From Lentilactobacillus farraginis DSM 18382 = JCM 14108 (GTDB taxonomy: Bacteria > Bacillota > Bacilli > Lactobacillales > Lactobacillaceae): DNA of 64,000 bases. Below are positions 1-64,000 of the stretch, one piece after another; positions within the stretch are counted from its first letter, which is position 1, and the number at the start of each line of letters is the position of its first letter. The stretch covers positions 1 to 64,000 of the forward strand of contig NZ_BAKI01000005.1 of NCBI RefSeq assembly GCF_000583655.1. Reading direction: 5' to 3'. The notes beneath the pieces are model-generated. The model made no database searches. It was not told the origin of the DNA and saw only the letters and a list, made by a program, of their open reading frames with translations. The position numbers and the translations under genes were made by a program.

Positions 1-37
1 GGGTGCCAAAAGGCAACCTCCTGCCACTCTTTAATCG

Positions 38-730
38 TTATTCGGTTGTTTGTGATGGCTGTTTTAATCGTAACTTACCATCCATAATTTCATAAGTTTT
101 ATCGGCAAACGCCATTAACCGGGTATCATGGGTAACGATCACAACGGCTTTTTTCCGGGTATCGGCCAACTCCTTAAATAATTTGCCAACTTCTTCCACC
201 CGAGCCGAATCCAATGCCGCGGTTGGTTCATCAGCCAAGACAATTTCCGGGTTGGCATATAATGCTCGGGCAATCGCTACCCGCTGTGTTTGCCCTCCCG
301 ACAATTCGCCGGGATATTTATTAACCAGGTCTTCAATGCCCAGCTGAGATAATAAGCTCTGTAATTCAGTCTTACTTAAATTTCCCTTTGGCTTAACTTT
401 ACCAACAAATTCAAGCTGCTCTTTTACCTTCAAATATGGAACCAGTGAATAGGATTGGAGAACGAAGCCGACGTGATTCAATCTCAGCTTATCACGGCGC
501 TTTTTACTCAACTGTTCAACGGATTGATTTTCCACTATGACTTCTCCGGAAGAAGGGGTTTGAAGCCCGCCGGCAATTGTTAAGAAGGTACTTTTCCCAG
601 AACCCGATGGTCCAACCACTAAAATCAACTCACCTTTATCAGCCGAAAAATTAATATCACTTAAAACGTGAACTCGGCTGGTGCCGGTACCAAAGTATTT
701 ATTTATATTTTTTAGTTCAATTACTGCCAT
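38..730 (-). CDS. hrtA: ABC transporter ATP-binding protein, HrtA-like (heme efflux)
   Basis: A 230-residue ATPase of the MacB/LolD/HrtA group that would energise export by the adjacent FtsX-type permease. Walker A GPSGSGKST lies near residue 41, the signature LSGGQTQR near 143 and Walker B VLADEP near 163. It is the third gene of an R-B-A operon on the minus strand, 14 bases after the permease. The order regulator-permease-ATPase and the operator sequence upstream match the lactococcal hrtRBA heme-toxicity operon, as I recall it. The ATPase family is seen directly; heme as substrate is inferred from the operon regulator and operator. A generic antimicrobial-peptide or macrolide exporter is the alternative. 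Confidence 0.8.
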   Translation of the reverse strand: MAVIELKNINKYFGTGTSRVHVLSDINFSADKGELILVVGPSGSGKSTFLTIAGGLQTPSSGEVIVENQSVEQLSKKRRDKLRLNHVGFVLQSYSLVPYLKVKEQLEFVGKVKPKGNLSKTELQSLLSQLGIEDLVNKYPGELSGGQTQRVAIARALYANPEIVLADEPTAALDSARVEEVGKLFKELADTRKKAVVIVTHDTRLMAFADKTYEIMDGKLRLKQPSQTTE

Positions 731-744
731 TACATTACCCCCTA

Positions 745-1806
745 TTATCCAATTACCCGGACAGGATCAACCGTCGCAATTTTTCTGGCCGGAATAGCTG
801 CACCAATAACGCCCATTAATAGTAAGCCTACCGCCATCATTGCCAACATTGAGACATTAAACGAGATCGGCACACCGAATGGAATCATATTGGCAGTAAT
901 GAATGTCAGCCCGGCGCCGATAATAATTCCCCCGGTCATCAAAATCAACGACTGGCTGATAATGGTTTTAACCAAGACAGCCGCCGGAATTCCCTGCGCC
1001 CGCAGTACCGCATACGTTGGCAGAGCCTGGATCGTTAAGATATACAGGAATACGGCGATAATAACCAGCGAAATAATCATTAGAAAGCCGATCATAAAGC
1101 CAAACGTCGTATTCTGAGCGGCATATCCCGGCAATTTCGAAACAAAATAGTCATTTGAATAAGTTTTTAGTTCTTTATTATGGGTTTTAAAGTTAGCGGT
1201 TTTGGAAATAATCGCACTGCCGGCTAATTGGCTGCCGGGAACATTTCGCAGGTTTTGCCAAATACTGAGTGAACCATAAACAACCGGTGCGACATTCAGC
1301 TTGGCGTCTTCAACAAACCCGACAATCGTATATTTGGTCGACGAAGAATTAAATTTAATCTTATCACCGAGTTTGTAACCGTCTTGCTTGAATTGCTGAT
1401 CGGCAACCACTTCATGGCTGTTTCGGGCTTGGCGGCCGCTTGTCGGTGTTAGGCTTTTAGCAATGTATTCGCCCTTCCTCAGCCCGACAAACTGCGCTGA
1501 TTCTTTCTTGCGATCGCTGTGTTTGACGACGATTGGTGATTGCCCAATCAGTGCCTGATTCTTCGTCAGATTGGCATCATCAACCTGTTTGTTGGTAATT
1601 GTTGATTGGGACAAATTAACGTTGGCATCCCGATTCAAAACCACGCTTTTAGCGTTCCAAGATTCGATTGCCTGTGTATTTTCACCAGCCAATCCGGTTG
1701 CCAATCCTGATAAAATAAAAATTAAATAGGTAATCAGGACAATCATTGCCACAATTAATGTATACCGTAATTTTTCATGTCGAATTTCTTTTAAAGCTAA
1801 ATACAT
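745..1806 (-). CDS. hrtB: FtsX-family ABC permease, HrtB-like
   Basis: A 353-residue membrane protein with one N-terminal transmembrane segment (about residues 15-37), a roughly 190-residue extracytoplasmic domain and three C-terminal segments (about 235-350). This is the MacB/FtsX topology. It pairs with the ATPase that follows and begins two bases after the TetR-type gene, so the three are probably co-transcribed. In the HrtAB family the pair expels heme through the membrane. An AGGGG-type ribosome site precedes the ATG. Substrate assignment rests on context. Confidence 0.78.
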   Translation of the reverse strand: MYLALKEIRHEKLRYTLIVAMIVLITYLIFILSGLATGLAGENTQAIESWNAKSVVLNRDANVNLSQSTITNKQVDDANLTKNQALIGQSPIVVKHSDRKKESAQFVGLRKGEYIAKSLTPTSGRQARNSHEVVADQQFKQDGYKLGDKIKFNSSSTKYTIVGFVEDAKLNVAPVVYGSLSIWQNLRNVPGSQLAGSAIISKTANFKTHNKELKTYSNDYFVSKLPGYAAQNTTFGFMIGFLMIISLVIIAVFLYILTIQALPTYAVLRAQGIPAAVLVKTIISQSLILMTGGIIIGAGLTFITANMIPFGVPISFNVSMLAMMAVGLLLMGVIGAAIPARKIATVDPVRVIG

Positions 1807-1808
1807 CG

Positions 1809-2330
1809 TTAATCCCCTTTACGTGCCAATTGCATCAAAACATCCCGCAGACGCTTGATCAGCACATCCCTTTCCTTTGGATTCAATAAAATTTGTTTAA
1901 TCACTTGATGGCTTAAAACCATCGCTGCCCATTGGCGACCACTCAAATTGACATCATCAAAATCTTCGTCAATCAGTGACTCGTTTCTTTTAAGGTGCAT
2001 CTTAACCAAATCCCGATAACTGCTTTGAGACACCCCGTCCACAAACGCCGTTACCTGCTTAACGTAAAAGTCTGGTTCAAATTCTCCCTTGGCAACTGCT
2101 TGATTGATTCGAATATGAATGTCTTTCATAGCGACACCATAGATGTATCGATAAGCATCTTTTAAATCATCAAAATATTTATAAAAAGCGCCCCGGGCAA
2201 TACCGGCCTGCTTAACAATTGGTGCGACTTCCGCCTCTGCCAATGGCCTACTTGAAAATTCATCTATCAAAGCTTTTCTAATTCTAGCCTGTTTCTCATC
2301 GTTTAAATTTAAAAAGGTTGTTGATACCAT
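1809..2330 (-). CDS. hrtR: TetR-family regulator, HrtR-like heme sensor
   Basis: A 173-residue TetR-family repressor heading the operon. The N-terminal helix-turn-helix (APIVKQAGIARGAFYKYF, about residues 36-53) is typical. The ATG at 2330 is chosen because GGAGGA sits a few bases upstream; an in-frame GTG at 2354 would lie inside the operator and lacks a ribosome site. From this start His72 falls at the position I recall for one heme axial ligand of Lactococcus HrtR, and a second candidate is His141 (His149 in my memory of HrtR). Expected role: binds the palindromes at its own promoter and releases them on heme binding. The regulator family is certain; heme sensing is inferred. Confidence 0.75.
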   Translation of the reverse strand: MVSTTFLNLNDEKQARIRKALIDEFSSRPLAEAEVAPIVKQAGIARGAFYKYFDDLKDAYRYIYGVAMKDIHIRINQAVAKGEFEPDFYVKQVTAFVDGVSQSSYRDLVKMHLKRNESLIDEDFDDVNLSGRQWAAMVLSHQVIKQILLNPKERDVLIKRLRDVLMQLARKGD

Positions 2331-2348
2331 TGCTTTTTCCTCCAAAAG

Positions 2349-2406
2349 TGACACGGTGTCATTTACTGATTACAGCAAGTATAGCAGATCAGTGACACCG
2401 TGTCAA
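2349..2406 (-). promoter_or_regulatory. hrtRBA promoter with two palindromic operators
   Basis: Two copies of TGACAC[C/G]GTGTCA lie at 2349-2361 and 2393-2405, with centres 44 bases apart. Between and overlapping them is an ideal promoter on the minus strand: TTGACA (2401-2406), a 17-base spacer and TATACT (2378-2383). One operator overlaps the -35 box, the other lies just downstream of the start site. The core matches the 15-base HrtR operator of Lactococcus as I recall it. Confidence 0.85.
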
Positions 2407-2555
2407 AAATAATCTTCCCGTTAATGCTTGTGTAATTTGACTAATATCAAGCGGCCAACTCCAACCACTATTTTTTGAATCGAATCAGCTTATTTATTAT
2501 AGTAAATAGTTATACATGGGGTGGTTTACTTTAACAAATTTAACGCTATCCCACA

Positions 2556-2612
2556 CAACAAAAAAGCGATTATTAATTTCCTTCTTAAAACAACTAAGGA
2601 AAATTAATAATC
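2556..2612 (-). terminator. Rho-independent terminator after the DUF3021 gene
   Basis: The arms at 2568-2583 and 2596-2612 form a long AT-rich stem, followed on the minus strand by a run of T (2560-2565). It ends the LytTR/DUF3021 unit. The rest of 2406-2677 holds nothing else recognisable. Confidence 0.75.
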
Positions 2613-2677
2613 ACTACTACGGGTCTTGTAAAAATAATTCTATCTTTATAATCATCAAGTAAATCTAAAATATTGGC

Positions 2678-3118
2678 TCATCGTTCTTCTTGATTTCGTT
2701 TTTTTATTACTTCATTAATTCGTCTTACCCGAGTTATCAATATTAACTCAATGATCCCCCAAGCTAAGCCGTAAATGACCGCATATCCCAACAAATAATT
2801 GATCCAAAATTGTGGCCGATCCCATGCAGAAAACAGCCAACCATTATACGCCATCATGATTGTCACTAATCCAAAGGTGCTCAGGCAATGAACCACTAGG
2901 GCAATAAAATATGGTAACGAATCAGTCTCAAAAATCCAGCTGAGCAACCCAATCAATCCACTCATCAACATAATACTCAAAATATTTTTAGGTGTTGGCG
3001 GCGTCGGTTGATAACCGGCAGCTATCACTAAAAGATAAATAGTTGAGCCAATTGTCACCCCGAAAATAAAAGGATTTAAAATTTTTTTCATTAATTTTAT
3101 CATTTTTTCTACCCTCAT
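2678..3118 (-). CDS. DUF3021 family four-helix membrane protein
   Basis: A 146-residue protein with four predicted transmembrane segments (about residues 14-32, 42-60, 70-92, 103-128) and a basic C-terminal tail. It fits the DUF3021 family, which is regularly found next to LytTR regulators. The start overlaps the LytTR stop as ATGA. A second ATG at 3103 is better spaced from the GAGGG motif and could be the real start. By analogy with LytTR regulatory systems (HdrRM/BrsRM of streptococci) it may hold the partner regulator inactive at the membrane; this is inference. Confidence 0.7.
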   Translation of the reverse strand: MRVEKMIKLMKKILNPFIFGVTIGSTIYLLVIAAGYQPTPPTPKNILSIMLMSGLIGLLSWIFETDSLPYFIALVVHCLSTFGLVTIMMAYNGWLFSAWDRPQFWINYLLGYAVIYGLAWGIIELILITRVRRINEVIKKRNQEER

Positions 3119-3570
3119 AAACCCAATTTTTGTTCTAAATCGCTTAAGTACTTACGACTTACACTGGTTTTTAATTTACCAGTTAAGATAGCCGTCATGC
3201 CACCGGCAAAGCTATCTTCCAAAGATATTAAGTGATCGACATTCAAAATAGCGTGTTTTGAAACCTGAATAAAGTTCATATTTTTAAGCCGCGCGTAAAA
3301 GGCATAGAGTCTTCCTGTCGTAGAAATAACGCGTTGGGGCGTATAAACAAATAACTGGGTTCCTGAAATATCAACCAAAATAATATCCTGCGTTTTGACC
3401 AAAAGTACTTTGTCAGCCGTTTTAATCGGTATGACATTGGGAATCTCAGCCTGATAGTTTTGCAAATAATCAATAATTTTAGCCACTTCGGCAGATTTTT
3501 GATTTGCGGTAACCGTTATATCAACTTCACCAGCCTTCAATTCTTTGTCCAGATGAAAATGAATGTCCAT
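3115..3570 (-). CDS. LytTR-domain transcriptional regulator
   Basis: A 151-residue protein with a C-terminal LytTR DNA-binding domain (about residues 55-150; typical features are KADKVLLVK..DI and the SKHAILNVDHL stretch). There is no receiver domain, so this is a stand-alone LytTR regulator. The ATG at 3570 follows an AAGG-type ribosome site; an in-frame TTG at 3585 is less well placed. It overlaps the DUF3021 membrane gene by four bases and lies 165 bases after an ABC-2 exporter, which it may control. The signal is unknown. Confidence 0.75.
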   Translation of the reverse strand: MDIHFHLDKELKAGEVDITVTANQKSAEVAKIIDYLQNYQAEIPNVIPIKTADKVLLVKTQDIILVDISGTQLFVYTPQRVISTTGRLYAFYARLKNMNFIQVSKHAILNVDHLISLEDSFAGGMTAILTGKLKTSVSRKYLSDLEQKLGL

Positions 3571-3734
3571 ATCCTTACCTTCCAAAAATCTTCAACTACC
3601 TACAGAGTTACGTTTCGATACTACAGCGATTAACCACTAAGTACTATCAAATCAGTTGACCAACAAATCCGAATACTGGCCATGAACCTTTTCGATTAGT
3701 AACGGATAAGCTGTTTCAATATAAATCTATTTTA

Positions 3735-4598
3735 TCATTTTAGATAACTTGTTTTGGCGCTTTTTTCTTCACTCGAATTAATTAAAAATAGCATCAAAAT
3801 ACCGATAATCAAGATTATTATAACCAATTGAATTGTTTGAAAACCGGATAGTAAACCTACCCATTTTAATTTAACACCCAAAAAGCTTTCAAAGTACGAT
3901 CGTTGATTTCCAAAGATATTACGAAGTTTATCTGTCATAAACATTTGACGGTAAATTGCGGCAATATATGCGCCTGGTGTTAATTTAACGAGCAACTGCG
4001 CGAAATGAGGCAAACTGCCAATTGGGACATAGGTGCCAACCAAGAATCCCGAAGCTGTCCCGATAACCGTTCCTAAAGAGCCAAGTGAATCAACTCGATT
4101 AATAAATTGAACAAATAACATATTAATCACAACGGCCAGTACGGCACTTAACAGAGAAACAACACAAAAGAGGGGGATTATCCGCCATTGAATAACCAAT
4201 TTATCAACAATCGCAAAATATCCCATCATCAAAATCAACATCATCAACTGCATTAAAAAACCGATTAATGCCGCACTCAGCATATAACTAATCTTTATCT
4301 TAAAATGGGAAAGCGCCGTTAGGTAAAAGTCCTGAATAACGCCGCGCTCTTTATCCTTTACTAACTGTCCCAAAGACGTAAAAGTAGTTGTGATCGCCGT
4401 CACCGATAGTGTCCCGCCAATTAGCCAAAGATCCAACAGTTGCTGAGAATCAGCAACTTGTTGCCAGTTACTTAACATTGATTTTTTCAAAAAGATAATA
4501 TACAAAACAAACGAAATCATGGCTCCTAAAAGTGAGAAAAAGACGCCTGAACGATTGCGAAAATATAGTAATAAATTTCTTTTCACCAATGCAGCCAT
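3735..4598 (-). CDS. ABC-2 type permease
   Basis: A 287-residue permease with about six transmembrane segments and the ABC-2 fold (N-terminal VKRNLLLYFRNRSGVFFSLLG). It starts two bases after the stop of its ATPase partner, so the two are translationally linked. It is probably a drug, peptide or lipid exporter with unknown substrate. The LytTR/DUF3021 pair lies directly downstream, an arrangement common for bacteriocin or peptide defence exporters in Firmicutes, though that role is not shown here. Confidence 0.75.
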   Translation of the reverse strand: MAALVKRNLLLYFRNRSGVFFSLLGAMISFVLYIIFLKKSMLSNWQQVADSQQLLDLWLIGGTLSVTAITTTFTSLGQLVKDKERGVIQDFYLTALSHFKIKISYMLSAALIGFLMQLMMLILMMGYFAIVDKLVIQWRIIPLFCVVSLLSAVLAVVINMLFVQFINRVDSLGSLGTVIGTASGFLVGTYVPIGSLPHFAQLLVKLTPGAYIAAIYRQMFMTDKLRNIFGNQRSYFESFLGVKLKWVGLLSGFQTIQLVIIILIIGILMLFLINSSEEKSAKTSYLK

Positions 4599-4600
4599 TT

Positions 4601-5464
4601 TTAACGCATCTCCCTTCCGGTTAACTTAAGAAACGCATCATCCATTGTGCCACTTTGGTAATTAAATGATTCAATGTAACAACGTGAACTTGTCAGTATT
4701 CTTAATGCTTCATCGGTACTCGATGGCAAGCAAACAATTTTATGAACCGAAACTGTTTGAATCACTTTTTTAGGAATTAAACGCAATAGTTCTGCCACCC
4801 GAGTTGTCAAAATCGTTAAGCGACTATGAGCATATTCAGCTTTGATACTATCTGCCGATCCGTCCGCAATAATGTTGCCATGGTCAATAATATAGACCTC
4901 ATCAGCGTGATCAGCTTCATTAAGATAATGCGTCGTTAAAATAATTGTCAGGTGTTCATGTTCTCGCAATTCATGAAGCAACGTCCAAATTGCCGATCTG
5001 GTTTGAATATCCAATCCAGTTGTCGGCTCGTCCAAGAAAAGGACATCTGGTTGATTAATCAGGGCTCTTGCAATATCTACGCGCCTTCGCTGACCACCGG
5101 AAAGTTGTCGATATTTTTGATTCATAAATCCAGTCAAGCCAACTTTCCCAATCAAATCATTAATTCGACCAGGAGCAACATTTTTATAAAAATGACTGCG
5201 GATTTCCAAATTTTCTTTAACTGTTAAATCATTATCCAAAATACTTTGTTGAAAAACCATGCTAACTTTGGCCCCTGGTTTAAATTGAATAGTTCCCGCT
5301 GTTGGTGCCAAAAGTCCAGCCAGCATCGCCATTATCGTTGTTTTACCGGCTCCATTTGGCCCCAATAAAGCCGTTAAGCTACCTGTCTTAACCTTCAAGT
5401 TAATGTGATCAACCGCTACTTTAGATTGGTAGACTTTTGTGAGTCCATTTGTTTGAATAATCAT
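4601..5464 (-). CDS. ABC transporter ATP-binding protein (ABC-2 exporter)
   Basis: A 287-residue ATPase of the DrrA/CcmA group. Walker A GPNGAGKTT is near residue 35, the signature LSGGQRRR near 122 and Walker B VLFLDEPTTGLD near 142. It carries an accessory C-terminal region of about 75 residues as in daunorubicin-type exporters. A GAGGAGG ribosome site precedes the ATG. It is first of a two-gene unit with the permease at 3735-4598. Substrate unknown. Confidence 0.8.
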   Translation of the reverse strand: MIIQTNGLTKVYQSKVAVDHINLKVKTGSLTALLGPNGAGKTTIMAMLAGLLAPTAGTIQFKPGAKVSMVFQQSILDNDLTVKENLEIRSHFYKNVAPGRINDLIGKVGLTGFMNQKYRQLSGGQRRRVDIARALINQPDVLFLDEPTTGLDIQTRSAIWTLLHELREHEHLTIILTTHYLNEADHADEVYIIDHGNIIADGSADSIKAEYAHSRLTILTTRVAELLRLIPKKVIQTVSVHKIVCLPSSTDEALRILTSSRCYIESFNYQSGTMDDAFLKLTGREMR

Positions 5465-5617
5465 GATAAACGCCTCCTCGTTTGATTATGTGCATCGTAC
5501 CATGGTCAACTCGCTTTGAATGTGATTCTTTAATGACCGGTTCAATATGAGTCATAAGAAGTTAAATTATCCCCTTAAAAAATTGCCGCTTATTAAGAAA
5601 ATTAAGTAAAAAAATAA

Positions 5618-5668
5618 AATACGGGATCACGAAGACAAGTAATACCTATCAAGTCATTCGTGATCCTG
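5618..5668 (-). terminator. Terminator after the MazG-like gene
   Basis: GGATCACGAA near 5657-5666 pairs with TTCGTGATCC near 5623-5632, extended by a partly paired middle. A T-rich run follows on the minus strand (5600-5618). The stem begins at the stop codon of the MazG-like gene. Confidence 0.75.
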
Positions 5669-5671
5669 CAT

Positions 5672-5989
5672 TTATTTTTCAAATCTCTTCTTCAGTTTCC
5701 TCTCACTGGCAGTCATTAACTGATCAGGATCAACATTAAATTTGCTACATAGAATCAGCACCTGGTCCATTGTATCAGCCAGTTCTTCCACCAAATTAGC
5801 TTGTAATTCCTGTTGGTCTTTCACCTTTTCACCAGGATGATCGCGACCAATTTCAATAGCTCGAACTGCCCGTGACAACTCACCCACTTCTTCGGTCAAG
5901 AAATTAACCCGAATAAACGGCGAATATTGATACGAATGCCTTTCCCGATAAAAAGTTGTCAACCAAGTTATATGTTGCGAAAGTTTCAC
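5672..5989 (-). CDS. MazG-like nucleotide pyrophosphohydrolase
   Basis: A 105-residue all-alpha NTP pyrophosphatase. The metal-binding signature is visible as EEVGEL (about residues 33-38) and EELADTMDQ (about 68-76). Small MazG-like proteins hydrolyse (d)NTPs to monophosphates for pool sanitation. The start is GTG with AGGGG about 11 bases upstream. It is monocistronic, with a terminator at its end and a TATAAT-like -10 near 6024-6029. The family is clear; the preferred nucleotide is unknown. Confidence 0.75.
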   Translation of the reverse strand: MKLSQHITWLTTFYRERHSYQYSPFIRVNFLTEEVGELSRAVRAIEIGRDHPGEKVKDQQELQANLVEELADTMDQVLILCSKFNVDPDQLMTASERKLKKRFEK

Positions 5990-6060
5990 TGCAACTTCAC
6001 CCCTACTTTGTTAAGTTGCATTAATTATAGTCCACTGACGTTATTTAAAAAATCTGATGT

Positions 6061-7128
6061 TTAATAGCGACTAGTTGATCTCATCAATTCCGGATTACGA
6101 TTTGTTAAGAGCATGGCATGACCGGTTGCGTCAAAGGTCATACTTTCAAACTCCCGACCGGAATGAAATCGAGTGTATTTAATGTCACTTGGTTTTAAGC
6201 TTCCATGCCCATACGTCTTACGAGCTGGTAACGTTTGAATTGAGTCATCGGATACCAGATATAACCGGCCATTATGCGGGTTATATCCCATTGCCTGCTC
6301 ATGAGTCCCCGTTCGCTTTGCCAATAGCTGTTTGGTAAGGGAGACCTTAACCGATCTTTTGCCGAATATGCCACGGTAAATTTTTACTTTATTCCCGGAA
6401 ATGCCCCACCAGTACGCATGTCCCGATCTGTCAAAAGTTAAATTATGACCTGCCGGAACCATTGCACCGCGATTATTCATTGAAAATCTAATTGCTTTGT
6501 CGGGCTTTAATTTTGCTGAACTGATTCTTTGAATTGTTGATGTTGCCGTTGGTTTCATATCCGCCCTGTCGCGCCACATCCACAGGGAATGATGCTTGCG
6601 GTCATAAGCCAATGACTGTCCATGCCCAATGGTAAATTGCGGCCCGACTTTAATACCGGGGATAGTTTTGTCAGTTAACGCATTTTGAATTGTTTTAAAA
6701 CTCATTTTATTCAGTTGACTGGTATTATAACGAACAACAAACCCCTTTCCAACAGTCCTGTGTGGTGCGTAAAGGACGAATAGATATTTGCCGGCAAAAG
6801 TCGCTGCTTGCGGATTTGTCATATCATGGTTCGACTTACCCAAGGCTGCGTGAGTCGTCGGTAATAAGTATTTAGTTTGAAATACCCATCTCGTGCCGTG
6901 AATACTCTTAATCGTGTCAGTACCGTTAGGATTATTTGACCAATTATAATTGGAACCTGCTTTTACAAATTGCACGTTCCGATTATTAATAGTCCGCAAA
7001 CTACTGCTTGAATACTGAACCAAAGCGTTACTCTTTTGAATATAGGTTGCCGCAAAGGCGCTTCCCATACTAAGGACAGCCAGACCCAATCCAGCTGCAA
7101 CTCCCCCTAAGAAATGTCTCGTTTTCAC
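6061..7128 (-). CDS. Secreted protein of unknown function (paralog of 11414-12529)
   Basis: A 355-residue exported protein with a Sec signal peptide (MKTRHFLGGVAAGLGLAVLS..., probable cleavage after AFA at about residue 26). The start is GTG with GGAGGGG seven bases upstream. No known domain was recognised. Conserved blocks shared with the paralog at 11414 are GHGQSLAY (168-175), WMWRD (183-187), GH[ND]LTFD (227-233), SDDSI (293-297) and REFE (325-328). The repeated hydrophobic-aromatic pattern G..LTFD.SG.AYW could be beta-propeller blades; this is a guess. It is rich in His and basic residues. No cell-wall anchor is visible, so it is probably released or loosely bound. Confidence 0.7.
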   Translation of the reverse strand: MKTRHFLGGVAAGLGLAVLSMGSAFAATYIQKSNALVQYSSSSLRTINNRNVQFVKAGSNYNWSNNPNGTDTIKSIHGTRWVFQTKYLLPTTHAALGKSNHDMTNPQAATFAGKYLFVLYAPHRTVGKGFVVRYNTSQLNKMSFKTIQNALTDKTIPGIKVGPQFTIGHGQSLAYDRKHHSLWMWRDRADMKPTATSTIQRISSAKLKPDKAIRFSMNNRGAMVPAGHNLTFDRSGHAYWWGISGNKVKIYRGIFGKRSVKVSLTKQLLAKRTGTHEQAMGYNPHNGRLYLVSDDSIQTLPARKTYGHGSLKPSDIKYTRFHSGREFESMTFDATGHAMLLTNRNPELMRSTSRY

Positions 7129-7337
7129 AATTAGTCCCCTCCATTAATTAATGATTACGACCGATATTTTTTCTAACAAATACCAAATTAATTTTAGTCC
7201 TTAATAGGTAATCTGGCATAATAAAATAAAATATTATCTAATCAACGATCTTAACTTCACCGATTAATAATTGCGAATTATCTTAAAGTCTTCCATACTG
7301 AATATTAGGACAATTACATTTAGAGGGGGACATTAAA

Positions 7338-8038
7338 ATGGCTTACATCGATGTGCAAAATGAATCCAAAAAGTATCGAATGGGTGATACTGAAATCATC
7401 GCAAACGATAACATCAGCTTTCAAATTGAAAGTGGCAGCCTAACTGTCATTTTAGGACCAAGTGGTGCCGGCAAATCAACTGTTTTAAATATTCTAGGTG
7501 GTATGGACAGCCCAACCAGCGGTAAAATTCTGATTGACGGCACAGACATTGCCCAATTTAACGAACGGCAATTAACCCAGTACCGCCGAAATGATGTCGG
7601 TTTTATTTTTCAATTCTACAATCTGATTCCGAATCTTTCGACAAGAGAAAACGTTGAATTGGCAACTTCAATTATTCAAGATGGCTTGGATCCGGTCAGG
7701 TACTTAAAGAAGTTGGCCTTGGTAATCGGTTAGATAATTTTCCTTCTCAATTATCAGGAGGCGAGCAGCAACGCGTAGCTATCGCCAGAGCATTGGCCAA
7801 AAATCCAAAGTTGCTTTTGTGTGATGAACCGACTGGCGCCTTGGACTATACAACCGGAAAACAGGTGCTGCAACTTTTAAGTCAGGCCAGCAGAACTTTT
7901 CATAAAACCGTTATTATCATTACCCATAATTCGGAAATTGCCAAAATGGCGGATCGCATCATTCACATTAACGATGCTAAAGTCCGGTCAGTTGTTGACC
8001 AAGTTAAGCCAACACCGGTCGCTGAGATTTCTTGGTAG
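7338..8038 (+). pseudogene. ABC transporter ATP-binding protein (MacB-like), frameshifted
   Basis: Encodes a 233-residue ATPase if one base is restored. Frame 1 carries Walker A GPSGAGKST and the Q-loop (FIFQFYNLIP), then shifts at about 7692-7697. The second frame continues [17 protein letters not shown] into the signature LSGGEQQR and Walker [13 protein letters not shown]. The defect equals loss of one base. Both halves are otherwise well conserved, so a sequencing deletion is likelier than decay. It is followed after 12 bases by its FtsX-type permease. Ribosome site AGAGGGGG. Confidence 0.8.
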
Positions 8039-8050
8039 CGGGGTGAAAAC

Positions 8051-10662
8051 ATGGGAAAATTATTATGGCGGGATATTCGCCAATCACTTGGACGCTTTAT
8101 CGCCATTTCATTGATTATTTTGCTGGGAGTTTTAATTTTTGTCGGCGTCAAGGCGACGGGTCCGGCCCTGATTGATTCAGCTCAATCGGTTTTAAATAAA
8201 CAGCACTTGACCGACGTTCAGATAACTTCGACTAAGGGCTTTACAAATCAGGATATTCAAGCTGCTAAAAAAGTTGCCGGCGCAAAGGCGGAAGGAATCA
8301 AATTTAAATATGTACTCGGTGTCCAGAGCAAAGATGCCGTCGCCCTTTACGGTTTTACCCACAACACCGGGTTAAATCAGCTCAAACTGGTAAGCGGCCA
8401 CCTGCCGCGTAATCATAACCAAATCGTCTTGGATCAACGCGCCCGTCGATTGAGCACTATCGACTCGGAGATACTTATACGTTTAGTAAGAACGCCAATC
8501 TAAAACACCGTACTTACCAGGTTGTCGGTTTCGCGAATTCACCCCAATATATTGATAACACCACCCGCGGTGCCACCAATATCGGTACGGGGCAAGTTGC
8601 TTACTTCGCTTATATTGAGGCTAATCAGTTAAATTTACCGGTTTTCACAATGATTAATATCAACTTCCCAGCCTTACAAAAATTGGGAACCTTTTCTTCA
8701 GCTTACAAACAAGCTGTCAGTCGTAAAATCACTAAATTAAAAACCAGCTTAGCGTCCAGAACAGCCGAACGAAAGGCCGAAATTATAACAGCCGGGATGG
8801 CAAAGCTGCGACCAGCCGAGCAACGTTTAACGACTGCGCAAAAGAAGCTTGAGACAGCCAAAAAATCATTGCAAACCCGCTCGCAAGGAAAGATGACAAC
8901 AACGCCATCTTTAGTAGCCCAGCAAAAGAAGCTTCGTTTGACAAAGCAAAAATTGACAACTGCCAAAGCAAAGCTAACTGCAACCGCGGCGCCAACGTAC
9001 ACTTGGTCAACCAGAGAAGATCTGGCCGGCTTTTCCGCTTATGGTGAAAGTGCTGATCGCATTGCCGCAATTGCTAACGTCTTTCCGGTATTCTTCTTCC
9101 TTCTGGCAGCTTTGATCACTTTTACAACCGTTACCCGAATGGTTGAAGAATCCCGAATGCAAATCGGGACCTTTAAAGCACTTGGTTTTTCGAATACGGC
9201 AATTGCTAAAAATTACGTTGCCTACGCATTCCTAGCGGGATTATTGGGCGTCATCCTTGGCAGTTTTATCGGAAACCAATTTTTGCCCAGGTTTGTGATT
9301 TCGATTTATTCAGAATATATTTTTCACGTCCCAGTAATTCATTATCAATGGGCCCAAATTATTTTAGCAGCCGGCTTCTCGTTTATCGCTACAGTGGGCG
9401 CGGCGCTATATGTCATCTTAAAACAGGTTAAAGAAGTCCCCGCCGCCTTAATGCGGCCCAAATCGCCAAAATCCGCCAAAAGTATTTGGCTGGAGCACCT
9501 AACCTGGCTATGGTCAAAATTAAAATTCTATCAGAAAGTCAGCTATCGCAATTTGTTCCGCTTTAAATCCAGAGCCTTGATGACCATTCTGGGTATCGCC
9601 GGTGGAACAGCCCTTCTCTTGACCGGTTTTGGGATTGCTGATTCAATTGGTGCATCTGGTCAGCTTCAATTCAATCAGGTTCTCCATTACCAGGCTGTCG
9701 TTCAGGCAACTAAGAAAAGCCACCTGGCGAATGTCAGAAAAACCATCCAGCGGGATTCCAGTTACCAAAACAGTACGCCGGTGGGAACGTCGGTCGTCAA
9801 AGTTAAGAGCGGCCAACACCAGTTAAACGACGTGAACTTATCCGTTCCATCAGTGCCAAAATCTTTTAACCATTATGTTCAGCTGATCGATACGACCACT
9901 GGTAACAAAATCCGCTTCCAAAGCAGGGGCATCATTATTTCTCAAAAGATTGCCCAGACATTACACGTTAAAAAGGGTGATACTATTAAGATCCCCACTT
10001 CGAATGGGAAAACGACATCTCTCACCGTAACAGCCGTCACGAAAAACTATATTGGTCATTTTATGTATCTTTCACCACAAGCTTACCAACACGCTTTTCA
10101 TAAAGCTCCTCAGATTAAAACGCTTTTTGTAAAACTGAAACGGACAAATAGCCGACAACGAACCCACCTGAGCAAAAAGTGGTTGGCAGATAATTCCCAC
10201 GTTTTAGGTGTCAGCTTCACTGCAGATCAACGAAAAACCGTCAATAATATGTCCAAACAAATGAACCCGGTTGTCTTGATTTTTATTTTGCTATCCGGAA
10301 TCCTGTCATTCGTAGTTCTGTATAATCTGACCAATATTAACATTTCAGAACGGATTCGCGAACTTTCCACAATTAAGGTTCTCGGTTTCTTTGATCGTGA
10401 AGTTACCATGTACATTGCCAGAGAAAATATCGTTTTGGCAATTGTCGGGATTATTGTTGGCTTTGGTTTCGGCAACCTACTAACTGCTTACGTCCTTCAT
10501 CAAGCCGAAACGCCAACGGTTGTTTTCCCACTCACCATCCATATTCAATGGTACGTTGTTTCAACGCTTTTAATGATTTTATTCAACTTCATCGTCATTT
10601 GGGTTGCACACCGACACCTCAAGCGGGTTGATATGGTTGAAGCATTAAAGTCAAACGAGTAG
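8051..10662 (+). pseudogene. FtsX-like ABC permease with large ectodomain, frameshifted
   Basis: About 870 residues if one base is restored near 8440-8447. The first frame runs to a stop at 8503; the other is open from about 8446 (SIEHYRLGDTYTF) to 10662. It has two FtsX-type halves: an N-terminal TM, a periplasm-facing region with a Lys/Ala/Thr-rich coiled coil (about 8700-8990), three TMs near 9070-9430, a TM near 9580-9640, a second ectodomain and three C-terminal TMs. With the preceding ATPase it forms an antimicrobial-peptide or lipoprotein-type exporter. It lies between two related secreted-protein genes. One missing base; probably a sequence error. Confidence 0.75.
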
Positions 10663-10682
10663 CGGGTGAAGATCACGTTTAC

Positions 10683-10711
10683 TTGTTTGCCAATAACTAA
10701 TAGCGTACAAT
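10683..10711 (+). promoter_or_regulatory. Promoter of the glutathione peroxidase gene
   Basis: TTGTTT (10683-10688), a 17-base spacer and TACAAT (10706-10711), about 35 bases before the coding start. Confidence 0.5.
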
Positions 10712-10748
10712 TTATTTAACCAAAAGCAAAAAAAGGAGCGTGAAAAAT

Positions 10749-11219
10749 ATGGCATCAATTTATGACTTTTCTGAAACCGAAATGGGCGGTAAGCCGCTTC
10801 ATTTAAAAGACTATCAGGGCAAAGTTCTCTTGATTGTAAACACAGCCAGCAAATGTGGCTTGGCACCGCAATTAGAAGGTTTGGAGGCGCTTTACAAGAA
10901 GTACAAAGACCAGGGGCTGGTTGTTTTAGGACTACCTTCCAATCAATTTCACCAGGAACTCGAAACCGATGAAAAGACCGCAGACTACTGTCAACTTCAC
11001 TATGGCGTTACCTTCCCAATGACGAAACGGGTTGCGGTGAATGGCGAAGATGAAGACCCGTTGTTTACTTATTTAAAAAAGGCAGCGGGTCACGGCAAGA
11101 TCAAGTGGAACTATACGAAATTTTTAATCGGTCGCGATGGTCAACTAATCCACCGTTACGCCCCAATTACCAAACCGGCAGCAATTGAAGAAGCACTTGC
11201 CGAAGCAATTAATGCTTAA
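10749..11219 (+). CDS. Glutathione peroxidase family thiol peroxidase
   Basis: A 156-residue protein with a thioredoxin fold that reduces peroxides, in bacteria usually with thioredoxin. Active-site Cys (NTASKCG, about residue 36), Gln (PSNQF, about 71) and Trp (KWNYTKF, about 124) are all present; Cys replaces selenocysteine. The ATG at 10749 is preferred to an in-frame GTG at 10740 because AGGAG is ten bases from the ATG and only about two from the GTG. It has its own promoter and terminator, so it is monocistronic. Confidence 0.85.
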   Translation: MASIYDFSETEMGGKPLHLKDYQGKVLLIVNTASKCGLAPQLEGLEALYKKYKDQGLVVLGLPSNQFHQELETDEKTADYCQLHYGVTFPMTKRVAVNGEDEDPLFTYLKKAAGHGKIKWNYTKFLIGRDGQLIHRYAPITKPAAIEEALAEAINA

Positions 11220-11228
11220 TAGTTTTTG

Positions 11229-11263
11229 AAAAGACTGAACAATTTTGTTTGGTCTTTTTTCTA
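11229..11263 (+). terminator. Terminator after glutathione peroxidase
   Basis: AAAAGAC...GTCTTTTTT hairpin with T-run directly after the stop. Confidence 0.7.
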
Positions 11264-11334
11264 TTCTTTAAAATAAAACGGTGCTTAATCAGCGACAACT
11301 ACATCACGAAAGTTTTCAAGGTATCCACATGCAT

Positions 11335-11362
11335 TTGCATTTTTCCATAAATAAACTATTAT
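11335..11362 (+). promoter_or_regulatory. Possible promoter of the second secreted-protein gene
   Basis: TTGCAT, a 16-base spacer and TATTAT, ending about 50 bases before the GTG start. Moderate match. Confidence 0.4.
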
Positions 11363-11413
11363 AGAGGAGTCTGATATTTTTATCTAAAACCAATGCCTGA
11401 GGGGGCATATCAT

Positions 11414-12529
11414 GTGAAGTCACCACGAATCTTTTTCTTCATTTTGGGGTTAACAACTATCTTTTTAACTTGCCCAATAACTGCCAACGCTAAGTTTGTA
11501 ATTTATCATCAGCGTTCATCAGCCCTAATTTATCATCGCAGCCACATGCGTTTTTTAAACAACAAAGCTGTCCACTATGTCCACGTTCCTGCTCATTACA
11601 AACGCGTGATGTCTGCTGTTCATCGCCACACCATCACCGCCATAAGGGGCAAAGCCGTTAATTTTACTACTCGATATATACTGCCTTTTCCGGGTAAAAA
11701 TGGCCAACACTGGGGTAATCCGCAATCAATCGCGATGACGGGTAAAAAATATCTGTATATCGTTTATTGCCCAACTTCACGCCACAACAAGGGGCGAATC
11801 GTCCGTTTTAACACAAAAGCACTTGATGCTTTAGGCGTTCGTCTGCACCCAACTGAATTACGAGATGCCTACGTTAAAAAGAAAAATCACTATACCCATA
11901 TTCAAAAACAGATTCATAAAGCGATCAAAGCCGGTCCCCTTTTTATAACAGGGCACGGACAGTCGCTGGCTTATAACTGGAAAAATCACGGTATGTATAT
12001 GTGGCGTGATAAAGAAAAAGCCCCGCGGGTTCCTGTCAATAACTGGGGATACATCCAACATATTAATTTAAAAACACTCCGGCCAGACCATGCCATCCGT
12101 TTTCGTCTCAAAAGTCACGGTATGAGTGTCCCAGGTGGTCACGATCTAACATTTGATAAAAGCGGCAATGCTTATTTTTGGTCGTATCCCGGCTGGTGTG
12201 CCTATATCTACAAAGGTCGGATTCATCACAAATCCGTCAAATTTCGTCTAACAAAACAAAAGCTTCGCCATTTACCCGGAACCCGAATTCAAAGTATGGC
12301 TTACAACCCAAAACGCAAACGCTTACTAATGATTTCGGATGACTCAATTGCCAGCTTCCCGAAAAGTGGTTTAAACGGCAATGGTCATCTAACAAATCAT
12401 AGTTTTCAATGGAACGCATTTACTCCCAAACGTGAATTTGAAGGGATCGCCTATAACAGCCATAGTGGTATCGCAAACTTGTTGGTTAATCACGTTCCTG
12501 AAATTTTAACTTCAAACCACACTTTTTAA
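11414..12529 (+). CDS. Secreted protein of unknown function (paralog of 6061-7128)
   Basis: A 371-residue exported protein read from the GTG at 11414, eight bases after GAGGGGG. An upstream in-frame ATG at 11393 has no properly spaced ribosome site. The N-terminus is a signal peptide (KSPRIFFFILGLTTIFL..., cleavage probably after ANA). It shares GHGQSLAY, MWRD, GHDLTFD, SDDSI and REFE blocks in the same order as the protein at 6061-7128, so the two are paralogs. It is strongly basic with many His residues. Function unknown. The pair flanks an ABC exporter and a glutathione peroxidase. Confidence 0.7.
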   Translation: MKSPRIFFFILGLTTIFLTCPITANAKFVIYHQRSSALIYHRSHMRFLNNKAVHYVHVPAHYKRVMSAVHRHTITAIRGKAVNFTTRYILPFPGKNGQHWGNPQSIAMTGKKYLYIVYCPTSRHNKGRIVRFNTKALDALGVRLHPTELRDAYVKKKNHYTHIQKQIHKAIKAGPLFITGHGQSLAYNWKNHGMYMWRDKEKAPRVPVNNWGYIQHINLKTLRPDHAIRFRLKSHGMSVPGGHDLTFDKSGNAYFWSYPGWCAYIYKGRIHHKSVKFRLTKQKLRHLPGTRIQSMAYNPKRKRLLMISDDSIASFPKSGLNGNGHLTNHSFQWNAFTPKREFEGIAYNSHSGIANLLVNHVPEILTSNHTF

Positions 12530-12532
12530 TTC

Positions 12533-12578
12533 AAAAAACAGCGCTTAAAGTCATCATGGCTTCAAGCGCTGCTTCTTT
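12533..12578. terminator. Bidirectional terminator between convergent genes
   Basis: AGCGCTT...AAGCGCT hairpin; a T6 run on the minus side serves the ABC exporter, and a T-rich tract on the plus side serves the secreted-protein gene. Confidence 0.75.
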
Positions 12579-14396
12579 CTATTCAAACTGAGCTTCATAC
12601 AGTTGCTTATAATAACCGTTTTGGGCCATTAGGTGTTGATGATCTCCCCGTTCAACGATTTTACCATCATCCACAACCAAAATCTGATTAGCGTTGTGAA
12701 TCGTTGATAACCGGTGGGCAATCACCAAAGAGGTCCGTTGGGCCATCAAATTTTCCAGCGCGTGCTGAATCGTTTTTTCGGATTCATTATCCAGTGATGC
12801 AGTTGCTTCGTCAAGCACCACAATTTGAGCATCCTTTAACAGTGCCCTGGCAATCGCTAATCGCTGCTTTTGGCCTCCGGATAATTTAATTCCCCGCTCG
12901 CCAACCTGAGTTTTCATTTGATCCGGCAATCCCTTGATGAACGCGTCAATATCAGCTAATTTAGCCACTTCCCATAACTGGTCCTGCGTTGCACTTGGTG
13001 TGCCATACTTAATATTGTCGGCAATTGTCCCGTCAATAATGAAGATGTCCTGCGATACAATTGCAATGTTCTGCCGTAACGACCGTAACTTGATATCTTT
13101 AATTGAAACCCCGTCAAACGCAATTCGACCACTATCAATGTCGTACAGGCGATCGAGTAATTCGGTAATGGTCGATTTGCCGGCGCCCGAGTGCCCCACT
13201 AATGCGGTCTGTTTACCAAATGGTATTTCAAAACTGACATCGCGAATAGCCGGCTTATGCGTATTTTCAGCATCATCCAGTTGATAGGTAAACGTCACGT
13301 GGTCAAAAGTAACCCCCGTTTTTATTTTGGGGAAATCAACGGCATCCGGGGCGTCCAAAATCTTTGGCTTTAATGCCATAATATCCATAATTCGGCCATA
13401 GGAAACCAACGATTGCTGAAATTGGTTCAGTAACCTGGAAAATGAACTGATCGGACTTTGTAAGATACCAACATAGCTCAGATAGGCAACCAATTCACCA
13501 AGGGTTAACTGCTTTTTAAAAACAAAAATAGTTCCCAATAACAAAACAATCGCCGTTCCCAAATATTCAATAAAGTTAATTAATGGCGAGAATATTGCCT
13601 GGTTTCGGGTTGCTTCAATAATGTTATCTTTGTTCATATTGGCTAGTTTATCGAAGCGGCCGGTTTCCAAATCTTCGGTTGTATAACTCTTAATCAACTG
13701 AATTTCAGTCAGTGTATTCTGCAATTGATTAGTCATTAGTGCCTGTGATTGCCGGGCTTTTCGATATGAGTTTCTGATTCGCGTTCGAAAAATCCGGACA
13801 ACCAAAAAAATAAACGGAAAAGTCAAACTGACTGCTAAAGCCATCTGCCAATTAACAAAATAAATGAATCCCAAGACGCCCACAAAGGTAAATAAACTGC
13901 CAATTAATGACAACATGTTTGGCGAAATCAAATTCTGCAGGTTATTGATATCCGACGTTAATCGAACCATTAAATCACCGGTTTTACTTGACTCGAAAAA
14001 GTGGGTATCCAAGCGAATCAGGTAGCGATACAGTTGATTTCTCAAATTTGTGATAGCTCCCTGACTCATGATTCCCATCCAATAAGTCGATAAATACGTA
14101 AAAATTCCGGAGACTGTAACGGTTAACAATAACAACCCCACAACAATGATCAGTTGACTGACACTCTTGTTGGGAATTACGTGATCAATAATGTATTGGT
14201 TGAACTGTGGCAGTAAAAAATCCATCAGTGATAAAACTGTCAATACGACAACATTTAATACCAATACCCACGGCCGTTTCAAGACGGTGCCAAACACAAA
14301 TTTAAACATGCCGGTCATTGTAACATGGTTTTCGGTTTCGATTTTAGCTGCTTTTCTTTGAGCTGTTTTAGTTTGGGCTTGTTGCTGCTGCATCAT
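12579..14396 (-). CDS. ABC multidrug exporter half-transporter (LmrA/MsbA type)
   Basis: A 605-residue fusion of a six-TM exporter domain (about residues 30-340) and an ATPase domain (about 370-600). Walker A GHSGAGKST, signature LSGGQKQR and Walker B IVVLDEATASLD are present, followed by the switch histidine AHRLST. It acts as a homodimer or with a partner, exporting drugs or lipids. It is monocistronic with a strong promoter carrying a palindrome at the transcription start, suggesting repression by an unlinked regulator. The start follows AGGGGG. Confidence 0.85.
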   Translation of the reverse strand: MMQQQQAQTKTAQRKAAKIETENHVTMTGMFKFVFGTVLKRPWVLVLNVVVLTVLSLMDFLLPQFNQYIIDHVIPNKSVSQLIIVVGLLLLTVTVSGIFTYLSTYWMGIMSQGAITNLRNQLYRYLIRLDTHFFESSKTGDLMVRLTSDINNLQNLISPNMLSLIGSLFTFVGVLGFIYFVNWQMALAVSLTFPFIFLVVRIFRTRIRNSYRKARQSQALMTNQLQNTLTEIQLIKSYTTEDLETGRFDKLANMNKDNIIEATRNQAIFSPLINFIEYLGTAIVLLLGTIFVFKKQLTLGELVAYLSYVGILQSPISSFSRLLNQFQQSLVSYGRIMDIMALKPKILDAPDAVDFPKIKTGVTFDHVTFTYQLDDAENTHKPAIRDVSFEIPFGKQTALVGHSGAGKSTITELLDRLYDIDSGRIAFDGVSIKDIKLRSLRQNIAIVSQDIFIIDGTIADNIKYGTPSATQDQLWEVAKLADIDAFIKGLPDQMKTQVGERGIKLSGGQKQRLAIARALLKDAQIVVLDEATASLDNESEKTIQHALENLMAQRTSLVIAHRLSTIHNANQILVVDDGKIVERGDHQHLMAQNGYYKQLYEAQFE

Positions 14397-14439
14397 TTCA
14401 CGCCCCCTGTTTAATTGACTTAAATCGATTTTTAAATAT

Positions 14440-14488
14440 TTAGGTACCTAACTGTTTAAAGTATACCGACTTCCAAGGTGCGTTTCAA
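14440..14488 (-). promoter_or_regulatory. Promoter and candidate operator of the LmrA-type exporter
   Basis: TTGAAA (14483-14488), a 17-base spacer, TATACT (14460-14465). A perfect palindrome TTAGGTACCTAA at 14440-14451 covers the expected start site. Confidence 0.6.
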
Positions 14489-14535
14489 CTATTTAGCTCG
14501 TACACAATTTAACTTGAATTCCCGGGAAATAGCGC

Positions 14536-14586
14536 AAAAAAAACGGTCATCCTTAATGAATTCTCATCACATAAGTTTGACCGTTT
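14536..14586 (-). terminator. Terminator after lplA
   Basis: AAACGGTCA (14578-14586 side) pairs with TGACCGTTT (14541-14549), followed by T8 on the minus strand. Confidence 0.8.
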
Positions 14587-14617
14587 GTATTTTTATGGTA
14601 TTAAATCTGTATCCTCG

Positions 14618-15664
14618 TTAATTTGTCCTTGTGGGTGTTTTTTCCAACAATAAATCGGCCAGTGTTTCGGGGGTGATTGCACCTAAATTAGCAGTTAAAT
14701 CAGCTAAATCAAGTGCCTTTACCAGCGCCTCCCTGGTTAATTGCGTACCTCTAAGTGCCTGTTCAATCACACCAATATCCCCACCGGTAATAAAGTCGCC
14801 ATAGATTTTAATATCCGAAATCCGTTGATCGGCCGAGAGTGAATAATTAAAACTGACCGTTCCGATGTCGTAGTGCTTGGAAACATAATAATCAAAGCCC
14901 GGATTCTGACCATAGTTCCATTCATCCGTATCATATTTTCCCTTCAGCCGATCGTCAATAACCGACCAATCATGATCATTCAGATGATAAGTCTTAATCT
15001 GGTCAAGAGCATCAACTTTAAACAACCGCAGTAAAAGCGCCCGCTTAAAAGCCTCGATATCCATTTGCTGATACTGGACATCCAAGTAAGGCTTCACATT
15101 GGTGACTCGGCTGTGAACCGATTTAACGCCCTTTGAAGCCAGTTTGTCTGCTTCCGGTGTTAACACTTTGGAAGCAACATCCATATCCAAATCAAACATC
15201 AACGTCCCGCCAGCCGCGTATGATTGGCCAACTTTAAACATTGTCATTCCGGAAAACTTACTATTTCCAATAACCATATCGTTTCGGCCACGCATCTGCG
15301 CATCCACTGCCCCCATATCGTGCAGTGCCGCAATAATCGGTTGCGCAAAATATTTAAAATCACCGAAATGAGCGTCATCATCAATCACGATATTTTCAAA
15401 AATAATGTTGCCATAATCGTGATAGACGGCGCCGCCACCGGATGTTCGCCGAACCAGCTTAATCCCTTTTTGTTTCAGGTATGGCATATTAACTTCCGCA
15501 TAAGCGTTCTGATTAACACCGATAATAACTGCCGGCTGGTTAACATACATTATTAAGCCGTGGCCGGGTAAGCGCAAATCATTGACCAAATAATTATCAA
15601 GCGACTGATTAACAATCGGATCATAAACCGGCTTACCGTTTCGTGACGTATCAATGAAGAACAT
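14618..15664 (-). CDS. lplA: Lipoate-protein ligase A
   Basis: A 348-residue enzyme that activates free lipoate with ATP and attaches it to lipoyl domains of 2-oxoacid dehydrogenases or GcvH. The family core is visible: QPAVIIGVNQNAYAEVN (about 43-59), the RRTSGGGAVYHD loop (about 72-83) and the GNSKFSG.... block (about 132-139). Length and a C-terminal accessory domain fit the long LplA form. It has its own promoter (TTGTCC, 17 bases, TATGAT at about 15710-15740), so it is probably independent of the genes upstream. Ribosome site GGGGG. Confidence 0.88.
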   Translation of the reverse strand: MFFIDTSRNGKPVYDPIVNQSLDNYLVNDLRLPGHGLIMYVNQPAVIIGVNQNAYAEVNMPYLKQKGIKLVRRTSGGGAVYHDYGNIIFENIVIDDDAHFGDFKYFAQPIIAALHDMGAVDAQMRGRNDMVIGNSKFSGMTMFKVGQSYAAGGTLMFDLDMDVASKVLTPEADKLASKGVKSVHSRVTNVKPYLDVQYQQMDIEAFKRALLLRLFKVDALDQIKTYHLNDHDWSVIDDRLKGKYDTDEWNYGQNPGFDYYVSKHYDIGTVSFNYSLSADQRISDIKIYGDFITGGDIGVIEQALRGTQLTREALVKALDLADLTANLGAITPETLADLLLEKTPTRTN

Positions 15665-15752
15665 GTTGTGAACCCCCAGACATTAAAATTAATTGTTAAC
15701 GCTACCATTATCATAAATCCGGTTACCCTAATGGACAACCGATAATTGATAA

Positions 15753-16259
15753 TTACTTTTCAAGATACTTTTCCTGATCGCCGGGATTCGCTTTAGCTGT
15801 GTAATTATTCACGTTAATTCGAATGATACCAACGTGGGCAACTGCTTCGACTGGTAAATCGGCCCATTCATGACCAGCCTCGTGACGGACAATCTGCTGG
15901 AGAGCGTGCCGCTTTTGTTTTAAATCATCAACCAATTCGGCTAATCCACTTCCCATGACACTTCGATATTTAAAACTTGGTGTCTGGTGAGCCGGATCTT
16001 TCGGGTACAGCAGTTGGCCGGGTGTTTCAATCGCAAACCCGATTCGACCGTCTTTAGCGATTAGTTCGCGTTTTCGGCCAACCGGCGCACCGTGAAGAAA
16101 CAGCGTTAGTTTATTATCATCATCAAACTCATAGCCATAATTAGTCGGCACAACGTAAGGATAATCCGCTGTTCGAATGCCAAGCTGAATCACATCGGCA
16201 TCTTCCAAAATTGATTTAATCTGTTCGATATCCGTAACTTCCCGATCTGTTCGCCGCAT
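15753..16259 (-). CDS. Pyridoxamine 5'-phosphate oxidase family / Nim-like flavoprotein
   Basis: About 168 residues of the split-barrel FMN-binding fold related to NimA nitroimidazole reductases (MRRTDREVTD..., DADVIQLGIRTADYPYVVPTNYGYE, HGAPVGRK). The ATG at 16259 has GGAG seven bases upstream and gives the usual family N-terminus; the frame remains open to an ATG at 16346 that lacks a ribosome site. It follows a D-2-hydroxyacid dehydrogenase by about 120 bases and may be in the same unit. The substrate is unknown. Confidence 0.72.
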   Translation of the reverse strand: MRRTDREVTDIEQIKSILEDADVIQLGIRTADYPYVVPTNYGYEFDDDNKLTLFLHGAPVGRKRELIAKDGRIGFAIETPGQLLYPKDPAHQTPSFKYRSVMGSGLAELVDDLKQKRHALQQIVRHEAGHEWADLPVEAVAHVGIIRINVNNYTAKANPGDQEKYLEK

Positions 16260-16380
16260 CCAACCACTCCCATTTATCATTTTCGTTTTCGTATCCAACC
16301 CCGTCATCCAAAATGGCCCGTCTTTAACGACAGACCATTTTCCCATTCATTTCAAGGTCAATTAACCACTGCAATTTGGA

Positions 16381-17373
16381 TTAATTCACCTGATGCAATG
16401 ATTGACCGCCCTTTAAAATCGTATCAACATCATTTAACGTAATTTCCACCATGTTTTGAACGGCAACTTCCGTATAAAAACCAATATGCGGACTCACGTT
16501 GACATTAGGCATCGCTAACAGCTTTTCCAGATTATCATTATTTAAGGACTTACCGGTTAAATCGTGATTAACAATCGGTGTTTCGCCCTCAAATGTGTCA
16601 ATTGCGGCTGCCGCAATTTCCTTTTTGTTCAACGCGTCAACTAAATCCTCGGTTTTAACGACTGGTCCTCTGGAAGCGTTAATGAAAATTGCCGTTGGCT
16701 TCATTTCTTTAAAGACCCTGGCATCAATCATATGATGGGTTTCATCAGTCAGCGGCGTGTGCATTGTTACGATATCAGCCGTTTTATAAACCGTTTCATG
16801 GTCCACATATGTCACCGTATCATTTAAATCCGGCCGATGAATAGGGTCGGCAGCGATCACCGTGGCACCGAGCGCTCGAAAAATTCTGGCAACCGCACTA
16901 CCGATTTTACCGGCACCAATAATGCCAACCGTTAGCGTATGAATTTCTTTAGCTTCCGTATTAGTCCACCGGAAATCACCATGTTCTTCACGTTCGCGAA
17001 CTTCACCCAGGTGGCGCAACAGATACATGACATCCGCAAGCACTAATTCGCTAACCGACCGCGGTGAATAGCCCGGCACATTGGTGACAGCCAAACCGTT
17101 CTCAGTAGCCGCTTTTAAATTAATAATTTCATATCCCGTGCTTCGAAGCGATAATTGCTTGATGCCGAATTCCTTTAGCTTTTGGTAAACAACCGGATCC
17201 GGAATAGAAGCATGCTGTAGGATAATCACGCCGTCATAGCCCTTTGCCAAATCAACGGTTTCAGCATTTAACGGAACGGTATTGGTATCAATTTGATAAT
17301 CGGGATGTTGTTTTTGCCACTCGTCGATTGGACCCTTTTCATCTGGTCTAACAGTATACATTAAAATTTTCAT
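16381..17373 (-). CDS. D-2-hydroxyacid dehydrogenase (D-lactate dehydrogenase family)
   Basis: A 330-residue NAD-dependent enzyme reducing 2-ketoacids to D-hydroxyacids. The nucleotide motif GIIGAGKIGSAVAR is near residue 150. Catalytic Arg (NASRGP, about 235), Glu (DTFEGE, about 264) and His (SPHIGF, about 296) are in place. It could be D-LDH or a D-hydroxyisocaproate/phenyllactate dehydrogenase. Because it follows an aminotransferase controlled by an aromatic leader, a role in turning aromatic or branched 2-ketoacids into hydroxyacids is plausible, but not proven. Confidence 0.82.
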   Translation of the reverse strand: MKILMYTVRPDEKGPIDEWQKQHPDYQIDTNTVPLNAETVDLAKGYDGVIILQHASIPDPVVYQKLKEFGIKQLSLRSTGYEIINLKAATENGLAVTNVPGYSPRSVSELVLADVMYLLRHLGEVREREEHGDFRWTNTEAKEIHTLTVGIIGAGKIGSAVARIFRALGATVIAADPIHRPDLNDTVTYVDHETVYKTADIVTMHTPLTDETHHMIDARVFKEMKPTAIFINASRGPVVKTEDLVDALNKKEIAAAAIDTFEGETPIVNHDLTGKSLNNDNLEKLLAMPNVNVSPHIGFYTEVAVQNMVEITLNDVDTILKGGQSLHQVN

Positions 17374-17433
17374 CTGATTTATAGCCTCATTTCTTCAAAT
17401 TAACATGCACTTGCATAAAGCCAAAAACTAACG

Positions 17434-18611
17434 TTAAGCATGAACTCTTTCAGCCGCAAACTTCTGAATCCGGGAAACCGCTTCTTTCAAATCCACTTCG
17501 CTAGCCGCATAACTAATTCGAACATAGCCTTCACCGCCTGGTCCAAATGAAGCCCCTGGAATAACAGCAACCTTTGCTTCATCCGCCAATTGATTGCAAA
17601 ACGCCACACTGTCCTGGTTCAAGCCAGCCGGAATTTTGGCAAAAATATAGAAAGCACCATTTGGATTAGGCATGAGAAGCCAGCCTTTGACAAGCCATCG
17701 ATGAGTAAATCACGTCGTTTCATATATTCTTTTCGCATTGGTGCCGCATCGTCCATCCCGTTCTTAAAAGCTTCTTCAGCCGCTGCCTGAGCGTTGGTAG
17801 TCGCCGACGTAATCGTAAATTCACTGACTTTCCCAATTTCACTAATCACATCAGCCGGACCGCAAATCATGCCGATCCGCCAACCGGTCATAGCGTGGGA
17901 CTTGGAAACCCCGTTCATGACCAAGGCCTGTTCCGGTAAAATCGACCCCATCGAAACATGGGTGCCATCATAAGTTAATTCACTGTAAATTTCATCACTC
18001 AAAACAAAAATGTCATACTTGGAAATAACATCCGCCAATTTCTGGAGGTCCTCCCGATGATAGGTAACACCGGTTGGGTTGGTTGGGTAATTTAAGATAA
18101 CCGCTTTAACAGTATCCTTGTTTTCTTCGATCACCTGCTCAAGCTTTTCCGGTGACAGGATGAAACCATTGTCAGAGGTATCAACGAAAATCGGTTTGGC
18201 ACCACCCAGCATGGCAATTGGAATATAGAGTGGGAAAATCGGTGTTGGAATAATAACGGTGTCACCGGGATTCAGCATCGCCGTCAAAGCAGAATAGATT
18301 GCCCCGGTAGCTCCTGCCGTAATTAAGATTTGAGACTCCGGATCATATTGGACACCATATTTTTTATTTAAGTAATTGGTAGCTGCTTTTCGCAAGCCAA
18401 GTGTGCCACGTGAATTGGTATAATGACTCTCATTACCATTAATTGCCTTAATGGCAGCCTCTTTGACGTGTTCCGGCGTATTAAAATCAGGTTCTCCCAA
18501 CGTTAACTTTACAATATCCGGAATCTTGGAAACCCGTTGATTAAACGTCAAAATTGATGAAGGTGTTAACGCTGCCACCCGTTTATTCATTTTGTCCGAT
18601 AACTTACTCAT
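17434..18611 (-). pseudogene. Class I/II aminotransferase, frameshifted (one missing base)
   Basis: A 392-residue PLP aminotransferase if one base is restored near 17673-17677. Frame 1 ends ...SKAGFS then goes off frame; the second continues MPNPNGAFYIFAKIP to the end. The PLP lysine is in NGVSKSHAMTGWR and the PLP-binding Asn in NYPTNPTG. It resembles lactobacillar PatA/AraT enzymes that transaminate aromatic or branched amino acids. A leader peptide with Tyr-Tyr-Phe-Trp-Phe-Phe and a terminator lie upstream, favouring an aromatic role. Start with AGGAGG. Probably intact in vivo. Confidence 0.82.
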
Positions 18612-18624
18612 TGCAATTTCCTCC

Positions 18625-18883
18625 TAAAAAAGTAGGTCCTCCCAGCCATCATTGACTGAAAGGACCCACCTTAATTGGTTTTATCCCGCACAGCCAATTG
18701 CTTGATCTGTGCGGCCTTTAATTTCCATCACGAAAACCTCTTGGCTTATCACAGATCAGATCTGGAAAAACCAAAAGTAATAACGACAAGTATTCAATTG
18801 AGTTTCACTTGATTTTGTCATGATTAAAAACTCCTTAGAATAGCTTACGCATTTATCATAACCGTTTTACTGAGCGAAAGCAA
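18625..18883 (-). promoter_or_regulatory. Aromatic leader-peptide attenuator of the aminotransferase gene
   Basis: Promoter TTGCTT (18878-18883), 17 bases, TATGAT (18855-18860). The transcript then carries a leader ORF and stacked hairpins: segment GATCTGTG after the leader stop can pair with CACAGATC, while overlapping CCGCACAG and CTGTGCGG (18686-18693/18707-18714) form an alternative. A terminator (arms 18632-18640 and 18661-18669, T6 at 18626-18631) ends just before the coding ribosome site. The elements are seen; attenuation is inferred, and the exact antiterminator pairing is not obvious to me. Confidence 0.7.
18756..18821 (-). CDS. Leader peptide rich in aromatic residues
   Basis: A 21-codon ORF with AAGGAG eight bases before its ATG, ending ...CRYYFWFFQI and a TGA. 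Six consecutive codons specify Tyr, Tyr, Phe, Trp, Phe, Phe. It lies between a good promoter and a terminator upstream of an aminotransferase. It fits a ribosome-stalling sensor of charged aromatic tRNAs, not a functional protein. Confidence 0.75.
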   Translation of the reverse strand: MTKSSETQLNTCRYYFWFFQI

Positions 18884-18976
18884 GCCACTTTTAAATTGGG
18901 GCCGGATTGTTTCATATTCCAGGTTAACGCCGCTCACTGGTTTAAGCCTGCCTAGCTCCGCACGCTGCTGTTAGGC

Positions 18977-19027
18977 TTGCACCTTTTGGATTTTTTATTA
19001 TACTAGTGAGTGAGAGCTTACTCACTA
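18977..19027 (+). promoter_or_regulatory. Promoter and TetR-type operator of the ABC-2 operon
   Basis: TTGCAC (18977-18982), 16-base spacer, TATACT (18999-19004). An inverted repeat with arms TAGTGAGT (19004-19011) and ACTCACTA (19020-19027) begins at the -10 box and covers the start site. A TetR gene is third in the operon, so autorepression is likely. With the attenuator, this accounts for the 18612-19045 intergenic region. Confidence 0.65.
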
Positions 19028-19045
19028 AAAAGGAAAGTGATAATC

Positions 19046-19785
19046 ATGTCAATAACCATTCAAGTTTCGGATCTCCAGCAGGGATATGGCCGAACCATCG
19101 TTCTAAAGGATATTAATTTAACTGTCCATAATGGTGAAATTCTTGGCTTAATCGGTCCCAGCGGTGCCGGAAAAACTACCTTGGTCAGCACCATCATGGG
19201 CATGTTGCGACCACAAAAGGGAAATGTTACGGTTCTTGGTCAACCAATGCCAAATCGTCAATTATTGGGAAAAATCGGCTACATGGCGCAAACTGATGCG
19301 CTATACAGTGCCTTAACAGCCCGTGAAAATTTAAATTTTTTGGTGTTATGCAGGGAATTCGGGCGAAACCATTAAAGAAACGGATTTCTTATGCGGCAGG
19401 AATCGTTAACTTAACCGCCGATCTTGATAAATTTGTTAAAGACTATTCCGGTGGGATGAAGCGGCGATTATCCTTGGCAATCGCATTAGTTTCAAATCCG
19501 GAATTACTGATTCTTGATGAACCGACGGTGGGAATTGACCCTGAACTTCGCCAACAAATTTGGCAGGAGCTTCACCGAATTGCCCAAACTGGAAAAACGA
19601 TCTTATTAACGACACATGTCATGGAAGACGCCGAACAATCGGACCAATTAATGATGATTCGAAAAGGCGCTGCTATTGCACAGGGAACCCCTGCGCAACT
19701 CATTAAAGATTATCACGTCAAAACGGTTGAAGATGTCTTTTTAAAGGCAGGGAGGAACCAAGATGCGCACATTACAAATGATTAA
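19046..19785 (+). pseudogene. ABC-2 exporter ATP-binding protein, frameshifted (one missing base)
   Basis: A 246-residue ATPase if one base is restored in the T-run near 19336-19341 (LTARENLNFFG...). Walker A GPSGAGKTT is in frame 1; signature YSGGMKRRLSLAIAL and Walker B LLILDEPTVGIDP are in the second frame. The ATG at 19046 follows AAGGAAAG. Its end overlaps the permease start by 23 bases. It is part of a TetR-regulated exporter operon. The homopolymer context supports a sequencing deletion. Confidence 0.8.
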
Positions 19786-20950
19786 ACGAGTATTAACAGA
19801 AATGCTTCGCGATAAACGAACGCTGGCACTCATGTTTCTGGCCCCACTCCTAATTTTGACACTCATGTATTTTCTGTTTCAGTCTAATACGGATCAAACC
19901 GCCACCTTAGGCGTTCGAAGTGTCGATCCAGTGCTAATTAAAGCAATCAAAAACAATCATGTTAAGCTGCATACTGTTTCATCGTCGGCCAGTGCCAAAA
20001 AGATTATCAGGGAGCATGACTATGCCGGGATGATCTCTCAAAAAAGTGATAAAATAACGCTGACACTGCAAAATAGTGATCAAAGTAAGAGTGCGATTTT
20101 AAAACAGAGTCTCCAAAAAGCTCAGATTAAATTAAAAATGGCCGCTGCTCGAACAGCTGTCAAAGCACAAAAAACGGCAATTAAAGCGCAACAACGGGTC
20201 ATCAGCCAACTACAGGCAGCTTTAGCAAATGTCAAAACAACACCAGCAGGTCGGCCATCTAATCAAAAACCGCTTTTAAAGGCATCGCCAAAATCGGATA
20301 CCACCAACTATTCGGTTACAACTCACTATCTTTACGGCAGCAGTCATTCAACTTTCTTTGACACTTTACTGCCAATTATGATCGGGTTTGTGGTTTTCTT
20401 TTTTGTTTTTTTGATTTCAGGTATCGCTCTGTTACGCGAACGGACAACCGGAACCCTTAACCGGCTGCTGGCGACACCAATTAAACGCTGTGAAATTATC
20501 AGTGGCTACTTGGCAGGTTATGGCATTTTTGCACTTATCCAAACCATGTTAATTGTCGGTTTTACGATCTTTGCGTTTAAAATGCAAATTTTGGGGAGTA
20601 TTTGGAATATCTTACTGATTAATATTCTGTTAGCCTTTGTTGCCTTGGCAATGGGGCTTTTCATCTCAAGCTTTGCCACCTCGGAATTTCAAATGGTCCA
20701 ATTTATTCCGGTCGTTGTCATTCCCCAGATTTTCTTTTCGGGTATTATCCCGATTGACCAAATGGCCAATTGGCTTCAACCGATTGCTCGAATCATGCCA
20801 CTTTATTACGGTGCCAGTGCCATGAGCAACGTGATTCAAAAGGGCGTTGGTTTTTTAACTATCCTACCCAAGCTAAGCATTTTAGTGGGCTTTGCAATTT
20901 TATTCCTCATTTTGAACCTGGTTTCAATGCGCCGCTACCGACAAGTTTAA
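19763..20950 (+). CDS. ABC-2 type permease (YhgE/Pip-like topology)
   Basis: A 395-residue permease. One N-terminal TM (about residues 20-37), an extracellular region with a Lys/Ala/Gln-rich helix (about 110-160), and five C-terminal TMs (about 205-390) including RERTTGTLNRLLATPIKR, the usual coupling segment of ABC-2 exporters. It is co-transcribed with the ATPase before it and the TetR gene after it, suggesting a drug or bile-type efflux pump with its own repressor. Confidence 0.8.
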   Translation: MRTLQMIKRVLTEMLRDKRTLALMFLAPLLILTLMYFLFQSNTDQTATLGVRSVDPVLIKAIKNNHVKLHTVSSSASAKKIIREHDYAGMISQKSDKITLTLQNSDQSKSAILKQSLQKAQIKLKMAAARTAVKAQKTAIKAQQRVISQLQAALANVKTTPAGRPSNQKPLLKASPKSDTTNYSVTTHYLYGSSHSTFFDTLLPIMIGFVVFFFVFLISGIALLRERTTGTLNRLLATPIKRCEIISGYLAGYGIFALIQTMLIVGFTIFAFKMQILGSIWNILLINILLAFVALAMGLFISSFATSEFQMVQFIPVVVIPQIFFSGIIPIDQMANWLQPIARIMPLYYGASAMSNVIQKGVGFLTILPKLSILVGFAILFLILNLVSMRRYRQV

Positions 20951-20962
20951 AGGAGATCCCCT

Positions 20963-21604
20963 ATGGCAAACAGCTACATTCAATCATTAATTACTGAAAG
21001 TTTAAGTGAACTCAACCTGACAGCAAAACAAAAAGCGGTCTTAACCGCCAGCCTGAAGCTTTTTTCCGAGAAGGGCTTTGAACGGACCAGTACGCACGAC
21101 ATTGCTCAATCAGCCGGTGTTTCCGAAGGTACCGTTTATAAACAATTTAAAACCAAAGAGGGCATCTTAGCCGCGATCATAGAACCATTTATTCAAAAAG
21201 TGCTTCCGAAAGCTGTAGCAAAATTCACGGCCGAGATGACCAAAACATCATTCCCGGATTTCAACGATTTTCTTCTTGCACTTATCAGGAACCGAATGAC
21301 GTTTGCTTTTGACAATATGCCCCAGCTCAGAATTATTCTCCACGAAGTGACTACCAACGAAGCAATTGTTTCCAGATTGGAAAACCATTTCCAAAAACTA
21401 CTTGTTGGGCCAATGGCATCAATTTTTAAAAAATATCAAGAGACCGGCCAATTGGTTAAATGGCCAACCAATCGGATTCTCCGTTACATTGTTACAACAA
21501 TTATGGGCTACGTTTTACCAGCAGCGTTGGCCCGCCAGACAATCAATATTGAACAGGTCAGCCGGGAAGCCGCCGAGTTTCTTTTGAAGGGCTTAAAACC
21601 ATAG
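20963..21604 (+). CDS. TetR/AcrR family regulator
   Basis: A 213-residue repressor with N-terminal helix-turn-helix STHDIAQSAGVSEGTVYKQFKTKEGIL (about residues 44-70, shown here only as the family pattern DIAQSAGVSEGTVYKQF) and a variable ligand domain. It is the last gene of the exporter operon, 12 bases after the permease, with AAAGGAG before its ATG. It probably binds the inverted repeat at 19004-19027. The inducer is unknown. Confidence 0.8.
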   Translation: MANSYIQSLITESLSELNLTAKQKAVLTASLKLFSEKGFERTSTHDIAQSAGVSEGTVYKQFKTKEGILAAIIEPFIQKVLPKAVAKFTAEMTKTSFPDFNDFLLALIRNRMTFAFDNMPQLRIILHEVTTNEAIVSRLENHFQKLLVGPMASIFKKYQETGQLVKWPTNRILRYIVTTIMGYVLPAALARQTINIEQVSREAAEFLLKGLKP

Positions 21605-21636
21605 TTCAGCTATTTAAAGCATGCTTTTTATCAGTC

Positions 21637-21677
21637 AAAAAAGCAGTAACCGTAAAGTTTCCGGTTACTGCTTTTGA
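21637..21677. terminator. Bidirectional terminator between tetR and ridA
   Basis: AAAAGCAGTAACCG (21639-21652) pairs with CGGTTACTGCTTTT (21662-21675); T/A tracts on both sides serve convergent genes. Confidence 0.85.
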
Positions 21678-21686
21678 TTTCTTGAA

Positions 21687-22073
21687 TTAATCCTTAACCG
21701 CAATTGCTTCAATTTCAACTTGGGCACCCAATGGTAGGCCAGCAATCCCAACAGCTGATCGAGCCGGCAACACCTCAGCACCACCAAAGAACTGGTCATA
21801 AACCTGGTTAACTTTGCCAAAATCGGCAATGTTGGCCATAAAGACTGTTACCTTAACAATATCATCGAAATTAAAACCGGCTGCTTTAACAACTTCGCGG
21901 AGGTTATGTAAGGCTTGCGTCGCTTGATCCACCACGTCGGCACTAACTAACTTTCCGGTTGTCGGCTCCAGACCAATTTGGCCGGAACAGTAAAGTGTAT
22001 TACCGGTTTGGACAGCTTGTGAATATGGCCCAACAGCGTTTGGCGCTTTCTTGGTTGCAACTTCTTTTGTCAA
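21687..22073 (-). CDS. ridA: RidA family reactive-intermediate deaminase
   Basis: About 128 residues of the YjgF/YER057c/UK114 family, which hydrolyses reactive enamine/imine intermediates from PLP enzymes. Core motifs: KKAPNAVGPYSQAV, YCSGQIGL, PARSAVGIAGLPLGAQVEIEA, with the key Arg in PARSAV. I choose the TTG at 22073 (LTKEVATKKAP), which gives the family length; the frame is open back to a GTG at 22109 without a ribosome site. The promoter is an extended -10 TGGTATAAT near 22135-22143. Monocistronic. Confidence 0.82.
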   Translation of the reverse strand: MTKEVATKKAPNAVGPYSQAVQTGNTLYCSGQIGLEPTTGKLVSADVVDQATQALHNLREVVKAAGFNFDDIVKVTVFMANIADFGKVNQVYDQFFGGAEVLPARSAVGIAGLPLGAQVEIEAIAVKD

Positions 22074-22195
22074 ATAATCATCTTCTCTTCCGATAAAATT
22101 TCTGTTCACAAAATCAACTGAGCAGAATTGCCGAAATTATACCACAGTAAAATTATCTTTAACATTAGGGACTTCAACTATTTTTAAGCCGTTAA

Positions 22196-22906
22196 TCAGG
22201 CTCTTCCCAAATGGAGTGCCGCCGCACCAAACGTAAACGTCCGATAGGTTACATTATGCATCCCGGCGTCCTCAAACATTTGCGCCAGCTTTTCCGCTGA
22301 AACAAATTGCTTGGTCGTCCGTTGCAGGTAGTGGTACTCACGATACTTATCGACCGCCAGCTTCGCCATCACCGGAACAGTTTTAAAATAGGCACTCCAG
22401 CCCAGTTTAATCGCCGGATTAGTGGGTTGAGACGTTTCCAAACAGGCGATCTTGCCATTTGTTCGAACCACGCGAACCATTTCACGTAAGACCTGATCGG
22501 CATCGGGAACGTTACGCAAACCAAAGCCAATGGTAGCAACATCAAACTTATTATCATCAAAGGGCAGGTGCATGGCGTCTCCTTCAACTAAGGTTACTCG
22601 GTCTGCCACACCGGCAGCTTTAATCTTTTCATCAGCAATTTTAAGCATCTCTTTGCTGAAATCCAGTCCCACTACCTGACCAGCCGGCCCAACAGCTTTA
22701 GCTAGTGAAATAGTCCAATCACCGGTGCCGCAGCAAAGATCGATCGCAAAGTTGCCGGGTTGGACTTCCAAACGCTGCATGGCGATTTTTCGCCAGCGTT
22801 GATGATTGCCAAGACTAATGAGCGAATTCATCTTATCGTAATTTGGTGCAATTTTATTAAAAAGTGATTCAACTTTTGATTCAGGTGTTTTGTTGGTTTG
22901 AGTCAT
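22196..22906 (-). CDS. menG: Demethylmenaquinone methyltransferase
   Basis: A 236-residue UbiE/MenG enzyme, the last step of menaquinone synthesis (SAM-dependent C-methylation). SAM motif I is DLCCGTGDWT (about residues 56-65), with GFGLRNVPD (about 129-137) and the N-terminal signature SLFNKIAPNYDKMNSLISLG. It is divergent from menA with about 105 bases between. Only MenA and MenG are seen here. The organism may make menaquinone from supplied precursors, as several lactobacilli do. Confidence 0.88.
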   Translation of the reverse strand: MTQTNKTPESKVESLFNKIAPNYDKMNSLISLGNHQRWRKIAMQRLEVQPGNFAIDLCCGTGDWTISLAKAVGPAGQVVGLDFSKEMLKIADEKIKAAGVADRVTLVEGDAMHLPFDDNKFDVATIGFGLRNVPDADQVLREMVRVVRTNGKIACLETSQPTNPAIKLGWSAYFKTVPVMAKLAVDKYREYHYLQRTTKQFVSAEKLAQMFEDAGMHNVTYRTFTFGAAALHLGRA

Positions 22907-23011
22907 TTTTGGTTCCTCACTTATTTGACGGTTTGTTATATAATTGTATATGACGTTTTAATCTTTAGCATCAAGGTTGTTTCAAATTTATTTTTATTAT
23001 GGAGGATTTAA

Positions 23012-23922
23012 ATGAGTTTAGCAAATTTCTTGGAATTGGTCGAATTTAAAGCTAAATCTGCCAGCGTTTTCCCGTTTATTGTGGGTTTATTCTTCAGTTG
23101 GTACTTTTTAAATTCAGTTAATGCCGTCAATGCCATTTTATTTTTTATTGCCATGTTTCTGTTTAACATGTTTGTCGATATTTGGGACAATTACAGTGAT
23201 TATCGACATTCCGATCAAGAAATTTACAAAACCGGTACCAATATTATTGGCCGTGAACACCTGTCAATCCGTCTAATTCAAGTTATGATGCAACGATGTT
23301 TGGGGTTGCCGCACTAATTGGGATTTATCTCACCGTTCAAGTTGGCCTGCCGCTTTTGTGGATGGGGATTTTTTGCTTTCTAATCGGATTACTTTACGCC
23401 GGCGGGCCGATCCCGATTTCCAGCACCCCCTTTGGTGAATTGGCATCCGGCTTTACAATGGGCGTCATGATCACGCTAATCTCAGTTTACATAAATTCCT
23501 ATCAAATTTTCCAGTGGCATTGGCCGTTATTATTGGAAATTTTACTTGCAGCTTCTCCGGAATTTGTCTGGATTGCTAATATTATGTTTGCTAATAACAT
23601 CTGTGATGCCCACGAAGATGAAATGAACAAGCGACACACCATTGTGCACTACTTAGGCGTAAAACCCGCCGTTTTTATCTGGAATATTTTAAACGGATTG
23701 GCAATTGCCTTGGTTTTAATCGCTATTTATATCGGCGTTTACCCAATTACATTAATCGCTATCATCGTGCCGTTACCCTTTATGATTAAGCAGATGCGCC
23801 TATTCACCCACAAACAGGTTAAGCGGGAAACGTTTGTCTGTTCCGTTAAAATTTTAATCAATGGGTCTATGGGTCTCTGCTTGGGGTTTCTAATTTATTG
23901 GCTGTATGCTTTGCTTCACTAA
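23012..23922 (+). pseudogene. menA: 1,4-dihydroxy-2-naphthoate polyprenyltransferase, frameshifted (one missing base)
   Basis: A 303-residue UbiA-family membrane prenyltransferase if one base is restored near 23287-23292 (VMM-ATMFGVAALIGIY). The first prenyl-diphosphate motif is NMFVDIWDNYSDY (about residues 49-61) and the second Asp-rich region NNICDAHEDE is in the second frame. It attaches the isoprenoid tail to DHNA. Ribosome site GGAGG. The break is a single missing base in an otherwise conserved gene, likely a sequence error. Confidence 0.82.
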
Positions 23923-23966
23923 AGTTGCCTTTCGGCGGCGTTTTCTACGGTAATAATCGCGATTAC

Positions 23967-24010
23967 CCAAAGGGGCTGAGACAAAATTACTTCTGTCTCA
24001 GCCCCTTTAA
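23967..24010. terminator. Bidirectional terminator between menA and the peptide-binding gene
   Basis: AAGGGGCTGAGACA (from 23969) pairs with TGTCTCAGCCCCTT (to 24008), with A and T tracts on both flanks. Confidence 0.8.
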
Positions 24011-24024
24011 GTTATTGTCAATTA

Positions 24025-25677
24025 TTACTTCTTATAAGCATATTTATAACTCCACTGCGTTCCAGCCGTATTGTGAATAACCCCCTTCAGGCTCGACCGC
24101 TGAAGATATGAGGTAACCTGCTGGTACAATGGTGTCATGCCCTGATCACCATTGAAAAGTCGGATTGCTTGAACCAGATCCTGCCAACGCTTATCCACAT
24201 TATTGGCATCCTGATTCTGCGCTTTGTTGATTAAAGCATCATATTTAGCGTTTTTATACTTGCCGTAATTATACGATGTGTTGGATTCCGGAATTTGCAG
24301 GAAGGTAATCGGATCATTAAAATCACCGCCCCAACCAGTCAAATAAATGTCGAAATCACCCTTTAAGGCATCCTGCTGCGCATTTTGACTTGGCACATTC
24401 CGAATTTGCAGGTCAAATCCAGGTAAGACTTTTGCGTATTGGGCTTTTAAATACTGGGTAATAGCACTGGTAGCCGGATCATCCGAGCTGTCATTAGCAC
24501 CCATAATCGTAACATTAAGCTTCTTTTGACCAATTTGCTTCAGGCCTTTTTCCCAATACTGCTTAGCCAGCTTAGGATTGTAGTCAACGGTTCCTTTGAC
24601 ATACTGTTGCTTGGCAAAGTCTTCACCTGTCTTGGGATCATTAGCCAAACCGGAAGCAACGAATCCTTTAGGCGTGTTTGACCCATTGCCCATCACCTTT
24701 TTAGTCAGTACAGAACGATCGATTGCCAAAGACATCGCTAAACGGATATTTTTGTTGTTAAAGGCGGCCCGCTTAATTCGATTACTGTCCTTAAAGTTGT
24801 ATTGCAAATAGCCAATGAAGGAATACGGGTATTGTTTAAATTGAGAATTGTTTTGATAGTTCTTAATTTGCTGGTTAGACAATGGTGTTAAATCCAACTT
24901 ACCCTGCTGGTATAATTCCAATCCGGTAGTCGGACTGCCGACAACTGTATAGCTGATTTTTTGAAGTTTAACAACTTTTTTATCCCAATACTGATTATTT
25001 TTTACAAATTGCCATTTATTACCGGTACCGTTCCAATTTTGAATTTTAAAGGGACCGGAATAAACCATGTATTGTGACTTGGTACCATACTTCTTACCAT
25101 ATTTCTCAACTACTTTTTGATTTTGAGGGCCAAACAGTGGATAAGCCATCAAAACCTTAAAGTAGGCAATCGGCTTATCTAATTTAATCACTACCGTCTT
25201 GCTATCAGGAGCTGAAATGCCGACAGTACTGGGCGCTTTTTTACCGGCATTAACGGCATCCGCGTTTTTAATGCCGCTAAACAGATAAGCGTACGTCGAT
25301 TTAGTTTTGGGATTTAAAGTTCGCCGCCAGGAGTAAACAAAATCCTGCGCGGTAATTTTATCACCGTTACTCCATTTTGCGTCGCGCAACTTAAACGTCC
25401 ATGTTTTGCCGTCTTTTGACACTTTGCCGCTTTTGGCAAGACCGGCAGTCGGTTTGCCATTCTTACCCAAACGATAAAAACTTTCAAAAACGTTTCCAGT
25501 TTGACCATAACCGGAAGACTTTGAAATATCAATTGTATCCAGTGGTGCCGTGGTGCTTAAATTCAATGTCTGCTTCTTTGCTGATGACTGCTTGGTTGCT
25601 GATTTGCCGCAAGCCGCCAATGTTAACGTTAGTACGCCTGCAATCACCAATAATAATACTGACTTAAAATGACGCAT
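24025..25677 (-). CDS. Oligopeptide-binding lipoprotein (OppA/SBP_bac_5 family)
   Basis: A 550-residue extracellular substrate-binding protein. The lipobox LTLAACG (Cys at about residue 23) follows a short signal peptide, so the mature protein is membrane-anchored. Family blocks include LNLSTTAPLDTIDI, KLRDAKWSNGDKITAQDFVYSW and RLAMSLAIDR. No permease or ATPase is adjacent, so it probably works with an Opp transporter encoded elsewhere. The upstream region carries a Cys-rich leader peptide and a terminator, suggesting cysteine-responsive expression and a role in taking up Cys-containing peptides. That is inference. Confidence 0.82.
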   Translation of the reverse strand: MRHFKSVLLLVIAGVLTLTLAACGKSATKQSSAKKQTLNLSTTAPLDTIDISKSSGYGQTGNVFESFYRLGKNGKPTAGLAKSGKVSKDGKTWTFKLRDAKWSNGDKITAQDFVYSWRRTLNPKTKSTYAYLFSGIKNADAVNAGKKAPSTVGISAPDSKTVVIKLDKPIAYFKVLMAYPLFGPQNQKVVEKYGKKYGTKSQYMVYSGPFKIQNWNGTGNKWQFVKNNQYWDKKVVKLQKISYTVVGSPTTGLELYQQGKLDLTPLSNQQIKNYQNNSQFKQYPYSFIGYLQYNFKDSNRIKRAAFNNKNIRLAMSLAIDRSVLTKKVMGNGSNTPKGFVASGLANDPKTGEDFAKQQYVKGTVDYNPKLAKQYWEKGLKQIGQKKLNVTIMGANDSSDDPATSAITQYLKAQYAKVLPGFDLQIRNVPSQNAQQDALKGDFDIYLTGWGGDFNDPITFLQIPESNTSYNYGKYKNAKYDALINKAQNQDANNVDKRWQDLVQAIRLFNGDQGMTPLYQQVTSYLQRSSLKGVIHNTAGTQWSYKYAYKK

Positions 25678-25773
25678 GTTTTTCCCTCCAATAAATTAAA
25701 CTGTTCTTTAAACCGTTTCATCTGACATTTGGAACGCAACCAACCGCCACCTTATTTTCAAAATTCAAAGTAA

Positions 25774-26037
25774 ACAAAAAGTGCCCCAATTCCAGCATTA
25801 GCACTGAAATTGAGACACTTTCGGCAATCGTTACACAATCCACCCTTGGTCAAATAAATCTCCACCATGGGCTATATAGAACCGCTAAACGATTATTTAC
25901 CAAAGAAGCCGTCATCAGCGCTAACGCGATCCGGACACATTGAACAACACATTCGTTTAGCAGCTGAAATTTGCATGACGGCTTCCTCCTTCGTTACTTA
26001 GTGCCATTAATATAGCGGAATTAGGAACATTTGTCAA
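25774..26037 (-). promoter_or_regulatory. Cys-rich leader-peptide attenuator of the oligopeptide-binding gene
   Basis: Promoter TTGACA (26032-26037), 17 bases, TATATT (26009-26014). Then a leader ORF, crossing complementary segments (25975-25985 with 25905-25915, 11 of 11; 25953-25961 with 25884-25892, 9 of 9), and a terminator: a 17-bp stem (25804-25820 with 25779-25795, three G-U pairs) followed by a T-run. These elements fill the 25678-26043 gap. Attenuation is inferred. Confidence 0.72.
25893..25976 (-). CDS. Cysteine-rich leader peptide
   Basis: A 27-residue ORF with GGAGG before its ATG. The core is KRMCCSMCPDR: Cys codons at positions 10, 11 and 14, and three Met codons in total. It sits between a strong promoter and a strong terminator. 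A sensor of Cys-tRNA charging by ribosome stalling is the simplest reading. A small functional protein cannot be excluded. Confidence 0.65.
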   Translation of the reverse strand: MQISAAKRMCCSMCPDRVSADDGFFGK

Positions 26038-26043
26038 ACTATA

Positions 26044-26672
26044 TTAGAATTTTGAATCAACTACCCGGTTATAATAACGCAAATAGTAATTATCACTACT
26101 TGCCTTTCGGGTAATTCTGGTAATGCTTAAGTTATCGGGTTCTTCAACGACCATCGGATTGTCAGGGCGTCCCAGTGCTGCCAAGACCGCCGCCTTAATC
26201 GTGAAACCGTGTGTTACCACAATGATTTTTTCATCCTGATACTTTTGCGCCGTAACAGACATAAAATGATCAGCCGGTCAATTACATGCGTGAACGTTTC
26301 ACCATGAGCAAGTGGCGCGTAACTTGGCAGCACATCATTTAAAACATGGTCAAAAACCTGGGGATATTCAGCTTCCAGATCCGCATTTTTAGAGCCATCC
26401 CAATTCCCGTACGATATTTCGAGAAGCAGTTTGTCATAAGTTATCGGTAGGTGCGCGCTCTGATTTAGAATGTCAGCAGTGTCTCTTGTCCGCTGTAGTG
26501 GGCTTGCCACAATTCTGTCCGCAAACGATATATCAAAATGTTCGTGCACCGTTTGCGCTTGTTTCTTTCCGGTTTCCGTTAAAAAAGTAATTTTAGTATT
26601 AATTGTTCCCTGCTTTAAACCGGCAGCGTTGGCCGCTGTTTGACCATGACGAACAAAATAAAAATCAGTCAT
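26044..26672 (-). pseudogene. Histidine phosphatase family protein, frameshifted (one missing base)
   Basis: A 209-residue phosphoglycerate-mutase-like phosphatase if one base is restored near 26262-26268 (THVIDRLI-HFMSVTAQ). Catalytic motif FVRHGQTAAN (RHG, about residues 8-10) is in the first frame and the second catalytic His (VVTHGF) in the second. Function could be a broad phosphatase or phosphoglycerate mutase-like enzyme. GGAGG precedes the ATG. Single missing base. Confidence 0.78.
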
Positions 26673-26801
26673 TTAAAATTCCTCCAAGGGGTTTTAAAGT
26701 ATTATCGCATATTTACAATTAAAGAAAAAGCCGAACTTTCGGCAAATTCCGAATAATAAATCAAAATAAGTAGATTTTATTTACTTATTACCAAAATTAG
26801 G

Positions 26802-27056
26802 TTGCAATTCTGTCACCGTTCTGTTAGATTTTAATTAGAAAGAGATGGAGGTCTTGGCAATGAACGTTATTTTAAGCAGTTTTAAGCGAGTCGTATCATC
26901 CTCCTGGTCTACAGTGACATCTATGTAGGCTATCTTTTGATTTGAATGAATGACAAAGGCCTTACATAGATGAACGTCAGCATCACTGTGAGGCCGTTAA
27001 AAATGCACCACCAGCCTCACAGCGTTAGTTAACTACTGTGAGGGCTATCTTTTTGA
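26802..27056 (+). promoter_or_regulatory. Serine leader-peptide attenuator of serCA
   Basis: Promoter TTGCAA (26802-26807), 17 bases, TAGATT (26825-26830). After the Ser-rich leader come five segments: 1 (26918-26930), 2 (26959-26972), 3 (26986-26995), 4 (27014-27022), 5 (27036-27046, then T5 at 27050-27054). Pairs 1:2, 2:3, 3:4 and 4:5 are all complementary; 4:5 is the terminator and 3:4 the antiterminator. The leader stop codon lies inside segment 1. Upstream of 26802 nothing else is evident in the 26673-27072 gap. Confidence 0.82.
26860..26928 (+). CDS. Serine-rich leader peptide of the serCA operon
   Basis: A 22-residue ORF with GGAGG eight bases before its ATG. Seven residues are Ser, clustered as VVSSSWSTVTSM near the end (TCA TCC TCC, then TCT, then TCT). 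It lies directly upstream of phosphoserine aminotransferase and phosphoglycerate dehydrogenase. Stalling at the Ser codons would leave RNA segment 1 free; completion would cover it. Confidence 0.82.
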   Translation: MNVILSSFKRVVSSSWSTVTSM

Positions 27057-27072
27057 AAGGGAGTTTTAGCAC

Positions 27073-28149
27073 ATGACGGTATATAATTTTGCAGCAGGTC
27101 CGGCCACGCTTCCCGACCCGGTTATTAAGCAGATTCAGGAGGAATTGCCTTCGTTACAAGGGTCTGGGATGAGTATCCTCGAAATTTCTCATCGTTCTCA
27201 AATGTTCGATAAGATTATCGATACAGCCAAGCAGGATATCAAAGACCTGATGCATGTTCCTGATAATTACCATATTCTGTTTTTTCAAGGCGGCGGCACC
27301 GGTCAATTTGCGGCTGTTCCAATGAATCTTGCAACCAAGCACAAGCGGATCGCTTTATTGGACAGCGGCCACTGGGCAACCCGGGCTGGCGATGAAGCTG
27401 CCAACCTAGGTGTTACCGTAGACGTTCTCGACTCTACCAAAGATAAGCATTATCAGGAACTGCCACATATGCCACACGCTATTTCTGCCAGTGACTACGA
27501 CTATCTCCACATCACTACCAACAATACGATTGAGGGAACGGCTTATCATACGCTTCCCGAACACGGTGATGTAACGCTGGTCGGCGACTTATCCTCCAAT
27601 TTCATGGCTGAAGAATATCAAGTAAGCGATTTTGGTTTGATTTTCGGTGGTGTTCAAAAGAATTTAGGTCCTGCCGGCGTTACTGTCGTCATTGTCCGAG
27701 ATGACCTGGTCAACCATGTCGATCACATTCCCAGCATCCTAAACTACGAACTATTCGTTAAGAAGAACTCCATGTTCAATACGCCACCGGTTTTTGCCAT
27801 TTATGCTACCGGTTTGGTTCTTAAATGGTTAAAACAGCAGGGCGGCATTGCCGGCATCGAAGCACTTAATAAAAAGAAATCGGCACTCCTCTATGACTTT
27901 CTGGATCAATCCACTCTATTTCATAATGACATCAAAAAAGCCGATCGTTCTTTAACAAACATTCCATTTAAAACAACTGATCCAGTGCTCGATAAACAGG
28001 TTATTGCCGAAGCGGATCAAGCCGGCTTAAAGAACCTGAAAGGTCACCGAAGCGTTGGCGGTCTGCGGGCCAGTCTGTATAACGCGATGCCATTAGCTGG
28101 TGTTCAAGCACTGGTCGACTTCTTATATAATTTTGAAAAACAACACTAG
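27073..28149 (+). CDS. serC: Phosphoserine aminotransferase
   Basis: A 358-residue PLP enzyme making O-phosphoserine from 3-phosphohydroxypyruvate and glutamate. Family N-terminus YNFAAGPATLPDPV, PLP-phosphate contact GGGTGQF (about residues 74-80) and the PLP lysine in FGGVQKNLGPAG (about 196) are visible. First gene of the serCA operon; serA begins 11 bases later. Ribosome site AAAGGGAG lies just after the attenuator terminator. Confidence 0.93.
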   Translation: MTVYNFAAGPATLPDPVIKQIQEELPSLQGSGMSILEISHRSQMFDKIIDTAKQDIKDLMHVPDNYHILFFQGGGTGQFAAVPMNLATKHKRIALLDSGHWATRAGDEAANLGVTVDVLDSTKDKHYQELPHMPHAISASDYDYLHITTNNTIEGTAYHTLPEHGDVTLVGDLSSNFMAEEYQVSDFGLIFGGVQKNLGPAGVTVVIVRDDLVNHVDHIPSILNYELFVKKNSMFNTPPVFAIYATGLVLKWLKQQGGIAGIEALNKKKSALLYDFLDQSTLFHNDIKKADRSLTNIPFKTTDPVLDKQVIAEADQAGLKNLKGHRSVGGLRASLYNAMPLAGVQALVDFLYNFEKQH

Positions 28150-28160
28150 GGGGAAAAGAT

Positions 28161-29327
28161 ATGTATCAAGTAAAAACATATAATGCAATTGCCCAAGCAG
28201 GCTTAGATCAGTTCACGGATAATTATCAGATTAATCAAACCGACAACGCGGACGCCTATCTGATACGTTCAGTTAATTTACATGACGTAACGTTTCCAAA
28301 GAGTCTTAAGATTATTGCCCGGGCCGGTGCTGGCTTTAACAATATCCCGCTGGATCGGGCTACTCAAAACGGCATTGCGGTTTTTAACACACCCGGCAGT
28401 AACGCCAACGCCGTTAAGGAATTAATTATTTCGCTGCTGGTTGCCAGTTCTCGGAATCTGTTTGACGCCGCCGACTACTCCGCTCATAACAGTGGCGCGG
28501 ATATTTCACTGAGAACCGAACACGATAAAACCAAGTTTAAGGGCACCGAGCTGACCGGCAAGACATTAGCCGTTATTGGTGTTGGCCATGTCGGCTCATT
28601 AGTAGCCAACGCCGCCAGCGCCCTGGGAATGAACGTTATTGGTTATGACCCATACTTATCATCGGATGCTGCTTGGCATATTTCAACCAGTATCACCCGA
28701 GCCCGGACTTTGGACGAAGCTTTAAAAAGTGCCGACTACGTAACCGTCCACGTCCCTAAAAACGAAGAAACAACCGGATTAATCGGTAAGGAACAGTTGG
28801 CAGTCATGAAGGACGGCGTTCACCTCTTTAATTATTCACGAGGTGGTATTGTTGATAATCAGGCCGCCGTCGAAGCACTGGACGCACACCATCTCCAAAC
28901 ATACATGACCGATTTTGGCGAAGATATTCTGTTAAATCGTGATGATGTCGTCGTAACACCCCACATTGGCGGCTCAACAGATGAAGCTGAAGTAAATGGT
29001 GCGACTCAAGGTGCCCATACGATTATGACCTATTTGGAAACCGGCAACATCCAAAACTCCGTGAACCTGCCAAATCTTCAGGTACCATTCCAAGCCCCTT
29101 ACCGAATTACGCTGATCCACAAAAACATCCCAAACATGGTTGGACAAATTGCGACTGCTTTGGCCAACGCCGGTATCAACATCGAAAGTATGAGTAATGC
29201 CGCTCGAAAAGACATTGCTTACACGATGATCGATCTCGATAATCTGAAGAACGAGGAAGATAATAAATTGATCGAAAAGCTTGGCAAGATCGATGCTGTA
29301 TTTCGGGTTCGTGTGCTGAAACATTAA
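28161..29327 (+). CDS. serA: D-3-phosphoglycerate dehydrogenase
   Basis: A 388-residue enzyme oxidising 3-phosphoglycerate, the first step of serine synthesis. NAD motif GVGHVGSLVANAA (about residues 140-152), catalytic Arg in NYSRGG (about 230) and His in TPHIGGSTDEA (about 277). The C-terminus (about 315-388) is an ACT domain, usually the serine feedback site. Second gene of the serCA unit, ribosome site AGGGGG. Control is thus probably doubled: RNA attenuation and allosteric feedback. Confidence 0.92.
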   Translation: MYQVKTYNAIAQAGLDQFTDNYQINQTDNADAYLIRSVNLHDVTFPKSLKIIARAGAGFNNIPLDRATQNGIAVFNTPGSNANAVKELIISLLVASSRNLFDAADYSAHNSGADISLRTEHDKTKFKGTELTGKTLAVIGVGHVGSLVANAASALGMNVIGYDPYLSSDAAWHISTSITRARTLDEALKSADYVTVHVPKNEETTGLIGKEQLAVMKDGVHLFNYSRGGIVDNQAAVEALDAHHLQTYMTDFGEDILLNRDDVVVTPHIGGSTDEAEVNGATQGAHTIMTYLETGNIQNSVNLPNLQVPFQAPYRITLIHKNIPNMVGQIATALANAGINIESMSNAARKDIAYTMIDLDNLKNEEDNKLIEKLGKIDAVFRVRVLKH

Positions 29328-29375
29328 TTAAGTTACGCAAAAAATTGGCCAGCCATCTTCAAATGTGATACGCTA

Positions 29376-29472
29376 TATAATAATTAATACGACTGCCACC
29401 GGGTAGCAATTTTTTAAGTACGCTTTCCAATTCCGTTAGGTCTAAGAAGGAATTGAGGAGGGGTACTTTTTT
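29376..29472 (+). promoter_or_regulatory. Structured leader of the gdx gene, candidate guanidine riboswitch
   Basis: A -10 TATAAT (29376-29381) precedes a small hairpin CTGCC-ACCG-GGTAG (29393-29406) and a long terminator (arms from 29417 and to about 29466, T6 to 29472) whose loop holds GTTAGGTC. ACC in the first loop could pair with GGT in the second. Two hairpins with a loop-loop contact upstream of a guanidinium exporter suggest the guanidine-IV (mepA motif) class, from memory. The terminator is clear; the class is uncertain. Confidence 0.5.
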
Positions 29473-29494
29473 CGTCTACGAGGAGGAAATTTTT

Positions 29495-29809
29495 ATGAAT
29501 TGGATAACATTAATCATTGCAGGTCTATTTGAAGTTGTTTGGGCAATTTCAATGAAGTTCAGTCATGGATTCACCAAACTGGATTGGACCATCGTCACGA
29601 TTGTTGGTATGATCATTAGCTTTCTACTATTAGCACACGCAACCAAATCGCTGCCAATTGGCATTGCCTACCCGGTTTGGACCGGTATTGGCGCTGTTGG
29701 AACGGTCATTGCCGGCATTATTCTGTTCGGTGATAAACTTTCAATGCTAACCTGGCTATTTGTTATTTTACTTTTAGTCAGCATTGTCGGCATCAAGCTG
29801 ACCAGTTAA
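29495..29809 (+). CDS. gdx: SMR family guanidinium exporter (Gdx/SugE)
   Basis: A 104-residue small multidrug-resistance protein with four TMs. It has the Gdx/SugE signature rather than the drug-exporter (EmrE) type: AGLFEVVWAISMKFS with the essential Glu, and YPVWTGIGAVGTVIAG. Gdx proteins exchange guanidinium for protons. The ATG at 29495 with AGGAGG is chosen; longer in-frame starts lie in the terminator. A structured RNA leader precedes it. Confidence 0.8.
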   Translation: MNWITLIIAGLFEVVWAISMKFSHGFTKLDWTIVTIVGMIISFLLLAHATKSLPIGIAYPVWTGIGAVGTVIAGIILFGDKLSMLTWLFVILLLVSIVGIKLTS

Positions 29810-29893
29810 CAATAACTCCCGAAATTTCTTTGAAGCCGGCTGCTTAAAAGTTTATGATTAAGGTAGTATTTATTTCTTTGAAGGAGTGAAAAG

Positions 29894-30445
29894 ATGTTTC
29901 AAACATGGCATCAACCGGGAAAAATCATCAATCGAAAATCAGTTTATACGGGCCGGGTGTTTTCCGTGGATCAATTACACATCGAAACACCAGACGGCTT
30001 AAGGGTTGAACGGGATCTGATCAAAACTGCCCCGACCATTACGATTTTGGCCATAACAGCCAATGAAGAGGTGGTTATGACTAGCGAGTACCGGGCCGGT
30101 GTCAACAGTGATTCCGTATCGCTGCCTGCCGGAATTGTCAATCCCGGCGAAACCAGTGAGCAGGCCGCCAAACGTGAATTGCAGGAAGAAACTGGCTATA
30201 TTGCCGATACAGTTACTAAAATGACCCGAATCACTTCTTCGGAGGGTTTCATGGACCAATTTGCGGATCTAATGCTGATTAAATTTGATCCACAAAAACG
30301 GGTTCAAACCCACTTTGATAAGGATGAATTCGTCAATAGTCAGTTAGTCCCGCTTCAACAAGTGCTTAAATGGATTAAAAGCGGCGCGGTTAACACAGCA
30401 CAAGCAGTGTCTGCTGTAAGTTACTATATGTTATTTCTAAAGTAA
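29894..30445 (+). CDS. Nudix hydrolase, ADP-ribose pyrophosphatase type
   Basis: A 183-residue Nudix protein that probably cleaves ADP-ribose to AMP and ribose 5-phosphate. The Nudix box GETSEQAAKRELQEETGYI (about residues 88-106) is complete. Ribosome site GAAGGAG. Length and N-terminal region (KSVYTGRVFSVDQL) fit NudF/YqkG. Monocistronic, with a strong terminator after it. Confidence 0.82.
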   Translation: MFQTWHQPGKIINRKSVYTGRVFSVDQLHIETPDGLRVERDLIKTAPTITILAITANEEVVMTSEYRAGVNSDSVSLPAGIVNPGETSEQAAKRELQEETGYIADTVTKMTRITSSEGFMDQFADLMLIKFDPQKRVQTHFDKDEFVNSQLVPLQQVLKWIKSGAVNTAQAVSAVSYYMLFLK

Positions 30446-30506
30446 AAGAGCATCTTGCCGGCAATTCCGGGTTAAACTCGGTTGCCGGCAAGGTGCTCTT
30501 TTATTT
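30445..30506 (+). terminator. Terminator after the Nudix gene
   Basis: AAAGAGCATCTTGCCGGCAA pairs with TTGCCGGCAAGGTGCTCTTT, followed by a T-rich stretch. Confidence 0.85.
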
Positions 30507-30535
30507 TTTAGACGTTTTAATGCTTAATTTAGGTA

Positions 30536-30570
30536 AGAAACTGTTTAAAACCCGTTTTTAAACAGCTTAT
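30536..30570 (-). terminator. Terminator after pyrC
   Basis: GCTGTTTAAAAAC...GTTTTAAACAG hairpin on the minus strand with a short T-rich tail. Confidence 0.55.
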
Positions 30571-31841
30571 TTCTTATAAACCGGTTGACCATCAACCAGT
30601 GTCATAACGGTATCACCAAACACCGTCCTACCGGTAAAGGGCGTATTCTTTCCCTTGGAGAGATACGCACTTTCTTTAATAACGTGTGCTTCATCAAGAT
30701 TAAAGATGGCAATATCTGCCGGTTGACCAATTTTCAGGCTGCCAGCCCCTGCCATACTAAAGACATCAGCCGGCTTTTTAGCCATCCAGTTAATCAATTG
30801 AGCCAATGTGAAACGACCAGTCTTAACAAACGTTGTATAGAGTGTGCTGAAAGCCGTCTCACTACCGGTAATTCCAAAGGCGGCAGTCGCAATTGGCTGA
30901 TCCTTATCTGCTTTGGTGTGAGGGGCGTGATCAGTTGCAATCATATCGATTGTCCCGTCCAGCAAGCCCTCAATCAGTGCCTGACGATCATCTTCGCCTC
31001 TTAATGGCGGATTCATCTTATAATATGAATTATCTTCCTTAATATCTTCATCTGACAATAACAGATGGTGCGGAGTTACCTCCGCTGTAACGTGAATTCC
31101 CGCCTTTTTGGCAGCTCTAATCAACGCTACGGTGTGCTTGGATGAAGCGTGACAAATGTGGTAATGAACCCCAGTGGCTTGTGCTAATTCAATGTCCCTG
31201 GCAGCTTGCGCTGTTTCACTCACCCAAGGCATTGCTTTAACGTGCAGCCGTTTTGCAGCACCATCGTTTAAGACGCCACCGTACGTTAAGTCATCGTCTT
31301 GAACGTGTTCCACAATTGCCATGTTCAAATCCGCTGCCCGCTGCATAGCCTCATACATCGTACTGCTTTTCTGAATCCCGTTGCCATCATTACTGAATGC
31401 AAACGCACCGGCTCTTTTCAGGGCTTCAAAGTCAACCAATTCATCGTCTTCACGATTCGTTGTAATGGTTGCGTATTGCTTAATATGAACAACGCCGTCT
31501 TTTTGATTCAATTTCATAATCTCTTTTAAATGTTCCGGATTATCGGGCGCCGGTTTTAAGTTGGGCATCGCACACACCGTCGTAAAACCGCCATGAGCGG
31601 CGGCCAGACTGCCTGTTTTGATGGTTTCCTTATTCTCCTGCCCCGGTTGTCGATAATGGACATGGACATCAACCAAGCCGGGACTCACAAAATGTCCATG
31701 AGCATCGATGACGTCATCAACACCGTTATCAGCCTGGATAACCGGTGCGATTGATTTGATCAGACCATCTTCTATGAGAATATCTCGTTTAACCAGCTTG
31801 TCACCGTCAAGAACACGACCATTTGCTATCACGCGTTTCAT
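30567..31841 (-). CDS. pyrC: Dihydroorotase
   Basis: A 424-residue class I dihydroorotase that cyclises carbamoyl-aspartate. Metal-binding DVHVHYRQPG (about residues 58-67), later metal-site His and Asp in HICHASSKH (about 230) and ATDHAPHT (about 303-310). Second gene of pyrBC, 67 bases after pyrB, and under the same PyrR-type attenuator. Confidence 0.93.
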   Translation of the reverse strand: MKRVIANGRVLDGDKLVKRDILIEDGLIKSIAPVIQADNGVDDVIDAHGHFVSPGLVDVHVHYRQPGQENKETIKTGSLAAAHGGFTTVCAMPNLKPAPDNPEHLKEIMKLNQKDGVVHIKQYATITTNREDDELVDFEALKRAGAFAFSNDGNGIQKSSTMYEAMQRAADLNMAIVEHVQDDDLTYGGVLNDGAAKRLHVKAMPWVSETAQAARDIELAQATGVHYHICHASSKHTVALIRAAKKAGIHVTAEVTPHHLLLSDEDIKEDNSYYKMNPPLRGEDDRQALIEGLLDGTIDMIATDHAPHTKADKDQPIATAAFGITGSETAFSTLYTTFVKTGRFTLAQLINWMAKKPADVFSMAGAGSLKIGQPADIAIFNLDEAHVIKESAYLSKGKNTPFTGRTVFGDTVMTLVDGQPVYKK

Positions 31842-31908
31842 TTTATGTCAAAATCCCTTCACTTATAAGGTTATGTTATTAAATGTCATAATATATAGGA
31901 AGTCGTTT

Positions 31909-32856
31909 TTAATATTCGCTTTTTACGAGTCCCCGGTAACGAAGCATACTGGTCATAATCGCCATTCTGACAAACACACCGTTTTCCATTTGCCGGAAGA
32001 TACGGGATTTATCACATTCAACTAGTTCATCAGCGATTTCAACCCCTCGGTTAACAGGTGCCGGGTGCATGATAATTGCGTGTTCCGGCATCCGCTGTTC
32101 ACGTTCACGGGTTAGGCCGTAAGTTTCATGATAACGTTCCGCGGAGAAACTACCATTTTCGTCAGCGGCAATGCGTTCGTGCTGAACCCGAAGAAACATC
32201 ATAACATCCATTTGGGATACCAACTCATCAATTGGCAGCCACTCGCCGTACTTCTGGAAGTCTTCCGTATACCATTCCTTGGGGCCGCCGAAGAAGACGT
32301 GGGCGCCAAGCTTGGTTAAAACTTCCATATTTGAACGGGCAACCCGTGAGTGAGTCAGATCACCAACGATGGCAACATTTAACCCTTCAAAGTGACCAAA
32401 TTCTTCATAAATGGTCATCATGTCTAGCAATGATTGTGATGGATGCTGGCCTGAGCCGTCACCGCCATTGGCAATACCCAAATGAATGTTAGGATCTTGG
32501 ATCAAATCTTTGTAATATTCATTTTTCTTATCCCGAATTGCAACAACATCCGCACCAATTGCTTGAAATGTCTTAACAGTGTCCCCCATTGATTCACCTT
32601 TTTTAAGTGAACTGTTTGATGGATCAAAGTTTAATACTTGAAGGCCAAGTTTTCGTTCAGCCATTTCAAAGCTGGTATGTGTCCGGGTGCTACTTTCAAA
32701 AAATAAATTTGCGGCATAAACCGGTCGGGCCAATTCAACCTGTTTGCCCTGCTTAAATTCAATTGCTTCATGGATAAAGGACATAACGTCTTCTGCTGAA
32801 AGGTCTTCCATACTAACAACATTTTCAAAACTTACGGGTTTGGTGATTTGCATCAT
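31909..32856 (-). CDS. pyrB: Aspartate carbamoyltransferase catalytic chain
   Basis: A 315-residue enzyme joining carbamoyl phosphate and aspartate. The carbamoyl-phosphate site [13 protein letters not shown] (about residues 52-64), HPSQSLLD (about 137-144) and MHPAPVNRG (about 264-272) are clear. Ribosome site AGGAGG eight bases before the ATG. First gene of pyrBC, behind tandem PyrR-like leader elements; no regulatory chain, as usual for Gram-positives. Confidence 0.93.
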
Positions 32857-32869
32857 AGTGAATTCCTCC

Positions 32870-32954
32870 TAAAAATTAAACGCCTTGCCGTTTTCGCAAA
32901 GCGCCCTTTATAGTGGAGTGAAATCACTTTTAGACGTTTTGCTCTCACGGAAAC
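32870..32954 (-). promoter_or_regulatory. Second PyrR-like hairpin and terminator before pyrB
   Basis: A hairpin with loop CCGTGAGAGC (32936-32954) resembles the first PyrR loop. It is followed by CGCTTTGC...GCAAGGCG (32881-32903) and TTTAATTTTT that runs into AGGAGG. It could terminate transcription or mask the ribosome site. Less certain than the first element. Confidence 0.4.
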
Positions 32955-32984
32955 AATTAAATCGTCGTTACAGTCAACATATTG

Positions 32985-33118
32985 GCATTAAAAAACCTCT
33001 TTACCGCCGTTGGGTAAAGAGGTTGTAGCTTCTCCCAAGTTAGACTTGGGTTCACCGATTCCTTCTTAACCTCACGGGGTTAATCTTAAAGGTCTTTCAA
33101 TTCGTTGTTAAAATCATA
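32985..33118 (-). promoter_or_regulatory. pyrBC promoter and PyrR-type attenuator
   Basis: Promoter TTGTGT, 17 bases, TATGAT (33113-33118). The PyrR-binding loop candidate TTAACCCCGTGAGGTTAA spans 33067-33083 and fits the consensus with CCNGNGAGG. An alternative stem CCCAAGT/ACTTGGG lies at 33033-33050. The terminator has perfect 12-bp arms (32994-33005 and 33013-33024) and T5. UMP-bound PyrR would favour termination. Confidence 0.8.
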
Positions 33119-33326
33119 TGACATTTTCGCTAAAAACACAAGCTTATTTTAAAAAAAGTTTTGGAAATGTTTATTTATCCAAGTATGACAGCTTTTTGAA
33201 TAACCATGATTTTCTTATGTATATGTGGCGCGATTTTCAAGGACTCTTTCATTTTAATAAAAATACATATTCAAAAATATATCTTCATAAAAATCCATAT
33301 ATTACGATTTTTTGTATAAAACTACT

Positions 33327-33355
33327 TGACATTTCCTGAAAAAGCTTCTATCTTT
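33327..33355 (+). promoter_or_regulatory. carAB promoter
   Basis: TTGACA, a 17-base spacer and TATCTT, about 70 bases before the carA start. No PyrR loop or terminator is seen between it and carA. The AT-rich stretch 33120-33320 holds no gene that I can support. Confidence 0.65.
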
Positions 33356-33419
33356 ATGTATCAAAAGCGTTAGCTGCTCATGTCATTTGCATGTTAGGAA
33401 AAAATTAGGAGGTTCGGAA

Positions 33420-34481
33420 ATGAAAAAATATCTAACTCTCGAAAATGGGGATGTCTTTGTTGGAGAAGCCTGCGGAGACTTGGGAGCCGAAATTGAGGGC
33501 GAACTGGTCTTCACAACCAACATGACAGGTTATCAGGAAAACCTGACGGACCCATCTTACAAAAATCAAATCATCACATTTACGTATCCACTAATTGGCA
33601 ACTACGGGATCTCACTTGGAACCAGTCAATCAGACGAAATTCAAGCTTCGGCAGTAGTTGTCAGAGAAATGACCGATGAAGTTTATCACTACCAAAGCGT
33701 TATCTCACTCGATGCGTTTTTAAAACAACAAAAAGTCCCCGCAATCAGTGGTATTGACACCCGGCAGCTAACCAAAATCATTCGTCAATACGGAACTATG
33801 AAGGCCAGTTTAACAAATCAACCAATCAACGCCAAAAAAGCAGAAATGGCGCACCAATCATCAATTGTTAAATCAGCAACCCGTTCCGTTACGGACGGCC
33901 AAGAGAATGAACACGTTGTTGTCGTTGACTTTGGCGTTAAAGCCAACATTGTCAGATCGTTACAACGTCCCGGAATCGATGTTACGGTTGTTACACCCGA
34001 ATCAACATTTGAAGACATTTCTGAACTACATCCTACCGGTATCCTATTATCCAACGGTCCTGGCGATCCAACCGATTATTCGGACTTTTTGCCGGTTATC
34101 CAAAAACTTCAAAATCAGTATCCGATCTTTGGCATTTGCTTGGGGCATCAACTGTTAGCACTTGCCAACGGCGCTTCAACTTATAAGATGACATTTGGTC
34201 ACCGGGGCAGTAATCACCCAGTTAGAGACTTGGTAACCGGTGAGATTTACATGACATCTCAAAACCATGGATACGCAGTTGACATTGATTCGGTCAAGTC
34301 AACGCCCCTTGAAGTAACCGCTACTGAAGTCAATGATCAAACGTGTGAGGGATTACGCTATCCGGGAAAGCCAATTTTTTCAGTTCAGTACCACCCCGAA
34401 GCAGCACCGGGGCCTCATGATGCAAAGCCGCTGTTTGATAAATTTATCGAATTAATGCATGTCAATGGAGGGGTTCATTAA
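33420..34481 (+). CDS. carA: Carbamoyl-phosphate synthase small subunit
   Basis: A 353-residue glutaminase subunit delivering ammonia to CarB. The class I amidotransferase triad is visible: Cys in FGICLGHQ (about residue 238), then HPE near the end (YHPEAAPGP). The ATG at 33420 has TAGGAGG seven bases upstream; an in-frame TTG at 33387 is not supported. It overlaps carB by one base. Divergent from pyrBC. Confidence 0.92.
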
Positions 34482-37400
34482 TGCCAAAGAGAGAAGATAT
34501 TAAAAAAGTATTGATTATCGGGTCCGGCCCAATTGTAATCGGTCAGGCCGCTGAATTTGACTATGCCGGCAGCCAAGCTTGCCTGAGCCTGCGCGAAGAA
34601 GGCTATTCTGTTATCCTGGTTAATTCAAATCCAGCTACCATTATGACTGATGATGAAATTGCGGATAAGGTTTATCTTGATCCGTTAACCGTTCCAAGCT
34701 TGAAAAAAATTCTGGAAAAAGAACATCCTGACGCAATTTTACCAACTTTGGGTGGTCAAACCGGATTAAACCTGGCCGTTGAATTGGCTAAGGACGGTAT
34801 CTTGGATAAGCTTGGCGTTGAATTACTGGGTACCAGTCTGCATACGATCAATCAAGCTGAAGACCGTGAACAATTCAAAGATTTGATGAAAGAACTTCAC
34901 CAACCAATTCCGGACTCAAAAACTGTCTATAACTTGGAAGACGGCTTGGCATTTGCCCATGAAATTGATTATCCGGTAATTATCCGTCCCGCTTACACAT
35001 TAGGCGGCACCGGTGGTGGCATTGCCCATAATGATGATGAAATGAAAGTTATTTTGAACCGCGGCTTAACAATGTCACCTTCAACCGAATGCCTAGTTGA
35101 AAAAAGCATCGCCGGCTACAAAGAAATCGAATTCGAAGTAATGCGTGACCATCATGGTAGTTCAATTATCGTGACAGGAATGGAAAACTTTGATCCGGTT
35201 GGCGTTCATACTGGTGACTCAATCGTATTTGCCCCGACACAGACACTAACCGACAAAGAATATCAGCGGTTGCGTGATGCCTCACTAACCATCGTCAATG
35301 CCCTAAAAATTGAAGGTGGCTGTAATGTTCAATTGGCTCAGGATCCAAACAGCGAAAACTATTACGTTATCGAAGTTAATCCGCGAGTCAGTCGTTCATC
35401 AGCACTTGCATCAAAAGCAACCGGTTATCCAATTGCCAAGATCGCAGCCAAGATTGCAGTTGGCTTGAATCTTGATGAAATCCTGAATCCCATTACGCAA
35501 ACCACATACGCGATGTTTGAACCAGCGCTGGATTACGTCGTTGCTAAGATTCCACGCTTTGCCTTTGATAAATTCACAAATGCAGATCGCAAACTGGGAA
35601 CCCAAATGAAAGCAACCGGTGAAGTAATGGCAATCGGCGGTACAATTGAGGAATCACTTCTTAAAGCCGTTCAGTCACTCGAATTGGATAAACAAGCGCA
35701 ACGAGATCTCATTCCTGACTATACCCGCCAAATGTCTCTCGGCGATTTAATCGAAAAAATCAAAACACCAACCGATTACCGCCTATTCGAACTGTTTGCA
35801 GCAATCGGCAAAGGTGCCACAATTGAACAGATTCATCGTTCCACCAAAATTGATCTTTACTTCCTATCAAAACTGGAAAACATCATTAAAATGCAACAGC
35901 AGTTAACCGACGGTCTCTTAAGCGCAGACATGGTCTTGAAAGCACGAAAGATGGGCTTTAACAACACAATGATCAAAGCTGTTCATCATGCCACTGATCA
36001 CGAACTTGAAAAACTGGATAAAATGGCTGACCAACACTTGGTTTACAAAATGGTTGATACCTGTGCAGCCGAATTTGAAAGTGAAACACCTTATTTCTAC
36101 AGTACAGTCGGCACTGAAAACGAAAGCCAGCCCATCGGTAACAGCATTTTGGTTATTGGTGCCGGGCCAATTCGAATCGGTCAAGGGGTTGAATTTGATT
36201 ATGCGACTGTCCACTGTGTAAAAGCCATTCAGGCAGCCGGTAAAAATGCTATTATTATTAACAACAATCCAGAAACCGTTTCAACCGACTTCTCAATTTC
36301 AGACAAATTGTATTTTGAACCTTTAGACATTGATAGTGTTATGAACGTGATTAATCTGGAAAAGCCAATGGGTGTTATCGTTGAATTTGGTGGTCAGACA
36401 GCTATTAATTTAACTGAAGAACTGACAAAGCACGGTGTTCAAATTCTCGGTACCTCCATGCATGGGATTAAAGAAACCGAAAACCGTCACGACTTTGAAG
36501 ATTTGCTAATTGACCAGGATATTGCCCATCCAAAAGGTGATACTGCTATGAACGGTCAAGAAGCCCATCATATCGCTCACAAACTTGGCTACCCAGTCCT
36601 GGTTCGCCCGAGTTTTGTTCTGGGTGGTAAAGGAATGGCCGTTGTCCATGACGATGCCGAACTTGATGAATACCTGGTTCCCGCGCTTAAAGCAAGTGCC
36701 GGCCAACCAATTTTAATTGACCAATATATTCCGGGCACCGAGTGTGAAGTGGATATTCTTAGCGATGGCAAGGACGTCTTTGTGCCAGGTATTATGGAAC
36801 ACTTGGAAGGTTCCGGAATTCACTCAGGTGATTCCATTGCCATGTATCCGCCGCAACATCTGACTGAGGATCAAAAGAAAAAGATCGTCGCCATCGCAAC
36901 CAAAATTGGTAAAAAAGTCCATGCGGTCGGTATGATGAACATTCAATTCATCTGTGCGGATGATGTTTATGTCATCGAAGTAAACCCACGGGCTTCAAGA
37001 ACCGTGCCATTCATGAGCAAGATCACCAAAATGCACTTGGCACAACTTGCAACCCAGCTGATTCTTGGTAAATCATTGGCAGAGATCGGCTTGGCACCGG
37101 GACTATATCCGGAACCTGCCAAAGTTTATGTTAAGGCACCGGTCTTCTCATTTGCCAAATTACCAGGTGCGCCAACTGCACTAAGCCCAGAAATGAAATC
37201 AACCGGTGAAGATATCGGCAGTGGTGATACGCTTCAACAAGCTTTACACAATGCCTTGTTTGACAGCTACCATATTAATACCGACACAGTTGAAGGAACG
37301 GTTCTCATTTCAAAAGCTGATGCCAAAGACGAAAAACTGGTTCACAAACTCGCGGACAGTGACTTCGATGTCCAAGTTTACGAAAAAGATATGCCATGGC

Positions 37401-37546
37401 CTGATAAACTTGCCTTCGCGCTGAGTTCGCAAGACGAAACAGACGATGAAAAACAGCTGGTTGCCAAAGCACTCAGCCATGAAGTCCCGGTATTTACTGC
37501 TCAAGATACAGTAATGGGCATCTTTCAACCGCAATTAATTAAATAA
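34481..37546 (+). CDS. carB: Carbamoyl-phosphate synthase large subunit
   Basis: A 1021-residue enzyme with two ATP-grasp halves (about residues 1-545 and 546-920) and a short C-terminal MGS-like domain. [28 protein letters not shown] starts the first half (only the start GSGPIVIGQ is diagnostic) and [16 protein letters not shown] the second. At 1021 residues it is about 40 shorter than typical pyrimidine-type CarB. Its length resembles the arginine-linked enzyme I recall from Lactobacillus plantarum. Its promoter lacks a PyrR attenuator. Start overlaps the carA stop. Confidence 0.92.
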
Positions 37547-37567
37547 CAAGGTTCTGATTTAGACCCA

Positions 37568-37610
37568 TCAAAAAACGTTTGAGGCAAGTGAAAACCTCAA
37601 ACGTTTTTTA
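37568..37610 (+). terminator. Terminator after carB
   Basis: AAAAACGTTTGAGG pairs with CCTCAAACGTTTTT, ending in T6. Confidence 0.9.
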
Positions 37611-37671
37611 GTATTGCAAATATGCTATCAAATTAATTCAGACGGGTAAATGCTGACGCTGCTATCGTTTT

Positions 37672-38280
37672 TTAAGGAATCCACCGGTCATCTTTCATGC
37701 TTAATCGGGAAGGGCCGGTTGTTGCATCGTTTTTCTTTTCTGAATCCGGCTTTTGATCCTTGTGGGAAGCACCTGAAACTGTGTCTTCTTTCTTGACGGC
37801 TTTCGCTTCAGTTGGTATACCTTGGTTCTTAGAAGCACCCGTAGTTGCGTCTTGCTCCCAAGCACCTTGGTCCAGCAAAGTCTTAATATGGTTGACAGTT
37901 CCCGTATATTCAATCGTTCCCAAATAATTGCCCTGCTTATCCCGAACGGCATAATAATTAATGTCGACTAATTTGCCATTTAAGTTCAATGGGATTTCAA
38001 CGTGTTGTTTATCACCCTTTTTAAAGGCATCAATAACCGCCTGAGCGCGATCCGCTGTCGGCCCGGGATGAAGTTGGCGAACCGTCTCCTGCAGCTGAGA
38101 AGTCGAGCGGGGATGTTCACGCTTGGACTGGTTTGAAAACCAGGTGAAGCGATCATCAGCATCAATAAAGTCAATATCATAGGGTAAAACATTAAAAATT
38201 GCCTCAACCTGCTTTAAAGAAAGCTCCCCGGTCGGAAACCGAACCATCGCTTCTTCAATAGATGGATTAACTTCTGTCAT
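37672..38280 (-). CDS. PAS-domain protein with repetitive C-terminal tail
   Basis: A 202-residue protein. Residues about 20-125 form a PAS-like domain (LPYDIDFIDADDRFTWFSNQ) of the type attached to DUF438/hemerythrin proteins. Here there is no hemerythrin or kinase domain. The last 60 residues are charged, low-complexity and contain three spaced copies of a [T/S]-G-[A/P]-S motif (DATTGAS, DTVSGAS, DATTGPS). It may sense small molecules or redox state through a bound cofactor. Partner unknown. Ribosome site AAAGGGA. Confidence 0.65.
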   Translation of the reverse strand: MTEVNPSIEEAMVRFPTGELSLKQVEAIFNVLPYDIDFIDADDRFTWFSNQSKREHPRSTSQLQETVRQLHPGPTADRAQAVIDAFKKGDKQHVEIPLNLNGKLVDINYYAVRDKQGNYLGTIEYTGTVNHIKTLLDQGAWEQDATTGASKNQGIPTEAKAVKKEDTVSGASHKDQKPDSEKKNDATTGPSRLSMKDDRWIP

Positions 38281-38354
38281 TAATCAACCATCCCTTTCAC
38301 GTATCAAATTTTTAATTCTACTGATTCAATTGTACAGCAATTTTAACAGTGGCA

Positions 38355-38392
38355 ACAAAAAAGACACGCCATTAAACGTGTCTTCTTGCAAT
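38355..38392 (-). terminator. Terminator after the acetoin reductase gene
   Basis: AAGACACG...CGTGTCTT stem followed by T6 on the minus strand. Confidence 0.8.
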
Positions 38393-38400
38393 TATTATGA

Positions 38401-39174
38401 TTAAACGTATTTAATACCACCATCAACCATGATCGCCTGGCCGGTGATATAATTTGCTTTTTCACTTGCCAAGAATGATACCAGGTTGGCAACATCCTGA
38501 GGTTCTTCACCACGGCCCAAAGCAATCCCTGATAGATATTGTTTTAAAGATTCGCCTTTGGCTACATGATTTACCTGACCCATTTCTTCATCAATCTGAT
38601 CCCACATAGGTGTTAAAACAATGCCTGGGCAATAGGCATTCACCGTGATCTGATAACGGGCTAATTCCTTGGCAGCCGCCTGAGTTAGTCCACGAATCGC
38701 AAACTTGGTTGCTGAATAAGCGCCTAAAAGTTCAAAGCCTTCATGTCCGGCAATCGATGAGGCGTTGATAATCTTACCCGGAGTCTTTTGTTTACGGAAT
38801 TGAGCAGCCGCAGCCTGAATCCCAAAGAATGTGCCCTTAACATTGATATCCAGTAATTTATCCAGGTCATCTTCCTTTGTATTGCAAATTTGGGCAACGT
38901 GAGCAATCCCCGCATTGTTGACAAACACGTCCAGATGACCGAAATGGTCAACCGTTTTTTGAACCGAATCAAAAACCTGGTCGCGATATTGAACGTCGGC
39001 TTCGATCGCATAAGCTTCGCCACCGTCTTTTTCAATATCATCGGTAACCCGTTGTACTTTGTCCAAATGACGACCTGACAAAGCAACTGCAAAACCATCA
39101 GTTGCTAATTGACGGGCAACCCCTTCTCCAATTCCCTGACCGGCACCGGTAACCAAAGCGACTTTTCTTGACAT
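38401..39174 (-). CDS. butA: Diacetyl/acetoin reductase (SDR family)
   Basis: A 257-residue short-chain dehydrogenase. Cofactor motif TGAGQGIG (about residues 9-16), NNAGIAH (about 88), catalytic Ser (SSIAG, about 141), and YSATK (about 154-158). The sequence style (KVALVTGAGQGIGEGVARQL, IVLTPMWDQIDEEMG) matches (S)-acetoin-forming diacetyl reductases, which reoxidise NADH. Other SDR substrates are possible. GGAGG-type site before the ATG. Confidence 0.78.
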   Translation of the reverse strand: MSRKVALVTGAGQGIGEGVARQLATDGFAVALSGRHLDKVQRVTDDIEKDGGEAYAIEADVQYRDQVFDSVQKTVDHFGHLDVFVNNAGIAHVAQICNTKEDDLDKLLDINVKGTFFGIQAAAAQFRKQKTPGKIINASSIAGHEGFELLGAYSATKFAIRGLTQAAAKELARYQITVNAYCPGIVLTPMWDQIDEEMGQVNHVAKGESLKQYLSGIALGRGEEPQDVANLVSFLASEKANYITGQAIMVDGGIKYV

Positions 39175-39632
39175 GTTGTAACCTCCATTTTGATTGTGAA
39201 TTCGTTAACTTTTCGTCTTTTAAAAGTATATGTCAAAAGGTTGTGAAATACAACACAAAAATTTACCGGTAAATTTTCACTGCTTATTTTACTAAGAAAA
39301 CCGTTTTTTAGCTGTTTAACTTTCTAAATCAGTATTATGATAGTCACATAAAGCGCTTGCTAAATGGTACTTCGTGAAAAAGAGCGTATTTTAATGACTG
39401 CTAATTTCCAAAACGCATTTAATACCAATGAATCAGTTCTTTTAATATCACGTTTTCTTCCACTCATACTGACGGGTCTGAGCAAGTGCCGACCTTCCTG
39501 CAACTAACACAAAAGTTCGGTTAGCAATCCTGCTAATGAGAGGATTACCAACCGAACTTCGTATTTATCTACTTAGCTTTCCAGCTAATTATCTATTCTA
39601 ACCTGCTACCGTAAACTTCTTTTGCTTCTTTA
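39175..39632. other. Intergenic region, terminator only
   Basis: About 460 bases with no supported gene. A terminator for the gene at 39633 lies at 39505-39562 (minus): GAAGTTCGGTT...AACCGAAC with a T-rich tail. A minus-strand promoter for butA is probable near 39215-39245 but could not be fixed. Confidence 0.6.
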
Positions 39633-40721
39633 TTAAACAATTTCCAAATGGAGCTGTTCGTCTTTAACCCATTTGAGTCCCAACAGAACCCGGTAGATGA
39701 CGATCGAAATAATCGCGGGAACGACAATCCCCATGATCAGGTATGCCACCAGCATCGGCATGCTAGTTGAAGCCAGCGTAATTGGAGCAATTAGCGAATT
39801 AAGTCCCAATCCGCCAAGCGTAAACGGCACTTTAAAGCCAAAGAACAAGGTTGCAATCGGCGCCGCGACCACTGCCGCAATCATTGACGGTAAAGCCAAT
39901 CGCGGATTAGCCAAAAGATTTGGAAATTGCACTTTAGGCGTAATTACGCCCTGGGCAATATTGGCTCCCAAATCATTTTGCCGCCAAGAAATAACAGTAA
40001 AGCCAACAAATTGCGCCGTCGTACCAATCAAGGCTGCTCCTGCCGATAATGGATCCAGCATGACTGCAACTGCCAAAGCCGCTGACGAAGCCGGTGTCAT
40101 CAAGAAAATGGACCATGCCAATGAGACACACATCGATCCTAACAACGGGTTAACCTTCATTGACTGCGCGATAAACGCACTCAGCCAATTTAAAGCTGGT
40201 GTCGTTACACTGGCCAATCCCAAGCCAACAATGGAGCCGACAAGCGTGGCGGCAAGGGGCACCAACATCATATCCAACGGTGTTTTGCCAGTTAAGTATT
40301 TTCCAACCAAAGCAGCCACCAAGCCAGCGGCAACCGCACTGATCGGCTGCCCAGTTGTAAAAATTCCCGTTTGGGCAGCTTGAAACATTTGGTTACCGGT
40401 TGCCGTTGCAGCGTGAACGCCATGCGAAATGAAATAAACCGCGTTTGCGCCGACAGTCGCAGAAATCATCGAACTGAATAATACCAATGTATTTGTCTTT
40501 AACTGTGAAGCAACGGCTGCTCCGAAAGCTGGTGCCAAAAGCCATTGGGCAATCGCGCCAACCTGATGTAATTGTGGCCAATGAACAAAGTTGGCAATTG
40601 ATTGCGTTAATAATCCAATCCCCAACATGACCAAAACAGCGTTAGAAACGCCGGCAGAAACTAAGTATACATAATCTTTAACCGTCAGCTTGTTCGCTGA
40701 CTTATCAACAGATGCCTCCAT
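39633..40721 (-). CDS. PTS_EIIC_2 family membrane permease
   Basis: A 362-residue protein with about ten TMs, rich in Gly, Ala and Ser (SAGVSNAVLVMLGIGLLTQSIANFVHW, shown as family start). It resembles the PTS_EIIC_2 (PF13303) group, of unknown substrate and usually without EIIA/EIIB partners. The ATG at 40721 with GAGG eight bases upstream is preferred to a TTG at 40727. Promoter on the minus strand: TTGACA (40814-40819), 18 bases, TATTAT (40790-40795). Monocistronic. Confidence 0.65.
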   Translation of the reverse strand: MEASVDKSANKLTVKDYVYLVSAGVSNAVLVMLGIGLLTQSIANFVHWPQLHQVGAIAQWLLAPAFGAAVASQLKTNTLVLFSSMISATVGANAVYFISHGVHAATATGNQMFQAAQTGIFTTGQPISAVAAGLVAALVGKYLTGKTPLDMMLVPLAATLVGSIVGLGLASVTTPALNWLSAFIAQSMKVNPLLGSMCVSLAWSIFLMTPASSAALAVAVMLDPLSAGAALIGTTAQFVGFTVISWRQNDLGANIAQGVITPKVQFPNLLANPRLALPSMIAAVVAAPIATLFFGFKVPFTLGGLGLNSLIAPITLASTSMPMLVAYLIMGIVVPAIISIVIYRVLLGLKWVKDEQLHLEIV

Positions 40722-41198
40722 AGGCAAAACCTCGATTCCTAGATTTTAACAAACAAATGAGAATAAAATGATAAAATGAAATTGTGTCTATAATAAACAC
40801 GATGACACCATAATGTCAATAACTATTTTCACAAAGTTATTCATAGCCAACGTTTCAAACAGCTGACTACACTGATAAGTAAGCGCTTGAACGTTTTTAT
40901 CTATAAATTCATAACAAGTTCATTTTTTTAGTTTAGTGCCAAATTTACTGCAAAAATACTTTACGCACATTAAAAAAGTATGACATATTCTTAATCAAAT
41001 TTCATATAGTTTGAAACCGATTTGAAGACGATCTGCAATAAGCTGCGTTGTTTTTATTTGAGGCCGTCGCAGCCTTGAATCCAGATTATTGAATAATTGG
41101 TCCTTCCCAGCAACTATTTCTTAGAATTAAAGACGGTTCCAACACTTCCATGTATAATGGAAGAAGAAATCGTTTACTTTTGAAGGGAGTTAAACGCA
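40722..41198. other. Intergenic region with divergent promoters
   Basis: It holds the minus-strand promoter at 40790-40819 (a GTGTC/GACAC pair surrounds its -10 box) and a plus-strand extended -10 TGTATAAT near 41152-41159 before the 619-residue gene. Nothing else recognisable in the AT-rich middle. Confidence 0.5.
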
Positions 41199-43058
41199 AT
41201 GCTGAGTTATTTTGCACTCATCACCCTGGTTGAAATTTCAGGGCTTATTATTCCATATATTTGGTTGATGATTATTGCCAATCGACGGGGGCGGATCTGG
41301 TCAACCGTTGCTGTTATCATTTTATTTCTGATCAGCTATGTCAACACCTACTTTAACCTACCAGACTTGGCTTACCCATCACTGATTGATGGTTGGCTGA
41401 TGTGGTTAATTGGTGGCCTGATTGTGGTTGCCGTCTTAAGGCGGTTTGTTTTTGGCGGCGGCAACCCACCAGCCCGTTCTGAACACGCCGGTGATGGTAT
41501 TATTACGCAAACCATCTCCAGATTCACGGATACCTTTGGTTGGCTCGGAAAACTGGCCGTTGGCATTGTTTTGGCCGTGGTCGTCTTTATTATTTTAGGT
41601 AGTGTTACCCAATTAGTTACCAAAATGAATCCGCGGCCAGCCGTTCAATCAATTAAGACCGACATCAATGATGATACCAAAGACGCACCAATGCCGGTAA
41701 TCAAGAACAGCTCTGAAACGCCTGTGGTTAACGCACCGCAAACTGTTTCAACCGACATGAACAACTCACTGAACAGTTTTAAAAACTCCAACGTCTATGA
41801 CTTGAATCATATGCGGGTTCAAATGTATCGTAAAAAGATGGTCTATGTCGCACCGGTTGAATTTTCCGGCGGCTTTTGGCGCTATATTCACTACTTGAAA
41901 GTGCCCGGTTATTTTAGAACCGATGCAACCGACAAAAATGCGGATCCTAAATTTGTCAGCCGACCAATGAAATATACACCAAGTGCCTACTTCAATAGTG
42001 ACGCTGATCGTCGAATCAGTGCTCACAGTTTGGGCTACTCCATGGTTGGTTCAACCTCTCAATTGGAAATTGATGATAAAGGAACTCCTTACTACGTTCG
42101 AACACTTGCCAAACCAATTTCTTATTTAAATCGAAATTACGATTACAAACATTATAAAGTCGCAGTTTTAAACACGATAACGGGTAAGGTCAATGTTTAC
42201 TCGCCAAACAACGTGCCTAAGTTCGTTGATATCGCGGTTTCACCGGAACTGGTTTCACAAGAAGTGAACCTGTTCGGCCGTTATCGTCACGGCTTTTGGA
42301 ATGCTACCAGCTTTGGCGGCCACAGCGGTGTGATGCAGCCAACAAAGGCCGGAACCGAGGGTGGCGATCACCTTACGCCGTATGCTTACAAGGGTCGGGT
42401 TTACTACTTTACTGGGATGACCAGTGTCAATGCCCATCAAAGCTCCATTTTGGGCTACGCCTTTGTGGATGCCCGCACCAACACACTTCATTACTATCGG
42501 GAACATGGCAACGTCATGACGCCGGAACGGGCGATCTCCTATGCCCAACAAGATATCAACCCGCAAAACTATCGTGGGACGTTACCATTACTTTACCGAA
42601 TCAATGGCGATCCCACTTGGGTTGTTTCGATGCTTGACCGGGACAATAATTCCTTTATGAAATTTGTTTACCTGCTAGCTGACGGTAATAACCAAAGTGG
42701 TACCTATGCTGTTGGTGATGATGCCCAAAGTACGCTTGCCTTATTTAACCAACGACTGGAAGCCAAAACCGGCGTTACTGTCGCGGCACCAAGCGGTAAG
42801 ACAATTTCGGGAACCATCAATCGAATTGTCAGAACTACGGATAACAAATTATTATTCATCTTAAAGGACAATAATCAGGTTTATCAACTGGATACTTCTG
42901 CTAAAGGCTTTAAGCCGATTTACGAGTTTATTGCTGAGGGCGACAAAGTCAGCTTTAAGGCTGAATCCGGCAGTAATGATAATTTATCAACTGCTAATGT
43001 TTCGCTATCAACATTTAAAGATCAGTCACTCAACACTGGTAATAAGCAGTCTAAATAA
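41199..43058 (+). CDS. Membrane-anchored protein of unknown function with large outer domain
   Basis: A 619-residue protein. Four TMs lie in the first 140 residues (about 4-26, 34-51, 63-84, 117-140), followed by roughly 480 residues probably outside the cell. I do not recognise a domain. The outer region has an acidic Asn/Asp-rich linker (about 145-200), then a mixed alpha/beta region with many Tyr, His and Gly (for example GGHSGVMQPTKAGTEGGDH). Start after GAAGGGAG. Monocistronic with a shared terminator. It could be a cell-envelope assembly or sensing protein. No neighbours suggest a pathway. Confidence 0.6.
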   Translation: MLSYFALITLVEISGLIIPYIWLMIIANRRGRIWSTVAVIILFLISYVNTYFNLPDLAYPSLIDGWLMWLIGGLIVVAVLRRFVFGGGNPPARSEHAGDGIITQTISRFTDTFGWLGKLAVGIVLAVVVFIILGSVTQLVTKMNPRPAVQSIKTDINDDTKDAPMPVIKNSSETPVVNAPQTVSTDMNNSLNSFKNSNVYDLNHMRVQMYRKKMVYVAPVEFSGGFWRYIHYLKVPGYFRTDATDKNADPKFVSRPMKYTPSAYFNSDADRRISAHSLGYSMVGSTSQLEIDDKGTPYYVRTLAKPISYLNRNYDYKHYKVAVLNTITGKVNVYSPNNVPKFVDIAVSPELVSQEVNLFGRYRHGFWNATSFGGHSGVMQPTKAGTEGGDHLTPYAYKGRVYYFTGMTSVNAHQSSILGYAFVDARTNTLHYYREHGNVMTPERAISYAQQDINPQNYRGTLPLLYRINGDPTWVVSMLDRDNNSFMKFVYLLADGNNQSGTYAVGDDAQSTLALFNQRLEAKTGVTVAAPSGKTISGTINRIVRTTDNKLLFILKDNNQVYQLDTSAKGFKPIYEFIAEGDKVSFKAESGSNDNLSTANVSLSTFKDQSLNTGNKQSK

Positions 43059-43059
43059 T

Positions 43060-43114
43060 ACTATGCAAAAAGTGTGTTCGCAAACTTTCGATGGTTTGCG
43101 AACACACTTTTTAT
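43060..43114. terminator. Bidirectional terminator between convergent genes
   Basis: AAAAAGTGTGTTCGCAAAC pairs with GTTTGCGAACACACTTTTT. Confidence 0.9.
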
Positions 43115-43117
43115 TTT

Positions 43118-44628
43118 CTAGCCATTACTGGTAGATGTCTGAGCAACTTGCGTTCGTTTTAATTGATACTTCTCTCGTTCCAATTTTTGGGCCCAAATAT
43201 TAATTACAAGTGAAACCAGCATCAGTCCCAAAGATAAAATCATGATGTTATGTAGGCCGTTAAATAAGATAACCCGCATTTGTGGAATTAAGTGCTGTGG
43301 CAATGACCCAATATTTGTTGCATCACTTAACTTATTCATCATCTGCATGGTAATTCGACCACCAGATTGAAGAACACCCGCCTTAAGTGCATGATTCAAG
43401 ATGATGCCGAAAATCGAAGCCGTAAACGTTTGGCTCAGCATTCGAATCAGGAAACTAAACGACGTTGCGATCGGAACATCCTGCGTCTCCGCATCCTGCT
43501 GCACTTTAATCTGCAGCTCGTTGAAGCAGGCACCATTGCCAAATCCTTCAAACGCACCAGCAATCAGCAAAATCCAGTAAGGTGTTTTTACGCCGGCAAA
43601 AACCAACAATGCAAACGAAATAACCAATGTGATAATACCAACCGCCACGACTCTTTGAGGCGTTAAAAACCGTCTCATCGGCGCAACCGTTCCGGAACCC
43701 AAAAATCGGTAATCGATCCCGGAATTTGGGTCGCACCACCAATCAGAGCCGTTGTTCCCAATAGCCCCTGAGCCCACATCGGACTATAAATCAAGAAGCC
43801 GATAAACGCACCCCAGATCAGCGTAAAGAGAACAAAATCAATCATTAATGGTCGGTTCTTAAACAATCGGCTTGGGATAATTGGATCTGCCACCCGATCT
43901 TCAATTCGAAACATAATTGTTAAAACGATAACCGCAAACCCAACCAATAACACTACAATCGGCCAACTAACACTGCCAATAAATTCAATTCCGGTCAGCA
44001 GTGCTACTAAACCAATTGTCATGAGCGAAGCACCAACATAATCAACCGGATTGGTCTTGTGCTGGCGTTCCGGCATCCGATAATAAACTTGGACAAAGAA
44101 AATTGAAATCAATCCAATTGGAACATTTAAGTAGAAGACCCAGTGCCAGCTAAAGGTATCAACGATGTAGCCGCCAACCAACGGCCCGATAATCGTAGCC
44201 ATACTGTAACTGGCCGAGACAAACCCAAGCACCTGCATCCGCTTGCGGGGATTGGCATACATTCTGGCATAAATGATATACGGTAACGAAATCATACCGC
44301 CGTTTCCAATTCCCATTAGAGTTCGCGCGCAGATCAGAAAAATAATATTGGGTGACATCCCTTGCAAAAACGATCCAATTACAAAGAAGGATGCCGCGAG
44401 TTGATAACTTTTTTTGTTGCCAATATGTTCACCGAGTTTGCTCCACAGCGGCGTGCTGACCGCTGTTCCCAAAAGAAACACGGCAACGATCCAACCAATT
44501 AATTCAATTCCGTGAAGGTCGGAAATAATTGCAGGCAATGCGGTATTGATGATTGTATTGTCAAGTCCACCCATTGCATTCGATAACAGTAACGCGCACG
44601 TTACGATCAAAACATCACGTTTTGACAC
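43118..44628 (-). pseudogene. MFS drug:H+ antiporter (DHA2/EmrB type), frameshifted (one missing base)
   Basis: A 503-residue, 14-TM multidrug transporter if one base is restored in the A5 run at 43701-43705 (T-run on the coding strand; ITDFLGSGTVAPMRR). Motifs typical of DHA2: LDNTIINTALPAI (about residues 22-34), PLWSKLGEHIG and SYSMATIIGPLVGGYI (motif C, about 146). The start is GTG with GAGGGG. Homopolymer break, so probably a sequencing deletion. Confidence 0.8.
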
Positions 44629-44711
44629 AGCATTCCCCTCTTTCTATTTTTTAGCCACCTTTCTATATTACATCTTTTATCGAGATTACAAAATGGTCAA
44701 CTAGATTTCCT

Positions 44712-44750
44712 AAAAAGTAAAAAGCGTTGTCAAAAAGATGGCAACGTCTA
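44712..44750 (-). terminator. Terminator after a small membrane-protein gene
   Basis: CGTTGCC...GACAACG hairpin with T-rich tract on the minus strand, downstream of the 66-codon ORF. It supports that ORF being expressed. Confidence 0.6.
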
Positions 44751-44796
44751 AAGTAACTATTCAAATAATGACTAAATGATTTTCATTCTCAATTAC

Positions 44797-44997
44797 TTAT
44801 AGCTTTTTTCTTCTAATATAACCATTAACAATCTCCACTAATGCGGAAACAATCAAAAAAATTGCGATGATATTGAGTAGTGTGACGGTAAGATACATTA
44901 TTATTTGACTGGGAAATTTATACCAAGTCGTACTGAAAATCAGTAACGCAGCAACCACTAACTTAACAGCTATTTTAATTGCCATTATGATCATCAT
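44797..44997 (-). CDS. Small membrane protein of unknown function
   Basis: A 66-residue, very hydrophobic ORF with two predicted TMs (about residues 6-24 and 32-56) and a basic C-terminus (YIRRKKL). The ribosome site is weak (GAAAG close to the ATG). A terminator follows, which favours a real gene. Function unknown. Confidence 0.45.
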   Translation of the reverse strand: MMIIMAIKIAVKLVVAALLIFSTTWYKFPSQIIMYLTVTLLNIIAIFLIVSALVEIVNGYIRRKKL

Positions 44998-45311
44998 CTT
45001 TCTACGACTATTACGATAAAATCATCTGAAAACTTATTTCGAACTGAATTTTAAGCCCAAGTTAATTGAACTTCAATTAACAAGCGTTAAAAAACAACGG
45101 ACAATTGTCATCACCAGTCACAATCACGAGATATTGACAAACTTTGCGATCGGGTTTTTAAAATTCATCAACATAAAATAATAGCCGCAAACCGGTAACA
45201 ATTAAAAATCCCCGAATAACCAGCAGGCATGAAAGTTCGCTTGATTATTTGGGGATTTTTATAGTTAACGCTGTTTAGTTAATGAAGAATCAATTGTTAA
45301 ATTCGTCCGGT
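44998..45311. other. Intergenic region, terminator of the GPH permease gene
   Basis: A strong terminator at 45204-45260 (minus): AAAAATCCCCGAATAA pairs with TTATTTGGGGATTTTT. No gene seen in the rest. Confidence 0.75.
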
Positions 45312-47273
45312 TTACTGATTATCCGTTGTTTCCGGATTTGACAAATTCAAAACTTCATCACCGTGGGTCACATCGCCGGCTTCTTTGATATAATTGAAAT
45401 CTTTGATGTCTTTGTAGTTCGTAACAACCACCATAACCGTATCATCGTGACCGGCTTTCTTAATCGCAGGCTGCCAGAATTCGATTAATTCCTGTCCCTG
45501 CTTGACGTGTTGACCCTTGTCAACGTACTGCACAAAGCCGGTTCCCTGCATTTTAACCGTTCCAATTCCAATATGGATCAACGTTAAAATACCGCTGTCA
45601 GAACGCAGCCCAATTGCATGCCGGGTTGGGAAAGTTGCTTCTACGACCCCATCAAACGGTGCAAACACTTTACCGTCGGTTGGTTTAATCGCAAACCCTT
45701 TCCCCATGTTTCCAGAGGCAAAGTTGTCATCGGAAACGTCAGCGAGTGGGACCAGTGTACCAGTGATTGGTGACTTGTAAGAAGTCGTTGTTGCAGCAAC
45801 TTTCTTTTCGATATCCTGCATTGACTCCTCACCGTTTGTTTCCAAGTGCTCATGCCAAGTCTTTTCAAGTTCATCGACAATCTTGGCGTGCTCTTTTTCA
45901 TCCAAAGTTACCTTCTTGAAGAAGATAAACGTTCCAGTCAACATTAACAGGGCTGGGACACCAAACATAAAAAGTTTGAAAACAATATGGCCTTGGTTGG
46001 TAATCGTATTTGCCGTAGCACCGGCAGTCATACCTGCAAGAACAGCAGCTGCACCAACAACCCAGTTCGAAACAGCACCGCCCAATTTATCAAGCAGTGG
46101 TCGAACAGCCAAAGTCAATGATTCATCACGGTGCCCAAATTTTAACTGGCCATATTCAACAGAATCACTGATAATCATCAAAACAACCAGGAATACAAGT
46201 GGTTGTGGAATGTAGAACAATACGGCGGAAATCAAAACCAAAATTAATGATGAACCGGCAAACGCGAAAATTAACATTGCCAGTAGCATTAGACCGATAC
46301 ACATGAAGAACACATTTCGCCGACTATATTTTTGAGCTAATGGTGGGAAAAGTAATACGGCTACAATTCCAACAGCCATATTTAGGCCCATTAAAAATGA
46401 ATACTGGCCGGGTTTTCCCATGATATACGTAAAGTAGTAAAGCTGGCAGGCGTTGGTAATCTGAATACCGGCAGTGTACAAACCATATGTCAAAGAAAGC
46501 CACATCAATTGATCGTTTCGTCCTAATACTTTAAAGACGTCTCGAAGACGAGTCTTTTCAGCGTTCTTTCGAAGCAGAGAATCATTTTCTTTGGTTCCTA
46601 AAGCAACAACTACAGCGGAAAGCCATGAAACAAGCCCGATGGTTGCGGCAAACATGAACCAGCCTCTCAAATCACCTTGACCGTGATTCGTGTTAATCGA
46701 GAAAAAGACAACCAGTGGCATAACAATAACACCAACAATATTTTGTCCAATGTTGGAACCAACCCGGGCAAAAGTAGCCGTTTTCTCACGTTCTGCTGAA
46801 TCAAACGAGATAGCCGGAATCATTGACCAAAAACCGACATCCTTAAATGAATAGAAAATATCCATCATAATATATAAAATAGCAAAAATAATCAGGTAAA
46901 GAATTGGATTTGAAACATTTAAACCAAACATGTTACTAAACAAAATCGTTAAAGCAATTGAACCAACAGTACCACCAGCAAGGATCCAAGGTTTAAAGTG
47001 ACCCCATTTGGTATTGGTATTATCAATCGCATTTCCGATAAATGGATCAATTAAAAGCTCAACAACCCGCAAAGAACCAATAATTATTGTAATGAAAAAG
47101 ATCATCCGATCATTACTTGCGCTACTGCTCTTATCGAACAGGTGAGAAGTAATGAAAATCATAAAATAAGTCGACAACGTCGCATAAAACATATCGTGGC
47201 CAAACGCACCAAATGAATACGACAACCGCGATGTAATTTTACGACCCGTAGTCTCAGTGGTATTACTTGCCAT
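45312..47273 (-). CDS. GPH family sugar permease fused to PTS EIIA domain
   Basis: A 653-residue LacS/RafP-type transporter. Residues 1 to about 465 form the 12-TM GPH cation symporter (SYSFGAFGHDMFYATLS...). Residues about 495-650 form an EIIA-Glc-like domain, with the phosphorylatable His in LIHIGIGTVKMQG. Phosphorylation by HPr modulates such permeases. The ATG at 47273 follows GGAGG; an upstream in-frame GTG/TTG is not supported. No glycosidase gene is adjacent, so the sugar is unknown. The promoter overlaps a perfect LacI/CcpA-type palindrome; a LacI gene is divergent. Confidence 0.85.
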   Translation of the reverse strand: MASNTTETTGRKITSRLSYSFGAFGHDMFYATLSTYFMIFITSHLFDKSSSASNDRMIFFITIIIGSLRVVELLIDPFIGNAIDNTNTKWGHFKPWILAGGTVGSIALTILFSNMFGLNVSNPILYLIIFAILYIMMDIFYSFKDVGFWSMIPAISFDSAEREKTATFARVGSNIGQNIVGVIVMPLVVFFSINTNHGQGDLRGWFMFAATIGLVSWLSAVVVALGTKENDSLLRKNAEKTRLRDVFKVLGRNDQLMWLSLTYGLYTAGIQITNACQLYYFTYIMGKPGQYSFLMGLNMAVGIVAVLLFPPLAQKYSRRNVFFMCIGLMLLAMLIFAFAGSSLILVLISAVLFYIPQPLVFLVVLMIISDSVEYGQLKFGHRDESLTLAVRPLLDKLGGAVSNWVVGAAAVLAGMTAGATANTITNQGHIVFKLFMFGVPALLMLTGTFIFFKKVTLDEKEHAKIVDELEKTWHEHLETNGEESMQDIEKKVAATTTSYKSPITGTLVPLADVSDDNFASGNMGKGFAIKPTDGKVFAPFDGVVEATFPTRHAIGLRSDSGILTLIHIGIGTVKMQGTGFVQYVDKGQHVKQGQELIEFWQPAIKKAGHDDTVMVVVTNYKDIKDFNYIKEAGDVTHGDEVLNLSNPETTDNQ

Positions 47274-47321
47274 AAAGGATGCCTCCAAAAAATAGTTTTA
47301 AATAAAATAATTGCTAATTTG

Positions 47322-47350
47322 AATGTAAACGTTTACAGTGTAAATGTCAA
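47322..47350 (-). promoter_or_regulatory. GPH permease promoter with cre/LacI operator
   Basis: TTGACA (47345-47350), 17 bases, TACATT (47322-47327). The palindrome TGTAAACGTTTACA (47324-47337) fills the spacer and -10 box and fits the CcpA cre consensus and LacI-family operators. The remainder of 47274-47627 is AT-rich with only a weak LacI-gene promoter (TATACT near 47600). Confidence 0.8.
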
Positions 47351-47627
47351 ATAATTTTATTAAATTTTTTACTCACCTCGCTTACTTTTTTAATCAGGTT
47401 GCAAAATGTTTAAATTTATTTCATTATTTATTATACAGGCTTTTTAAGTAATCGCGTTATTTCACGCCTTCAGCGTTCTCTTTTTGTATAATTCAGAATT
47501 TTCTTCACGAAATCTTTTACATTCAAGTTTAATAAGTTAATCAAAATTAATTCTATTAATAATTTACTGAAATTCAGTTCATACTTAAATGAAATTAATA
47601 TACTAGTTTTTCACGGGGGCTACAATC

Positions 47628-48647
47628 ATGACAACAATAAAAGATATTTCTAAAGCAGCAGGTGTTTCCGCGGGGACCGTTTCACGCGCTCTGAGTTTGG
47701 ATAAAAATAAATTTGTCGCTAAAGAAACCCGAAAAAAAATTCGAGATATCGCCGATAAGCTAGGGTATGAATACGACAGCAATGACGATCAGGCACCCAC
47801 GCCCCTTAAATTTGCCCTATTAACTACAATGACCCTTGAAGAGGAAACCCATGATGAATATTGGCGCTTCGTCCGCAGGGGCATGTATGAAGCCGCTAAG
47901 GAACGCCATATCGATCTCAGCAACATTATCCGGCTTCAAGACGGCGTTAACCTTCAAAAGCTTAGATCCGTCGATGCGGTTATTCTGGTTGGGAGCGTCA
48001 CTGAAGCTGCCGTTAAAGAGATTAAACGCTATAACGCCAATCTTGTGATTGTCGATGGTGGCGGCTACTATCACGGTCTGGTAGATATCGTTGACACCAA
48101 CCTATCAGAATTAACCATAGCGGCCTTAAATCAGCTTAGCGCTCATACAGCCGGTAAAATCGCCTTTATTGGCTGTACGCGAAATCAAATTGATCTGGAT
48201 GGCCGGCTGGTCGCAAAGATTCCTGATGCCCGTTCTAAAGCTTATCATGAGTGGGCCTCCCAAAATCAGAAACCGGAAATTTACCGAGAAATTGAACCGG
48301 ATACTGAAGTGGCGATGAAAACAACCGAAGAATTGATTACAAAATACGGGCAGCAGCTGTCCGCTATTTTGATTTGGTCTGATCCGTTCGCAATCGGTGT
48401 TATGCGGGCACTTTCAAAATATCAGTTGGTCCCTGGCAAAGACTTGGCTGTTATGAGCTTCGATGATTTGGAATTCGCCTCCTTTTTAACACCTTCTCTC
48501 TCCAGCATTTGGATTCCAAAAACCGAACTTGGTTTTCAAGCCATTTTACATGCTGAGTCTTTAATCAACCTTAAGCCTCACTGGACAGTTAGAAATATCA
48601 TTCCAGGGAAAATCAAATATCGGGAAACATTTAATCCCCAAAAATAA
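47628..48647 (+). CDS. LacI family transcriptional regulator
   Basis: A 339-residue repressor: N-terminal LacI helix-turn-helix TTIKDISKAAGVSAGTVSRAL (family core IKDISKAAGVSAGTVSRA, about residues 3-20) and a periplasmic-binding-protein-like sugar domain. It sits between the GPH permease (divergent) and rbsD/fucP-like genes (same direction), so it may control either or both. A GGGGG site precedes the ATG; a terminator follows. Confidence 0.82.
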   Translation: MTTIKDISKAAGVSAGTVSRALSLDKNKFVAKETRKKIRDIADKLGYEYDSNDDQAPTPLKFALLTTMTLEEETHDEYWRFVRRGMYEAAKERHIDLSNIIRLQDGVNLQKLRSVDAVILVGSVTEAAVKEIKRYNANLVIVDGGGYYHGLVDIVDTNLSELTIAALNQLSAHTAGKIAFIGCTRNQIDLDGRLVAKIPDARSKAYHEWASQNQKPEIYREIEPDTEVAMKTTEELITKYGQQLSAILIWSDPFAIGVMRALSKYQLVPGKDLAVMSFDDLEFASFLTPSLSSIWIPKTELGFQAILHAESLINLKPHWTVRNIIPGKIKYRETFNPQK

Positions 48648-48655
48648 AATCTTTC

Positions 48656-48708
48656 AGCCCTAACACCTTAAGATCAAGAATTTAGGCTGGTATTAGGGAC
48701 TTTTTTTG
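48656..48708 (+). terminator. Terminator after the LacI-family gene
   Basis: CCCTAACACC (48658-) pairs with GGTATTAGGG, followed by T7. Confidence 0.85.
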
Positions 48709-48728
48709 TCAAATTGAAAAAAATTTTC

Positions 48729-48789
48729 TTGAAAGCCTTTGCAAAAAATGGTATCATGCAAGTATGAATTTTAAAGTAAAACCTTTTAT
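48729..48789 (+). promoter_or_regulatory. rbsD promoter and operator
   Basis: TTGAAA (48729-48734), 17 bases, TATCAT (48752-48757). The LacI-like site GTAAAACCTTTTAT (48776-48789) lies just downstream of the start site. A closely related site GTAAAACGTTTTAT is at 49228-49241. Confidence 0.65.
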
Positions 48790-48823
48790 TAAATCGATTA
48801 ACTTCAAGGAGAATTCTATTATT

Positions 48824-49219
48824 ATGAAAAAAACTGGTGTTATTAATTCGGAATTATCAAGTGTCATTGCCAATATGGGACACATGGATTGGCTTGGGAT
48901 CGGCGATGCCGGTATGCCCGTTCCGATGGCAACTCCCAAAATTGATTTGGCATTGGCTAAAAACCTGCCAAGCTTCCAACAGGTTCTTCAAAACATTCTA
49001 ACTGAATTGGAAGTGCAAAAAATTTACCTGGCAGAAGAAATCAAAATCCAAAATCCCAAACAGCTGGCTGCCATCAAAGAAATTTTACCGGCGGTTTCAA
49101 TTGAATATGTACCCCACAGTCAATTGAAAAAAGATTTGGCCAAAACACATGCCTTTGTTCGAACCGGTGAGATGACTCCTTTCTCAAATGTTATCTTGGA
49201 ATCGGGCGTCACTTTTTAA
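48824..49219 (+). CDS. rbsD: D-ribose pyranase
   Basis: A 131-residue enzyme converting beta-pyranose to furanose ribose before phosphorylation. The catalytic His is at residue 20 ([17 protein letters not shown]), as in the family, and the C-terminus [21 protein letters not shown] is typical (end [14 protein letters not shown]). The ATG at 48824 has AAGGAG upstream; an earlier in-frame ATG at 48764 lies in the operator. Co-located with a FucP-like permease. No rbsK is seen here. Confidence 0.9.
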
Positions 49220-49227
49220 TTTTTAAA

Positions 49228-49241
49228 GTAAAACGTTTTAT
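49228..49241 (+). promoter_or_regulatory. Second LacI-type operator between rbsD and the permease gene
   Basis: GTAAAACGTTTTAT, preceded by TTTTTAAA as at the rbsD site. Thirteen of 14 positions match the first copy. Confidence 0.55.
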
Positions 49242-49268
49242 CTATAAAAACGAATCAAGGAGGATTTT

Positions 49269-50639
49269 TTGCACATGGAACTCACAACAACTAAAAAAAG
49301 CCATCGCTGGACACAATTGTCCGATGGTTATCTCAGCAAAACGCCGATTTTTCAATTCCTATTAGTCTCAATGATATTCCCGCTTTGGGGTGCCGCCGCC
49401 AGTCTAAACGATATTCTTATCACACAATTCAAGACAGTTTTCATGCTAAACGATGCCGCAACCGCATTTGTTCAAAGTGCTTTTTACGGTGGTTACTTTT
49501 TAATTGCGATCCCCGCTTCACTCATCATCAAAAAACAAAGCTATAAATTTGCGATCATGACCGGTCTGATTTTTTACATCCTCGGATGTGCGCTTTTCTT
49601 CCCTGCTTCACGGGTCGCAACCTACTCCATGTTTCTGGTTGCTATCTTTGCGATTGCAATTGGACTCAGCTTCTTGGAAACATCTTGTGATACTTACAGT
49701 TCAATGCTTGGTCCCAAAAAATATGCCACCATGCGTTTGAACTTCTCACAAACACTGGTACCGCTTGGCGATATCGCCGGTATTCTGCTCGGCAAATACT
49801 TAATTTTCGGCAGTGTCGGTAATCTGGCCGAAAAAATGAGCAGCATGCACGGTGCAGCTCGAATTGCCTATGGTGAACAAATGCTTCAATTGACCCTTCG
49901 ACCTTATAAATATATCTTGGCAGTCTTAATTTTAATGTTGATTATCTTTGCCCTTTCACCGATGCCCCGGGCAAAGGCAACTGCCGAGCCAACCGAAGCC
50001 GGCTTGGAAGCCCAGGAGGAAAAGCCCAGCCTGGCTGAAACCATTAAGTATCTCTGGGGTAACGCCAGATTTAAAAAGGGCGTGTTAACGCAATTCATCT
50101 ACGCCGGCCTTCAAACCACGGTTTGGTCGTTTACTATTCGGCTTGCGCTAAATTTAAATGATAAAATCACCGACAGCGCTGCTTCAACCTTTATGATTTA
50201 TAGTTACATCGCTTGGTTTATCGGGAAACTAATCGCAAACATTTTCATGAGTAAGTTTTCGATTACGGGCGTATTAACCACATACTCCCTCCTGGGAACA
50301 CTGTCACTAATTATTACGTTTACCGTTCCAAATATGACAGCCGTTTACGCAGCCATCATGACGAGCTTCTTCTTTGGCCCGGAATGGCCAACGATCTACA
50401 CACATACACTGGATGCCGTAACAGAAAAGAAATATACTGAAACGGCTGGTGCTATTATCGTCATGTCCTTAATTGGCGGAGCCATTGTGCCTGCTATTCA
50501 AGGATTGGTTTCCGATTTTAGCGGTTCAATGCAATTATCATTTATTGTCCCAGCAGTTTGCTATCTATTTATCACCGGCTATTTCTACTTTGAATATCGA
50601 TTTGAAAAGAAGCACCCCGAAGAAGTTGCCGAACATTAA
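49269..50639 (+). CDS. FucP-family MFS sugar:H+ symporter
   Basis: A 456-residue, 12-TM transporter related to L-fucose permease (SMIFPLWGAAASLNDILITQF, GLSFLETSCDTYSSMLGP, where NDIL and ETSCDTY are family signatures). Next to rbsD it is probably a ribose importer; this is inference. Start: TTG at 49269 is six bases from AGGAGG and ATG at 49275 twelve bases; both are possible. A strong bidirectional terminator follows. Confidence 0.8.
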   Translation: MHMELTTTKKSHRWTQLSDGYLSKTPIFQFLLVSMIFPLWGAAASLNDILITQFKTVFMLNDAATAFVQSAFYGGYFLIAIPASLIIKKQSYKFAIMTGLIFYILGCALFFPASRVATYSMFLVAIFAIAIGLSFLETSCDTYSSMLGPKKYATMRLNFSQTLVPLGDIAGILLGKYLIFGSVGNLAEKMSSMHGAARIAYGEQMLQLTLRPYKYILAVLILMLIIFALSPMPRAKATAEPTEAGLEAQEEKPSLAETIKYLWGNARFKKGVLTQFIYAGLQTTVWSFTIRLALNLNDKITDSAASTFMIYSYIAWFIGKLIANIFMSKFSITGVLTTYSLLGTLSLIITFTVPNMTAVYAAIMTSFFFGPEWPTIYTHTLDAVTEKKYTETAGAIIVMSLIGGAIVPAIQGLVSDFSGSMQLSFIVPAVCYLFITGYFYFEYRFEKKHPEEVAEH

Positions 50640-50641
50640 TT

Positions 50642-50706
50642 ATAAGTGATCAAAACAAAAAGCCATCAGTTTCGTGAGAACTGTTGGCTTTTTGTTTTGA
50701 TCACTA
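50642..50706. terminator. Bidirectional terminator between the permease gene and thiW
   Basis: AGTGATCAAAACAAAAAGCC pairs with GGCTTTTTGTTTTGATCACT. Confidence 0.9.
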
Positions 50707-50717
50707 ATGGACAATTT

Positions 50718-51227
50718 TTACTTAGAGATCTTTTTCAACTGTGGCAAAATAAGCCGCTGCCACATGCTTAGCAGAATCAGGTAGCCGACAACTACCCCGA
50801 CAAGCGCACTCAAAAAGAAGCTGGGTACAAACAGCCATAAAGCACCATTTGCCCCCATTAGCCATTTTGCGACAGGATAAGCAACAATGGCACCGATAAT
50901 GCCGGTTCCGATTAGTTCACCACAGGCAGCCATTAAAAGGCTTTTAGTCTTTTGAAACAGCCAGCCAACACAAAAAGCACCAATCATACTGCCGGGAAAC
51001 GCCAACACCGTTCCGGTTCCCAAGATATTCCTGATTAATGACGTGATAAATGCTTGGGTAACTGCCCACCATGGTCCGACCAAAACGCCGGAAATTAAAT
51101 TAATCAAGTGCTGCATCGGTGCAACCTTTGCCACACCAATTGTAAACTCAAACATACTGCCGCCAACCACTCCCAAAGCTGAGAGTAATGCCGTTAAAAT
51201 CATCTTATATGTAGCCGATCGCCTCAT
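50718..51227 (-). CDS. thiW: ECF transporter S component ThiW
   Basis: A 169-residue membrane protein with about five TMs of the ThiW type (FEFTIGVAKVAPMQHLINLISGVLVGPWWA; core APMQHLIN.ISGVLLGP). It binds a thiamine precursor, probably the thiazole, and uses the shared ECF module. The TPP riboswitch immediately upstream confirms the thiamine link. GGGAGG precedes the ATG. Its partners (ECF-T/A) are elsewhere. Confidence 0.88.
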   Translation of the reverse strand: MRRSATYKMILTALLSALGVVGGSMFEFTIGVAKVAPMQHLINLISGVLVGPWWAVTQAFITSLIRNILGTGTVLAFPGSMIGAFCVGWLFQKTKSLLMAACGELIGTGIIGAIVAYPVAKWLMGANGALWLFVPSFFLSALVGVVVGYLILLSMWQRLILPQLKKISK

Positions 51228-51261
51228 AAAAAAAGTCCTCCCATCTCAATTAAGATAACAG

Positions 51262-51362
51262 AAGGAGGGGACCACCCTGACAATTTCCCTACACTGGCTT
51301 TGACCAGATCAGGTTCAAAGGGTTCGCGCTTAAATCGCGTCTCAGCCGGTGGGCTCCCCTAA
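51262..51362 (-). ncRNA. TPP riboswitch upstream of thiW
   Basis: The THI-box core is complete on the minus strand: GGGGAGCCC, CTGAGA, ACCCTTTGAACCTGATCTGG (51296-51322 region), GCCAGTGTAGGGAA and closing GGTCCCC. The spacing fits a type with an extra stem (GCGATTTAAGCGC). TPP binding lowers thiW expression, probably at translation since the 3' end runs near the ribosome site. Confidence 0.95.
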
Positions 51363-51437
51363 TGTCATCAAACTTTATTTAAAATCAAGTATACTATTAA
51401 ATCCTTAGAGACGGTATCCATTAGTTACTCAGCGTCA

Positions 51438-52310
51438 TTAAAAATGCCCTCTTTTAGCCACTTCCTGATTGACCGTCGCAATCACCTTTTCAACCGGCAT
51501 CTTTTTTCCTGTCCATTCCAGAAAAGAACCGGCTGCCTGATGAACCAACATCCCAATCCCATTGAATGTTCGACAGCCCTTTTTCTCAGCTGCTTTTACC
51601 AGCGGCGTTTTTAATGGAAAATAAATGACATCAACCACTACCTGATGGGAAGTCAGCTGGTTTAAAATCGCTTCACTAATGGGTAATTGATTATCATCAC
51701 TCATCCCAATATTGGTTGCATTAACAATAATTTGACTCTGCGAAACCGCTGCCGTCATTGCCGCTTCATTTTCGTATGGCAGAACTGAAACCTTATCAGA
51801 CCAACTTTCAAGAAGTGCTTTTCGTGGCGCAAAGGATTTGTTCTGTCGTTTAAACACACACATCTTAGAGGCGCCCACTTCTATTGCAGCCGCAATAATC
51901 GATCGACCAGCACCACCAGCGCCTAAAACCGTTATCGTCTTGCCCTTGATATCAATTCCGGCATGCTTTAATGAATCAACGAATCCTTGGCCGTCAGTTG
52001 TATCACCCACTAATTTGCCATTGCGATTAACGATCGTGTTAACCGCATTTAATCGTTTTGCTCTTGGCGTAATGTCATCCAGCAATGGCAGGACGGCTGT
52101 TTTTAATGGCATTGATAGGTTAACCCCGCCAATGGCCATTGCCCGCATCGCTGCCATAGCCGGTTTTAAATTTTCCGGAACAACGTCAAACGCCAAATAA
52201 ACACCGTTTACACCACTAACATGAAAACTTGTATTATGTATCAGCGGCGACAGGCTGTGAGCAGCCGGATGCGCTAATAATCCATAAAGTTTCGTGTGAC
52301 CATCAATCAT
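51438..52310 (-). CDS. aroE: Shikimate dehydrogenase
   Basis: A 290-residue NADPH enzyme reducing 3-dehydroshikimate. SLSPLIHN (about residues 18-25), catalytic Lys in NLSMPLKTAV (about 65-69) and NADP motif GAGGAGRSI (about 128-136) are visible. Last gene of the aro operon, 25 bases after aroK; ribosome site AAGGTGGGG. The TPP riboswitch follows. Confidence 0.92.
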   Translation of the reverse strand: MIDGHTKLYGLLAHPAAHSLSPLIHNTSFHVSGVNGVYLAFDVVPENLKPAMAAMRAMAIGGVNLSMPLKTAVLPLLDDITPRAKRLNAVNTIVNRNGKLVGDTTDGQGFVDSLKHAGIDIKGKTITVLGAGGAGRSIIAAAIEVGASKMCVFKRQNKSFAPRKALLESWSDKVSVLPYENEAAMTAAVSQSQIIVNATNIGMSDDNQLPISEAILNQLTSHQVVVDVIYFPLKTPLVKAAEKKGCRTFNGIGMLVHQAAGSFLEWTGKKMPVEKVIATVNQEVAKRGHF

Positions 52311-52335
52311 GCCAACCCCACCTTTAAAAATTAAA

Positions 52336-52849
52336 TTATTTTAAGACCGATAATTCCTGCATAATTTTTTCAACCACCTGTTCAGGCGTTAAATGATCCG
52401 TTGCAATTCGAATGTCACTAACCCGATTGTATCTATCATCCGTTGGTGTTTCAAATCAATCAAGCCGGCTAATCCCAATTTTTTAGCGAGCGGCCGGCCA
52501 CTATCATTTCTTAAACGTGCCAGAATCGTTTCTGGTAAAACATCTAATAGAATAACGGGAACCGTCGTCTGGACCAACAGTTCAAAATTAGCCGGTTGAA
52601 TCGGTGTCCCGCCCCCGTTCCCAGAATCCCTTCATCGCCCAACGAGTTCATAAGTGCATCATGCTCCAGCATCCGAAAGGTTGCCTCACCCTCATCATCA
52701 AAAATCTGCTGAATCGATTTTCCCGTCCGATGAACGATAACATCATCCAAATCATGATAGGGAACCTGGATTTGATTAGCAAGCAATCGCCCAACCGTTG
52801 TTTTTCCACTCCCCATAAAACCAACCAAAATAGCCCTCATCATTATCAT
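52336..52849 (-). pseudogene. aroK: Shikimate kinase, frameshifted twice (two missing bases)
   Basis: A 171-residue kinase if two bases are restored. Walker A GFMGSGKTT and DLDDVI are in frame 1. The first break is in a G-run (C5 at about 52612-52616): GILGTGGGTPIQPANFELL. The second is near 52440: HQRM-DRYNRVSDIRIA, with the stop at 52336. Both equal loss of one base; the repaired length is exactly normal. Overlaps the tyrA stop as ATGA. An essential-type gene hit twice strongly suggests sequence error. Confidence 0.85.
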
Positions 52850-53703
52850 TTCCTTTCGTCTATCGACTTCCTGCTTGCCCGTGCCCGAGCAAAGAACGCT
52901 TTAATTGTCGCTTCATCATGTGTATCCAGTGCCGCTTGAAACTTGGCGAGGTGTTGTTGAAATTGGGATAACGCCCGACTGATTTGCTCGGTATTATTCA
53001 TCATAATGGTCGTCCACATTGTCGGATCAGAGGCGGCAATCCTGGTAGTATCTTTAAAGCCACCGGCCGCTGCTTTTAAGCCGATTGATTTTTCGTCAAG
53101 GCTGTCTGTGATCGTATTTACCAAGGTAACTGCCACCACATGAGGAAGGTGACTCAATTCACTTACCAATTGATCATGTGCCGCCGCCGTGATCGGTTGC
53201 CATCGAATCATTGACTTACTCAACAACTGTTGGTAATCAGCCAGTTTTCGATTGGTTTGCGTTTTACCGACCAGAAAATAAATAGCGTTCTTAAACAAAT
53301 TCGGTGTTCCGAACCGACCGCCGGATTTATCAGAGCCCGCCATTGGATGACCGCCAACAAAATTGATCCCTTTTGCCAGCAGTGGCTGAGCCGCTTTCAT
53401 AATCGTTTTCTTTGTACTGCCAACATCCGTGATGAAGACATCGGGCTTTAACGATAAGCGTTGTAACGCATGAATTTGGCCAACTATAACAGAAACCGGA
53501 CCGGCCAGCACGATAAAGTCGGCCATTATTGCCGCTTCTTCAAACGATTTTCTAATATTAATAATTTGCTGGTCAAGCAAAAACTGGGCCGAATCATCAT
53601 CGGGATCACTGCCGATAATTTCAATTTTCCGATCGCCATCTCTGATTGTTCTGGCAATCGAGCTGCCAATTAATCCCAAGCCACTGATCAACACCGTAGA
53701 CAT
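52846..53703 (-). CDS. tyrA: Prephenate dehydrogenase
   Basis: A 285-residue NAD-dependent enzyme converting prephenate to 4-hydroxyphenylpyruvate in tyrosine synthesis. NAD motif GLGLIGSSIAR (about residues 8-18), catalytic His region VGGHPMAGSDKSG (about 116-128) and SHLPHV (about 168-173). There is no ACT domain in this length. Ribosome site GAGG. Fourth gene of the aro operon. Confidence 0.9.
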   Translation of the reverse strand: MSTVLISGLGLIGSSIARTIRDGDRKIEIIGSDPDDDSAQFLLDQQIINIRKSFEEAAIMADFIVLAGPVSVIVGQIHALQRLSLKPDVFITDVGSTKKTIMKAAQPLLAKGINFVGGHPMAGSDKSGGRFGTPNLFKNAIYFLVGKTQTNRKLADYQQLLSKSMIRWQPITAAAHDQLVSELSHLPHVVAVTLVNTITDSLDEKSIGLKAAAGGFKDTTRIAASDPTMWTTIMMNNTEQISRALSQFQQHLAKFQAALDTHDEATIKAFFARARASRKSIDERK

Positions 53704-53727
53704 ATGACTTTCACCTCAATATTTCAA

Positions 53728-55031
53728 TTAAGAATAACTTTCAACATTCATAACACTTTCCAGATCATCAAAGAATTCCGGATAGGAAATATTAACACTT
53801 TCAGCACCGGCTAACTGAAATGATGTATCAACCAGCAATGATGCAATCGCCAGTGTCATACCAATTCGATGATCGCCATGACTGTCCAATTGATGCTTTT
53901 TAACTTGCCAAGGCTGGCTGCCATCAATAACGAAGCCGTCAGGCAGTTCGCGAATGGTAATGCCCAATTTGGTAAACTCTTGGACGACCGCGGCAATCCG
54001 GTCGGTTTCCTTTACCCGCAATTCACCAGCACCGGTAATGCGACTAACGCCGTTTGCTTTTGCGGCCAATAATGCCACCAGCGGCAATTCATCAATAACT
54101 GCCGGGATCTCCGCCGCGCCAATCTCAATCGCTTTAACGCCGCGCTGGAAACAATTAAATCAGCAGTTGGTTCTCCCGACTCATCCCGATGGCGCTCAAC
54201 AACCCGGCCGCCCATTTGCTTTAAAATCTTCAACAGGCCGGTGCGGGTTTCATTAACCCCCACATTTTTTAAAATCAACTTTGAGTTTGGTACCAACGTA
54301 GCCGCCACGAGAAAGAATGCTGCCGAGGACATATCGCCCGGAACCGTTAGTTCAATCCCGTTTAACTTCGGCTGCGGATTAACCTGGATGGTCACCCCGT
54401 CAGGCAACGTTTCAACCGCCGCTCCAAATGCGTTTAACATCTTTTCCGTATGATTACGGGTTGGTAGTTGTTCAACCAGGATAGACGGCTTGTCAGCTTG
54501 AATGGCCGCCAAAATTAAAGCACTTTTAACTTGGGCGCTGGCAACCCTTAAATGGTAGTCGATTGCATGCAGCTTTTTCCCATGAATTCTAGCCGGTAGA
54601 TGGCCCTCCGTCACACAAATGTCAGCCCCCATTTCAGCCAGTGGTTCACTTACCCGCTTCATTGGCCGCTTGGACAAAGATGCATCGCCAAACAGCGTTG
54701 TCTCGAAATTCTGACCTGCCAACAGTCCCATTATTAATCGGGTAGTTGTCCCGGAATTGCCCATATCCAAAGGCTTGTCGGGCTTTTTTAAGCCGTGAAG
54801 ACCAACACCGTCAATCACGACCGTTTCACCGGTGCGTTTAATCGGCACGCCCAGCTGTTGAAAGGCCTTTAATGTTGATAAACAATCCTCAGCAGTTAAG
54901 AAGTGATGCAGGATGGTCTGACCATGACTAATGGCCCCAAACATGATGCCACGGTGGGAAATGCTTTTATCTCCCGGAACCGATAATTCTCCGTGTAATC
55001 CGGAGAGTGGTTTATGCGTTAATTCTTTCAC
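53728..55031 (-). pseudogene. aroA: EPSP synthase, frameshifted (one missing base)
   Basis: A 434-residue 5-enolpyruvylshikimate-3-phosphate synthase if one base is restored near 54138-54145 (KAIEIGAAEIPAVIDELPLVALLAAK). PGDKSISHR (about residues 19-27) and MGNSGTTTRL (about 89-98) are the substrate-binding motifs; the second frame holds RVKETDRI and HGDHRI.M. The GTG at 55031 is eight bases after GAGG; a GTG at 55040 is too close. Third gene of the operon. Probably intact in vivo. Confidence 0.87.
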
Positions 55032-55042
55032 TCGGATCACCT

Positions 55043-56212
55043 CTAAAATTCCTTTAATTCATCTCGATAATCGGCAACCTGCTCCTGCAGTCGTTGAACG
55101 TTATCGCTATCAAATTTATCAACTAGTGCTTTAGCCAGTTCAATTGCCACAACACTTTCAACGACAATTGAAGCCGGTACAATCGCCGTTGTATCGGAGC
55201 GCTCTACATTGGCCTTTTTGACTTCTTTTGTTGTGACATCAACACTTTGCAGCGGTTTATATAACGTTGGAATTGGCTTCATGGCTGCCTTAACAATGAT
55301 TGGCATGCCATTGGTCATCCCGCCTTCAAAGCCGCCCAAATGATCCGTATTTCTAAAGAAACCGGTATCTTTTCGCCAATCAATCTCATCCATTACCTGG
55401 CTGCCATAACTGGCTGCTGCCTTGAAGCCGTCACCGATTTCAACGCCCTTCATCGCGTTAACACCCATGACTGCCGCGGCCAATTTCCCATCTAATTTTG
55501 TATCCCAACTAATGTAGCTGCCAAGTCCAGCCGGCACGTTTGTCGCGATCACCCGGATAATCCCGCCGAGCGTATCACCGTCTTTTCTGGTTTTATCAAT
55601 CAAATCATGGATTGGCACCACTTTTTCCTGATCGATAATCCGTAAATCATTATGACTGATTGCCGATTCAATTTTGGCAACGTCTAATTCCGGCTTGTTA
55701 TCAGTAGAAATCGAGCCGATTTGTTCGACATAACCAACCAGCTGAATACCGACTTGCGCCAAAAGCTGCTTACAGATTGCCCCAACAGCGACACGAATCG
55801 CAGTTTCACGAGCCGATGAGCGCTCAAGGACGTTTCTTAAATCATGGTGCCGATACTTCATCCCACCAACCAAATCCGCATGGCCCGGACGAGGACGTTG
55901 AACTTTTCGCAATGTGTTCTCAGGTGTCTGCGGACTGGTGGGATTCATAATTTCGTTCCAGTGGGCATGGTCACGATTCTGAACCACCAGTGCAATTGGC
56001 GATCCCAATGTAATCCCATGACGAACCCCGCCGACAATGGTTACCTGATCATGTTCTATTTTTTGGCGGTTCCCACGACCATAGCCACCCTGCCGCTTCT
56101 TCAATTGCGCATTAATCGCTTCAATATCCAGTTGAAGCCCTGATGGGATTCCTTCAATAATCCCGGTTAATTGTGGTCCATGTGATTCTCCTGCAGTCAA
56201 GTAGTTAAGCAA
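55043..56212 (-). CDS. aroC: Chorismate synthase
   Basis: A 389-residue FMN-dependent enzyme forming chorismate from EPSP. The N-terminus LNYLTAGESHGPQLTGIIEG, RPGHADL (PRPGHADLVGGMKY) and the later FKAAASYGSQVMDEI-type region are diagnostic. The TTG at 56212 is chosen: GGAGG lies eight bases upstream and the resulting length is the family norm, although the frame is open to 56380 inside the chorismate mutase gene. Second gene of the operon. Confidence 0.92.
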   Translation of the reverse strand: MLNYLTAGESHGPQLTGIIEGIPSGLQLDIEAINAQLKKRQGGYGRGNRQKIEHDQVTIVGGVRHGITLGSPIALVVQNRDHAHWNEIMNPTSPQTPENTLRKVQRPRPGHADLVGGMKYRHHDLRNVLERSSARETAIRVAVGAICKQLLAQVGIQLVGYVEQIGSISTDNKPELDVAKIESAISHNDLRIIDQEKVVPIHDLIDKTRKDGDTLGGIIRVIATNVPAGLGSYISWDTKLDGKLAAAVMGVNAMKGVEIGDGFKAAASYGSQVMDEIDWRKDTGFFRNTDHLGGFEGGMTNGMPIIVKAAMKPIPTLYKPLQSVDVTTKEVKKANVERSDTTAIVPASIVVESVVAIELAKALVDKFDSDNVQRLQEQVADYRDELKEF

Positions 56213-56228
56213 TGTCTCATCCTCCGAA

Positions 56229-56543
56229 CTATTTATTTTGGTCTGATTTGGTATCGTGTTCAAATTGCCTGGTATTTTCCATAATTGAACGGTAAATATT
56301 CCAAATATACTGCCGTGTTTTTCGATTTGGGTCAAGTGCCGTAACACCTTCAAGCACTGCTTCCTCACGATCCGGATCAAAAACCGGCAGTCCCTGTTTT
56401 TCTTTGATCTTTCCTATTTTAGCAGCTGTTTCAAACCGCTTGGTTAATAAAGCCACAATTGATTCATCAAGTTGATTGATCTGCTTTCTGGCTTCGGTCA
56501 ATTCCTCTGAACTATTCCACGCTGGATCTGCTTTCATCAACAT
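56229..56543 (-). CDS. Chorismate mutase (AroQ type)
   Basis: A 104-residue all-helical mutase converting chorismate to prephenate. EARKQINQLDESIVALLTKRFE (N-terminal helix; key ARKQINQLD) and IGKIKEKQGLPVFDPDREE (Lys and Arg active-site residues) fit AroQ. First coding gene of the aro operon, after the leader attenuator; ribosome site GAGGTGGG. With TyrA it serves tyrosine synthesis; a prephenate dehydratase is not seen here. Confidence 0.85.
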   Translation of the reverse strand: MLMKADPAWNSSEELTEARKQINQLDESIVALLTKRFETAAKIGKIKEKQGLPVFDPDREEAVLEGVTALDPNRKTRQYIWNIYRSIMENTRQFEHDTKSDQNK

Positions 56544-56567
56544 TTATCCCACCTCGTATTTTTTCAA

Positions 56568-56847
56568 GAAAAAAACCGACTAGAATGATATCCAGCCGGT
56601 TTACGAAACTCGTAAAGAATTGGTAGTTGACCCAGCCAGACTTTTGCGTCTAGCGGCCAATAACAAAGCATTGACTCTGCACCACTCAGACGCGAACGCG
56701 TGAATTGCGCCCGCATCGCTGCGGACACTACATAAAGTAGGCATAGCCAAAATAAAACGCATTTACAAGAGATACTTGCTTTGTCATTCGTATCAATTCC
56801 TCTCATTAGATTGTCATTATTAAACCACATTAGGGGAATTCCGTCAA
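56568..56847 (-). promoter_or_regulatory. Aromatic leader-peptide attenuator of the aro operon
   Basis: Promoter TTGACG (56842-56847), 17 bases, TTTAAT (56819-56824). Leader ORF, then hairpins GTCCGCA/TGCGGGC and a long stem GCGTCT-AGTGG/CCGCT-AGACGC, then UUUACGA/UCGUAAA, and a terminator (56574-56581 with 56594-56601, T7) just before chorismate mutase. This explains the 56544-56888 gap. Several segments are shared with the leader at 62930-63208. Confidence 0.75.
56728..56787 (-). CDS. Phe/Tyr leader peptide of the aro operon
   Basis: A 19-residue ORF, MTKQVSLVNAFYFGYAYFM. Seven of its last nine residues before the stop region are Phe or Tyr interspersed with Gly and Ala. AGAGG lies about 11 bases upstream. 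Homologous to the leader at 63088-63147. Confidence 0.78.
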   Translation of the reverse strand: MTKQVSLVNAFYFGYAYFM

Positions 56848-56888
56848 CCCTAATAATTTCCTCATTTCTTTCTAATCGCCTGAGGCAT

Positions 56889-58154
56889 CTAAAAAATCGC
56901 TCGAATTTTTTCTGAAACCCGACTGCCAATTACTTGTTCAGCCGTCGTTTGCGCATGCACCCGCTGGCCATTTTGGTAAACGTCCTTATCTCCCTGAAGC
57001 ACCTTAATATCTTTAATTGGATTTTTGGTTGTCACAATAAAGTCGGCATAGTTACCAGCGGCAATTCGGCCATATTCCTGATCAACATGCATCGCTTTGG
57101 CACTGTTAATCGTTGCGGTATCAATTGCCTGTGCTGTTGTCATCCCCGCTTTTTCCACATAAAGCTGCAGCTCATAAGCACTTTCATTTTGAAAACCATT
57201 AAACGGTGTCCCGGCATCTGTGCCCATAGCAATTGGAATACCTGCCTGAACAGCTTTTGAAATACTTGCGAAGTGTTTTCTGATATTCAAAACCACTTTA
57301 TCTCTTGCCCAGTCAGGGACTACGCCACGACCGGAATTGTAAATCGCATACATCGCGTTCATCGTTGGAACAATAATCGTGCCATGGTCCTTCATCATAG
57401 CAATCGCTTCATCATCAATGTCAAAGGCGTGCTCTATCGTATCAAAGCCGGCAGCTATCGCTTCTTTGATGCCTGCATTTCCCTGGGCATGTGCCGCTGC
57501 CGTTTTTCCTTTATTGTGCGCCTCACAAACAGCTACCCGTGCCTCCGGGGCTGTAAACTGAATTTCGTCCGGCGTTTCACCTTTTTTAAGGACGCCGCCT
57601 GTAACCATCATTTTAATATTATCAACGCCATTTTTCAGTGCCTGGCGAACCCCCTTGCGCACTTCTTCGACGCCATCAACTTCATAACTGCTCAGTGAGT
57701 CGTGACCGCCTGTAATTGAAAATGACCGCCCGGAAGTCATGACCTTTGGACCTTTGATCCAGCCCTTTTCCTGCATTTTTTTAATTTCAATATCAATATC
57801 AAATTCCGCACCGACATTACGAATATAGGTAACGCCATTTGCGATTGCATCTGCCATATTACGAATGGCAAACATCGTGCACATTTCGCGGGAGTCCGGA
57901 TGACGTTTTTCCTTTCCACTCTGCCACCAATAAGTCGGCATATCCGTGATATGCGTGTGAATATTCATCAGCCCCGGCATTACAAACTGACCGTGAAAGT
58001 CAACAATTCGGTCATAAGATCGACTGGTCGCACTGCCACTACCAACTTCAATTATTTTACCGGTCTCTTCATCAACAACAATGTGCTGATTAAATACAAA
58101 ATCCTGTTTATCATGATTGTAGACTGCCGCGTTTGTATAATTAATAACTGTCAT
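56889..58154 (-). CDS. Imidazolonepropionase-like amidohydrolase
   Basis: About 421 residues of the metal-dependent amidohydrolase superfamily (Xaa-Pro/imidazolonepropionase-like branch). Metal site NIHTHITD (about residues 63-70), later HAQGN, EHAFDID and GTDAGTPF. The carboxylated-Lys position appears as KMMVTGGVL. The ATG at 58154 has AAGGGGAG eight bases upstream; an in-frame TTG at 58172 is not supported. A T-box RNA upstream ties its expression to an uncharged tRNA, so it may release an amino acid from a dipeptide or derivative. The substrate is unknown. Confidence 0.75.
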   Translation of the reverse strand: MTVINYTNAAVYNHDKQDFVFNQHIVVDEETGKIIEVGSGSATSRSYDRIVDFHGQFVMPGLMNIHTHITDMPTYWWQSGKEKRHPDSREMCTMFAIRNMADAIANGVTYIRNVGAEFDIDIEIKKMQEKGWIKGPKVMTSGRSFSITGGHDSLSSYEVDGVEEVRKGVRQALKNGVDNIKMMVTGGVLKKGETPDEIQFTAPEARVAVCEAHNKGKTAAAHAQGNAGIKEAIAAGFDTIEHAFDIDDEAIAMMKDHGTIIVPTMNAMYAIYNSGRGVVPDWARDKVVLNIRKHFASISKAVQAGIPIAMGTDAGTPFNGFQNESAYELQLYVEKAGMTTAQAIDTATINSAKAMHVDQEYGRIAAGNYADFIVTTKNPIKDIKVLQGDKDVYQNGQRVHAQTTAEQVIGSRVSEKIRAIF

Positions 58155-58234
58155 TATCCGTCTCCCCTTCAATAGGTTTTCTCTTTTTCAACTCACCCAT
58201 TAGCCATTCATTGTCAGTACTGCGATTACTTTAT

Positions 58235-58549
58235 CAAGCAAAAAAGCGCCCATCAGAAAATAATCTGAAAGGACGCTTTTACGCGGTACCACCTCACTTA
58301 CGGAATTTAAATTCCGTCTCTCACGTACGCCCAAAATACTTGGGATAACGTTGACGCTATAGTGGGCGTACCCGGATATGCCGACGACATCTAACTCGTC
58401 AAGTTGACTTTAAACAGTTAAGAAACCATGTCTTCTCAGATAACGACACTCTCTTTAGGCTTCTTAAAGTTGACTTCTCAACTTTTAAGCATTTATTTAT
58501 CGTTTTTTAATGTTGGTGGTACTTTAACTCAAAAAAATCAGTTTGTCAA
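58235..58549 (-). ncRNA. T-box leader upstream of the amidohydrolase gene
   Basis: Promoter TTGACA (58544-58549), 17 bases, TAAAGT (58521-58526). The conserved T-box AGGTGGTACCGCG is at about 58282-58295. Stem I can be drawn with helices AAGTTGA/TCAACTT and AAGAAGCC/GGTTTCTT around AGAGAG; a large stem GTACGCCCA/TGGGCGTAC follows. Terminator arms lie near 58242-58251 and 58271-58280 with T6. The specifier codon could not be assigned with confidence. The element fills most of the 58155-58700 gap. Confidence 0.92.
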
Positions 58550-58700
58550 TTCATTACAATGATTTATTGTCTTCTCTGTTTTGACAATGACCTCTCAAAG
58601 CCAATTAGCGTTCTCGTTGACATCCCGTGACTGACATGTGAAAATAAAAACGAACTTGAAAACGGCGTAATCATCAATTTACGGATTCGGGGGTTTTAAA

Positions 58701-59744
58701 ATGAGTCAAAAACACGCACTATTTCAAATTGGAGCCGCGGTACTATTAGGCTTGACACTTGGGTTAATCAGTCAACCAACATTTTCTTCGGCGGCAGCGA
58801 CACCTAAAAAATCTGCCAAAGCAACAAAGCATTTAACATACGGTGATCTGACAAACCATAATCTAAACCGGCTGGGGACGATTCGTCAATTAACCAGATC
58901 GACACTGGCAGAAACCCATAAATTATCCGGAAAGCAAGTCCAACGTTTGGTATATCTGCCGCTACCCAAACGATTAACAGCGAAAAACTTTACGCTTAGT
59001 CAGCGTTATTTAACCATTCATTTGACTAAAAACGAATATGGCGTAAAAAATGTTCCGATCCCGCTGAATAAACTGACCGGTATTATTTTAAACAGATACC
59101 TACCTGCCAAATATGATTTCACCAAACCCAAAACCGCTAAAAAAGTCGTAGCGCTAACATTTGACGACGGGCCCGATCCAACTTTAACACCCAAACTATT
59201 AAAAACATTAAAAAAGTATCACGTACCGGCTACCTTTTTTGAGGTTGGCAGCAGTGTCATTAAATATCCTAGTATCAGTCGATTGGTTCTTAAATACGGC
59301 AACCAGATTGGTAACCATTCTTGGAATCACCCGCAACTGACTTCTCTCAACAATTCAAAAGCGCTGCGTCAAATTTCATTAACCGATGCTGCTATTTACA
59401 AAGCTACCGGCACGATTCCTTATTACATCCGACCGCCGTACGGAGACGTTAACTCACGAATTGGCAACCTGTATGACCGACCAATTATCCGCTGGTCAGT
59501 TGATTCAAGAGACTGGTCCTACCTAAATACAGCCAAAACCGTTAGTCACGTTCTTTCAACAACTACAAACGGTTCGATTATTTTAATGCATGATATTCAC
59601 GCAACTTCTGTTGCCGCAGTGCCACAAATTATTCGTTCGCTAAAAAAACGTGGCTATACGTTCGTGACATTGGCCCAGTTAAATCAAAAACCATTATTAG
59701 CTAATCTACAATATTTTGGCAGAAATGACTTTCGTGGCTTCTAA
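58701..59744 (+). CDS. Secreted polysaccharide deacetylase (NodB domain)
   Basis: A 347-residue exported enzyme, probably N-deacetylating peptidoglycan or another wall glycan. Signal segment at residues about 8-32, a basic linker and N-terminal region to about 145, then the NodB domain: TFDDGPDP (about 151-158), HSWNHP (about 201-206), RPPYG (about 241-245), and LMHDIH (about 290-295). All metal and catalytic motifs are present. Ribosome site GGGGG. Monocistronic. It may protect against lysozyme. Confidence 0.85.
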   Translation: MSQKHALFQIGAAVLLGLTLGLISQPTFSSAAATPKKSAKATKHLTYGDLTNHNLNRLGTIRQLTRSTLAETHKLSGKQVQRLVYLPLPKRLTAKNFTLSQRYLTIHLTKNEYGVKNVPIPLNKLTGIILNRYLPAKYDFTKPKTAKKVVALTFDDGPDPTLTPKLLKTLKKYHVPATFFEVGSSVIKYPSISRLVLKYGNQIGNHSWNHPQLTSLNNSKALRQISLTDAAIYKATGTIPYYIRPPYGDVNSRIGNLYDRPIIRWSVDSRDWSYLNTAKTVSHVLSTTTNGSIILMHDIHATSVAAVPQIIRSLKKRGYTFVTLAQLNQKPLLANLQYFGRNDFRGF

Positions 59745-59745
59745 A

Positions 59746-59826
59746 AAACAATCCGATTTTGACAACGATTTCGACCGCACTTTCAAAGTGATCGTCGATA
59801 GCGTCAAAATCGGATTGTTTTTTAAC
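59746..59826. terminator. Bidirectional terminator after the deacetylase gene
   Basis: CAATCCGATTTTGAC pairs with GTCAAAATCGGATTG, ending in T6 on the plus side and serving the convergent gene too. Confidence 0.85.
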
Positions 59827-60636
59827 TTAGTTCAATAAGGAGCTGCCCTTTTCCAATCTGCCAATATAGAAGTAGACAAACAGACCTAATAACAGTACAC
59901 AGAGCCAGAGTAACGCATTGACAATTAGCTCATTTGAAATAAGTCCCGCTTGAAACATTGCTGAGGGAACGTCCACTATTGCATGCAATCCAATAGCCAG
60001 CGGATAAAGCCAGCTTTTTTGAACATAATTGACAGCAGCCCAGACAATTATTGACAAGAAAATCTGAATTGCAAAGGCCCCCAGCCGCTCGAAGAAAATA
60101 TTTGCGGTTGTAGAACCAGCATGATTCATCAGTGATTGGATTGCCTCATTCGGCAGTCTTGATAAGATCGCTGAATCCTTAGCATTGATAGCAACGCTGA
60201 TAACAATATAATTCACCATTCCCATCGCACCAACTAAAATCATCTCAACCCCACCGTGACCAATGCCATAGGCCAGTGCCGTTTGAATCCCGGAAACTCG
60301 CTTTTTTAAATATCGAAAAGCTAAAAAACGACCCGTTTCTTCAAATATGCCAGCAGCTAAAGCGCCGTAAATAACATACCAAAACGGATAACGGCTTGCC
60401 AACGCAATTGTGCCATCTGCGGACGGGTGAAGCACAACTGCATGTAAAATCCTTTCCAAAACCAACACAGCAATCACAAAAACAACGACCCCAACCCAAA
60501 CCGGTTTGGAGATTAAATGATACCGTTTTTTTAACCACCAATAGGTGCCAATTGGAATAAAAAGTAACCCTAATCCAACAACCGCCATTATGATAATCAT
60601 GCCACCAGAAATCGCCATAGTACCCGCTTTTTCCAT
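59827..60636 (-). CDS. YhfC family putative intramembrane protease
   Basis: A 269-residue membrane protein with about seven TMs. The catalytic-type motifs of the YhfC/PrsW/CPBP superfamily are visible: EETGR (about residues 99-103), GIGHGGVE (about 124-131) and HAIVD (about 218-222). It may cleave a membrane-bound regulator. Ribosome site AGGAG. Substrate unknown. Confidence 0.72.
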   Translation of the reverse strand: MEKAGTMAISGGMIIIMAVVGLGLLFIPIGTYWWLKKRYHLISKPVWVGVVVFVIAVLVLERILHAVVLHPSADGTIALASRYPFWYVIYGALAAGIFEETGRFLAFRYLKKRVSGIQTALAYGIGHGGVEMILVGAMGMVNYIVISVAINAKDSAILSRLPNEAIQSLMNHAGSTTANIFFERLGAFAIQIFLSIIVWAAVNYVQKSWLYPLAIGLHAIVDVPSAMFQAGLISNELIVNALLWLCVLLLGLFVYFYIGRLEKGSSLLN

Positions 60637-60797
60637 ATCAACCCACTCCTAACCAATCGATAGAAATCCCCTTTAATTTAATCCCAGCATACTACTAAAA
60701 AAACAGTCGTGGCATCTTTTTTATTAAATTCAATTGTTTTTATACAACCTCCTTGCTAAACTTAGAGCAATTATAGTCATCAGTAAGGAGTCTTTTC

Positions 60798-61553
60798 ATG
60801 ACGAAAAAAATCGTTCACGTCAAACACAAAACTTTTGAAACCGGAAAAACAAACATCGCGGTTCCCGTTACCGGCACGACCCAATCAGAAATTATCAATC
60901 AGGCAACCCGGGCACTTAAATACCAGCCTGATGTTTTGGAATGGCGAATTGACTATTATCAATCGATACTTGACCATTGTGACTACCTCGAAATCGTTAA
61001 GCAACTCAGACCACTCTTAAAAGAAACGGTGCTTTTAACGACCTTTAGAACTTCTCATGAAGGTGGCGTTTCCCAAATGATAGACACTGACTACTTTGCC
61101 ATTTATCGCTGGATCGTGGAAAACAACTTAACCGACATGCTGGATATTGAATTAAACCGTGATAAACGGTCCGTCGATACTTTAATCAGCCTCGCCCACC
61201 ACCAAAACATTTCAATTATTCTGAGCAATCACAATTTTCAAACTACTCCCAGTGCTACTGATATTTTTAAAACGCTCCACACCATGCAGAAGCGAAATGC
61301 TGATATCGGTAAAATTGCCGTTATGCCACGCAGTACCGCAGATGTTTTAACTCTGCTAAACGCAACCGAAAAAGCAAACCGCGAACTTCAGATTCCATTA
61401 ATTACGATGTCAATGGGCGATTTGGGAAAAATCAGCCGGATCAGCGGGCCCCTACTTGGATCAACTTTATCATTTGCGACTGTTGATAAAGCATCAGCTC
61501 CTGGTCAGCTCACGGTTACGGCAGTCAGACAGATTCTAGCCACCTTATTTTAA
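60798..61553 (+). CDS. aroD: 3-Dehydroquinate dehydratase, type I
   Basis: A 251-residue class I dehydroquinase forming 3-dehydroshikimate through a Schiff base. Catalytic His in ILSNHNFQ (about 143) and Lys in IGKIAVMP (about 171), and DVLEWRIDYY (about 48) fit the family. Separate from the aro operon, on the opposite strand, convergent with an MFS transporter that has an aromatic leader. AAGGAG site before the ATG. Confidence 0.92.
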   Translation: MTKKIVHVKHKTFETGKTNIAVPVTGTTQSEIINQATRALKYQPDVLEWRIDYYQSILDHCDYLEIVKQLRPLLKETVLLTTFRTSHEGGVSQMIDTDYFAIYRWIVENNLTDMLDIELNRDKRSVDTLISLAHHQNISIILSNHNFQTTPSATDIFKTLHTMQKRNADIGKIAVMPRSTADVLTLLNATEKANRELQIPLITMSMGDLGKISRISGPLLGSTLSFATVDKASAPGQLTVTAVRQILATLF

Positions 61554-61576
61554 AGAGTCGCTGCAATTCGAAACGC

Positions 61577-61612
61577 CAAAAAGCCGGATACAATCCATAT
61601 CCGGCTTTTAAC
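61577..61612. terminator. Hairpin terminator between aroD and the MFS gene
   Basis: AAAGCCGGATA...TATCCGGCTTTT hairpin with T-run on the plus side. Confidence 0.7.
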
Positions 61613-61635
61613 CACCACAATTATTTTTAAATTAA

Positions 61636-62903
61636 TTAATTATCCTTCGTTTGATCATTGGAAACGATACCTGCCCCCAGCCGGCTTAAACCGACGAGCA
61701 TTCGGCGAGCAGCCTGTACAATGCCCTTGGAGCTTAACGATACGGCTGCTAAAATTACCAGTGCTGTACCAACCAACTCAATCATAACATCAAAGTTCAT
61801 TACCAACTGAATGTTGGTTTTCGATAACCAGCCCGTTACAATTGGAATGGTAAAAGTTGCAATGCTGCCAAAAGTAAAATACGTTCCCGTAATAATGCCT
61901 TTATGCTTTGGAAACATCTTCAACAAAACATTTAAAGCAATCTGCATTACACCACCGGCCGCCGTAAAACCAAACGCAAACGCGGCAATCAGTGTCACCA
62001 AGACTGCTGTAGAATGACTGACAACAAAAATTGCAAGTAGGGAAAGACTATTCATCACTATCAGCAACCTAGTTTCTGATATTTTCATTTTTAATAAGCC
62101 AAAGTTAAAAATTACACCGCTGATTGAACCGATACTGTAAAGAGACAGCAATCCGTGTGAAACCAGCGAACTGTACCCCAGGTTATCGGTGGCAAACATA
62201 CTAATCCATTGCGTAAACAGAATCATAATGGCCATCGTTGTATAACCGTAAATTGCCAACGAAATTGTCGCCATCACTTTTCGTCCTCGGGACACTTTTT
62301 CATGACTCTCAATAAATGCTTCGTCGACATGGTTTATTTCCGGGAAAGTCACACCCCGCAAAATAAACAGGTTTGCTACCAATACCAATAACGTCCCGAT
62401 AAATGACCAGCCAAACCATAAGCTTTTAGTTTCCAACATGGCAATTACCAATGGCAGAATAAATTCGCCAAGGGACATGAACGCTTTAATAAAAACATTG
62501 GAAGCACTTGACTGCCACCCATTTCAACAAAGGTCGGGTACGTTCCGGAATCAAGAGCCGAATTGGCCACACCGGCAATAATTGCGAAACCATAGGCGAC
62601 TGCAATATTATGTGTAAACGGAATCCCAATAAAGAAAATCATATAACTAAAAACGCCGGTCAGAACCAGTTGTCGGCGACCAAACCGATCCGATAAGTAT
62701 CCAAATAAAAAGTACGCAATTAATTTACCAATTCCAATTCCTGAAATAACGTAGGAAACCGTTGCAATCGGTACTTTCCAGAAATTTCCCAACGCCTGCA
62801 TGTTTTGCGTTAAGATAATCAAGCCGATTCCATGGACCAGGTAGTTTAAGTAAAGACTGATTGACAGCCTTCGTTTATTGGACTTTGTCATCGTATTTGC
62901 CAT
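61636..62903 (-). pseudogene. MFS transporter under aromatic leader control, frameshifted (one missing base)
   Basis: A 422-residue, 12-TM major facilitator if one base is restored near 62505-62515 (SASNVFIKAFMSLGEFILPL). Motif A-like GYLSDRFGRRQ (about residue 68) is in the first frame. The substrate is unknown, but the leader upstream encodes Tyr-Tyr-Tyr-Gly-Tyr-Ala-Trp-Phe and resembles that of the aro operon. This predicts uptake of an aromatic amino acid or a shikimate-type precursor. Convergent with aroD. Confidence 0.75.
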
Positions 62904-62929
62904 TGTGTATCACATTCCTCTCGAAGTAT

Positions 62930-63208
62930 TAAAAAAACCAGCCGGATTCAAATATCCAGCTGGCTAATTTTCTACTCGCGTAAAAGAATTATCCTATCCA
63001 GCCAGACCCGAACGTCCAGCTGGCAACAACCAATAACGGCTTTGCGGGTCAGACGCGAACGCGGCAGCGCCCGCATCTAAACGGGCGCTATCTAAACCAG
63101 GCATAGCCGTAATAGTACGCATTAAGTTGTTGAACAATTTTTGTCATAGTGAAATTCCTTTCTGTTTTATGTTGAACCTATTAAAACACATTAGAAAATA
63201 TTCGTCAA
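62930..63208 (-). promoter_or_regulatory. Aromatic leader-peptide attenuator of the MFS transporter
   Basis: Promoter TTGACG (63203-63208), 17 bases, TTTAAT (63180-63185), the same boxes as the aro operon. After the leader come GCGCCCG/CGGGCGC, GACCCG/CGGGTC and a terminator (62938-62947 with 62953-62962, T7). CTGGCT (63000-63005) can pair with AGCCAG (62959-62964) and would disrupt the terminator. This element fills most of 62904-63300. Confidence 0.78.
63088..63147 (-). CDS. Tyr/Trp/Phe leader peptide of the MFS transporter
   Basis: A 19-residue ORF, MTKIVQQLNAYYYGYAWFR, with AAGGA eight bases upstream. Eleven of 19 residues equal the aro-operon leader, which has the same length. Confidence 0.8.
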   Translation of the reverse strand: MTKIVQQLNAYYYGYAWFR

Positions 63209-63231
63209 CATTAAAATTATCTTATTTTAAA

Positions 63232-63288
63232 CAAAAAAATCGAGAACCAATTTGATAGGTTTTCAAATGGGTTCTCGATTAATGATTT
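63232..63288 (-). terminator. Terminator after the binding-protein gene
   Basis: ATCGAGAACCCATTTG pairs with CAAATTGGTTCTCGAT, then T7 on the minus strand. Confidence 0.85.
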
Positions 63289-63300
63289 ATGCATCCAAAA

Positions 63301-64000
63301 TTATTTGGTTGGCAATACAATGTCGGAAGGTTTAACTTCTTTACCAAAATATGGCTTTAACTCTGTATTATAATCATTTACAAAGAAACTTTTTTTCGTT
63401 AATTTGGTAATTTCCTTATTTGTCCAATTAAGAAGCGACTTGTTGCTCTTCTTCACAGCTGGTGCAATATAGGATTTAGGCCCGATACTCTTGATGCCGA
63501 CCGTGTATTTTGGATTGCTCTTGGACCAAGCATACAGATACGAGTTGTCATCTGCTAATGCAACACCCCGACCATTCTTTAAAGCGTTAAACTGTTGCGT
63601 CTTTGAATCAAATTTTAACAGTTTAACCTTTGACTGCTTGGAAGTGAAATAATTCTCAGCCGTTGTTCCCTTGGTGACAATTACGTTCTTATTTTGTAGC
63701 TGACTAACTTTGGTAATCGGTTTATTCTTGGGTGAAACGACCCCGACTGAAACCTTCATATATGGTTTGGCAAAACTAATAACCTGTTTTCGTTCCGGTG
63801 TTACCGTAAAGTTGGCTAATACCAAATCAACTTTATTCGAATTCAGGGCATCAACCCGGTTATTGGCATTGACTTGCACAAATTTTACCTTAACTCCCAA
63901 GTCCTTGGCGACTTGATGGGCTAATTTTACATCATAGCCAACCCGCTTGCCATCCTTGTTAACCCAGCCATATGGTGGCAGATCGCCAAATACTGCGATA
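63301..64000 (-). CDS. Amino-acid ABC transporter substrate-binding protein (5' part outside window)
   Basis: The last 233 codons of a family 3 (polar amino acid) solute-binding protein. The reading frame is open to the window edge (VFGDLPPYGWVNKDGKRVGY..., where PPYG and G.DV.L are family marks), so the signal peptide and start are missing. NFTVTPERKQVISFAKPYM, TTAENYF and the ending motif fit cystine, glutamine or similar binding proteins. The specificity cannot be told. It ends with a strong terminator. Confidence 0.8.
   Translation of the reverse strand, partial: IAVFGDLPPYGWVNKDGKRVGYDVKLAHQVAKDLGVKVKFVQVNANNRVDALNSNKVDLVLANFTVTPERKQVISFAKPYMKVSVGVVSPKNKPITKVSQLQNKNVIVTKGTTAENYFTSKQSKVKLLKFDSKTQQFNALKNGRGVALADDNSYLYAWSKSNPKYTVGIKSIGPKSYIAPAVKKSNKSLLNWTNKEITKLTKKSFFVNDYNTELKPYFGKEVKPSDIVLPTK

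Follow-up and report, generated by a model that had tools for sequence, protein, structure and literature searches.

A serine-rich leader peptide probably switches on serCA in Lactobacillaceae in response to serine shortage at the ribosome

In the his operon attenuator of E. coli and Salmonella, six segments of leader RNA pair alternately and the last hairpin is the terminator; the first of them overlaps or adjoins the regulatory codons and has the second as its partner, and without translation the leader terminates (superattenuation). To our knowledge, serine is not among the amino acids with a known leader-peptide attenuator, and lactobacilli are heavy users of T-boxes. In the accessible parts of the papers cited here and below, the his mechanism is described as a leader peptide on which ribosome stalling leads to antitermination (PMC9413887, PMC1183508), and leader-peptide attenuators of Firmicutes are reported or predicted for histidine and the branched-chain amino acids (PMC2965389, PMC9413887, PMC5794164). 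Two of these are close comparisons. The leucine-rich ilv-leu attenuator of S. aureus is also a case of leader-peptide attenuation in a Firmicute, but it senses leucine and isoleucine and controls another operon with another RNA (PMC5794164). The His leader peptides of Bacillus, Peptostreptococcaceae and Erysipelotrichales are likewise Firmicute attenuators found by comparative genomics, but they concern histidine and other orders (PMC2965389, PMC9413887); in Lactobacillales, the most common control of histidine genes is the His T-box (PMC9413887). Among RNA elements before serine genes, the Ser T-box of Paenibacillus polymyxa serA likewise makes transcription of a serine biosynthesis gene responsive to serine through a leader RNA with a terminator, but senses uncharged tRNA directly (PMC8002221), and the serC RNA element RF00517 of alpha-proteobacteria also lies upstream of serC-serA, but consists of two short stems that have been suggested to mask the ribosome site of serC (PMC1273637). 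Among the matches listed in our survey of the open-access literature (subscription papers were outside its scope), no Ser leader peptide was described.

We analysed a 64,000-nucleotide stretch of the Lentilactobacillus farraginis genome (the window) and found, before serCA, an element that is very probably a ribosome-mediated transcription attenuator specific for seryl-tRNA. Its features, with those of the genes behind it, are the following.

26802-26830, plus strand: candidate promoter TTGCAA-17 nt-TAGATT with extended TG, read from the sequence
26847-26851, plus strand: Shine-Dalgarno (SD) GGAGG of the leader ORF, 8 bases upstream of its start, read from the sequence
26860-26928, plus strand: leader ORF of 22 codons, 7 of them Ser, with the translation MNVILSSFKRVVSSSWSTVTSM before the stop
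26896-26904, plus strand: key Ser run S13-S14-S15 (TCA TCC TCC) within the leader ORF
26906-26913, plus strand: segment 0, GGUCUACA, inside the Trp-Ser-Thr codons; its partner is segment 1
26918-26931, plus strand: segment 1, containing the leader stop codon TAG (26926-26928); its partner is segment 0 (via 26924-26931) or 2
26958-26972, plus strand: segment 2; its partner is segment 1 or 3, with pairing and covariation in relatives
26981-26995, plus strand: segment 3; its partner is segment 2 or 4, with pairing and covariation in relatives
27014-27022, plus strand: segment 4; its partner is segment 3 (antiterminator) or 5 (terminator)
27036-27054, plus strand: segment 5 (27036-27045) and T-rich tract (27046-27054), the 3' half of the predicted intrinsic terminator
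27073-28149, plus strand: serC, phosphoserine aminotransferase, first regulated gene (TIGR01364, 468.6 bits against a cut-off of 443.6)
28161-29327, plus strand: serA, phosphoglycerate dehydrogenase-like, second regulated gene (TIGR01327, 270.9 bits against a cut-off of 454)

The leader ORF stands directly before serC-serA, and its Ser codons are, in order, AGC AGT TCA TCC TCC TCT TCT. This arrangement, the good ribosome site and the position of the stop codon inside segment 1 had all been read correctly in the initial annotation, which had also given the leader its own promoter. A match with an extended TG is indeed there, but as a promoter it is only fair: the candidate is weak by consensus, and a consensus promoter scan of the window did not call it. 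A loose pattern of such a promoter matched before 70 of 89 leaders, in a run without a control. SD-like sequences also precede the leader ORFs of the relatives examined. The product of serA matches phosphoglycerate dehydrogenase models, all of them below their curated cut-offs. On the minus strand at 26044-26672, a divergent histidine phosphatase gene is split over two frames, and in the relatives L003 and L004 it is a single ORF of 209 aa; either a sequencing error or a true lesion could explain the split, and the enzyme is possibly the phosphoserine phosphatase of the serine pathway.

The six segments form a chain of pairings, 0:1, 1:2, 2:3, 3:4 and 4:5. Five of them had been described before, and all five are present; the sixth, segment 0 with its helix 0:1, had been missed. 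The layout is like that of the his attenuator as described above: both have a stretch of codons for the regulated amino acid, six segments, a last hairpin that is the terminator, a predicted stall that leads to antitermination, and a segment 0 that lies at the regulatory codons and pairs with segment 1. It is unlike the his attenuator in concerning serine, the serCA genes and Lactobacillaceae, and the likeness drawn here is one of layout and mechanism. The locus thus has an SD with a short ORF, clustered codons for the amino acid that the operon makes, and mutually exclusive, conserved hairpins, as leader-peptide attenuators do. Folding of the whole leader gave a z of -2.37 against chance, and the single hairpins gave -2.84 (0:1), -3.67 (1:2), -2.50 (3:4) and -2.33 (4:5); the value for 2:3, -0.28, comes from a shortened fragment that starts at 26962 and lacks GGCC. 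The consensus scan of the window did not call terminator 4:5, which we take to be due to its 13-base loop, as the limit of the scan is 8.

We compared the two alternative structures across relatives. The primary alignment comprised 31 loci of Lentilactobacillus and Secundilactobacillus. In it, the OFF structure (0:1, 2:3 and 4:5; 31 pairs) had 93.0% of its cells paired and 11 double-change pairs against a shuffled mean of 6.3, and the ON structure (1:2 and 3:4; 22 pairs) had 96.1% paired and 9 double-change pairs against 3.7. We then built a covariance model, R1, from the OFF pairs only, so that the ON pairs are absent from it. R1 was run on 65 loci chosen as nearly all carriers of a Ser leader, a choice that makes its yield different from a frequency, and matched 60 of the 65 at E<=4e-7 (59 distinct; some are loci used in building R1). 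In these 59 sequences, which include other genera, 94.1% of OFF cells were paired, with 24 double-change pairs against 18.2 in shuffles and 216 double-change cells against 52.6; for ON, 87.6% were paired, with 15 double-change pairs against 11.1 and 79 double-change cells against 28.9. Kinship alone can push such counts above shuffles without any structure, and slid partners served as the control: sliding brought OFF and ON pairing each down to 35-46%. Helix 4:5 had 97.8% of cells paired and double changes at 9 of 10 pairs in the 59 sequences. In 42 loci outside the training set, 77.4% of 1:2 and 88.1% of 3:4 cells were paired, against 26-53% when slid, with gap cells left out (for 1:2, 399 of 588 cells had letters in both partners). 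Antiterminator and terminator are therefore mutually exclusive hairpins that are both conserved with covariation. The initial annotation had suggested checking whether related species keep the leader ORF and show compensatory pairing, and this check came out positive at the serC loci of Lactobacillaceae.

Helix 0:1 bears on what the leader peptide itself is selected for. The peptide motif SSSWST is nearly invariant in the 31 loci (L002 and L024 are among the exceptions). Arrest peptides can show such invariance, and the attenuator might accordingly sense a general slowing of translation, or arrest by the nascent peptide, rather than serine charging alone. We regard this as improbable. Segment 0 pairs with UGUAGGCY (26924-26931), and 7 or 8 of the 8 pairs are kept in each of the 31 loci; 97.6% of cells are paired there, C-G replaces U-A at one pair in five loci, and in the 59 sequences 94.1% of cells are paired with double changes at 4 of 8 pairs. 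Base pairing in this covarying helix explains the invariance of Trp-Ser-Thr, including its Trp codon. Elsewhere the residue after the Ser run becomes L, K, R, Q, F or P while Ser stays; in other genera it is often Leu, Lys, Arg or Gln, and the 0:1 pairing is mostly kept. The Ser codons also change synonymously among relatives, which argues against an arrest sequence. As a constraint on the near-invariant TCATCCTCC, pairing of CCUCC in the Ser run with the leader GGAGG was considered, since it is present in the MFE fold of the leader. It was left aside: the SD core is nearly constant, which puts this pairing beyond the reach of covariation, and other genera have different Ser codons despite similar SDs.

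The leader is also conserved as an ORF. A detector that looked upstream of serC for an SD and a small ORF with three or more Ser codons in a stretch of five found one in 93 of 152 regions, whereas 20 mononucleotide shuffles gave a mean of 4.15 and a highest value of 10. Of the 93, four or more appear spurious (L063, L066, L130 and L152), and some loci are the same genome twice. Across genera, the leaders retain the SD, the start codon, the frame and the Ser run, and their N-terminal part varies freely. This pattern argues against an RNA switch that binds a metabolite or a protein and to which the short ORF contributes nothing. That reading would account for the extensive conserved structure, and serine genes of other bacteria offer parallels to it, with a T-box in one case (PMC8002221) and an RNA element yet to be explained in another (PMC1273637). 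Such a switch is very improbable also because comparable leaders with aromatic codons precede aromatic genes, and because the leader has no Rfam match at E<=1. Specifically, neither the T-box model RF00230 nor the covariance model of RF00517 matched at 26700-27100 at E<=1, and a scan of the whole window at the gathering threshold placed no Rfam family there. Rfam matches elsewhere in the window include a TPP riboswitch at 51268-51370 and a PyrR binding site at 32987-33096, both on the minus strand.

We next considered which Ser codons the leaders use. In 71 distinct leaders, the Ser run comprised 131 UCC, 39 UCA, 10 UCU, 7 AGC, 4 AGU and no UCG codons, that is, 69% UCC (131/191) and 94% UCN, with AGY at 11/191 (counts ignore kinship). 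The comparison set, the serC genes of 61 leader loci, had 16.6% UCC and 36% AGY. In B. subtilis, serine starvation raises ribosome density at UCN and not at AGY codons (PMC3862929, eLife 2013), and the UCN-rich run fits this published stalling, a difference between codons that a serine sensor built in this way would exploit. The sinR sensor of B. subtilis likewise reports serine starvation through slow reading of UCN and not AGY, but it lowers the level of SinR and involves no attenuator in the account accessible to us (PMC3862929). In selective-charging theory, sensitivity depends on which of the synonymous codons serves for regulation (PMC1183508). The Ser leader allows a direct test of isoacceptor choice, UCC versus AGY.

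The footprint of a ribosome extends about 12 nt past its A site. With this standard footprint, a ribosome stalled at S13-S15 reaches 26908-26914, masking all or part of segment 0 and leaving segment 1 free, and a ribosome at the stop codon reaches ~26938, masking segment 1 and leaving segment 2 free. As a test at the commitment point, partition-function folding was performed on the RNA exposed up to segment 4 at the 31 loci. With a stalled ribosome, the mean probability of 3:4 was 0.92, and it exceeded 0.5 in 30 of 31 loci; with the ribosome at the stop, it fell to 0.29 (above 0.5 in 9 of 31), and 2:3 reached 0.61 (20 of 31). In the window, 3:4 went from 0.98 on stalling to 0.12 with a finished ribosome. 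The switch outlined in the initial annotation, in which stalling gives 1:2 and 3:4 and finishing gives 2:3 and 4:5, was therefore reproduced at most but not all of the 31 loci. Without a ribosome, 3:4 was favoured in 17 of 31 loci, the window among them at 0.92; as this outcome is mixed, we do not claim superattenuation and regard 0:1 as only a possible setter of the OFF state.

Once segment 5 was exposed, mean probability was higher for the terminator whatever the state (0.90-0.95). Stalled and finished ribosomes free different segments and lead to opposite folds, but only through timing: at equilibrium the terminator prevails in all states, so control must be kinetic and depend on the order of events. 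Neither this point nor the spread of the element through much of the family is part of the initial annotation. The same preference would be expected of a constitutive leader with a leaky terminator, in which the hairpins only damp transcription and the Ser codons have lost their function; the serine-rich media in which lactobacilli often live would also suit it. We find this hardly credible, as selection is indicated by covariation of the ON pairs and by the strong preference for UCC.

The attenuator reading can be put as a sequence of predicted events. We infer a transcription start a short way upstream of the leader SD, followed by translation of the leader; the 0:1 hairpin is probably the first to form and would act as a pause or competitor hairpin. 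When charged tRNA-Ser is short, especially the isoacceptor that reads UCC, the ribosome would stall at S13-S15, where its footprint would cover segment 0 and not segment 1. Helix 1:2 could then form and leave segment 3 free, so that the antiterminator 3:4 would form before segment 5 emerges and the polymerase would enter serC-serA. When serine is ample, the ribosome would reach the stop codon inside segment 1 and cover that segment; 2:3 would form, segment 4 would stay free, and the terminator 4:5 would stop transcription. In this way a lack of serine at the ribosome probably leads the Ser-rich leader to switch the serine genes on.

The proposed Ser-specific attenuator is widespread in Lactobacillaceae, and was apparently undescribed before. 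We found serC in 20 of 24 genomes of the genus and in 171 of 397 of the family. R1 at E<=0.01 matched in 148 of the 397 family genomes, many of these matches being weak and away from serC. For comparison we used 151 serC places, those listed in the family search and one from the genus search, a set from which the places of 20 genomes are absent; genus names were assigned by matching member contigs. Within 700 nt upstream of serC, R1 matched (E<=1e-5) at 93 of the 151 places, at a distance of 18-574 nt (median 30 nt). The element preceded every serC examined in Lentilactobacillus (20/20), Secundilactobacillus (14/14), Companilactobacillus (18/18), Lacticaseibacillus (8/8), Lactiplantibacillus (20/20) and Apilactobacillus (7/7), and was present at 2/2, 1/1 and 3/4 places in the genera labelled g32, g26 and g13. 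The other genera had no match at this threshold, including Liquorilactobacillus (0/14), g16 (0/9), g22 (0/8) and Loigolactobacillus (0/7), and the places without a match numbered 58 of 151. Some serC genes missed by R1 carry a Ser leader as judged by the ORF, such as SSSQSSS in Lactobacillus. Leaderless serC loci occur in Loigolactobacillus, Liquorilactobacillus and Paucilactobacillus, and an Rfam scan of 12 leaderless loci found no T-box and no other known element at the gathering threshold. Conservation across much of a food and gut family makes the element a system in which to ask why ribosome stalling is used over a tRNA-binding RNA.

R1 also matched elsewhere. In the source genome, the serC site scored 124.9 bits and the next place 26.4. 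Six of 99 R1 matches compared fell outside the compared serC places: one, in G220, is a serC leader, one is the antisense of another match, and four resemble other leader-peptide elements. Across 295 genomes of the order, R1 at E<=1e-4 matched in ten, three of them outside Lactobacillaceae (G519, G567 and G616); on reading the sequences, these three were judged not to be attenuators. We also read part of the list of weak matches away from serC, and some resemble other leader-peptide attenuators; L195, L200 and L201 were set aside as plain coding or terminator sequence.

From these cross-matches of R1, we tentatively propose, with somewhat less than even confidence, that several amino-acid operons of Lactobacillaceae share one scaffold of leader-peptide attenuators in which the sensor codons are exchanged: Ser for serCA; Phe, Tyr and Trp for DAHP synthase, aminotransferases and PF13303 transporters; and Leu and Val for transporters. 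The Ser version would read mainly one tRNA-Ser isoacceptor (UCC). In the source genome, outside the window, an aromatic leader (MKKVNRKINRFYYYWFG, with FYYYWF) precedes DAHP synthase (G000, contig C112, ~15403-15690; L156/L215) and comes with a similar hairpin chain and terminator. The third R1 match in that genome (21.5 bits) is this aromatic leader region on the opposite strand; the fourth scored 19.0 bits. Aromatic leader ORFs were found at 8 of 30 aroF loci (L227 being doubtful), among them loci in genomes of other Lentilactobacillus, of g32 and of g2.

Product families were checked for five of these other leader loci. The aromatic leaders RYYYFWFF (L191) and RFYFWFF (L194) stand with terminator-like hairpins before aminotransferase genes; the L191 product is a class I/II aminotransferase by Pfam, and that of L194 was judged by its similar start only. 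Proteins of family PF13303 (PTS_EIIC_2) lie behind aromatic YYFWF or leucine LLLSLL leaders at L192, L197 and L198, which suggests that they transport amino acids rather than sugars; leader peptides can in this way hint at the function of PF13303 proteins whose annotation is that of sugar PTS components. At L199, a VVVVV leader precedes an amino acid permease (Pfam). In the Lentilactobacillus genome G004 (L204), the aroF leader region has a T-box a few hundred bases away, and the two kinds of control are therefore neighbours there.
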